A stretch of DNA of 64,000 nt from Cladochytrium replicatum. Taxonomy: Eukaryota > Chytridiomycota > Chytridiomycetes > Cladochytriales > Cladochytriaceae. How positions within the stretch are numbered: the stretch's first letter is position 1; each line of letters begins with the position of its first letter. Positions 1 to 64,000 of this stretch are shown here, in pieces. The stretch covers positions 124,001-188,000 of the forward strand of contig JAHLKD010000020.1 of the NCBI GenBank assembly GCA_025526935.1, given 5' to 3'. The notes beneath the pieces are model-generated. The model ran no database searches and was not told the DNA's origin. It saw nothing but the letters and a program-made list of their open reading frames with translations. The position numbers and the translations under genes were made by a program.

Positions 1-2031
1 GCAAACTCTCACACCGCGGCAGTTTCGGATTTCGCTTTCTTTGGCGACGGTGTGCACGCATTGTCTGTCGGGGAAGACGGCGCGTGGGTGGACTGGGATT
101 TGCGAAAGGGCGTCGCGACGCGCAGGACCCGTGTTGACGCCAAGGGAGGTGCGGCCGTGAGACGGGTTTGCGTTTCGAATGGGAAAGAGAGGAGACGTGT
201 GGTTACTGCGGGGTATGTGATTAAGTTGTGGGATTTTGAGACGAGCGAGTGTCTTCAGGTATGGGACGATTGTCTGCTGCTGCTGTGTAGAATAGTTTGT
301 TCATAGCTTTCCGTGAAGACTTACACAGGTCATGCAACGCCAGTGATGGGACTAGCTTTTACACCTGACGACCTTTCTTGCGTGTCAATTGCCGAAGAGG
401 ATCGTAACGCTTGCGTTTGGAACAGCGGGCCAGATGCTTCTTCCTCAACTACCAACTCAACAGGTATTCAGTCCAGTGCTTAAAGCGAATTTCACGCTTA
501 ATGTGCCAAAAAATTAGTGTTGAACATTGAAGCATTTGCCCTCTCGCTTTCCATTTCGCCGGAGGGTCATGTGCTGGTCGTGACAGATGAAGGAACTGTT
601 GCTTTCTGGAAGGACACAAAGGCCGCTGTTGCTACTGCGACTGGAAAGAAGAAGGCACGGTTTACGGCAAGAGCACCTGACGGACGCCTAAGCATAACAG
701 CAACGGGCGCAGGAAACACTACAGAAGAAGCAGGTGGTGAGGAGCGCCGGATTACAGTTGTTGCGGCAACATTTGTGGATGGAATGGTTGTGACCGGGCG
801 AGGTGGTTTGGTTAAACCAGTCTTTGAAAAGCTTGTAAGTTTCGTCGAAAAAAATTGGTGTCCAAAATGCTGACGATTATCTGTTCTCAATAGCCCTACG
901 TCGATGATAAGGGGGAGATTTTGCAGAGCGTAACTGTTGCGAGGACTCCTGGAAACATGTTGATTGATACAAGTGCAGTAGGCGCAGGAGTACGTCAAAG
1001 AGCTGTGTGTGGTTCTTGTTGGCGCAACCTAAATCTTCAATTTCAGAACAAGCGGGGACACTCGTCAACTGGCTCCTTGTCCGGAGTACACATTTCCTCT
1101 GGAGAGTTTAGTCTGATGGACATTGTGGTCGCGGAGGATGGACCAATGTCAAAGCAGGGCCGGGAGGCTATGAAGTCTTTTGAAGACGACCCAACTCTGG
1201 AGGAGCGATTGCACACCATGTCGCTATTGACATCGACTGGGAAAGCCGTTGCTGCAACGCCAAAAGCCGAAAACAAGGAAACAACGAAAGAAAAAGCGGT
1301 CAAAGGAACACCAAGAGCGACGACGCTTGTCAACGTTTTGGTTCAGGCAGTTCAAACTGGAGACGCAGCAATGCTTGAGCAGGCGCTTAATGTCGGAGAT
1401 CACTCAATTATAATGTCGACCGTGCAGCGACTTCCGGTGAGCGTTGTCGGGCCTCTGTTGGAACAGATCCAAGAACGTCTTGCGAAGAGCCCGAGACGTG
1501 CTGGGCAGCTCGTGGAATGGGTCCGGGCAATTGTGATGGTGCACGCGAGTTTCGTGGTTGGAAGTGCAGGTGGCGGAACACTCGGTCGGCAGCTTGGTGT
1601 ATTACATGGAATGATGGAGGGACGAACGGGCGTGTATGGAAAGCTGCTGAGGCTGGTTGGCAGGCTTGATTTAGTTGTTCAACAAATTCAAGGGAGGAAA
1701 GAGGCTGCAGCAGAGGATGACGACGATAAAGAAGAGGCGGTGATTTACAATGAAGGTACTGATCACTCAAGTGTTTTGATCCTCGTTCATTAACAGTGCT
1801 GTATTTGATTACCTTAGAAGATGATAGCGAAGAGGATGGAGAAGATGACGACGAAGAAGAAGAAGATGATGAGGATTTGGGAGAAGAATGGGGCAACTCC
1901 GACGGTGAAGATGTATGATTGAACTTTCCTTTTCCTGCAATTGGCCAGTTTAACATTTGCTCATTGATTAACAGGGTGCTGATTCAGCAGATGTGGATAG
2001 CAATGAAGCCTCGGATGATGAAGAAAGCTGA
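1..2031 (+). CDS. UTP5: U3 snoRNP protein Utp5/WDR43 (5' truncated)
   Basis: Subunit of the t-UTP/UtpA module of the small-subunit processome, acting in the nucleolus on pre-18S rRNA. The start lies left of the window. Seven visible exons keep phase: 1-258, 307-463, 518-834, 894-989, 1047-1755, 1818-1912, 1975-2031. The first half has degenerate WD40 blades (VDWD, IKLWDFET, ACVWNS, VAFWKD). The last large exon carries a Utp12 domain: LVNVLVQAVQTGD, then TVQRLPVSVVGPLLEQI, LVEWVRAIVMVHASF and LGVLHGMMEGRTGVYGKL, the order seen in WDR43. The C-terminus is a long Asp/Glu tail typical of nucleolar proteins. The family assignment is from remembered similarity to human WDR43. Another WD40-Utp12 protein (Utp4, Utp12) is less likely given the domain spacing and short tail. 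Confidence 0.88.
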
Positions 2032-2559
2032 ACAGCTTTGGAATCGCAATGATAGATTAAAATGCTTTATCACAACTGCTTTAAGATTCTGCTGGCCGAA
2101 TTCCGTGCCACATATGCCGCATATTCATTGCCACCTGAACAAAAATTTGCATGTAGATGAAAACGAATAATGCAATGAACTATCGGTCAATCGTGAAATA
2201 GGGTATTTCGATCGTGAAGAGAGCGCAAAGCTTGCCTGCATCCGACCTGTTGTCTTGCACCCAGCAGTCCTCTTCAGCGCCCTTCGCTAGATCGTCAGCA
2301 TGGTTGCTGCTAATTTTCCCCACAGCCACGAACGACATACGCCCACCTGACCCTGACCCAGGCCCAACCAACCAATCCCGCCAATTCTATGGAAGACCAA
2401 CAACGCAGCAAAAAAGCATTATTTTTACTGTCATTTGTTGCATTTTCACGCAAACCCAAATTCGTTGAAGTTTCGCCATTTTCTGTGCCGCGCTGTACTA
2501 TTACCAACGCCTGCTGACGTGGTCTTTCGTGTTTTCTCGTACGCTGCTACCCAGTCGCA
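2032..2559. other. Intergenic region between UTP5 and the RGS gene
   Basis: 528 nt between two plus-strand genes. It should hold the UTP5 3' UTR and the RGS gene promoter. Short open frames on both strands here have no family resemblance or start context that I can support. I see no repeat or RNA gene. Confidence 0.5.
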
Positions 2560-4116
2560 ATGGCAGAGCAGATGTCGCAACCTGGACTGAATGTTGACTC
2601 CGCTACAGCGAACATAGTATGGGCAATAAAGTGGAGCACATCATTTCTCCTTCTTACTGTTCCTGTTCCTATGTTTTCAGGAGCTGACAAAGAACTGCTT
2701 TGCAAAAACACTCTCACATCCGCTCCTGTTCGATGAATTCTACGCTTTCGCCAACTTGGATGACACTGCTAATCACGCTGACCTCTTCGCGTTCTACAAT
2801 GCAGTTGCTTTGCTAGAAACGATCATGGAGGATAGCATTCCGGCGTACAAGAGACCAGATCTTGCTTGTTGGCCGCCCAACTACAACCTTACATCGGATT
2901 ACCAAGATAAGCCGTTCAACTCGACCTGGGTCACTCCGCCCGCTCGTGCCATAAACCGATTCTTGGCAAATTCGGATTCGAGCAGCTGGCCAACTGGTGT
3001 CAGTCAGGTACTTTTTTCATCTAAGAGCTTTTCAACATTCTTATCATCACGTCATACACTCAGGTCGTGCCACCACGACGATCCCGCTCCAACAAATCAC
3101 TCGATCCCAACTCTGCCGCACCTTCATCCGGTGTACCATCATCCTCCACGTCATCTGCGTCCTCAACACGGTATCCTTCACCTCCCGGCACACCTCCCTC
3201 CCTTCCTTCCCTCCCCTCTTCGCTTTTGAAACAATCGGAGTCGGCGGCATCACTGAAATCCTCTCCCACGTACGTCACCACCCCTCACTCGGCGTCATAT
3301 TCATCCATCGACCTCGCTCTCGCCGAGGCTCTCAACTCTGACCCGTACTCTTCATCCGCCCCTCCTCCGTCTTACTTCACCCGCGCTCGCTCAAAGTCCG
3401 TCACAACTGCGGCATTCTCAGCGTCGCTTCCAGAAGACCCGGTCGCCCGTGCTCCCATTCCCCATGGTCCGCTCATGCACGCATTCGTTGTATTTTATAA
3501 TGACTTTATCGCACACGGAGCACCGCACGAAGTCAACATTCCCTCCATGCTTAGAAGGCGGATTGAGAAGCAGCTGACTGATGCTCTCTCCGGAAACGGG
3601 AAACTTCAAAGCTCGGTGTTTGACCTTGCTGTCGACGAAGTCTTGGCTTTGATGTACCGCACCACTTTTGCCAAATGGGTCACTGCAAGGAAAGCCGCCT
3701 TGCGACTGGTGCTCATTCGCCAAATGCCCAGGTTTGAAAAAAGAACGATGCTTTTGTGCTTACAGTCAGTCTCACTTACTCTCGTAAACAGGATGATGGT
3801 AACCCCACCGGGACCTATTCCAAGGGCTAACGATAGCAGCGTGTCGACCCCAACGTCGTCCACCGCCGGCAACTCCTCACTTCGCCTTTCGGTTCTCCGA
3901 GACGGTTCGTCTTGTGATACGCAATCCACCTCATCGCCCGTCCGGCGGTACGTGTCGGATCTGGCCGATGCGTACTCTTACGACGACGACGACGCAGACA
4001 GTACGGGCTGCTGTGCAGAACCGAAGGGGAAGGAGAAGGTGATGGGACGGCGAAAGACGCTTAAAGGGCAGATGCAGGCGTTGGGTGCAAAGTTTAAGAA
4101 GTTGGACTCGAAGTGA
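2560..4116 (+). CDS. RGS-domain protein with a large Ser/Pro insertion in the domain
   Basis: Regulator of G-protein signalling: RGS domains accelerate GTP hydrolysis by G-alpha subunits at the plasma membrane. Exons: 2560-2616, 2681-3007, 3064-4116. The N-terminal half (PLLFDEFYAFANL, then DLFAFYNAVALLETIM) resembles the first RGS helices. The C-terminal half (YNDFIAHGAPHEVNI, MLRRRIEKQL, VFDLAVDEVLALMYRTTFAKWV) matches the closing helices well, including the EINI-type loop. About 190 residues rich in Ser, Pro and Thr separate them. A 60-nt stop-free GT-AG stretch at 3732-3791 may be a further intron; splicing it joins RLVLIRQMPR to MMVTPPGPIPR without changing frame. The tail is Ser-rich with an acidic YDDDDAD patch. 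The start ATG sits in a short exon of 19 codons. The half-domain order is seen directly; the RGS call is by family knowledge. Confidence 0.82.
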
Positions 4117-5263
4117 AACTGCTTTTGCGACAGGGAAGAACGGGGTAAACGCCATTACAAAAATAGTCGCACGGCTTTTGGACTGAATGGATCACGCATC
4201 GATGAGTTGCACGGTTTGAGAGTTTGCATCGTTTGATGGAACGATTGAGAGCAAAGGTTTCTATGTTGCGACAGTGGTTTGGAGGGGTTTGAAAGATGGT
4301 TCGAGGGTGGGTATTCATTTTGTGTCGTATTTCTGTTGGTACCAAGGCTAAGTGTCTAGCTTGTTGCTTTTGGACATTTTCAGAACTCCATTCGCGCGGT
4401 TTCCTGTTGTTTGTTTTCGATATTGTTTATTCTTTTACCTTTACTGTTCCAGTGGGCAGGCTGCTTTTCTCAGTTTGGACAGGTGGCACATGAGATTTTC
4501 TTTCGAGTTTGAGCTTCTTCTTTCTTTTCAGCCGTTTGTTTGAGGAGAGTTTTAGCGTCAAGCAATGGGCAGGCCCAGTTGCATACTCTTCCTAACTCCC
4601 CTTTATGATTATATCCAAATGATCGTGTGGTGGATTTTAAGTTGATACAGATAGATTTCTTTTTTTTTTGGATTTGCTAATTTACCATTTGAATGTAGTC
4701 TCGAGCGTTCATGTCCTCAGTTGGAACGAGCATCCACGAATGTTAGAATATCTGTACCGATTTGTAATAGGCTCGGTGGGTTAGTATTTGTTTCTTGCAT
4801 GTTGATTACAGGTGGTGTTTGCTGGAGTGCAGTAATTGCTACACACTAGTTGCTCCACGACCCCATCTCAAGATCGGGCCATTGACCTATCCTGACAGTT
4901 GCCTGTTTTATTGAACAAATCTGTCCGCTTGGGTTTGTCACTGAAAATTGCACTTGCATTCAGTTGGCTCGGGGTTTAACCCAGTTTCACTCCATGTCGA
5001 TTTCTTGGTTGTGTTAAGAAGTAACGGGTTTAACCCAGTTTCACTCCATGTCGATTTCTTGGTTGTGTTAAGAAGTAACTTCAGCTTATGTTTTTGGGCC
5101 CGTTTTTGCTCAGTCCAATGAAAATGAACACATTAATGTACTCCTGAATGCAACCCGAAAGCAGTCCTTGAAGTGCGCTGGGGGAGACATTACGCAGGAG
5201 AAATAACAGTTATAAGACCTTCCCCCACCCCCATCTGCTTTGGCTCAGGTCAGGAGTTGGGAC
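4117..5263. other. Intergenic region between RGS and sHSP genes
   Basis: 1.1 kb with T-rich sequence (a T run near 4662-4671) and one perfect 54-bp tandem duplication listed separately. Only short open frames occur and none looks coding. It probably holds the RGS 3' UTR and the promoter of the next gene. Confidence 0.5.
4972..5079. repeat. Perfect two-copy tandem repeat, 54-bp unit
   Basis: The unit starts GGGTTTAACCCAGTTTCACT and ends GTTAAGAAGTAAC. Copy one is 4972-5025 and copy two is 5026-5079, with no mismatch between them. It lies in non-coding sequence. Perfect identity suggests a recent slippage event or an assembly duplication. Confidence 0.95.
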
Positions 5264-6878
5264 ATGCATAACCCGATCACCGCATCCCTTTTGGCGGTTA
5301 TATTTGTGTCAACAGTCGCTGCACTGTGGCCCTTCTCAAAATCGAATCCTTCACCCGCACCTCAGTTCTACGGATCTGATCAGGGGTACTATAAAAGGAA
5401 CCCACCGCAACAACAGCAATATGGATGTCCCCAGCCAACCTCTCCTCCTTTTTGGGGAGGTGGAAGTGACCAAGTTGCAATGAGTGGATCAGGATGCGGA
5501 TGGTGTGTGTTTGATGGGATCTGTGTATACGTACCTATTGAATTTACTTTGACAGGCAAGCTCAACCACACCAGCAGGGATCCGGCACGTCTCGTTCGCT
5601 TTATGACTTGTTTTCCTTCGATAGCTTGCGCCAACTCACTGGATCCTCATCAAGCCGCCCCGGGGCGCCCGATGACCTTGAAGGAGTGCACATGTCCGCC
5701 AGCCAAGACGCTTACGATATGTATCTTGACGCACCTGGTAAACAAAACCTGGGAATTTTTCACAATGTGGTTACGTTGACACTCGCGTTACAGGATATTA
5801 TCCCAATGAGATTTCCGTGTCGGTGGATGATCGCCGCAACGCTTTGGACCTTTACGCTAGTCACCGCTGCGATCCCCGCTCGCCACGAGCCTGCATCGAA
5901 CGCCAGCGAAGCCTCGAGTTTTTGCTTCCTCCAGACGTTCGCGTGAGCGATGTTCAAGCTGCATATGACCATGGCGTGCTTCGAGTTCACGCACCCCGCA
6001 AGACTGTCGTTCAGACACCTCAGATGGAGAGCAAAGAGCGCCGACAGATTCAAGTTCACGAAGGCCAGCTTCCCAACGGAGGTGTCGTCGGTGGGATCCG
6101 TTCTGGGCTCAAGTCATTCCTGAATCCGTTTGGCGGTGGCGGTGGTCAAGGAGGCGATATGTACGGGGGCTCAGGAGAACGAACGTACGAACAAGGACGG
6201 GAGATGATTGATCGAGTGCGCGATCAGGCCGATGGAGCGTATCAGCAGGCGAGTCAGGCAGCCGGAGAGATGTATCAACAAGCTTCGCAAGTTGCAGGAG
6301 GTGCAGCTCAGCAGGCGACCCAGGCAGGACGCTACGTCACCGAAGCGGCTGGCGAGGCAGCACACCGAGCCGCTCAGGCTGGTAGATACGTCACTGACGC
6401 TGCGGGAAACGTGATCCATCGTGTTGCGGAGGGTGCTGGGCGTGCTACGGAAACCGCTAGGCAAGCGTACGAGCAGGCGACGGGATTACCGCAAAACTTG
6501 CTTCAAGCAGCGACGAGATCTGGTGCTGACCCAATGAGGGGCTGGTTTGGCGGGGCTGTTCCAACGCAGCCTCCGCAGGAGTGGTTGGATCGAATGGCAT
6601 ATTTGTATTCGCACCCCGAAGCGGCCACGGAGGAATTGAAACGGCTTATGCAACAAGGTGTTAACAAAGCCGGGGCGGCTCACGATTTACAGAAGCGACC
6701 GGGGATCTTTGGACGGGCGGGACAGATTCTGAAGAAAATGAATCCACTTGGAGGGAAGGGATTATCTCATCAGGAATATCAGAAGATGTATGGAACCGCT
6801 ACTGTCACCGCGACAATCCCCGAGGCAACATTCACCATGGAGGAGCGAATGTACATGCCACGAGGTCACGATTTTTGA
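5264..6878 (+). CDS. Secreted small heat-shock-like protein with LEA-like helical repeats
   Basis: Exons 5264-5502, 5556-5737, 5794-6878; 361 residues. The N-terminus (MHNPITASLLAVIFVSTVAA) looks like a signal peptide, followed by a Pro/Gln/Gly-rich stretch. Residues about 130-190 resemble an alpha-crystallin (Hsp20) fold: YDMYLDAPG, then SVSVDDRRNALDLYAS, SLEFLLPPDV and AYDHGVLRVHAPR, the last echoing the A-x-x-x-x-G-V-L core of Hsp20. The C-terminal half holds Ala/Gln-rich amphipathic repeats of roughly 11 residues (YQQASQAAGEM, YQQASQVAGGA, QAGRYVTEAAG, QAGRYVTDAAG), like LEA group 3 proteins or perilipin-type helices. A secreted or ER chaperone or surface protein is possible. The combination is unusual; the Hsp20 call is moderate. 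Confidence 0.68.
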
Positions 6879-7056
6879 TCTTGCAAGCTTAGTGGACTTT
6901 TATGAAACATCAGGGGATTTTTATTTCATTTCTTCTGTTCAGTAAAACATGTTTTCTGTGTGTAAAAGTTGCGAAGATTGTTTTATCTGAGTATTTTCAT
7001 GTTTCAAACCAATTTCCTGTGGCTTAGCTCAAAGAAAACAAACCAAGCACAAACAG

Positions 7057-7903
7057 ATGAACGACGCAGAGCTTAAAAAGGACAAGAAGGAAAAGAAGAC
7101 TAAGAAGAGAAGGCTGGAGGAGGAGGAGGAAGAAGTGGAACAGGAGGAAGTCGCGGTACCAGAAACCCCAGTTGAGAAGAAAAAAAAGAAGAGGAAGACG
7201 AATGATGCAGAAGAGAATGGGGCGGCCGAGATGGAAGTAGATGCTCAGGAAGGAGAGAAGAAAAGGAAAAAGAAGAAGAAGGCGTCGGCGGATTCGGAAG
7301 ATCAGGTCGAGACGACCAACGCACCAACAACTCCTTCAAAGAATGGCCGGGAGAAGGAAAAGGTCGACTATGAAGTGAGGGTCCAAGCTGTAAGCGAATT
7401 TGCGAAGCCATTAGCGGACAAGAAGCTCACTAAGAAGACGTTGAAAGCTGTGAAAGAAGGTCGGTATTTTGGTTTTGAAACTGCAAAATAGATGTGCTGA
7501 TTCCCAAATTTAGCATCAAAGCAGAAAGCGGTGAAGAGGGGTGTCAAGGAAGTAGTGAAAGCACTCAGAAAGGGCCAGAAAGGGTGAGCGATGTTATTAT
7601 CTTTCGATAACAAGTACTGAATTTTGAAATTTGATTCACCAAAGATTTGTCATAATCGCGGGCGATATCTCTCCAATCGACGTTATCACACACATCCCCG
7701 TGCTCTGCGAGGACAACGACGTACCTTACATTTACCTTCCATCGAAAGAAGACCTTGGGCACGCTGGATCAACACGGAGACCAACTTCTTGCATTATGAT
7801 CATGGAAAAGGCTGGCGCGGCAAACAGCGATATGTCGGAGAGCTACAAGGAGCTATTTGATGAGCTTAAGAGGCTCAATGAGAAACTTATCTCCACAGTT
7901 TGA
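7057..7903 (+). CDS. NHP2: H/ACA snoRNP protein Nhp2 (L7Ae family)
   Basis: Core protein of H/ACA snoRNPs, which guide rRNA and snRNA pseudouridylation in the nucleolus and Cajal bodies. Exons 7057-7459, 7514-7583, 7645-7903; about 243 residues. The first 110 residues are a Lys/Glu-rich nuclear extension, longer than in the roughly 155-residue yeast protein. The L7Ae/Nhp2 domain follows: KQKAVKRGVKEVVKALRKGQ, VIIAGDISPIDVITHIPVLC, VPYIYLPSKEDLGHA and SCIMIMEKAG. Each is a family hallmark, including the GDISP and LPxKEDLG segments that contact kink-turn RNA. The start is the first ATG of a short leader and no other in-frame ATG competes. Confidence 0.95.
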
Positions 7904-8103
7904 CAATTCAATTCTGGACGTTTCTCCCAAAGTTCCTGTTTCTTTTCAGTGCCCAGCTCCGATTCCCACGCCCAGTGTTCACGTGAGCACGCGAAGTCCA
8001 GATATAAATATTATAATTCCGAACCACAAACCAACCAGCACCGGCTACTTTCTCTCGCCTTTGAAACAACTGATACCTCACTGCCAACGCGTATCTTGCA
8101 GCC

Positions 8104-9997
8104 ATGGTACGTACTACTGGGTGCGGCTTGCTTATAAATGCACATTCATCGAAGCGGATGGTTGGGAGGACAACATTTAACATCACCGCAAGATCCCTTG
8201 GGATTGCATTTTGAATGGTTCAGATAATTCCGAAACGCACGCAAGTCACTCTGGAACAATCCATCTAACCAACACAATACGTTGCTATTCAATTTAGGAT
8301 GAAGAGTACGATGTCATTGTTCTTGGTACCGGTCTTACCGAGTGCATTCTGTCCGGACTTCTCTCCGTCGATGGGAAGAAAGTGCTTCACATGGACCGCA
8401 ACGATTACTACGGTGGCGAGAGTGCGTCGCTCAACCTGACTCAGGTAAGCATCTGAGAGTTAAACGACGCACATTTCTTCATGGTTTTGCGCAGCTGTAC
8501 CGCAAGTTCAGGCCTGGAATGGAGCCCCCGCCAGCTCTCGGTCGTGACCGTGACTACAACGTTGACCTGATTCCCAAATTTGCCATGGCCTCGGGCGAAT
8601 TCGTCAACATTTTGTACCACACTCAGGTCACTCGCTACCTTGAGTTCCGCCAGATCGCTGGTTCGTACGTGTATCGCGACGGCAAGATAGCGAAGGTGCC
8701 GAGCAGCCAGACTGAGGCTCTTGCCAGCCCCCTCATGGGCTTGTTCGAGAAGCGTCGCCTACAAAAGTTCTTCGAGTTCATCCAGCAATACGACTTCACC
8801 AACCCAGCTACTCACCAAGGTAAAGAAATAAATGTCACAGATGTATTGAGAGGATATTGATTACTGTGTAAGGCATTGACCTTAGCACCGCCTCCATCGC
8901 TGAAGTGTACAAGAAGATGGGTTTGGAGCCCGGTACACAGGACTTTATCGGCCACGCACTCGCTTTGCACTTGGACGACACCTACTTGCAGGAACCTGGC
9001 AAGGACACTTACGAACGTATTTGTTTGTACATGAACTCCATGGCGCGATATGGTAAATCCCCTTACATCTACCCGATGTACGGTCTTGGTGAGCTCCCAC
9101 AAGGTTTTGCTCGGTAAGAGCATTTATGCATGTGCGAGGAGTATTTTTCTGACATGTAGAACAGTTTGAGTGCCATCTATGGTGGTACATACATGCTCAG
9201 CAAGCCAGTTGACGAGATCGTTTATGGCGAAGATGGAAAGGTTATCGGGGTGAAGAGTGAGGGCGAGGTGAGCATCCAGACTTTGGGAAGTATTACAATA
9301 CTGATTTCGTTCGCTAGGTTGCAAAATGCAAGGCTGTCATTTGCGACCCTACCTACGCCGTGAACAAAACCAAAGTGGTTGGAAAGGTTGTCCGCATTAT
9401 TTGCATCATGAACCACCCTATTCCTGGCACCGGTGACTCCGACTCTGTACAGCTCATCATTCCCCAGAACCAGGTTAAGCGCAAGAATGGTAAGACATTA
9501 GTTTGGGTGTCGATACCTTTCTAACTATCATCTTAAAGACATCTACATTGCGTCTGTCTCTCACGCACACAACGTTTGCGCAAAGGACTTCTACGTTGCG
9601 ATTGTTGCTTCGATTGTTGAGACCGCCAACCCTGAGAAGGAACTCCAGCCTGGTTTGGACCTTCTTGGTCCCATTATGGACAAGTAGGATTAATAGTAAG
9701 CAATTCTGTCCGTTAATACTCATGGCCGTCTGGTTCAGGTTTGTTAGCGTTTCCGACCTCTATGAGCCCTTGGCGGACGGAAAGGCAGACAACGTGTACA
9801 TCTCTTCTTCATACGATGCCACGTCGCACTTCGAGACCCTTTGTAACGATGTGAAGGATATCTACCAGCGCGTCACAGGCAGCGAGCTCAAGGTTGAGGT
9901 AAGTCAATGTCAAAATATACTTTCAAGTCTGTACTGATTTGCTGTCTAGGGCAAGGTCAAGAAGCTCAACGAGGATGGAACCCTCGCTGAAGATTAA
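8104..9997 (+). CDS. GDI1: Rab GDP-dissociation inhibitor
   Basis: Extracts prenylated GDP-bound Rab GTPases from membranes and recycles them. Nine exons keep phase: 8104-8106, 8298-8444, 8495-8819, 8873-9113, 9165-9267, 9318-9489, 9539-9683, 9739-9898, 9950-9997. The first exon is only the ATG, followed by a 191-nt intron, much longer than the other introns here. Hallmarks: [20 protein letters not shown] (dinucleotide-binding-like fold), [13 protein letters not shown], the Rab-binding-platform residues near [13 protein letters not shown], and [20 protein letters not shown]. The C-terminus ends after [12 protein letters not shown]. About 446 residues, as expected. Very similar to animal and yeast GDI; Rab escort protein is excluded by the size. 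Confidence 0.97.
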
Positions 9998-10452
9998 CGA
10001 TTGTACCATTAAACGTTCTCTTCCGACACCATTCTTGAAACAAATCTTCTGATCGAACCATTGTCAGCACCACTTTCTTTCCTCATAACTTTCTTATTTT
10101 TGTTTTCTGTGTGCTTTTTTAACCCGATTACAGTTTGCCAGCAGGTTCAATGATGGGATGAAGTATGTACGTCAGAGCTCCTCCCATCTACTTCTCTGGG
10201 TTATGCTGCAAGCTTCCCTTATGTTCATTCTGGGTTTATGATTCATGTTGTTCTGCTCCGAAGCCTTTGTTTCTAGAATTTCGTCTCTTTTTGGGAGAGG
10301 TAGTGTGGGAAGAGGGTTGAACAAATGTGTTTGTTTTGACGCTACTTTTTCTTTGTCCCAAACAACAACGTTCAGCTAATTAAAGAAACGTTCGAATAGG
10401 AAAACCGTTGAAAAGGAGAAGTTTTTAACACGACTGTCCTTTTGTGGACAAG
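9998..10452. other. Convergent intergenic region GDI1/metacaspase
   Basis: About 450 nt between two genes transcribed towards each other, T-rich in its second half. It should hold both 3' UTRs. I see no repeat or other gene. Confidence 0.5.
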
Positions 10453-13400
10453 TTATGGCGAGAATTTCTGAGTAAGCCAATAAGCACGAGCGAAAGTCAC
10501 CTATATGTTTTCTCACCATGTCCATGTCGATTGGGGTGCCAGAACTCAACTGCGGCACTTGAGAGTACCCCTTCTTTCTTAGCAGCTCCAGCATGCGTTT
10601 AAGGAGCTCTCTATACGTAGGCAGCTCGTCGCTCTTCATCGCCGCCAGTAGCGAGTGGGTCATCGCTCCTGTCGCTTCGCCTTGGATCGAGGCGTCAGCT
10701 GAAGTTTGTTCATCCTTACATCCGCTTATTTTACGGAGACCGTTGTTAGAGCGATTCTCAGGTATCAAGTGCCCTACCTAAACATGACGACATGGGCCGC
10801 GGATTTCTTTTGTGAGACATCAACCTTGGCACCGTACGTCGACGGTGTTCTGGCCAGTGTTCCATTTTGATCGTATATGTATGGTAAGTCCAGTGCTGTT
10901 CCTAGCAACAAGCGCGATCATCATTACTGCTGTTGGACTTATTCATGAGAACTTCTTACCACTATGACAACAATCGAAAAAGACGGAAAGTTGTACGCCT
11001 GATGGCAAGGATTGCAGAAGCAGGGCATTAAGGTCCTTGGGAAAATTATAGGTTAGACTGGCTTCAGAATTGTAAACATCTTACATCATCAACGATCATG
11101 CCTGCCTTCTTGTAGTCCAAAGGAACCAGTGTGTCATCCAGCCCATCCAACTCATCTCCGTCTGCACAAATTTTGTTATGTTTTGTCGACTGTCTTTAAC
11201 AAATTGACAGACCATTGTCTTTCTGCTGGCTCCCATGTCCCGAAAAGTGGAGGTACAAAGAATCACCGGGTTTCGTGTCTCGCACGAGCCACGTAAACCC
11301 GCTCAACATGTTTTGTTTGGTTGGGAGTTTCTGCGGATCCTTTTGCCCTTCGTCTGTATGGGAGATGAGCAACTGCGAATAACCTTTTGTTCCCTTTTAC
11401 CTGTCAGAACCAGCATACATTCCCGTGTGTCCTTGTACCCAAACCGAGTCGTGAGCAACCTGTAAACGTTTCTTACATCGTTGATGCATCCTAAGCGTGT
11501 TGTGTGTTATATGCATTTAGTTGCGATCATGCAGCTTCTTCATATACCTTTTAGCTCGGCCTTGGTCCCAGGATAATTGATTCCAATCAAAAGCGCTTTC
11601 TTCCTTGGCGGCCGAGAGTCCAAGCCTTTCTGAACTTTTTGAACCACCTTAGCTGGAACTGGAGTCACTTCCTCTTCTTCCTCGCTTTCTTCGTCGGTAA
11701 CCTCCTCCTCCTCCTCTGCTTCTTCTTCCTCATCATCGTGTTCTTGATCTGGCGCCTGCGAAAAGTAATTGCTAGATGACTGATTTGGAGGTCCCGCTTT
11801 GGCAGCTGCCTTCTTTGGTGGGGACGACACGGGCTGCTGAGCTTGCGGCTTCGGTTTCGAGAATGGATCAAACCCAAACGGCGTTGATGATTGTGCCGTT
11901 GGCTGTTGCTGGGGCTTCGATTGTTGAGAAGCTGCCTTTTGTTGCTTTTGTTGCTGCTCGGGCTGCGAAAATGGGTCGAAACCGGGCTGTTGTGGCGGTC
12001 GCTGTGGAGTAACGGGTTGCTGCTGAGGCGGTCGTGGTGGGGATTGGAAGGCTTGTGGTGGCGGCTGTTGAGGATATCGAGGCATTCCGGATTGTTGTAT
12101 CTGTTGTGGTCTCACTTGACTCGGTGGCCAGGGAACGCTGCTCGTTCCTCTGACCGGCGGCGGGGCATACATCTGCTGTGGTGTAAAGTAGGTTGGCGAA
12201 GGAGCATTGGAACCGTATGCTGGTTGCTGGTAAAAGTTGGACTGTACAAGAGGACCGGGAATGTTGACGGGAGGGGGACGCTGGACTTGGTACTGAGGGG
12301 ACATCTGGGGAGGCCATGGTACAGATGTAGGCGAAGGTTGGGGATGGTGAGACGACGAGGTTGGTGGCCAAGGAGCACTCGATCCGGAAGCTTGGGAAAA
12401 GAAGAAAACCCAGAAATATCAGTGTAGCTCATACCGCTTGATCATTTTACATACGATCTGATATGCTGTGGACATTGCTATTCTTCTCTTTTGAATTCGA
12501 AAACTCTGCATTGTGGTCGTTCAGCTCTGGCCATGGGAACTGTGTCGTCGATTTCTCGGGTTTCTTCTTTTTCCCATCATCCTTGATAGATCCAACTTTC
12601 CCAGCCGCCCTCATTTTGTGCGCTGAAGGAGTCGTAGCTTCCTCAACCCCCCACTCGCTCTGATTTCCACTTTCGGCAGCCTTATTCCCTTTGCGAGGCG
12701 GGCTTGATCCAAGCTTTGTCGCGAGCGACTGCAAGACGTTCTTTAAAAGATCTTGGATGCTCTCATCGCGCAAAAGGTTTGCAACGGTACGATTGAGATC
12801 ATCGCCGTTTGTCTCCTCATCGGAAAGACATTCACCTCCTGCACGTGTCGTTCGTTTGCTGGATTCAGGGATTATGCGATGATTGCTGTGACAGTAACCC
12901 CTCCTTCCCCGTCCGTAGTCATGCTGATGATGATGTTGGGATGCTCGACGGCGTTGGCGCGAATCAGCACTAGAAGTTACACTCACAACGTCGGCGGAAC
13001 TTCCGGACGGTGAAGGCGGGCGGGCTTTGTGGCTCGAGTGATGATGAGATGTGGAACTTTGATGGTGGAGATGGCGAGTGTGGGTTTGCGCAGGTGTTGG
13101 TGCGTTGGGCGTCGAGGTTACGAGTGTCTCCGTTGCGTCACGTTGTTGGCAACACGTATGCTTGTGAACGACGTGGTGATGCACATGTCGACGACCTGGG
13201 GATTTTTTCGGCTCCACTGCATCCAACATCAAATCCCTGGTCTTTGGAGCCTCATCATCTCCGATTTGTATTGGAGAGAATGCTGACGAAACAGGTGCCC
13301 CACACGCTGCAACGATCAGATATTCTCCATCTCTTAAGACACTGACACTTTGTTGCCTTGTGACAATTGAGAACCCAGGTGGTCCACTATACAAAACCGA

Positions 13401-13661
13401 GTCAAGGTAGATTCCGTGATCTGACGCAAGATGAGTGCTTTTGATGTGTGACAAGAAATCATCTATCGTGTAAGAAGCTTTCGTGGTTGCTGGAACCTCG
13501 ACCACTATTCGCCGAGCGGGAAAGTTTGAGGCAAGATCAGGGGCGTTTATGGTTGCAGTCGATTTAGATGATGGGAACCCAATGAAAATGACTGTGACAC
13601 GAGCTGGTGCTGTCTGGTGCTGTAGAAAGCCGAGCACCGGTGAACCTGGTTGCCCCTCCAT
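10453..13661 (-). CDS. Metacaspase with coilin-like N-terminal extension (predicted splice fusion)
   Basis: Arg/Lys-specific cysteine peptidase of clan CD. Exons: 13661-12455, 12390-11548, 11490-11401, 11353-11213, 11161-11085, 11035-10960, 10901-10778, 10724-10517, 10467-10453, all in phase. The caspase fold is clear: KKALLIGINYPG, catalytic His in HFSGHGSQ, DGDELDGLDDTLVPLDY, catalytic Cys in DCCHSG, then SGCKDEQTSAD. A Pro/Gln prodomain with three PWPP motifs and an acidic stretch precede it. The first exon (402 codons) would otherwise be a free ORF ending at TAA 12447. A GTATGT donor at 12454 and a CCCAAG acceptor at 12391 join it in frame through a 64-nt intron. That exon has a coilin-like beta-grasp (TIDDFLSHIK, IYLDSVL, VSVLRDGEYLIV) and a His-rich region. 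The peptidase is certain; the fusion is inferred. An alternative is separate proteins, the metacaspase starting at ATG 12304. Confidence 0.85.
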
Positions 13662-13918
13662 ATTAAAATCACGGATCGTCGTCTACCGAGATCAGGTCGT
13701 GTATTTCCAACCAATCAAGAAACAAAAAGAACCGCACATCAACCAAACTGTACATGTGCGAAATACTGACGTAAATGAAGAGATAACTGACATCTTCAAG
13801 TACACATCTAAAGAACGACGTAATCTAATGCGTTAAGTAATGATCACACGGGAGGGCTCAAATGGGTTGGCGATTGCGACATCCATCTCTCACCAATCCT
13901 TTCTCTCTCGCTCTTGAC

Positions 13919-14527
13919 CTATTGTTGCACAAACTGAATGCTCCTTGGATCACCAAACATTGCTGCCGGCGGCGGTGGGGATTGCTCAACTGCGCTTATC
14001 ATGCCAGCTGATTTGTGAACGAGCCTGTGCAGTAGTTCGTTTCTGAAAGACCAGACGCACGCACAGCAATAAAGTTCAAGTGCTATCACACCGACAAGGA
14101 CCAGAATCCAGAGCAGCGACAAATAACCATCCGAGTAAACTAACAAGCCAATCAATAATACAAGTACAAATGCACGAAGGACCCGGAGAAAAACATTCCG
14201 CGTGTACAAATCTCAACGTGAATGATTTCTGAGTGGTGGGCCACGAAAACACCCCTAAGGTGATCAACCACATTAAGTCAACTGAATCAAATAATAAGGA
14301 TAAATAGTCTGCCAGATGTTCCAAGTTGCCCCACAAAATGATACGAAAGCAAGGAGAATCGAATGAAACATGCTGGAGATGAGATATGCCAAATTTTGTG
14401 GTCTGCAGAAGCCAGCTGGTGACGTAGCGCAATCCGCGCAAAAGGATGAAGTAAGGCTCAAACCTACGAGTTCATAAGGATTCTATGGCAGGATGGCTTG
14501 CATTAAGACTAACAAGAAAGCGCTCAT
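13919..14527 (-). CDS. Putative multi-pass membrane protein (exons approximate)
   Basis: I do not recognise this gene. The 3' exon (start near 14210, stop at 13919) encodes two strong hydrophobic segments, RVLRAFVLVLLIGLLVYSDG and LLWILVLVGVIALELYCC, then a soluble tail with SAVEQSPPPPAAM. A further hydrophobic exon lies at about 14285-14480 (NLAYLISSMFHSILLAFVSF), read in a different frame, so an intron must lie between (about 14211-14280). A third hydrophobic segment at 14490-14527 (VMSAFLLVLMQAIL) may belong to the first exon. Overall it suggests three or four membrane spans, MARVEL-like in layout. The start codon and the splice sites are not settled. No family is claimed. Confidence 0.35.
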
Positions 14528-14966
14528 CACCAACGCGATGACATTAGTTAGCTACGGCGAAGTTGAGGGCGATGACCAGTGTGCCAGTTCTCAAGCTCAG
14601 CAAGCAGCAAGCAACTGTGAGTGATGGAGCGTGCGCATCAAGTTGCTTGTCTAAGTTTGGAGTTAAACGATAGACGATCCGACCGAGCAGTGTGTCGGTC
14701 GTGAACATCAAGAACACGGTGATGTGGCACTTGAATTGGATCTACTCTGGTGGGTGCTTTGAGAACTTCATGGTTGAGAGCCCCATTGTGAGCGAGAGGC
14801 AAGATCAACGTGAATGGAACGATTTCTGGTGGCCCTTTGGAAGATTTTCTCTCAGCACGGGTCAGAAATGGTGCGTGACGCGCGTAAAGCCACATCAAGC
14901 AGTGACGTTCACACGTGAATTGAATATTGGGGTCTACAATGTTTTATTCCAACGGTGATGCAAAAC
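14528..14966. other. Region between membrane protein and mitochondrial carrier
   Basis: About 440 nt upstream of the putative membrane protein and downstream of the carrier. It may hold the true 5' exon of the membrane protein (a hydrophobic frame VIALNFAVAN lies near 14550-14580). Open frames on both strands at 14640-14950 have no recognisable motif. Confidence 0.35.
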
Positions 14967-16402
14967 TCATGGTCCTCGTGACCGACAAAATCGTGTAACT
15001 TGCTCGTAAACCAAAAAGTTGAGAGAATGGACTGGGAATGAGCGGATGAGTTGCGGTCCAAGTCCATGATAAAATCCAACCAGGCCGCGTTTCTTCCAAT
15101 GTTTTGCGACAAACTCGAGTGTAGATCGATACTTTGGCGAGTCAGACAAAGCTTCCCGCTGGATCACCGATTTCGCAAGATCGATAGGAAACAAGAAAAG
15201 CCACACAACCGTCCCGCCCAGTCCGCCAGCCAGCATGTGTACCAAAGGTACTTCTGCCGCAGCAAGATCTGCGGCAGTCGGCGGATCGGTCGAGGGCCGT
15301 GAATAAAGTCCCGCATTGTAGTTTATGAGGCTGTGTTTAAGCAGCTCATAGAAGGTGAAATAAAGCCCCGTACCAAAACCATCTCTAGTTAAGTGGGCTG
15401 ATATCAGTTTCTCGCACCAGCGTCGACGAAGCGAAAGTCTCACCGGAGTAGATGTGGCACGTATCCAGAATACAATCCAACCACACCCCGCTTCTTGATT
15501 ATCTTACGGATCATATCTACCGTTGTGCCAGGTTTAAACTCGGCTTTTTGCTGGTCTGATCGACGTACGGGAGGCTTTCTTCCGCGTGTTCCAGCTATTG
15601 CGTGATCATCACCTGCTACGATGCCCGCACTCGCCGGCCCAACAAACACTTCTCCGACAGTAGGAACTGCGGCCTTTGCTGGTAGGACTGCCGGATCTGC
15701 AGCAGGTGGCACACCGCTTCCCGCAGTCCTTAAAGACTTTGCTGAAGCCCGAGCCGCCGCTCCCGCTTCAGCTTGCTGTTGTTGCGCAGTATGTATCAAT
15801 CGCTCGAGTTGACGTTGAATCTTCACAAATTCAAGTGGTGCATTCAGAGTGGCAACGACACATCCTCCAGCAGCACCTGATATGTACGCATTCGCTGCGA
15901 TTCTGCGGTAAGCACATAGAGAGCCCAGCTGCTCGTCTGCCGATATTGGAAGGATAGTTTGATTTAGGAAAGCCTTTGTATTGGTGTACATCGTAAAGCT
16001 GACTGAGCGGAATGCAGAAACTGATAACAGAAGAGGTACTATTAAGGATTTTTTGAGAATTGGAAAATACAATTGTTTGAACATGATTCATACCAACTCC
16101 ACGATAGAACCCCGCAAGTCCTTCAGCGGCGTATGTCTGTGTCAGACAAGCCCACGCAGAACCAAATCGATATGCTTGCATTCTAGTCTTCAGAGAGTCA
16201 AACTTAAGAGGAATGCACAAGTTCAGCGATCAATTGTCCGAATGGCAAAGTGATAGACAGGTACCGGATATCCAGCCAACACCGACAATATGGAGGCAGA
16301 GGTTGCAGCAATCACGATTTCATTGTTATATAGAAAGCGATCCACGCTGGATTGAACATCCCATGAATGGCCTGGCAGTGGATTGTCCTCGGCATCGCGC
16401 AT
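14967..16402 (-). CDS. Mitochondrial carrier family (SLC25) protein
   Basis: Inner-membrane solute exchanger; substrate unknown. Exons 16402-16265, 16202-16094, 16038-15444, 15384-14967; 419 residues, longer than the usual roughly 300. All three repeats carry the carrier signature P-x-[DE]-x-x-[KR]: YPFDSLKTRMQ, APLEFVKIQRQ and FPIDLAKSVIQ. The matrix-loop helices end in EGLAGFYRG, KKRGVVGLYSGYVPHL and KKRGLVGFYHGLGPQLIRS. The extra length is a matrix-side loop of about 90 residues after the second signature, rich in Ala, Gln and basic residues. The first signature is split by an intron exactly between Pro and Phe. The ATG at 16402 lies 47 nt from the ATG of the divergent RNF32-like gene. The amino-acid/carnitine-type subfamily cannot be fixed by eye. 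Confidence 0.9.
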
Positions 16403-16449
16403 CAAGCACGAATCTAAATGATGTGGCTTGAGTTGATAGATCATTTGCC
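16403..16449. promoter_or_regulatory. Compact bidirectional promoter interval
   Basis: Only 47 nt separate the predicted start codons of the carrier (minus) and the RNF32-like gene (plus). The promoter elements or leader exons of one gene must therefore overlap the other, unless an undetected upstream exon exists. Confidence 0.45.
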
Positions 16450-18171
16450 ATGCAACCGAATCACACTGGAAAGAAAATGGACCGGGGTCTTGCACCTCTT
16501 TCATCGCAGGGACCAAGAGGAGATGAAAGATTTTCAAATAAACAGTTCCCCAAATCAACTGGATTCGTCCTCCCACCCATTCAGTCGCGAAAGACAGTGG
16601 GAATTGATCATGGAGCCGCTCTCTGGAATTCAGTCGCGCTGCAAGATCAGTACGAAATATCTCAAACAGAGAGTTGCATTATTAAATTCCTGCAACAAGC
16701 TTAGTACGAAACCTACATTTGGAAGACTTATTAACACCAACCTATGCGGTACTCCCTCAACATGGCCACACAAGGAAGAAGAACCCACGCCCACTTCATT
16801 TACGTGTTGTGGAAAGGGCAAAGCGTACCACAATCTCTCATATTGAGCGTACCCGAAAGTTGAACGCAACAAACCCATACGAAATGTCTGAAACAGAACG
16901 ATTATTGGACCCTCTTCCTAGTTCATTGACTTTGGGTCAGGAAGTAGAATTTAAAAGGTATGAAGACAAGAATAATATTTTCGCTGCAGCACAGAGATTG
17001 GATCTAGTTCCCAAGCCAGCAGAGCGGCTTGATCGAGCTGGATGGGATGAAGTAAAGCAACGTTTCCTTCGAGAGGATGTTGAAAGCCCATGTCCAATAT
17101 GTCAAGAGAAATTTACAGTAGATGACCAGGTAGTTAGAATCATGGTATCGGCGTATGACTACTAATTCACAATCCATTCAGGTTCTTCTTTCGTGCTCTC
17201 ACGCATTCCATCGAAAGTGTATGCGGACATTTCGGAAATTAAATTCAGACTTACTTTATCGCTGGTAGGTCTTGAATCATACGAGAGGTTTGTTAAACAG
17301 CGATGTTGTCCACTCTGTCGCCACCTGAACTATGAGAAGGTAATGGAGATTCCCGGCAAAAAAAAGAGCGTTCAGATCACTTAAATAATTTTTCCGGTAT
17401 AGATGCTTATTCTGGAAGGGAAGCGTCGGTACATCCGTGAATGCGCAACAAAGTATGACGAATGGTAGCTGTTTTGTCACTTTGTATCGATCCAGTCACT
17501 CCAGAATTCAGAAATACTGGCGAGGCTACAGGGTGCGAAAAATTTATGAAGAGTATCGCTCCAACCATATCCCAGATCATGCCATTTTGCGGAAAAAGTA
17601 TTTCTTTCAGAAGGTAAGGCAGAATGAAGTTGGATTATCAGTCAATTAATGACTACGTCAGCTCAGAAAACTAACAGATCAGTTGGTCCTACGGTGTAAT
17701 TCAGAAAAGTCCAGTTTGGACTCCCTCTTTCGCACTGTGGATAAGAATTTGGAAGAAAGCCGACGTGTAATGGAGAGGTTGTATCTCGATGCAAACTGGT
17801 CTGTTTCCCACCATACGCATATTTCTTGAGCACTAATAGTTTATGCCAGCCACGATCTAGCGCTGGAGCTGCATTTCGATGAGAACCAACTCGACTCCAT
17901 AAGCAAATCGGAGAACGATTGGGATGCCATATATCTCTTAGCCGTTTCTCGTGGACACTTGGTCGAAGATTCTTTGTGTCCAATTTGCCTCAACCAGCTC
18001 CAACCAGTCCAACCATCAACAAAGCGAAAGCGGCCCATTTCAATCCTCAGTTGTTCCCACGTATTTCATGACAAGTGTTTGGATTGCTTTGAAAGCTTTG
18101 TTGAATGCGACGTTGGGATTTCTTGTCCTGTCTGTAGGACAAAATACTACCGCAAAACTAACCTACCCTGA
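16450..18171 (+). CDS. RNF32-like protein (two RING fingers and an IQ motif)
   Basis: Eight exons in phase: 16450-16649, 16700-17129, 17182-17218, 17269-17339, 17403-17452, 17505-17613, 17662-17798, 17850-18171; 451 residues. The N-terminus has NSVALQDH then LVRNLHLED, matching the start of mammalian RNF32 as I remember it. LLDPLPSSLTLGQ precedes the first RING (CPICQEKF, VLLSCSHAFHRKC, CCPLCR). An IQ motif follows (ATKIQKYWRGYRVRK), then a linker and a second RING (CPICLNQL, ILSCSHVFHDKC, CPVCRTKYY). This is the full RNF32 architecture. RING domains suggest E3 ubiquitin ligase activity and the IQ motif calmodulin binding. RNF32 is expressed in testis in mammals, and I infer a flagellum or centriole role. 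It lies 77 nt upstream of ARPC5 on the same strand. Confidence 0.9.
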
Positions 18172-18248
18172 ACAATATACTTTAACGAGCCATGATGAGT
18201 TTGACACACCAGACCAATTGGTATCAAGCCACACCACCACCAGGACTG

Positions 18249-18864
18249 ATGGCCTTCCGCAAGACGAATGTGGAGTTTGACGATGAGAACGCTTTCCACG
18301 ACGACGATGGTTCGGGGCTCTCCGTTGCGGATCTCGAAGCCAATGTAGACGCTCGTGGAGTGGATGTTCGGAGCTTGTTGCAAAGGTTGGATTTGGGCGA
18401 GGTGGGATCATCTCAAACGAACTAAACATATCCATGCTGCAGGGGAAATATCGCTGCCGCAGTCGCAAAATCAGTCACAGATCCTCCCGTCGGTCGTACT
18501 CCTTCATCTCTTAAGGTTGGGACAATTCCACGTTCATTGACGAGCCAAACATTGACGAGCGAATTCAGGACCGCAACACCCAAACTGTAATGGAAGCACT
18601 TCAGGCTGCAAAGACCGGTGAAATCTCGGGAATAGTGAAAACGCTCTCAAGCGATCAGCTGGATGTTCTTATGAAGTACATCTATCGGGGAATGGCCTCA
18701 CCAGAGACCTACAACTCCAGCATTTTGCTTACATGGCACGAAAAGGTAAACTTTATTCCCATTGAAATCACTTCAGTCAAAGCGCTCATATCTAGGACCA
18801 GGTTCTCGAGGTTTCTGGACTGGGATCAGTTGTGAGGGTGCTCACGGACAGGAGCACTGTGTAG
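18249..18864 (+). CDS. ARPC5: Arp2/3 complex subunit 5 (p16-Arc)
   Basis: Subunit of the Arp2/3 complex that nucleates branched actin filaments. Exons 18249-18385, 18443-18515, 18569-18745, 18796-18864; 151 residues, the usual size. Hallmarks: MAFRKTNVEFDDENAF at the N-terminus, VDVRSLLQRGNIAAAVAKSV, DRNTQTVMEALQA, DVLMKYIYRGMASPE, LLTWHEK and GLGSVVRVLTDR. An earlier in-frame ATG at 18192 would add 19 residues without family support, and it would leave only 20 nt after the RNF32-like stop. I therefore chose 18249. Intron 18516-18568 has a weaker GTTGGG donor, but splicing is required to keep the frame and the conserved KDR junction. Confidence 0.93.
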
Positions 18865-19049
18865 ATCAGAACTCCTACCCATCAATATACATATTACTCA
18901 TTTTGTTTGCATGTATGTGGTTGTGTATTGTGTTAAGTCCAAAAAGCAATCGTAACATGCACAGATATTTCAAAAACCGCAAACAGAGTTACAAAGGGTC
19001 AGATTTAAAGGCTACAATGCCCAGTCCAGTTAACACAGTAGAAAAGAGA

Positions 19050-34191
<15,142 letters not shown>

Positions 34192-34652
34192 CTACGTTTG
34201 ACTCCAAAGTTGGCTGAGTTCGAAGGTAGAGCAAGTGTAAATACACACCTTTGCTTATCAAGTAAGCACCGCAAACAATTTCTGGAAAAGACATCGCATT
34301 GCGAGATTTAGGTTTGAGAAACAAAAGTGGGACCAACAGAAGTCTTACTTTGCGAGCAGATGAGCCAACTATCAGTACAGACGAGACACCGACTGTTCTA
34401 GCAATTCAATCAGCGAACTCTGCAGTGTTTCAGTGACGATTGCTGGGATTCAAGTGCGCTTGGGTGCCTTAGTTTCCCAAAAGTGGCTGTGTTCCAGGCC
34501 ACAAATTTTGTTGTCCGGTTCGCATCATATTTGGATCAGCGGTATTTAATGCATTCTCTCTCGCTTCTGCTGGACGCAATGGCCCTCTTGATATTCACAC
34601 CTCGTTTCAGCTGTTTCATTTCCCCCTGTTCGGATTCAGATCATATTGCGCA
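34192..34652. promoter_or_regulatory. Divergent promoter region dynein/aldo-keto reductase
   Basis: About 460 nt between two divergently transcribed start codons. It should carry both promoters. No specific element is recognised. Confidence 0.4.
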
Positions 34653-35780
34653 ATGAGTATCCCCCCTATCCTACTGCGCGATGGAAACAAAATTCCAGCA
34701 ATTGGCCTCGGAGTTTGGCAGGCTCGTGGAGCAGAAGTTGTGAAAGCTGTGGAGCTTTCAATTAGGAACGGTTACCGCCACATTGACACTGCCGAGCTAT
34801 ATGGAAACGAGCATGAAGTTGGGGAAGGAATTCGTGCAAGCGGGGTTCCCCGTGAAGAAGTGCGATTGTTGAATCCTCTTCTGTATATCTTATTGATCGA
34901 TTGTTTGCATAGATCTTCATCACGACAAAAGTTTGGATTACCAATCTAGGATACGAAAAAACTATTGCTGCTTTCGAGAAGAGCTTGCGGAAACTCCAGA
35001 CATCTTATGTCGATCTGTACTTAATGTGAGAACTCGTTCCGATCCTTTGTGCTTGAAGTTGACGTTGCTGCAGACATGGGCCACAATCGCCAAAGTTGCA
35101 GCCGGGAACGTGGAAGGCTTTGGAGGAACTCCAGGCTCAAGGAAAGATTAAGAGCGTGGGCGTGAGCAACTTTAATATCCATCATCTCGAGAAGATGAGA
35201 GCCTTCGCTGAAGTGATGCCTGTCGTCAATCAAGTTGAGGTCACACCATATCTACCCCGCAGAGAGGTACGTCGAACTCTCCACTTTCCACTAAATTCTA
35301 ACATTGTGTTTCTAACTTCACTAGCTTGCCAAATATTGTCAGGTACTTCTTTTCGTTTTCCAACGGTTCACCGGCTCAGACTTTCTTAGGATAATGGTAT
35401 TTTGGTTGAAGCATACTCCCCCTTGACACAAGGACGCAAATTGAACGATCCTCGGCTTTTGGCGATTGCCCATAAATATGGCAAGAGCGCTGCTCAGATA
35501 TTGATTAAGTGGGGATTACAACAAGGGTAAGTGATAGCAAACCTTATCGTTTCAGGTTGTTTACTTTCGCTGAATAGAATGGTGTCCCTTCCAAAGTCTG
35601 TGAAAGAGAACCGCATTGTGGAGAACAGTGATGTTTATGATTTTGAAATTTCGGAGGCAGACATGAAATTGATGGAATCATTCGAGGACGGGTTTGTGGC
35701 CGGTATGTTTATTGTGGATTGCACATGGCGAGCCTTTATAAATCTCTGCAGGTTGGGACCCTACAAACTTGCCATGGTAA
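34653..35780 (+). CDS. Aldo-keto reductase
   Basis: NADPH-dependent carbonyl reductase of the AKR superfamily, cytosolic. Seven exons in phase: 34653-34859, 34913-35025, 35074-35266, 35325-35342, 35390-35526, 35578-35702, 35752-35780; 273 residues, close to the size of prostaglandin-F-synthase/2,5-diketogluconate-reductase-type members. Catalytic tetrad visible: Asp and Tyr in [11 protein letters not shown], Lys in FITTKVW, His in LYLIHGP. Other hallmarks: [45 protein letters not shown], the NADP-binding [14 protein letters not shown], and the WDPTNLPW C-terminus. Exon four is only 18 nt (LAKYCQ). The substrate cannot be named. It converges with RRP12, with 114 nt between stop codons. Confidence 0.93.
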
Positions 35781-35894
35781 CGTTTCCATGACCCCGTGCA
35801 TGCTCTTTATGAGTATTCTGGACCTGAGTTGCTCTGTCACCTTCGCATAACTTTCTATTGACATCACAATATGCCAAATATATGTTTTGCTAAA

Positions 35895-38800
35895 TCACTT
35901 GTGCCGTTTGTTCTGCTTATTGATACCCTTTCGCTGACCAGCTGTCCTTGCAGCTTTCTTATCTTCACCGACGTCCGTATTTGAACGAGCAGCAGCGACA
36001 ATGGCCTTGAATTGACCAACTGCACGAGTAGCTCGCTTCCTAGAAATCACTCAAGATAAGCCAATGAGCATTGACCGATGATATGTACATACTTTTTGCC
36101 CATTAGATTTGTAGACAATGGAATGTACGCAAATGGATCTGGCATTCCAGCTTTCTTCACATCACCCTTCGCCTTCTGCTCAAACAATATTCAGTAATAG
36201 ATCATTCATCCAAGTGTTTTTCACACCTTTGCCTTGTATTGTCGACCCAGCATCTTCTTCACGGCGCCATCGTCTAATTGACCCTTTGCCTTCTTCTTCT
36301 GTCCACCATCGGTAGCTCCCCACCTGCCAGATCCAAGGCTGCCGCCGCTATTACCATCCTCATCACCATCTCTTGCTCTTTTCTTTCCACCATCTTTGTG
36401 GATGAACTTGATTCGACCATCAGGCGTGCGAGTGAACGCACCTTCACCTGTAACAGCCTGCATATAGTAATCCTCCTGCGGAGCTTGCTCTTCCGTTTGC
36501 ATTTCACTCGGTTGATCCTCTGCAATGATCATTCTGCCGTCTGCCGAGGTCGGTAAGCCCTTCTTCAGGCTTCCCTTCGCCGACTTTTGTCTGTTTGGTC
36601 CAACGTAGGTCACGTTCGAAACAACGTTGTCTGAAAGGAAATCGAGAACTTCCTGTTGATCCTCCCGAATCCGTTGGCTTCCCTTCGATTTAGCCTGTTT
36701 TGATGAATTAGTTTTTTAATTCAGGCATACGAACGAACCAAAGCGTACCCGTGACTGACTTTCGAATGGCTCAGGGAGCCACGAGTCGTCGTCATCCTCA
36801 TCCATTCGATCAACAGCATCATCGTCACTTCCAAGCTCGCTCTCGCTGCCATGCACAGCTTCGTCATACTCCCTCTGCCGTTCCCTCCTCATTCTTTCTT
36901 TGACTTCTTCAATTCCTCCAGCCCCACCTGCAACACCTTCATCATCGCTGTCCCCATTCTTGCCGCCGCTGGCTTCACCCGCATTCTCCAACTTCTTTCT
37001 CTTTAATCGTTCTCGGCGCTTGCGAATATTATTCAGTAGCTTTTGATCCGATTCGGGGACATGGGCAAAGACAGTATCATATCCACACTTGCGGATGAGC
37101 CGCTCGAAAAGATGGCGAACTTTGGCTTTGAAGTGAGATTTGTGGTCTCGCGAGTAACGAAGAATTGATTCGCACTAACAAAAGAATCAGGTATTTGTTC
37201 GATTGGGAATACGAACAGACTCACAATTGCTGGCAAAAACTCGGACAACGTCTCTGCAGACAAGCAAACCACAACCACTTTGACAAACCCAAGGAACGCT
37301 TTGATGATCTCACGATTGTTTGCAGTTGATGGAACACTCATCGTCTCCATTACAGTTGTAAGTAGTTCGCGAGTCAATCCTTCCCCAAGTTCAGCTAGAC
37401 AAAACAGCCTTCAAAATTCCGTGATTCCAGTCAAACAAACAACTCACCCCTGAACTCGAAAAGCAAACGTCCCAAGCAAGTGATTGTTGCACTTTGCATG
37501 TGAGGGCTCGCACCCTGAACCAATCCAGCGCTCACCATTAGTATGAACTCCGCCAGGCTAGGCTGGCGTGCGTCAGTACTCGTTTCCTCGTCTCCCATCT
37601 CCGTGTCATCATCCACTTGTCCAACACCACCAAGAGAATACATTGCTCTGGCCAATCCCAAGAGGCAGTCGAACGCAGAGAACCTAGCCCGCTCATTCGT
37701 TTCTTTTGTCCCAAGGATAACCTCTGCGAGAACCTGCGGTGCAAAGTTCATCATGATTTCCCGCGGCTGAGGGATACCAATGACCGCCTCGACAAACACA
37801 GAGAAAGTGCGAAGACGAGGTCTCTTTGCACCCGCTGAGGCTCCGTTTATGACATCAGAATCCACGAGTAACGCGCCGAGTTGAGCGAGTTCGGCTGGTT
37901 TTAGAGTAGGGATAAGGTCCGACAAGCTTTTGTAAGTCTTCTTTTGCATTGTTGGATCAGGGTTTGCAAGCTGGCCAGACAAAACTTTGAAGTACAATTG
38001 ATCCGGATTGTTCTTTGTTGTTGATGTGCTCGTAGGAAGTTTGGGCAAAAGAATCAGAAGAAGGTCCATTATTGCGTACATTCGCAAGTCGTTGACTGTG
38101 TCCGCGGCGGTACGTTGGCTTCCAGTCTTTGAAGAGCTTTGATTCTGCAATAGTGTGCGCACAAGGTTGAGGAAATACGACGAAATAGCCTGCAAGATGA
38201 AGTTAGCAATATGCCATGGTTAATCTTACAACAGAAGTCACCTTTTCTTCCGCAATCTTCAGGAACTGGTGAATTGCCTGACCGTACCTCACATTCTCTT
38301 GTTCCAAAATCTGAAGTGTAAGACCTTTGTCACCAAGCTTAAGGAGCAAGTGCGACGGTATGGTTGTATAGTGATTGCACAGAACGTTCAAAAACCAGTT
38401 CACATGTTCTTTCAGCTTCGTCAAGCCTTTCCGTGCAATTTGGATTTCCACCTCGTTGGCCTCTCGGTCATCGCTCTCATCACCTTCGTCTTCGCTGTCA
38501 TCAGATTTGCTGGATTCCATGTTTGCAATGGAGAAGTATTTCTCGACCAGGTTCCCAAGGGCCGTGCATGCCTGATTGCGGACGTTAATGTACCCGGACG
38601 GAACACCCCCCAGCGCTTCCTCCACAGGTGCCATCAACAGCGGTTTGATAACTTTGCACAAGGAGTCGAAGGAGTCGCCTACATCGCGAGGAACTGTAGC
38701 ACACACTTTTGGAAGCAGATCCCAGACCTGGACCAACAAAGTCTCAAACAGTTTCGCCTCAACCTGTTTCCCACTTGTCATAGCCTCGACTGATCGTGTG

Positions 38801-40849
38801 TACATCCGTCTTGCGAGAACATCCAACATTGCATCGGCGAAATACCGCAATGTGTGTTGGCTGTAGAACCCCGTCACTGGCCGCTCCAGCGCCTTTGATG
38901 CGAGCGTCAACAGGTATGGACGCCTGGGCAAACGTGGAAACTCGTTTTCAATGTTTAAGGGAGCCATTGAGAAAAACGTCTCCAGTCCGAGACTCTGCAG
39001 TGCCGCCTGGAGCGCTGATTCAACTTCGTTCTTGAATGGGAACTCCGAACCATAGTCCTCTGCATCTCGGAATTCGAGGACCTGATTTAGAGTCGCTCGA
39101 ATGAGCTCAGGTTCGTGATGTCCGAAGGTCGTGAAAAGTGATTCCGTGAGTCGTAGGATATTACCCCAGGCATCTTTGCAGCGGAGTCCAAATCCTGTGT
39201 TGATCGTGCGTATTATGAAGATGACCGGCGGGGGAGATTCATCGAGACTGGCATCTTCCGGTGCCATTGCAAGATGGGACACGGCATCGTTCAGCATGTG
39301 TTCGGAAACACAGAACTCTATGATCGCAGAAAACGTTGCCGCAGCCCGAGACATCACGGCAGGGTGATTTCCTTTTCCGAAGAGCGGCGCAAATATCTTT
39401 TCAAAGACAAGCGCCAAGAGTGCCGGATACGTTTCCATAATGTATTGCGGGGTTATCAGTGACGTGATCCTTTGATCTGCGCTTGCGGCCGCTACAGCCG
39501 ACGCAAGTTTAACATAGCAAGTTCCGACAAGCTCTAGCCATGTCGGAATCAACTTTGGGTCGTTATAGAAGGGCTGTATTTCTAGGAGAGCTCGGATCAA
39601 ATATTCAACGCTGTTGTGATCAAGGTATGACGGTAGCGCAGATTCGTCTGAGAAATATCCGATTTCCTCATCTCGTTTCGAATTTTCTTCCTCGTCCTCG
39701 CCTGATATTGACCTCTTCTTCCCAGTTACAAGCACAAGCAAACTCTCAAAAACTGCTTGAGTCAAATAAACTTTGCCTGCCGATGTCGATTTAACAGGGA
39801 GCTTAATCAAACACTCCATTAGTGCCGCCATTTTCGATTTCGTCCTTGGCTGTGTTGCCTGCTTCGCCAGAGATGGTGTGATACAAGAAACGAAGGCAAG
39901 TAGATAGAAATCCATTTGCTGCCCTTGATCATTTTTTGAAGCAGCGTTCAATAGTTTCTGATCCAAAACAGTAGCGAAATCGAGGTGCGATGGCAACTGG
40001 GTCCGATCTGACTGTTCCAGATTAGAAGTAATGAAGTCAATTGTTGTTACAGTTGCAGGGTGGAATCGCGTTGGCGGAGGAGGGCACTGAAGAATATACG
40101 CAATTGAATCGTGGGCAGCCTTTCTGACTTTCGGCCGAACGTCTACAGTGAGCCGAAGCAATTGATTGTATGTCTTCTTCACTGTATGGTTGGAAGACCA
40201 GCCATTGGTATCTTGCGCAACCAAAAGTGCTTGAAAGCAATCAATTGCCTTTAAAGATGACATTCAGAACGGATTTCCCATGGAACAAAATAGACTTACG
40301 GCACGAACAAGGGGTGCTTGGTCCATATGAAGTTCCAAAGCTCTTCCTATCGCTTCGGATGTTGTTTCAAACTGGAATCGCATGAATTTGGCTTCGACCC
40401 TGCATGGGGTCAACCCTGTGTCGGTTGTGATCAACAAAGAACACTCACCTTTTGCAAACAATCGAGAGAAGGTAAAACGTAGCAAGGAGGACTTGAAAAC
40501 GTTCTGTATCTTTTGCCGCCGCTTCGGCTTGCTCTCTCACGAAGATCATCTGAACACTTCTTAGCAAACAATCGTTTCACAGGATGCAGGGACCTTACCA
40601 ACACGAGAAAGTATGCTGCTGGGCTCAGTGGTTCGTTCTTCTCTCTAATCGCAGCCTCAACAGCCGCCAGCGTCCATGCAGCCTAAAAAATTAAAACTAC
40701 ATGTATAAGAAATGAGTTATTTGTCCCTACTCAACAACCTGACGCTGATTGTCCAAACCCGAAGAACATTGTGATCTTATCTTCACGAAGAGAGGATTTT
40801 TAGAGAATTCCGTTGATCCATCGCGTGAGGGAGGTTTGTCTGCACTCAT
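35895..40849 (-). CDS. RRP12: Ribosome biogenesis/export factor Rrp12 (NUC173 family)
   Basis: HEAT-repeat protein needed for export and maturation of both ribosomal subunits. The start MSADKPPSRDG lies at 40849. Early exons: 40849-40739, 40682-40599, 40549-40449, 40399-40300, then a long exon 40248-38242 and exons beginning at 38189, 37394, about 37170, about 36990, about 36690 and smaller ones to the stop at 35895. Family landmarks: SSGLDNQRQ near the N-terminus, AIDCFQALLVAQD, VRPKVRKAAHDSIAYIL, GLRCKDAWGNILRLTE, VDDDTEMGDEE, FKAKVRHLFERLIRKCGYD, VPESDQKLLNNIRKRRER. The C-terminal third is acidic and basic with ADGRMIIAED and TRTPDGRIKF, ending KGINKQNKRHK, all typical of Rrp12. About 1,450 residues by estimate. 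Exons after 37 kb are approximate. Confidence 0.93.
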
Positions 40850-41162
40850 GGCTGCCTTTTGTTTTGTGCTAAGAAAAAGTGACAGGTTTGAGTGCAAGCC
40901 ACAGCGCTGCGCAAGCGATGAACTGGACCGGGATCACTTCCACATGTTTTCGGTCTCGCTTGCCAAGTGCGACCCATGCGGCACGTCATTTTGTACCTCC
41001 TTAGTTCAATTTCCAGCGACGGGAAAACAGGTAGGCCCACAAAGTAGTTTCTTATCATAATATCATAATATTAATGAAATTCGTTTTCTTAGCTCTTCTG
41101 GTAATCACATAAGCACACCAACTTGATGGTCGTTAATCATCTTGGATTATGTTCAGTTCATA
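40850..41162. promoter_or_regulatory. Divergent promoter region RRP12/uS10m
   Basis: About 310 nt between divergent start codons of two ribosome-related genes. It contains a short AT-rich patch (ATCATAATATCATAATATTA near 41055-41074). No known element is recognised. Confidence 0.4.
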
Positions 41163-41858
41163 ATGTGGATCCAAAGTCTCTGTATGGGTTGCATTCACTC
41201 GACTGTATGTACCGAACCTCTATACCCCTCTTCAAAAGTAAACGGCGAGAACTTCGACATCCCAGACATACCAAACCCACCAGCACCCAACGGTCTGCTG
41301 TCGTCAACAGTAACGTTCTCAGGCTTCATGCCCGACCACCTTGAATCTGTGTCGGCATGGAGCGCGCATGCCGCACGTGCGCACAACCTTCATTGCTCAG
41401 ATCCGATCCACCTGCCCACTATTCTCCGACGCTGGGACGTGATCAAAGGTCCATTCGCACATGCAAAGACGAAGGAAGTGTTTGAACGGAAAACGTATCA
41501 ACGTACCGTGCAGATTGTGGACGCTCCAAATGGAGAGGTGGTGCGGAAGTGGACGAAATACGTGGTCGAAATACGTGGTCGAATCGATGCCCGGGTGTGT
41601 GGACGTCAATGTCGAGTACTTTGATTGGTTTGAATCGTCGAATAGCTTGGAAAAGCCTCGGAAGAGTTGCAGAGCTCTGTTGCGAAAGATGCTGAAGAGA
41701 GAAAGGCACTTGGTGGCCTCACAAGCACGAAAGAGCGGAGCTTTGAAGATCAGGTGTTGCAGAAGAGGGATGAGTTCCTGAAAATATGGGCCAAAAAGGC
41801 TGGAGCAAATAAGTCACCAACCCTAAAAGCGAAGAAGGGCGGTGATGGCAAACCATGA
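41163..41858 (+). CDS. RSM10: Mitochondrial small-subunit ribosomal protein uS10m, reading frame disturbed
   Basis: S10 domain protein of the mitoribosome head. From ATG 41163: a short leader, then FSGFMPDHLESVSAWSAHAA, LPTILRRWDVIKGPFAHAKT, VFERKTYQRTVQIVDAPNGE and VVRKWTKYVVE, the uS10m order. The next 13 bases (AAATACGTGGTCG) occur twice in tandem at about 41558-41583. After the second copy the family-like continuation (SMPGCVDVNVEYFDW) is in the next frame. The C-terminal tail (SEELQSSVAKDAEERKALGG to the stop at 41858) is back in the starting frame. One intact alternative splices a 51-nt GTGTGT...AATAG intron (about 41595-41645), skipping the last S10 strand. So this is a frameshifted allele, a sequence error, or an unusual variant. 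Family call is firm; integrity is not. Confidence 0.8.
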
Positions 41859-41910
41859 TCTCAGCCATATCAAATACCATAATCATCCACGCTAAAGTGT
41901 GGCTTGCGAA

Positions 41911-42873
41911 ATGTCTGATTCCCTGCACATTCAAGCATTGGAGGAATTCACCTCAAAGGTTTCTGAATTCTACGCAATTCCGGCGGTCCAGAAGAAATAC
42001 CTCCTGAATCATGCATCGATCGCATCCCGCGAACTAGATGATGCATCTTCATCGGAGGGAGCAAAGCGTGTTAAGGCAATATGCAAACAGCTGGGTCTAA
42101 CCTCAAGATTTTACGAAGTTGAGAGTGATTACTACGATTGGCCACTCCAGAAGCGAGCGTATGTAATTTTGTTCTCATTTTCTTGTGCCTTACTTGTTGA
42201 ACCGCAGGTTTCGCTTGCTTGCACCTTCGAAAGCTCATCTTTGCAAAACTGTGGTCTTTGAAAACACCCGCCACAATCCTACGTCAAGTTTACTTGGTAA
42301 GAATCAAATTTTTTAGGAACCGCTGCTCTTTCTTTGCGTTGATCCCAGATGCGTCCCAAAGATCCCACAAATTCGAAATACTACTGCGTTATCGTTCAGG
42401 TATATGCACAATAGCTTTCAACTAAGCGTAGCTCGAGCTCAATCCGCTTAAGTATGTCTCCAAAATCAACACACAAAAGATCATGAACTTTGTTCGTGAT
42501 TTGAATAACCGATCTGTGAGCAAAAAGTATTATAATATGCGATTAGCCCCCGAAGAGGTATTCGGTGAACGAATGCAGATATAAAAATTCTCACCGTTTT
42601 TGTGTGTTCAGAAATCATTCGAGCTGACTGGTTTCGAGAACAACGCCGTTTCCCCGATCGGTCTGTATTGTCGTCAGAAACATAGCCGAATAACTGATCA
42701 TTTTCATGGAGATAGGCATGGCTCAACCCATACCGGTAATTTTGAGCCAAAGCATAATGGAGCTGCAGCCTCCCGTTGTTTTCCTCGGTGCTGGCCACAT
42801 CGATTGGAAAGTAGCTGTGCCAACTGAGGAGCTCGTGCAGAAGGTTAAGTGTTTCGTTGCCGATACATCATAA
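41911..42873 (+). CDS. YbaK/prolyl-tRNA synthetase-associated domain protein
   Basis: Exons 41911-42158, 42208-42296, 42362-42399, 42453-42557, 42612-42660, 42716-42873, all in phase; 228 residues. YbaK-fold proteins hydrolyse mischarged aminoacyl-tRNAs or act as regulators; this eukaryotic subgroup is poorly characterised. Landmarks shared with plant and fungal members as I remember them: FYEVESDYYDWPLQKRA, APSKAHLCKTVVFENTR (the K of the YbaK active region), DPTNSKYYCVIVQY, YNMRLAPEE, FELTGFENNAVSPIG, IPVILSQSIMELQPPVVFLG. The last coding bases read through a possible GTTAAG donor at 42844 to the stop at 42871-42873. It lies 52 nt after the uS10m stop on the same strand. Confidence 0.85.
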
Positions 42874-43033
42874 CATATCTGGCTTTCGTACGTGGTTCTG
42901 ATAGCTTACTGTTGGTCTTTTCGATCTTTGAGGTCCATTCGTCAATTTTTGGGTTGGAATTAGGTATTACAGAATATAGTCTTGATGATCAGATTATGAG
43001 GATCAGTTTGAGGACAGCGAACAGCGAACCACG

Positions 43034-44068
43034 CTACTGCTGCATCATCATTCCCGCTTGAGCAATCCCTTGCGACCCCATTCCGTGCCCCATTCCAGTC
43101 GTATGCGCTGCCGCCACCGCCATCGCCTGTTCACGCATGGCCAGTTCTTGAAAATACGGATGTGTCAGTGCCTCTTTCGCGCTTATTCGCATATTGGGTT
43201 GATACTGCAGCATCCTCTGCAGCAAGTCCATCCCCAGCGGTTCGATCATGGGGACTTTCGATGCAAGACTCTGGGACGGGTAGTAACCGGACTGTTTTGC
43301 CTTTGGCCATTCGGGCAAGTCCACGACGGCTGGCCAGGTTTGCTCGGACGGCGTTCCGAACAGCTTGAAGATCTTTTGGAGTTGGTCTTCGTTGGTTTTC
43401 CCTGGAAAGAGCGGTTTTCCGGAGTACATCTCTGCCATGATGCATCCGGCGGACCACATGTCGATGGAAGTTGAATAGTTTCGCGAACCGAGGAGCACGT
43501 CCGGCGCACGGTACCAAAGTGTTACGACTTCATTCGAGAAGGTGTTGACAGGGATACCGAATGCCCTGGCGAGACCAAAGTCTGCTAGTTTCAGCTCTCC
43601 TTGCGAATTAATGAGCTAGCGATTTTGGATCATGAGTCACTGTACCAACTTTATCCCAAAGAGGTTTACCAGGTTCTGAGGCTTCAGATCTCGATGCAGC
43701 ACCCGATTCTCATGACAAAACGCGATTCCCCTCAGAAGTTGGTACATAAAGTTCTTGCATGTGATGGGGTCAAGCGCTCCTCCGTTCCCTCGACTGTCCA
43801 TAAACTTTTTCAGATCTTGATCCATGTACTCGAAGACCAGAGTGAGCGTCCTCTCTGTGTGAATGACATCGTAAAGCCGTACAATGTTCACATGCTTAAG
43901 CTCCTTCATCAGCGAGATCTCACGGATGGCAGTCGACGGTGCCCCCTCTTCAGAATCCAAATGTATTTCTTTGAGGGCAACGGTGTCTCTTGTCAGCCGA
44001 TTGATCCCTTTGTACACCGTTGCGTACGTTCCTTCTCCAAGCTTTTCCTGCCGCAGATATCTTTCCAT
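43034..44068 (-). CDS. PHO85: Pho85/CDK5-like cyclin-dependent kinase, copy A
   Basis: Ser/Thr kinase, cyclin-activated. Exons 44068-43670 and 43615-43034; 344 residues before the stop by coding length. Complete kinase: glycine loop [38 protein letters not shown] helix, HRDLKPQN catalytic loop, [20 protein letters not shown] activation segment (PVNTFS is characteristic of Pho85/CDK5), [23 protein letters not shown]. The C-terminal extension is Met/Ala/Gly-rich and ends QAGMMMQQ. It is a tandem paralogue of the gene at 44298-45326, with the single intron at the identical position (after QNL). In yeast Pho85 works in phosphate signalling and G1 control. Confidence 0.96.
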
Positions 44069-44297
44069 GATCTGTGCTCAGTCACGCTCTAGCCACGCGA
44101 CTTTCCAGTCTGAATATGAAGCACTTTATTGAGATTGCAATAATGGGAGAACGGCAAAAGAAAAGGCAACTGCAAAGAATAGATACTCTGAACGCTAGCC
44201 CTAAGAATAAGTTTGCAGCAAATTAAAAACTAATGACTAACTAGATTGATTCAACATCAAAATTAATAACTCCCAAGAACAAGAACGTTGAAGTCGC

Positions 44298-45326
44298 TTA
44301 TTGCATCATCATAGGTGTCTGGTTCAACGCATGCGGCATCCCCGCTGCATGTGCAGCTGCTGCTGCGGCCGCAATGGCTTGATCACGCATGGCCAACTCC
44401 TGGAAGTATGGGTGCCCAAGAGCTTCCTTTGCACTGATCCGCATGTTTGGCTGGTACTGAAGCATTCGCTGGAGCAAGTCCATGCCGAGTGGCTCGATCA
44501 TCGGCAGCTTAGCGGCAAGACTCTGTGGTGGGTAATAGCCGTACTGTTTCGCCTTCGACCATTCGGGCAGCTCGCCGATGTTGGGCCACGTCTGCTCGGA
44601 TGGGGTGCCAAGAAGTTTGAAGATCTTCTGTAGCTGGTCCTCGTTCGCTTTACCGGGGAACAGGGGCTTTCCGGAGTACATTTCCGCCATGATGCAGCCT
44701 GCGGACCACATGTCGATGGAAGTGGAGTAGTTTCGTGAGCCGAGGAGGACATCAGGGGCACGGTACCAAAGTGTGACAACTTCGTTTGAAAAAGTGTTGA
44801 CCGGAATTCCGAACGCACGAGCAAGACCGAAATCTGCGAGTTTAAGCTCTCCTTGTGTGTTAATGAGCTGTGAAAATAAAAAGTGGTGGATAAGTTAATT
44901 GTAAAGGTGTCTTGGCTACGCTTATACCAAGTTCTGTGGTTTCAAGTCACGGTGAAGAACTCGGTTCTCGTGGCAGAATGCAATGCCTCGGAGAAGTTGG
45001 TACATGAAGTTTTTGCAAGTCAATGGGTCAAGAGCGCCACCGTTGCCCTGGCCATCCATGTATTTCTTCAGATCGCGATCCATGCATTCGAAAACCAGGG
45101 TGAGCGTTCGCTCTGTATGAATGACATCGTAGAGCCGCACGATGTTTTGGTGTTTGAGCTCCTTCATGAGAGAGATTTCACGGATGGCAGTAGATGGCGC
45201 TCCTTCCTCTGAGTCGAGGTGGATTTCCTTCAGAGCGACAGTGTCTCTTGTTAGCCTGTTGATGCCCTTGTACACGGTGGCATAGGTTCCTTCTCCCAGC
45301 TTCTCTTGACGAAGGTAGCGTTCCAT
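44298..45326 (-). CDS. PHO85: Pho85/CDK5-like cyclin-dependent kinase, copy B
   Basis: Second tandem copy. Exons 45326-44928 (399 nt, same length as copy A) and 44867-44298; 322 residues. It is intact, with the same motifs ([37 protein letters not shown] as read through the activation segment, [14 protein letters not shown]). The first exon encodes the same protein as copy A except a handful of substitutions (KHQNIV for [21 protein letters not shown] for [15 protein letters not shown]). The C-terminal tail differs ([17 protein letters not shown]). Nucleotide divergence is mostly synonymous, so both are under constraint. Copy A's start and copy B's stop are about 230 nt apart. Confidence 0.96.
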
Positions 45327-45935
45327 GGTGACACCAAGGTGCGGTTCCCAAAGACAAGTTCTTTAAGCAACTGACTTGTGCACGTGATAGTCTATCCGTC
45401 ACAGATTTAAGTGGAATAGAATTGTTTGACGGCGGGTTTACGGTTCAAAGAACAGCATTGCTTTGGATTCTGTTATTATTGCTATTACTAATGCTACTCT
45501 ATTATTATTATAACTATATTCATCATCATCATCAAATGCAAAAAAGAAGTTTCAACCACTCTATGCCAAGGGCAAAATATTTACTTTCGGCAAGTTTAGG
45601 AAGATCAATCCACTGCTCAGTTCCAAGAAGTCATAAGACGGGCATGCGACAGAGAATTGAGGAATATTCAAGTAAAGGGGAAGGAAAACAAGTCTCGAAC
45701 ATTGGCAAACTGCAGTAAATGGAAAGTGGGTGAAAGTACATACAGATGCGCCAGTACAAACAAAATTAAGGATTGTAAGAATGTACGGGCTATAATACGT
45801 GAAATACGTGTACGTGAAACTTCAGCAAGAAAAGAATGGGGGTAGCAATCATAGGAAATTACGAGATTCTCATATCCGATTTCAGAAGCAGGGTAGAAGG
45901 ATCACCAATCCTCATGGCAATCCACGTTCGACCGT
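45327..45935. other. Intergenic region with trinucleotide microsatellite
   Basis: About 610 nt upstream of CDK copy B and downstream of the Whi5-like gene. It holds the TTA/ATT/CAT-rich microsatellite listed separately. Short open frames on the plus strand are not convincing. Confidence 0.5.
45469..45537. repeat. Imperfect ATT/TTA-CAT microsatellite
   Basis: Runs of TTATTATTG, ATTACTAATG and ATTATTATTATAAC, ending in CATCATCATCATC. A simple-sequence tract of about 70 bp in non-coding DNA. Confidence 0.85.
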
Positions 45936-47009
45936 TCATGGATGGGTTCCATACGCCGCCGGCGCAACATACGCATCAATCTCGTACACATTTCGATTCG
46001 CCTGATTCATGTATGCCTGCCAGTGAGGATCCGTTGTTCGCCCCCGAATGTTGGCAGGGGTAATTGGCGACTCTTCCTGCTTAATAAGACCCACTGCTGA
46101 AATCATTTCCGTGTCGAGGCGGTGCTTGGCCCTTGATTTCCGAGCTGATGACTGCGGGCGGATCGGGCTTTGTCCCATCATTGGGTGCTCTGGAAGGACT
46201 CCCCCAAATACGGGCTTATGGTGCTGATCTATGGCGGGTGGTTTTGTTGTGATCCAGCCGGAGTCATTCATTTCATCACACGCACTGTGAGTTGGTGCTA
46301 AGATAAACTCATCAGATTCTACCGACAACGGCTCGTGCTGCCAGAACGAGTCAACAATCTCCGAGATTGGCTTCTTCCAGGGAACCATCACGGGCGTACA
46401 ATGGGGCGAAAGGAATTGACTTTGTTGCATCTCTGCAAACTCATTGAATTGAGAAGCGTCACTGTTCTCGAGGTCTTTGGGTGAAATGCAGAGTGTGGAG
46501 CCCGCTGGAGAAGGTGGATACGTTGCATCGTAGAACGATGAACCCCGTGATAGCGGAGGAACTCCAGGTGTTGCACGAGTGACGTGATTCTGAAATGGAA
46601 CGTTCGTGACCGACGAGATGGGCATCATTGGAGGAAGGTGATCCAACAGAAGGCCGTAATTTGGAGACAGAGGTGGCGTCGCTTCGTGAGCGAAGACCGT
46701 GTCCAGATTGATCGTGCCAGTGGCTGGAATTTCGAGCTTTTGGGGAACTGAAACGATGTCAAGAGTGTTGGCGAACCAGCCTCGATCACAATCCTCGAGA
46801 TTCACGTCTTCAGCAAGAACCTTGACTTGTTCAAAGCTGAATCTTTCGTAACATGTAAGTATTTTTGAGGAAAGGTGATCTGGATCATACCTCTCCCATC
46901 CAATGCTGACTCTAAGCGCTGCAAACTGCAGCTTACTTTTCATTCGTTCTGCCATTTGCTGAACATTTAGACGTTCAACTGGGTTCACGGTTGTGGCTCG
47001 ACCATTCAT
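45936..47009 (-). CDS. Whi5/Nrm1-like G1/S transcriptional repressor (candidate)
   Basis: Exons 47009-46891 and 46836-45936. Splicing the 54-nt stop-free intron 46890-46837 joins LQFAALRVSIGWE to SFEQVKVLAEDVN. That block (RMKSKLQFAALRVSIGWESF) resembles the GTB/Whi5 motif, a Leu/Ala/Lys-rich helix followed by GW-x-S-(x)-[DE]. Whi5 and Nrm1 repress SBF/MBF targets until phosphorylated by CDK. The rest is disordered and rich in S/T-P sites (ATPPLSP, TYPPSP, CISPKD, LSPHCTP, GQSPIRP, EESPITP). A frame runs further upstream without an ATG, so I started at MNGRATTVNP. It lies 610 nt from the two tandem CDK genes. The fold call is based on one short motif, so it is moderate. Confidence 0.55.
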   Translation of the reverse strand: MNGRATTVNPVERLNVQQMAERMKSKLQFAALRVSIGWERYDPDHLSSKILTCYERFSFEQVKVLAEDVNLEDCDRGWFANTLDIVSVPQKLEIPATGTINLDTVFAHEATPPLSPNYGLLLDHLPPMMPISSVTNVPFQNHVTRATPGVPPLSRGSSFYDATYPPSPAGSTLCISPKDLENSDASQFNEFAEMQQSQFLSPHCTPVMVPWKKPISEIVDSFWQHEPLSVESDEFILAPTHSACDEMNDSGWITTKPPAIDQHHKPVFGGVLPEHPMMGQSPIRPQSSARKSRAKHRLDTEMISAVGLIKQEESPITPANIRGRTTDPHWQAYMNQANRNVYEIDAYVAPAAYGTHP

Positions 47010-47256
47010 CGCGAAAACTTCTTTGTGTCGTGAGAACAATAAGTGGGACGGATTGGGGGTCAAATGGACCTTTAAATAGATCGATGTGATCTCTGATGGT
47101 GAGAAATGACGAGAGGAGAAGTGACTAGGAAGTTCTGTGAGTTATCGCAAATGGATTGGTGGGATCGGAGTGTGATTGGAAATGATCGAGTGAGTAGTCA
47201 GTAATTCTGAATTGGATCGTCTCGTTTTGAGTGAGGAAAAGACCACTGCGAATGAA

Positions 47257-47460
47257 ATGTCAAAGAATGATCTCACCTCGATGTTTGGATCCTTTGTCAG
47301 TTCGAAAGGGTTTCATCAAGACCTGGCGGATGGTGGTACCCAGAGAGTGGGTGGTAAAGGCAGAATGCCTATCTATATTGGCCCAGTATGCTATGACCAA
47401 GCGAAGCAGTTGATTCAGTTGGCAAAAAAGCAGATGCAAAAGGTTACGAAATTGCAATGA
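47257..47460 (+). CDS. Small hypothetical ORF (67 residues)
   Basis: ATG 47257 opens a 67-codon frame (MSKNDLTSMFGSFVSS..., ending QMQKVTKLQ) with mixed polar composition and a Lys-rich predicted helix at the end (YDQAKQLIQLAKKQMQ). It lies just upstream of, and divergent to, the Whi5-like gene. I recognise no family. It could be a genuine small protein or chance. Confidence 0.35.
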   Translation: MSKNDLTSMFGSFVSSKGFHQDLADGGTQRVGGKGRMPIYIGPVCYDQAKQLIQLAKKQMQKVTKLQ

Positions 47461-47965
47461 ACTTGATTGGTATGGATTGTGTGTAAAGTAAGTAAAGGGA
47501 TGGGATGCAGTCGACCAAAATGTAGCCAATGCACAGCGAACCGTCGACCAGAGGCAGCAAATGCAACGATGATCTCTTCCCCAGACCCAAGCGAGTCTTC
47601 CCTTCCGCCGTGAAAGTGGCTTGGTGTCGCCTCTAGACTCTATCACATGACCTCAGCAGTGCCACCATTCCGAGCCACTGCTGGGTTCGTGTAGTCAACG
47701 AACAAAAATATTTGCGGTAAAGCTGTGAAGCATAGCAGCGCTGAGCTGTAAGTCTACCGTGCACTTGCGACAGAGTGTTTCCTCTTTGCTGGAGGGTCAC
47801 AAACAAAAGGTTTACCCGTTCCACATGTGACAGGTTTGTTCACACGCATTTCGAGCTGAAACAAAACGGAACACATCGAAGCATTTTGCGAGGTCAACCG
47901 AACTCTGGTATCGCACGTACCGAAGCGGAGCCTTCGAACGAAAAATAATTACTTTATCTACGAGA
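47461..47965. other. Intergenic region before DEK
   Basis: About 500 nt upstream of the DEK start. Probably promoter and leader. No repeat or gene seen. Confidence 0.4.
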
Positions 47966-50330
47966 ATGACGACAAAAACAGAACCTGAAGGATCAGTCGC
48001 TCCAATGGACGTTGATCCACCAACACTACCACCCAGTCCTCAACCCGAACCCGCAACCACAGAGAACACAGCAGCTCCCAGCACATCCGGACAGGTGGAT
48101 GGAGTTACAGCGGCACCTGCTGAACCTACGGAGGCAACACCGGTGAAGCGCAAACGCGGTCGCCCACCGAAAATTCGACCGCCAGGTGAATATCCCGTCC
48201 CAGCCGCGACTCCCAAGGGTCGTCGGGGGCGCAAGCCAAAGGCACTTACAGATAAACCACCTGCACCAGAGAACGGAAACGGGGAGGAAGCCGAAGCTGC
48301 TGCAGCTGGACAAGCGCTTAATCCAGATGGCACTCCCAAACCGCCACCGAAGCGACGCGGGCGGAAGACAAAGGCAGAGAAAGAGGCAGAGCGTCTTAAG
48401 AGAGAAGCGGAGCTGGCTGAGCAGGAGGGCGAGCGAGGCGAAGGAGAGGAGGATGGTGAGAACGAAGAAGAGGAGGTGGTTAGCGGCCCGCGAAAGAGGA
48501 GCAAGCCTGTACGTTTCGCGGAGCTTCAAACAGACACTCCCCGTAGGAAACGAACGGAAAAGCCGATCGACTACTTGAAGGTGACGCCATGATCTATCAC
48601 CAGAAGCATTATCTAATCACATGATTAGTTCGAAGGACTTCAGCTTGGTGAAATTCCGGAAATCAACGACGAAATTCGAAGGCTTCCATCCGATGACTCG
48701 GTTCTACTTGGGCTGCACAAAGTTATTTTCGGCCGTCGTTCGGTATGACACTCGATTTTGGCCTAATTAGAGTATTTGGGCCTCTCACACACTTTTGTCA
48801 GACAAAGATGCTCAAGGCTGATCTGCGTGCATTCTGTGGATTTGACTTTAAGAACCCCGCTGACGAGAAGAAAATCGAGGATCGCCTAGCCCAGTTCAAA
48901 ATCATTGGATTACGTGAGCTCGCTGATATGTTCGGCGTTGAAAAAGGTGGGAAGGATGTCATGATCATAAAGATCGTCGAATTCTTAAAGGAGCCACACG
49001 TTCCTGTCATCAAGGTAGTCAACTTCTTGAGTCCATACCTTAATGTCACTGAATTTATGAGGTGCAGAGACGTAGGCGTGGACGACGTCTCCTTACAGGT
49101 TTTGATAAGTTCAAGAAAGAGAAACACGCAGAGGTTGCTGCCGCCCTGAATGCCGAAAAGGGAGAGGTCAAACCCGTTGAGATTATCGTCCAGCCGTCCT
49201 TGCCTGACGTTCCGCAGCTAGTTCACCCAGACATCGCTTCTGCTGCACCGGCAGCTCAGGTCCCTGCTCCATTATCGGCTGCACCAGGACCAATCAACGA
49301 TATTGTTGCCGCTGCCGCTGCCGCCGCGGCTGCTGTCGCCATGGCTGCAGCCTCTCTTGCCCAAGCCAGCGGAGTAATGCCAGCTGATCCCAGCGCGAAG
49401 CATGAGAACGTAACACCCGCAAAACGCAAGGGCCGCCCTCCGGCGTATATCAGCGCAGCACACGCAGCGCGCGCAGCTGAGATTGAAGCTCGGATCAGGG
49501 TGATATGGGACGCACTGACCGACGAGCAACGAGCTTCGTACCCTGACGACATCGCCGTCCCCGGCGAAGAATACGATGAAGGTCATGACGATGATCTTGA
49601 GGACGAAGACGAATCCGAGCCAGCCAAGAAACGACAGCGTATGAGCGAAAGGGAAGAAGAGGACGATCCGATGGAAGAAGATGAAGAAGAGGATGAAGAA
49701 GACGAGGAAGACGACGAGGACGAGTTGGAAGAAGCAGAGGACGAGGAGGAGGAAGAAGAGGATGATTATGAGAGCGACGACGACGATGTAGACCGCAGGC
49801 GGTCGCGTGGACGGGGGCGAGGTCGTGGACGCGGGAGGGGACGTGGGCGAGGACGACCGAGGATTGGTGAGGGGAGCGAGGCCGCTTCTGCACCAGCAAC
49901 ACCCAGGGGCAGGGGTCGTGGTCGTCCGCGTGGACGGGGACGCGGACGCGGGAATGGAGCGGTTAGCGGGGACAGGATCGTTGAATCTGATGAAGAGGTG
50001 AGGAGTTGGAGCAGTATGATTTGGTTGAGGGCTAACTCTCAACGACTACGACTCGCAGATCCGAGACGTGGACAAACCTGCATTTCACCCAACAAATCAA
50101 GAGATCTCAAATTACATTGAGAACATCGTGAAAGGTATAATTGTGCGATCGCTGGCCGCTTCGACTTCAAATTTTGAATCGTTCTCGCTTTGGTAGGAGC
50201 GGATCTGAGCGAGCTCACATTGACGATGGTGAGCAACCAGTTGAGCGACCAATTCGCCTCCGACTTGGCCGATCGCAAAGACTTTATAAAAGAGAAGGTC
50301 GACACGTTCCTTGCGACTTACCAAAAGTGA
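47966..50330 (+). CDS. DEK: DEK-like chromatin protein
   Basis: DNA-topology-altering chromatin protein. Exons 47966-48580, 48629-48742, 48802-49014, 49068-49997, 50059-50134, 50197-50330, in phase; about 693 residues, larger than human DEK (375). The N-terminus has AT-hook-like motifs (KRKRGRPPK, GRRGRKPK, KRRGRKTK). The central DEK/SAP-box region reads LQLGEIPEINDEIRRL, LGLHKVIFGRRS, LKADLRAFCGFDF, LRELADMFGVEKGGK. It continues through an Ala-rich stretch, another AT-hook (KRKGRPP), a long Asp/Glu run, and an (RG)n tract. The DEK_C domain closes the protein: FHPTNQEISNYIENIVKGAD, LTLTMVSNQLSDQF, DLADRKDFIKEKV. Domain order SAP box then DEK_C is diagnostic. An HMG/AT-hook protein is ruled out by DEK_C. 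Confidence 0.93.
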
Positions 50331-52709
50331 GAGACATTGTGTAACACAGACCTGAAAGCGGAGTATATTCATATCTTAAATGGGGAACTGTTGTGTGCTG
50401 CAATGGAGTTTGATTGTGTAATGATTTGTGCCAGTGTTTCTGATTGTCTTGCTTTGAGCCGGAGTGCTCCTGTCAATTAAGATTATTTGTGTTCATCCAT
50501 TGCGCGACTGGCATTGGCCGTGACGTCAATTCATTGGAGCAAAGTGTATGAATATTCTGGTGATCGGCATATGGATTGTACAGCACTTGTATTTTTGGCC
50601 GAAATGTAGCACCAGTATGCGAACGTATTGCTACCTGCGCTATCGCAAAAGACGCTAATAGCTTTTTCTTCTGATTTGCTTCCTCCAATTAATCACTTGA
50701 CCAGAAGTGTTGGCTTGGCTTCCATTTGGCGAATCCTTTCCCACGACAATCACAGTCGCACGGACCTCATCCACGACGTCGACCACAACCTCAACGACAA
50801 CCACGACCTCGACCACGTCGACCACGACTGATCGCCCAGCCGCCGCATCCCCTGCTGGTATCACCCAAACCATACGAACCACTCACTACACACCTGTCAA
50901 ACCGTCACATGCGTTAGTACAGCTTCTAGCGGTACGTCAGCGGAGATCAAGGAGTAACTTCCTGTGAATTACTGAGAAAAAATTCCCAGCTTTCGCAAAT
51001 GGCGAAGTGGGAGTAAGCAATTTCATCGTCCCCACGAAACTGATTGCAAGAAATCGCCAATTCATAGCAATCTCGGGTAGAATTGACCAAAGATCGAAGT
51101 TCGGAGTCAGAGTATGTAGCTCTTAAACCTTTAGTCTCACCAAAATGCCGGTATGCAACCGCGCGAAGAACGATTCAGGTCAGTAAAGCAATGGTCCCAC
51201 ACTCGATTCCTTCGATTGCTTCACTGCTTCCGTATCGTTGAAGCTGGGAATAGTTTGTATCTTGTTTCAATTAAACTGTAACTGTAGGTAAACATGCCGA
51301 TACAAACGGTCGTAACAACTTTCTATAGCCATATACTCTGTGCTACCTTGGCATATATATTTGTCATCGAACTCTCGAGCCATTGAACCCGAGTGAACTA
51401 ATATCTTTATCTCCACTATTTCCTTCAAAAGCGTTGTTGGCATCCCGTGATCAATCGCGACGGGCTCACCTTATGAAATTGGAACGGAGGCCACACCAGA
51501 AACATCTCAGCTTACGTACTAACCGCCAAAAATCCCTTGGCGAGAATACCGGAATATACACTCGAACTAGCTGCAGCGTTCTTTGGGCTGTTCCTGAAGC
51601 AATTGTCGCTTAGGTTGTTCTACATTTTGTCGGTTTCGCTTACATTGATGAATGCAGAATTGCTTGAACAGATAGGGAGACTTTCCTATGGGCCAAAGGA
51701 GAAGAATAAACACACTAACAGCAATCCCATGGTACACCTCCCTCACAACCAACTCATTCGATCGGTGCTAATTCTCGACAGAAGAAACATGCTTCTTCAG
51801 ATGGAATCAAAATGCAACAGCGCAAACCTCATTCTCCTCATCTGCTGCATCCTGCTCGCCCGACTCATATGCTGCACCTTCCTTCTCCCAGTCTTGCAAC
51901 CCCTTCAGTGTTCAGCGTCTGGAGGGTTCTATTTTACAACATGCCACGGCACGAATTCACCGCTTCTTTCATGGCACGACTTCACCGCTTCCGTTCTGTC
52001 CAAATTCTCGCCCGATCCACCATTTTTGCCTTTCTTCGTACCAGTGCGAGTCAACGGAATTCTGGAGACTTTGACACGTCGGACGTTATGGACTGCGACC
52101 AGTCTGTTTGCCTTGCTCCCCCATAATTGTAAACATACCATCAGGCCTTCCTCAATGTGGAGCATGTTTCGTCCTCATCACATCCAAGATCGAAGCGATC
52201 AAGGGCCAGCCTTGTTTCGAGGATCCCTACTTTCTTTCAGCGGATTTGTTCTTTGACTTTTGGACCGAATTTGGCCATTCAACTGCACAAACAAGGATTT
52301 GTTATCCAACCACTCTTTTACTTTTCATCTTCCAAACTGTACCGCCGGGTCCAAGCATTTACACTTTCCTTACGCTCAAGTCCACTATTCTTCCACTAAT
52401 CGAGGATTTTCAGCGGCCAAGTCTATCGCCGCCTTGTGTACTTGAGAGGAAGCCAGTTGACTCTCACCAATCGAGAATATGAAGATGTGATGTTTCGTCC
52501 ATTGCCGCTGACACCCCAATCTGTCACTAGCGGACGCAAAGGCAGGACCTATATCAATATTTCAGAGTGCTTTGTAATTTGTTCTTGCATTTGAAGTAAT
52601 GCTAACTTGCTGTGTAAACAATCACGGCTGAAGCCAAAAATCCACTTAGCTCACAGACCAACAGTGAACAAACTTGATTTACAGTTGAAAACATAAACAG
52701 CAAGCTCTC
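50331..52709. other. 2.4-kb region without a resolved gene
   Basis: No gene can be supported. 50707-50967 has a Thr/Ser-rich open frame over a GACGTCGACCACGACC-type repeat, followed at about 50991-51126 by a plausible exon (FANGEVGVSNFIVPTKLIAR). The two do not join cleanly in frame. 51537-52256 is open for 239 codons on the plus strand but lacks an early ATG and has no motif. Overlapping frames (51812-52126, 52108-52482) show similar pyrimidine-driven Ser/Pro/Leu composition. This could hold a decayed or fast-evolving secreted-protein gene. Confidence 0.4.
50751..50830. repeat. Low-complexity ACGACC/TCGACC tract
   Basis: Imperfect hexamer repeats (ACGTCGACCACAACC, CACGACCTCGACCACG). Read on the plus strand they give a Thr/Ser stretch (TTSTTTSTTTTTSTTSTTT). 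Composition like a mucin-type stalk, or simple repeat expansion. Confidence 0.75.
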
Positions 52710-54164
52710 TCAAGAATAAGTCGGCAAGTAATCCGCCGAAGCAAACAAGCTTCTTCTCAAAAACGCGGAGAACGGCACTCGAAGAGCGATATTACCGCCA
52801 ACTTCTTTTTTCTTTTTTCCGTCGTCGGTAACCGCAACCTTGACAACCACGAACCATTCCGAAGCGGCAACATATCGTGCAGTTTTGTCACCTTTAGCAC
52901 CATGCTCCGCGTCGTTATCGCCATCGTTGAGTGCTGCATCTGCATTCTCCAGACGGGTCGGGACGCACAAAGTTTTTCCGTTCTCGTTATAGATATAGAA
53001 CGGCCCAGCAACACGTTGTGGGCCACATTCATGCCGGCGCAGCTTCAATGTACTGTGAGTGAACGGGACGCCAGGATGTCATCGTAATTCCATACCTCCA
53101 GGTTCAAGTTAACTTCAATAGTTGAAGTACCGCCTGTCGTGAGTGGCCGCAAAGAAGTCCGCGCTGCGACATCTTTAGTCGTGAAATCCGAAGCGTGCTT
53201 TCCATCTTTGAAAGAAAACTTGTGCAAAAAGTGCACTGTCACATCGCAAAACAGATCAGCGAGTGAGCTGATTCGGCCGCTAAATGCAGGATTCGAGTGG
53301 TCCACAGACATCTGGACGTGAACAGCCTGCGATCCAACCACAGCATCGTATCGTTTGTCCGGGGTGCATGAGAAGTCAACGCGGTCTGAAGCAACAGAAG
53401 CTTGAACGTTGATAATGTCGGAGATCACGCCGAAGGCAATGGATGCCGGTGGTGGAGCAAGTCTAAGGCTCTGAGGTACCAGTTGTCGCGCATACACGTT
53501 TCCGTCCATTATCACTTGGTACTGTTGTCCGATGACGGATTTTGAACGAGAAATGGCGCATATTGTGTACGAAACATTTGCAAACTCGCTCTGGAAGCCG
53601 GGCGGTATGATGGCTGTATCAGGAATTCGCAACTGGAAGTTATCAGTCGACGTCTTTTTGTGTACAGAAGTTAGTGAAGACCCTTACCTCGAATGAACCG
53701 TTATCATCAACCGGAACTTCAACTGAGCAGACAAGAATGGATTTTCCATCTCCATTCTTATTCCCTTTGCCTCCCTTGCTGAACAGTCCCGAGACACCCG
53801 GTATGATCATCAAAAGCTCAAGGCCAAAAAGAGTTGAAGCATATCCAGCGCCATTCATCGCCTTGAATCCAGTTCGCTTTGCCGCTTCAAACACCATCAT
53901 CTGTCCAACAAAAAGCACAGAGAAGCGCTCCGACATTTTCGCCCCATTCTCCATCAGGCGCTGGCGTTTGAGAGAGCCGATGTTCGAGACGTCGACAAAA
54001 CCCTTGATGACCTGTCCTGGTGCGAAAGTGACATCAACAGCCTTATAAGATCCGTCGGCGCTGTTGATCGTTCGATGGCCGGTCATGTCAATGAGTCCCT
54101 CGACTTCTGTGATGCGCAAGTCAGCGATGAGATCGTTGTTAGGGATGCCTTGTTCGTCGTGCAT
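52710..54164 (-). CDS. Arrestin-like protein
   Basis: Exons 54164-53688, 53632-53096, 53042-52710, in phase; 448 residues. Arrestin-fold proteins act as adaptors in receptor trafficking or ubiquitin ligase recruitment. N-lobe: FAPGQVIKGFVDVSNI resembles the YxPGxxVxGxV strand of arrestins; RFSVLFVGQM follows. The middle has SILVCSVEVPVDDNGSFE then LRIPDTAIIPPGFQSE, which matches the PFSFxIPxxxPPSFxxxxGxVxY signature, followed by NVSYTICAISRS. The C-lobe is beta-rich (STIEVNLNLELRRHECGP). An insertion of Gly/Lys-rich sequence sits at about residue 145. Exon three requires the acceptor TTGAAG at 53043; the nearer CACAG would break the frame. The alpha/beta-arrestin subgroup is not assigned. A truncated copy of its 5' end lies 500 nt upstream. 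Confidence 0.75.
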
Positions 54165-55169
54165 GTTGCTTAGGTGGATGTCATTTCAGAATGTCGCTCT
54201 TAAACATTCTGTACCTTGCAAAATTTGTTGGTCACACATTGTTGGATGTTCCACCGCAACCTAAAAAATGCGGTCAGAGCTGGCTGTGCTTTAAATTTGA
54301 TGCCCGTGATGGAATGATGGACCAGTGTGGAGGATTCCATTTTTCGGCAATTGCTTCACCCTTAGCTGCTTTCAAGGAAGAGCAGGCATAGGCAGGCATA
54401 TGCACCTTGGAGATCGTCCAAGCGTCTTTGCGGTATGCACAACCAGCAGCGTGCTTTGTGACTACTGTGATTTCAAGAAAGGGGAATTTTGGTTGATTAT
54501 CCAGCTGCTAATAAACCCACGTTAACATTTCATAATAAAGCAACTGTTCTCGCGGACGTCCATAACGGTGAAGATCACACCGAAGCCAGGAAGGAATTGC
54601 TTCAACGAAGACAAATAGGTTTCTTTTAGATAAATATAAAACGGAGAAATTCCGATGAAGAAAAAGTCAGTATTGTTTATCGTTCGCGCCAGTCATGTCA
54701 ATGGGGCCGTCGACTTCGGTGATGCGCAAGTCAGCGAAGATGCCGTTGTTAGGAATGCCTTGTGCCATTCAAGTCAGGGACGCTCCTTGTATGTTTTCGA
54801 AATTTTTATGGCGGGATATTGGTGGTCCACCAATTCATCAAGCTGGCTGTGTCGCCCCTGGCTGGAAGTTTCAGCCCCCATCTTGCCCTCTTGGCAAACT
54901 GTTTCATCGTTTGCTAGAGAGAGAATCCAAGTCGAGTGCACGGGGCTTCGTGCTTAAATCTTCTATTTGTGCATGAACATGTCATGTATCCTGAGAATCT
55001 CCGATACCATTATTAAATCGACGTTGGTGTAGGTTCCGGACAGATGTCTTCGATGGCCTGTAATTGGGATTTAGACAACACCTCTCGAGCTTATTATTAG
55101 TGAGTGGAACAGGCTGGCAAATCATGACTTAAACAACACAATTTCTCCCAAAAAGGAAACGCAGTGGTT
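54165..55169. other. Intergenic region upstream of arrestin-like gene and Spindly-like gene
   Basis: About 1 kb between divergent genes. It contains the arrestin 5' fragment listed separately; the rest shows no gene that I can support. Confidence 0.5.
54667..54768 (-). pseudogene. Truncated duplicate of the arrestin-like gene 5' end
   Basis: Reads MAQGIPNNGIFADLRITEVD, GPIDMTGAND, then a stop. It is nearly the same as the N-terminus of the intact gene (QGIPNNDLIADLRITEVEGL, IDMTGHRT). Similarity stops shortly after codon 29. A partial local duplication in the same orientation is the simplest reading. Confidence 0.8.
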
Positions 55170-57116
55170 ATGTCTAACGCGCCCAAAGACCTCCACAACT
55201 ATTCATCAATCTCATTCGATGGAAGCCCATCCTTCAGCTCAGATGAATCATCGTTCGTTCATACGCCCACCCACAACCAATCGTTGAAGCACCTGGCCCG
55301 GTTTCTAGATGATAAGTCCGCTCATGCTGCAGCAGCTTCCAATGCGGCATTCCAAATTCAACGACTCGAGCGCGCACTCGCAGAAATGGAGCACACTAAT
55401 TCAGAACTTCAAGGATTAGTTGATCATCTCTCGAAAGAGGCGCTGGAGGCCCATCGTGAGCGAGACAAGAACTCCCGTAAATGGAAGGAGGAGGAAATTC
55501 TGTTAAGGAGCGAGTTGGATGCGATAACGAAGAATGCTGCAGAACTTGAGGAAGATGTGCGAAGACTTACCAGAGATAAGGCGGAGCTGGGTCGATCGGC
55601 CAGAGACGGGGAACGAATGGAAGAAATAAGGTCTGAGGAGCTGCTGCAGGCACACGCCAGAATTCAGTCGTTGGAAGGCGCGCTACAGTCGGTCGGCAGC
55701 GCACGCGAAGACGTTGACCGGATTACATCGGCGGCAATAGAGGAGCGGCGGGAACTCGAACGACAGGTCCGCGAGTTGCAAGACGAAGTTGAGATTCTCA
55801 GATCCATGCGTGATGAGTTCGAATTCAACGCTGCTCGAGTGGAGGAGCTCTCTTGGGAATTAGAGAGCAGGGAGGAGGAGAACGCACGCCTACGTGAGAG
55901 ACTCGGGGTTCTAGAGCCAGAAGTCATGCAAGCCCAACCGGACAAAGGGAATAAGACCTTATTCTCGGAGGTTGAAGATAAACGCAAAGAGCTCGAATCT
56001 AGGCACCGTCATCTGACGAGCAAACATACACTGCTATTGAAATCACACACCCAGACATTGCAACAGCAGGAAAGGCTGAAGAGCCACGTTTCACGATTGA
56101 CGCAGATCAGTAACAGTAAAAACGGCTCCGACCAGACCCAGATGCTCATGGACGCAGTTGCACAGGCCCAAAGTGAAAACAAACAATTACGAAACAGGAT
56201 TGCGTCTCTGGAAGAGCAACTGACTGATGTGAAGTTGTTGACTCCGATGTCATTCACAGCAATTGCTCGTGGATCCGTGAGTAAAGAAGAAGCTGGACAA
56301 TTGGAGGGAGTGATCAACTGCCTTCGTTCGGAGCTGGAGCAATCTACACAAACCATCGCGAAAAAGTCCGCAGAATTGCGAACCGCAAACCTCATACGCC
56401 TGAACGAGACTGATAAATTACGAGGGACAGAGAAAGCACTACTTGAGAGACAGAAAGACCTTGAGATTGCGGTGGCACAGAACGTGAAACTGAAGTTCGA
56501 ATTAGACGAAGCTAGAGCAGTGATGAGGCGAAGGTTCAGCACGGATGCTACCGCGGGAGGGAATGGTGAAACAAAAGCAGCAATGCGACGCTTGCGTCAG
56601 CGCGATGTTGATATGATTGACACTGATCAACAAACGGATGCGGCGTCTGTTTGCACGCGTGGAACCCAGACTGAAGCGAGGTCGCTGAATATACATCGTC
56701 TGGAAAACGGCGGAATGGCAACTTTCGAAGGGAACACAGCGAAATCTGGGCAGCTTGCAGAGGCGAGTGTTGGACTACCACTGAAGTCTGCGGAGGCGGG
56801 ATCGGACTCTCGGGTTGCCTTTCCAACACCCCCCCCAAGCTCGCCACCTGTTCAAAAGTTGAATGCGGCGCCTGCACCATTTGACATCACAAAGCATTTG
56901 GCTGATGGCACTCCAAATCACCAAATTGAGCAAAAGACACCCTCAGAACCAACAATACAACCTGGGGATCGCGATGTTGTGCTTGAGCCTAAGTTGGCGA
57001 ATGAAATGGCAAGAGCAAAGGATGGAGAGCGATCTTCCCCTTTCACCGCTGACGGGCCTAGGATTATTAATGCAAAACGCTTGAACCCTTCGAATTCCGA
57101 ATGCAAACAGCAATGA
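55170..57116 (+). CDS. Spindly-like coiled-coil dynein adaptor (candidate)
   Basis: Single exon, 648 residues. A long coiled coil runs from about residue 40 to 460, then a disordered Ser/Pro/Thr-rich tail. Two short motifs suggest a dynein-dynactin activating adaptor. Near residue 50, AAAASNAAFQIQRLERAL is placed like the CC1 box (AAxxG) of BICD2 and Spindly, though with Ala for Gly. Near residue 265, KGNKTLFSEVEDKRKELESR closely resembles the Spindly motif region (L-[FA]-x-E-[VLI], human KGNSLFxEVEDRR) that binds the dynactin pointed end. Spindly recruits dynein to kinetochores. ATG 55170 is the first usable start. The gene shares this window with the dynein heavy chain. Plain alternatives are a generic coiled-coil scaffold or a HAP1/TRAK-type adaptor. 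Confidence 0.6.
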   Translation: MSNAPKDLHNYSSISFDGSPSFSSDESSFVHTPTHNQSLKHLARFLDDKSAHAAAASNAAFQIQRLERALAEMEHTNSELQGLVDHLSKEALEAHRERDKNSRKWKEEEILLRSELDAITKNAAELEEDVRRLTRDKAELGRSARDGERMEEIRSEELLQAHARIQSLEGALQSVGSAREDVDRITSAAIEERRELERQVRELQDEVEILRSMRDEFEFNAARVEELSWELESREEENARLRERLGVLEPEVMQAQPDKGNKTLFSEVEDKRKELESRHRHLTSKHTLLLKSHTQTLQQQERLKSHVSRLTQISNSKNGSDQTQMLMDAVAQAQSENKQLRNRIASLEEQLTDVKLLTPMSFTAIARGSVSKEEAGQLEGVINCLRSELEQSTQTIAKKSAELRTANLIRLNETDKLRGTEKALLERQKDLEIAVAQNVKLKFELDEARAVMRRRFSTDATAGGNGETKAAMRRLRQRDVDMIDTDQQTDAASVCTRGTQTEARSLNIHRLENGGMATFEGNTAKSGQLAEASVGLPLKSAEAGSDSRVAFPTPPPSSPPVQKLNAAPAPFDITKHLADGTPNHQIEQKTPSEPTIQPGDRDVVLEPKLANEMARAKDGERSSPFTADGPRIINAKRLNPSNSECKQQ

Positions 57117-57196
57117 TTGTAATGAAGCAATGACATTTGTAGTCATATGTGTTTTTCGAAATACACACTTGTTACAATCTTATCAGTCCTCTGTCA

Positions 57197-58395
57197 CATC
57201 ACCTTTTTGCAGGTGGCAGTTGCAGTCTTGGAAGTTAAAATCTTGATCTGGGTAGCTTGTGTGCCGGTTGCGGGCACGAACTCGCCCACTTCGTCCGGAT
57301 CACCCATAAATGCATGTCGATTTCCAAAAAAAGTGAACCAACACGAAGTCGTTACTGAAAGCATTTTATTGAGTAGTCGACTATGTACGGATTGTGTGGA
57401 GCAAACGCATTGCGGAACGCATTTTCAGAGAGGACGCGCTCTCCCTTTCCGTTGATACGTTGCTTAAAGACAAAGCCGAGGTACTTCTCGAGATCTTCCG
57501 CGTTTGCTGCTACACTCCCCGCGGGTGCAGCCCACTCGAGCCAGACGGAGTAGAGCGCATACCACCCCGTGGTCTTCTTTTGGGATTCCGGTGTTTGGGT
57601 CGAGTTCGAATAGTGCCGCATTCGTTCGGAATTCATCGACCATGCCTTTCTTTTCTCTGCGGTTGTATGCTCCATACCGAGAGGTTCGAACAGCTCCTTC
57701 TCCATCATAGTGTAACACCCCCTCGAATGTCGCTCCAGGGCCGCGGGATGTTCGATTTAGGTACAAATCAGATCCGACGAGTCCGGAAAATGCATGCATG
57801 TGATTCTGATACCCAAAGCCAGGGCGGAACTCGTAGCTAGGCTCAATTTCCGAGAGAAAGTCGATGGTGGTGTTAGACATGAACAAAAGCAGATCATTAG
57901 GTGGCGATCCGGTCATATGAGAGAGCAAGTCCATAAAGTTGGTCAGCGACGTGGCCGATCGATCACTCAGGACGGAATGCGGGTCTATGATCCTTGATAT
58001 GGCCATTAAGGTCGAGGATACCCTTGTCAGCAAGGCGCAACAGTGCGAATGCACACATCGCCTTAGTGTTGGAACCAATATGTAATAGAGTTATCGACGT
58101 AACAGGGTCCCCCGCTAAATTTCGAACTCAAAGGCTTGTGTTTAGAAGAACAGTGTCACCAAAGTCTTTGACTGCAACAATGGCAACTCTGGGGGACATT
58201 CCAACGGACTCTCTGCTGTTCGAGCTCCTTCAACACTGACTGAGGAGGTGATGCGCCGGGAAAAAGGAAGTAAGTCGTAACTCTTACGATGACTGAAATC
58301 AGGCCAGCTGCGATCCACAGACAATGAGCTCGCGAGAGTTCCACAGAACGGGTACCGGGTGCCGCCAAAAGCGGCTGGTGTTCGGTTTCAGCCCA
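57197..58395 (-). pseudogene. Decayed copy of the beta-lactamase-like gene
   Basis: Sequence similarity to 59082-61012 runs along its length, but the frame breaks several times (DLLLFMSNTTIDFL and SLTNFMDLLSHMTG in one frame; MEKELFEPLGMEHTT and RVLSENAFRNAFAPHN in others). At about 57360 a deletion joins HNPYIVDYS to the last C-terminal segment, removing about 700 bp that hold both introns and the third active-site motif. The SxxK motif persists as GSNTK. It is transcriptionally parallel to the intact gene, so it is probably a tandem duplicate. Confidence 0.88.
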
Positions 58396-59081
58396 TCCCT
58401 TAATCTCAGTTGTGGATTGATTCGGTTCTTAGAGAATTCGGATGGCACTTTGACACCAGTTCATAGTTCATGAAAAAATTTACGTCATATCGGCATCTTG
58501 TCGGCAATTAGCGAACTTTCATGTCATTCCGCAGCGGTGACCTGGGTTTATCGGGCGATAAGGGGATTTTTGTGGTTAAAATTCCAAATTCGCAGCTTTT
58601 AGTCTGAATAACCTGCTTTGAGAGACTTCATGCAAGTACATACAAAACTGATGAAAGTTGAGTCCAAAAAATGCAAAACTGGTTACTTAATGACACCAGA
58701 AACTGGTTAAATCTGCAACGAAAACACGATCGAAGCGTCATGTCCGATTATGTGCTGTTTTTATGAAGCTGATAAAGATACCGCCCGCAACATTTCGTTA
58801 GTCGATAGAAAGGATACAGAAGAGCACTTAGAAAATGACTAACCACGAGGTATATCCCGGCAGTGTTTGATCATATCAACATCTGGTGGAGGTATGCTTA
58901 CAATAGCCGCTTTTGATTCACCTTACCTCCTGCGTTTAAATGGATTTGGATCTTTATGCAAGCAGCAATGATTGTACATGACAATGTTTTCAATCACTTT
59001 ATTAAATCATGTTCATTGTATCTTAATGGGGCATCTGTTATGCATCAGTAATGAGGAAGTGAAATGTTGACGTAATCTTGA
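58396..59081. other. Intergenic region between pseudogene and intact copy
   Basis: About 690 nt, AT-rich, no open frame worth naming. It separates the two tandem copies and probably holds the 3' UTR of the intact gene. Confidence 0.5.
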
Positions 59082-61012
59082 TCACTCAACCTTTTTGAAG
59101 GTGGCTGTTCCAGTGATGGACGTTGAGATCCTAATCTGGGTAGCTTGTGTGCCGGCTTCTGGGATGAACTCGATCACTTCGTCGGGATCACCCATCAATG
59201 CATATCGATTTCCAACAAAATGAATCAACACAAAATCGCTACCGAAAATAGTGTCCTTGAGACCGTGAGCCTTTAAGAAATCTGCGTATGGTGAGCTGGC
59301 AAAGGCTATTTTCAGCGGCTTGACTGAATCGGTGAGGGAAGCGAACGACTCAAGGTGAACGTAGTGGCCAGACTTTTGTACAAGTGACAGGGGATGTTCA
59401 CGGTCCATCAGGTTTACAAGGAAATTCGGCTGCATTTTGGGTTGCAGAGACGGATCGAACTCGGTGATGACAACGTTCCCCCAAACAGGGCTGGTGTACG
59501 TGCCCAAAAAGTCACGAGGATCGACGGACGGAAGCGGGAGGGGTTTCGGTCGATCGGCGTAGGCTTTTTCAACCGCCTTGGTGATGTCCTTATACTGCTG
59601 CACTGTCGCTTTCTCAACGTACGAAAACAGGTTGGTAGATCGATCTTTGAAAAGGAACCTGAATGGCATCTGTGATTAGGGCCCCATTGAACAATATAGG
59701 CAATACATACCGGTCGGCCAGTTGCGGGCAGGCAGCTGAAGCCCAACCTGCCTGATTATTGCTGCAATTATGGTCCCATTAGTATAAACCCAGTAGCTCA
59801 TTGCTTCCATACTCACGTAACAATGAACGCCCCGAATCCGTCGTCTGGAAACACGCAAACGGCACAAGTCATCTCCGTTCCACCCGAATGTGTAACCATT
59901 CGCTTTCCTCTGTATGTTGTGACACCCCAACCGAGCGCGTAGTAGGGTATTGAAAAGGCTGGGGGATACTTCGAGTAATCCGCGGAGTAGGAGTTGTGTG
60001 GAGCAAAAGCATTGCGGAAAGCATTTTCAGAAAGGATGCGCTCTCCTTTTTCATTGATGCCTTGCTTAAGGACAAAGCGGAGGTACTTTCCGAGATCTTC
60101 CACGTTCGTCGTGACACTGCCAGCTGGGCTAGCCCACTCAAGCCAGATAGAGTAGAGCGGATCCAACCAGCCCGTTACCTTCTTTGGGATTCCGGTGTTT
60201 GGGTCGAGTTCGACTGGTGCAGCATTCGCTCGGAGCTCATCGACCATCCATTTCCTCACATCTCCAGTTGTATGCTCCATACCAAGGGGTTTGAAGAACT
60301 CCTTCTCCATCATGTTGTACCATCCTTCAAACGTTGCTCCAGGGCCACGGGATGTACGATTCAGATACAAATCAGATCCGATGAGACCCGCTAATGCATG
60401 CATGAAATTCTGATACCCGAAGCCGGAGCGGAACTCGTAGGCAGGCTCAATCTCCGAGAGCTTGGTGTCAAGGAAATCAATCGTGGTGTTGGTCATGAAC
60501 AAGAGCAAATCATTGCGTGGGAGCCCAGTCCTATGTGAAAGCAAGTCGATAAAGTTGGTCAGCGAAGTTGCCGATGGATCGCTCAGACGGAATGTGGGTC
60601 GATAGTCCTTGATATGGCCATTGAGGTCAAGGACACCTTTCTCGGCAAGACGCAAAAGTGCAAAAGCACCCATCGCCTTGGTCGTAGAACCAATCTGGAA
60701 TAGAGTTTTCGACGTAACTGGGTCCCCCGCTTCATTTCGAACCCCAAGGCCGGTGTTGAGCAGAATGGTGTCGCCAAAGTCCTTGACTGCGACCACCGCT
60801 ACGCCAGGAACGTTCCAACGGATCCTCTGTTGTTCGAGCTCCCTCAGCACTGATTGAGGGGATGGTGTAGCGAGAAAAAGGAAATAAATTGCGGCAAATC
60901 CGAAGACGGAAACCAACCCAGCTGCGATCCACAAGCGATGACCCTTGGGAGCGTTTGTCGAGCGGGCCGACGTAGCAGTTCCCAATAGCGGTTGGTTTTC
61001 TGGTTCCGCCAT
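59082..61012 (-). CDS. Membrane-anchored serine beta-lactamase-like hydrolase
   Basis: Penicillin-binding-protein/beta-lactamase class C fold (LACTB/esterase-like), probably a peptidase or esterase and not a drug-resistance enzyme. Exons 61012-59817, 59747-59711, 59669-59082; about 606 residues. A single hydrophobic anchor at residues about 27-47 (LWIAAGLVSVFGFAAIYFLF) suggests a type II membrane protein with an outside catalytic domain. Active-site motifs: SxxK as IGSTTKAMGAFAL, Y-x-N as GYQNFMHALAG, and HSGGTEMTC for the third motif. NRTS and NTT give possible N-glycosylation sites. The C-terminal 195 residues form a beta-rich domain (FLGTYTSPVWGNVVI). The second intron is short (41 nt); exon two could be read with a different acceptor. 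A decayed copy lies downstream. Confidence 0.88.
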
Positions 61013-61342
61013 TTGTTAACAGTACTGAGATACGTATTGACTAAGTTCTTATAGCATTCGACTGTGTGATGTCCGTCCGATGGCACGACGGCACGGGCGT
61101 TCTGACAAGAAGAGCGAGAGAAGTTTTGTTGCACAGACACCGCACCGCCGCAAGATAAAGGCACAGCCGCGACGAAAGAATTTTGATGTGGAGGGTGGTT
61201 GGCGGTGGCACTATTTTGGAGCGACCTAAGCCAACGTGACCAATCAACAGATATTGTAATAAATATGCTCGAAAACAGGATCCAGTAAATCACCAAGAAA
61301 TGATAGACACACCATGAGGTAAATTGAAAGTCTCGCCCATCC
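61013..61342. other. Intergenic region between beta-lactamase-like gene and NRAMP
   Basis: 330 nt holding the promoter of the hydrolase and the NRAMP 3' UTR. No element recognised. Confidence 0.4.
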
Positions 61343-63684
61343 TTACTCAAGACTAAACCCTGAACTTGCAAATTGTGCCAAAAGGACGACGTTGAAAGAA
61401 GTGATAATGAGAGCCACAAGAACTGCTGCAACGGTGAGAGGCCACCCGTTGACATAGGACTCCACGACCAACTCGGCCTTAGCTTCGCTTGTCGAATGTC
61501 GCTCTTCAGAATCATCAGAGGGTCTTATCTGGGAATGTTCGGTGGTAAATTGTGTCGGTTGAGCCCCAGCATTTAGGCTCACAACCGATTCTGCAGCCAA
61601 AGCCGCCTGCTCAACGGGAAGCATTTCCACATCTTCGGAGTTTGCTGCGTCAGTTGATTCGGGAGTCCGCTCTCCACCAGTTTCCATGGTCAATTGCTTT
61701 GCGGCTGAGCTTCTAGGCACACTGGACCACTGGCGAGGGAGCATACGTGCATTCGCTAAGAGTGTTTTACCCCATGACGCCGCAGCCCGTTCATCAGTGC
61801 CATCTTCCACTACAACAGTCAAATTCTGCTGCTTGTTCGCGGGCGCGTCCACAAACTTCACGTCCATTATCCTCCGGCTGCTCGTGAAGTAAACCAGCGG
61901 CCAGACGGCGAAAGGTAGTTGCAAACTGAGAATCACCTGGCTCAGAACAAGAAGTTTGTTCAACCCGGATTCTCCAAAAAGAAGCACCACCGTAAGAGCT
62001 GGGATGATAGCCAGAAGTCGTGTGAGAAGGCGCCTAAAGACAGGGGGAATGCGTATCTTTCCCGAAAAGAACCCTTCCATTACGATCTGTCCAGCCAGGG
62101 TCCCTGTGATCGTTGACGACTGGCCCGACGCCAACAAAGCAACAGCAAAGAGTGTTCCAGCTACCGGTACGAGCTGCTCCGAGAGTGCCCGGTAGGCTGC
62201 CTGGAGATCCGTGATGACCGATTCCTCGCCGTTGGCATCAGCTTTGTAGAACGATGCCCCGGCAACAATCAAAATGGAGGAATTTATCAATAGAGCCAGA
62301 CTCAACGACACGCCAGAGTCGATGGCGGACATTTTGATGGTATCGGGAATGAAAGCTCGACGTGTAAGTGGCTGAATAGGTTGCGGCTTCAGCGGTCGAG
62401 ATCGTGATCGTTTCTCCCAAAAACGAACTTTGGTGTGAACCGCAGGATCTTCAGCTGAGTCGACGGTATCATGTTTTGCAAGCAAAGGATAATCATCTGC
62501 GTTCTGTAACTCGGAGATTTCGCCGAGTTTGGTTTGATGCCACCCAGATCGATAGCGCACCAAGTTTGAGTGAAGGTATAAATTATGTGGCATCACAGTC
62601 GCCCCAATGATGGCGATGCCCAAGTAGAGCATCTTCGGGTCCGTCAAAAGTTCTGTCTTTGGTAGGTATCCCAAACCAACTTCTGCCCAGTTTGGTTTGC
62701 TGAATGACAGAAGGATAGAGAAGCAGACACCGATGGAAAGAACAAGGACGGCAATAATGATCTCGAACACACGCAAGCTCCGCGAGGTCCAGAAGAACAG
62801 GATTATTAGCACGTCGGCAGCGGTGATCACGACTCCCCACGTAAGCGGAATATGGAACAACAAATTTAAACCAATAGCTGTTCCAATAACCTTCGAGACA
62901 TGTCAGCTGCAAGCAAAACGCGAACATAGTGTTTCAAACCTCAGCCATGTCAGTAGCGATAATGGCAAGCTCGCACAAAATGTAGAGAACTATATTCAAC
63001 CCCGGATGACTGTGTGCTGCACAACTCTGGGCCAGATCCCGTCCAGTTACAACTCCCAGCTTGATGCAAAGGAACTGAAGGAGGATCGCGAAGACGTTGG
63101 ACATGAAGATGACAAACAGAAGCTTGTACCCGAACTCGCTTCCAGCTAAACATAGCTCATTTAGACCAAAAGACGAACACACTAAATGGAGTTACCTGCC
63201 AGGTCAGAGGACCAGTTTCCTTCGTTTGGATCAGTGTCAATATTTGTTCATCAAGAGGGTTAAACGCTGCTATATTCACCTGGATCCTGGAAGATTACCT
63301 GTCAGTTCACATTAAATCTCAAGCTGTTAGTTACTCTCTTACCATATAACCGACAGCTACTAGCATTCCTATAGTACCCAAAACAGCGTGCATTAGTGTG
63401 ACGCACAAATTCTATATACTTTACCACTGACCTGGACCCAAAAACTTGGCGAGCGTCCTGAAAAACGTCTTCCATGACTTCCAAATTGACCGGTTCTCTT
63501 CAGCCTGCCCAAGTTCGGATGCGCGTTCTTGCCTCCACATGTTTGGCACGTTAAACCACACGTTATGCGCGTCTGTAGGGAACTTGGTCTTTAAATGCTC
63601 GTTGGATACGATTACCCCCTGTTGTGGTGGTGAATTAACGGGAATTGCCGGCAAACGCCACACAGGGTCGTGACTCCCAACCAT
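61343..63684 (-). CDS. NRAMP-family divalent metal transporter
   Basis: Proton-coupled Mn/Fe importer. Exons 63684-63432, 63368-63343, 63286-63280, 63219-63196, 63145-62940, 62890-61343, in phase; 687 residues. TM1 reads FLGPGMLVAVGYMDPGNW, with the metal-binding DPGN motif; TM6 has ATVMPHNLYLHS with the MPH motif. TM3-5 segments (LLFVIFMSNVFAILLQFLC, LYILCELAIIATDMAE, HIPLTWGVVITAADVLIILF) match the family. GTLFAVALLASGQSSTITGT and AGQIVMEGF are the conserved TM8 region. Two cytosolic insertions, one after TM6 (about 55 residues) and one of about 130 residues before the last TM, enlarge it. Exon three is only 7 nt (GATCCAG) and helps encode DPGN. Yeast Smf1-3 are relatives. Confidence 0.95.
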
Positions 63685-63880
63685 AATTTTTAGCGTTGAA
63701 ACATATTTAGAGGCAACAAAAAAGAGTCAATCTCAAATCATAGATGAACGCAAGCAACGCTCGATTGCTGCCTCAACCCACACATAACCATCCTTAATGA
63801 TAAAACGATAATCATACCATATTGCCCAATCCAACAGTAGAATCAGAAGCACACAGATTCGGGCATACAACAGAGACTCT

Positions 63881-64000
63881 CTACAGCATTGCCAGAACAA
63901 CGACACCTTCTCCAAACTTGGCTCCAGTCTGTTCATAAACAGGAGCTCCCACGACCTCTCCAGTCCTGGGAATCTCAGCGCCAGTGATCCCTCCCACGAA
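63881..64000 (-). CDS. 3' end of an unidentified gene (truncated by window)
   Basis: The minus strand enters the window in an open frame for 39 codons (FVGGITGAEIPRTGEVVGAP, then YEQTGAKFGEGVVVLAML) and ends at TAG 63881. Codon use looks coding. I recognise no family. A second minus-strand frame runs to 63733, with hydrophobic stretches (LLYARICVLLILLLDWAIW), and could be the real one instead. Confidence 0.4.
   Translation of the reverse strand, partial: FVGGITGAEIPRTGEVVGAPVYEQTGAKFGEGVVVLAML

Follow-up and report, generated by a model that had tools for sequence, protein, structure and literature searches.

Comparative support for the fusion of a probable coilin-related N-terminal domain to a type I metacaspase in Cladochytrium replicatum

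The window analyzed here, a stretch of 64,000 nucleotides from the chytrid Cladochytrium replicatum (contig JAHLKD010000020.1, hereafter C20, positions 124001-188000, in a 50.5-Mb genome), carries a gene that we read, with a probability of about 0.57, as an Mca1-type metacaspase whose prodomain is extended by a linker and by a domain related to the N-terminal domain (NTD) of coilin, the domain serving to tether the protease. That the exon encoding this domain and the metacaspase form one fused gene is supported by sequence comparison with a second copy of the locus in the same genome.

Results

Structure of the gene

The spliced gene consists of 9 exons that encode 926 amino acids in a single frame ending at position 10453 of the window, as given by the gene model and its translation. 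Exon 1 (12455..13661, minus strand) runs from 13661 to 12455, begins with ATG at 13661-13659 and comprises 402 codons plus one base; it encodes the coilin-NTD-like domain followed by a disordered-looking linker of His, Ser and basic character, and it is open in both homeologous copies described below. The 926-residue frame is obtained by removing the 64-nt intron 1 (12391..12454, minus strand; GTATGT...CCCAAG, phase 1), which links exon 1 to the metacaspase prodomain, together with seven more introns. Exon 2 (11548..12390, minus strand; 82% nucleotide identity to the second copy) encodes the P/Q-rich and acidic prodomain and the start of the caspase domain. Its frame is open upstream of the first in-frame ATG of the exon (12302..12304, minus strand) and includes two PWPP motifs in that part. 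The p20-p10 catalytic domain (10453..11602, minus strand) takes up the rest of exon 2 and exons 3-9, up to the stop codon TAA at 10453-10455. Read without splicing, exon 1 continues to a TAA ending at 12447. A preliminary description of this DNA had given the coordinates of exon 1 and intron 1, the splice sites, the phase and the lengths, and all of these landmarks were correct when recomputed; its in-phase joined product of 926 residues was reproduced by the 9-exon gene model, and the open frame upstream of ATG 12304, including both PWPP motifs, was confirmed in the translation.

The protease portion is, as judged from its sequence, an Mca1-like type I metacaspase with a catalytically equipped C14 domain. 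It matches the Pfam family Peptidase_C14 (E 1.2e-39; 136.9 bits compared to a cut-off of 21.4), and the nearest solved structure is Metacaspase-1 4f6o (E 2.8e-67), which we take to be the yeast protein. The histidine motif HFSGHGSQ is encoded in exon 4 and the cysteine motif FFDCCHSG in exon 6, and both motifs as well as DGDELDG align with 4f6o; presumably, they provide the His-Cys dyad and an acidic Ca site. The layout in the gene model is that of type I, with a P/Q-rich prodomain, p20 before p10 and no long p20-p10 linker. In addition to the catalytic domain, the likeness to yeast metacaspase-1 (Mca1/Yca1, which we assume belongs to MEROPS class C14B) includes the His/Cys dyad, the P/Q-rich prodomain, the DGDE.DG motif and the C-terminal PQLSS.PID motif. 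Unlike Mca1, the fusion has 431 residues before the first Met of the usual prodomain; they include a domain that is probably folded as well as a conserved patch of probable helix.

The genome has further C14 matches on contigs C1 (798440-799416) and C4 (126880-135932), those on C4 forming a cluster. The metacaspases at these places have a different C-terminal signature, FPISL[DE]IPF, and some have an acidic prodomain. Searches of the genome with exon 1 and with the domain from contig C74 (see below) did not find the N-terminal domain at the C1 and C4 loci.

The fusion is shared by a homeologous copy

A DNA search of the genome revealed a second copy of the locus on contig C7, in an alignment that spans the whole gene at about 77% identity. 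The C7 copy has an open frame of 907 amino acids, keeps the same ATG and has all eight introns at the same positions and phases as the C20 gene. In all nine exons, exon 1 and exon 2 on the two sides of the join included, the lengths of the two copies differ by multiples of three. Intron 1 of C7 is 51 nt long (GTATTT...AAGTAG), with the position and phase seen in C20. Within a 10-kb stretch beside the gene, pieces of 7.0 kb (85% identity), 1.5 kb (81%) and 43 bases (88%) also match C7; because these flanking pieces match in the same order, we read C20 and C7 as a homeologous block. The proposal in the preliminary description that one gene encodes the N-terminal domain and the metacaspase is supported by the C7 homeolog, which keeps the splice structure and the frame, and by the comparison of the two copies.

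Compared between the C20 and C7 copies, exon 1 had a Ka/Ks of 0.055 over residues 1-125 and of 0.189 over residues 126-402, and beyond the join Ka/Ks was 0.168 for the metacaspase prodomain and 0.052 for the catalytic domain. In the short part of exon 2 that precedes its first ATG (27 codons compared), Ka/Ks was 0.185, and the differences numbered 3, 2 and 10 at the first, second and third codon positions (10 of 15 at the third position). In a gap-friendly alignment, the identity of intron 1 between the copies was 0.75 (shuffle mean 0.71), while that of introns 2-8 was 0.67-0.77 (shuffle means 0.68-0.72). These values indicate that the sequence on either side of intron 1 evolves as protein and that intron 1 itself has diverged like introns 2-8.

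It is very unlikely that the locus consists of two adjacent genes, namely a single-exon gene that stops at TAA 12447 after 404 residues and a metacaspase gene that starts at ATG 12304 from its own promoter. Both halves do have an ATG and a frame that stays open, translation without splicing stops at 12447, and ordinary fungal metacaspases begin in a P/Q-rich prodomain; however, ATG 12304 reads ATT (Ile) in C7, where the first Met past the junction is residue 468, so that conservation does not extend to a separate gene start at this ATG. The codons upstream of this ATG are also under protein-level constraint, the stops reached after exon 1 lie at unrelated places behind unrelated tails, and the divergence of the intervening intron leaves little room for a conserved promoter between the halves. 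Two observations do count against the fusion. Of the segments measured, the 50 residues that lead up to the junction show the lowest conservation (51% identity, Ka/Ks 0.325), with 10, 11 and 16 differences by codon position and 9 gap columns, and the donor of intron 1 in C7, GTATTT, has a score of 1.7 bits, which is under the 2.3-8.7 range of the 14 other introns. The donor of intron 1 in C20 scores 6.4, and the acceptors of both copies are within range. A CTNAY branch-like motif is found in intron 1 of both copies, and it is not diagnostic because 6 of 16 introns do not have it. The preliminary description had further suggested that the same gene makes a short coilin-like isoform by retention of intron 1. 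Regulated retention, by which a short protein with the domain alone would be made beside the fusion, would be consistent with the weak C7 donor and with the stop found inside the intron in both copies (products of 404 and 407 amino acids), but chance alone is expected to place a stop in an unspliced short intron. In addition, the intron has diverged and the tails of the two products (RM in C20 vs RILTQELNFVCADLF in C7) are completely different. Because the retained-intron tails are unrelated between the copies, a functional short form gains no support, and we consider regulated retention improbable.

The N-terminal domain occurs at four loci

The coilin-NTD-like domain (residues 21-124; 13290..13601, minus strand) is about 105 amino acids long and lies at the start of exon 1. 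It is found at four loci in the genome, being common to C20, C7, C19 and C74. A search of the genome with exon 1 (E <= 1) returned three places, that is, exon 1 itself, C7 and C19 (E 2.7e-10, residues 18-128), while a search with the C74 domain returned C74, C19, C7 and C20 plus a weak match on C22 (E 0.29). The domain is fused to a metacaspase at two of these loci (C20 and C7), and at the other two (C19 and C74), which form a second homeologous pair, it is followed by RD/RE-rich repeats. The domain of C20 has 43% identity to that of C19 and 39% to that of C74, with none of 300 shuffles as high. In contrast to the domain, the linker and helical patch of exon 1 show no similarity above shuffles to the C19 and C74 tails (45 to 230 of 300 as high). 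The C19 locus runs from 399944 and the C74 locus from 155441, and later exons are visible in the alignment. We regard this gene pair as a candidate for a coilin-like or splicing-related protein of the fungus.

The most constrained segment measured between C20 and C7 lies outside the domain, at residues 290-325 (NRTVANLLRDESIQDLLKNVLQSLATKLGSSPPRKG; 12687..12794, minus strand), with 94% amino acid identity and Ka/Ks 0.015. As judged by eye this patch is probably helical, and it is perhaps a helical binding motif. No Pfam family was reported for it in exon 1, and it had no similarity to the C74 tail above shuffles.

Scans with sequence patterns matched 45 stretches in viral contigs and 100 in bacterial and archaeal genomes, none of which was confirmed as a relative of the domain, and a PDB sequence search with the four-row domain profile gave chance-level matches only (4 rows, best E 0.99). 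Peptidase_M61_N (E 0.1 and 0.082) and ComS (E 0.15), each matched by single members, were set aside as chance.

Kinship of the domain with the coilin N-terminal domain

The sequence comparisons suggest that the domain is likely a remote relative of the coilin NTD and not a member of the coilin family itself. The Pfam profile Coilin_N has a gathering score of 32.9 bits, and this level is not reached anywhere in the genome. Over the genome at E <= 10 the profile gave 3 matches, all below cut-off; the best two were C74 (E 0.012, 20.4 bits) and C19 (E 0.024, 19.2 bits), and the third, on C87 (E 0.047, 18.2 bits), lies outside this domain family. The ranking is modest evidence because a non-member scores nearly as high. 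Among Pfam families, Coilin_N ranked first for the N-terminal 175 amino acids of C74 (E 0.00061, 20.1 bits, sub-threshold) and was the best family by hmmscan for the 313-residue C74 protein (E 0.0061), while for the first 192 amino acids of C19 it came second (E 0.027, 14.8 bits) with DUF3682 ahead at 0.011. It was not reported for exon 1, for the 139-residue N-terminus, for any of the four isolated domains or for the 369-residue C19 protein. The 57-residue core of C74 alone gave no Coilin_N match, a 93-residue piece gave only E 0.13, and the C74 tail alone also gave none. Since the isolated domains and the C74 core give no match, the sequence that follows the domain contributes part of the score.

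Profile comparison preferred coilin to three other beta-grasp sets. Using hhalign, the four-row domain profile was compared with two coilin sequences and scored 25.9 (probability 31.7%, single-comparison P 0.0005), and 0 of 60 column shuffles were as high (best shuffle 16.2). DCX scored 12.4 (5 of 60 shuffles as high), CIDE-N 10.3 (16 of 60) and UBL 9.1 (38 of 60), all within the values of their shuffles. A simpler single-profile test was led by Arabidopsis coilin (1 of 500 shuffles as high), and human coilin (31 of 500) did no better in it than the Raf RBD (22 of 500). The preliminary description had called the N-terminus coilin-like; the hhalign comparison favors coilin, as do the sub-threshold matches in C74 and C19, whereas exon 1 itself gives no Coilin_N match and the single-profile result is weak.

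The domain resembles the NTD of human and Arabidopsis coilin in the order of its strand, helix and strand motifs, in a TI-D/E-FL helix and in an end of the form (S)V..LRDG(D/E).LIV. For the plant coilin NTD, a model with a ubiquitin-like fold has been described (PMC3539977). Self-association of the NTD of human coilin is described as requiring R8 and D79, and its binding of Nopp140 as requiring R36 (PMC9556525). Coilin D79 aligns in the hhalign alignment with E113 of the fusion, and C19 and C74 have Asp at this place. Coilin R8, outside the aligned part, corresponds by eye to R21, which is invariant in all four domains. The third residue, R36, aligns with Y64 and is not kept (Tyr, Gln or Pro across the domains). 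As a lead, this pattern would fit a domain in which self-association is kept and the Nopp140 contact is lost. Unlike coilin, the protein is below the Coilin_N cut-off, does not keep R36, has a longer first loop and carries an attached protease in place of a Tudor-like C-terminus. A genome search at E <= 10 gave no Tudor_Coilin (PF23086) match, although an intron-split domain could have escaped it.

The same data can be read as one fused gene whose domain is a ubiquitin-like (beta-grasp) interaction module, either generic or particular to this lineage, with no special kinship to coilin and a likeness that is fold-level or compositional. We consider this reading rather doubtful. It accounts for the lack of any Pfam family above cut-off for the domain, for a Coilin_N signal that comes partly from flanking low-complexity sequence (as the C74 core and the 93-residue piece indicate), for the score of the non-member on C87, for the loss of the Nopp140-contact residue and for the ordinary rank of human coilin in the single-profile test; however, it does not lead one to expect that hhalign ranks coilin over DCX, CIDE-N and UBL, that the two best Coilin_N matches in 50 Mb both belong to this domain family, or that the C74 tail alone has no Coilin_N match. 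A more specific identity, a doublecortin (DCX) domain that would target the protease to microtubules or the flagellum, is highly implausible. By eye there is a resemblance to DCX where the domain ends (LRDGEYLIVAACG), and the genome belongs to a flagellated fungus, but the six genome matches of the DCX profile (E <= 10) include clear DCX genes on C58 and C1 and none of the four loci, and 5 of 60 shuffles were as high as its hhalign score. DCX and the other beta-grasp families are thus disfavored as the identity of the domain by the profile comparisons and by the DCX genome search. That the genome encodes IFT57 and DCX proteins fits a flagellated fungus, in agreement with the zoosporic fungus assumed in the preliminary description.

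Discussion

Our preferred reading is that of a metacaspase tethered through its coilin-related extension. On this reading the fusion predates the duplication that yielded the two homeologs, both of which retained it. We infer that the domain has a coilin-type fold and self-associates, binds the C19 and C74 sister proteins with their RD/RE-rich (spliceosome-like) tails, or does both, and that this would tether the protease in a condensate of nuclear or RNP type. Autoprocessing in the basic linker, triggered by Ca2+ and cutting after basic residues, may then release the catalytic domain.

The type I metacaspase MC1 of Arabidopsis is described as sitting in stress granules, with a prodomain that affects granule dynamics (PMC10473220), and in yeast Mca1 extra N-terminal residues are described as switching the protein towards aggregation (PMC2847904). 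Given these precedents, a coilin-type domain before the prodomain would most simply be a localisation or clustering module. Because metacaspases are described as monomeric, Ca-dependent enzymes (PMC12914765), clustering need not activate the protease. MC1 resembles the fusion as a type I metacaspase in an RNP condensate; unlike the fusion, it is described as being recruited through a 360 loop found only in plants, and the accessible text of the report mentions no coilin-like domain (PMC10473220). A fungal coilin is known in the form of S. pombe Mug174 (PMC11347179), which by its description can be set beside the fusion as a fungal protein with an N-terminal domain, a disordered middle and condensate formation. 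Mug174 differs from the fusion in having a coilin-homologous C-terminal domain, and no protease is mentioned in the accessible text (PMC11347179).

A stronger form of this proposal is tentative at best and, in our view, rather unlikely to hold in full. Here a coilin-type self-assembly domain would have been recruited as a metacaspase prodomain, as the counterpart of CARD or DED; its assembly by way of R21 and E113, joined by the RD-rich sister proteins, would position and cluster the protease in a Cajal-body-like or splicing condensate, and Ca2+ would trigger proteolysis of that body. Initiator caspases carry a self-assembling N-terminal CARD or DED on a caspase-fold protease. Unlike the fusion, they use a helical death fold, an unrelated domain, and are activated by dimerisation.

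The prodomain of metacaspases is generally reported to be disordered or a zinc finger, and to our knowledge accounts of the coilin N-terminal domain are as a rule confined to coilin. The preliminary description knew of no described protein that joins a Cajal-body-type domain to a caspase-fold peptidase, and likewise we found no coilin-metacaspase protein in the titles and abstract openings of the open-licence papers listed. If the reading is true, a condensate scaffold domain on an Mca1-type protease would connect caspase-fold proteolysis with nuclear RNP bodies in a direct and testable way, and the coilin N-terminal domain would join the domains that are shuffled between proteins. The presence of protease-linked and RD-rich forms in one fungus would also help to define the function of the domain itself.

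Homeologous surroundings of the gene

The region at 10200-24900 of the window mostly matches C7 624900-638600 in order, at 77-88% identity. C19 and C74 are a second such pair besides C20 and C7, and because there are two such pairs the genome may be an old duplicate or a hybrid. The neighboring upstream gene (13843-14200, minus strand) aligns well with C7, with a single-base gap, and has TAG in the aligned stretch where C7 reads CAG, suggesting that the window copy of this gene may be decaying.
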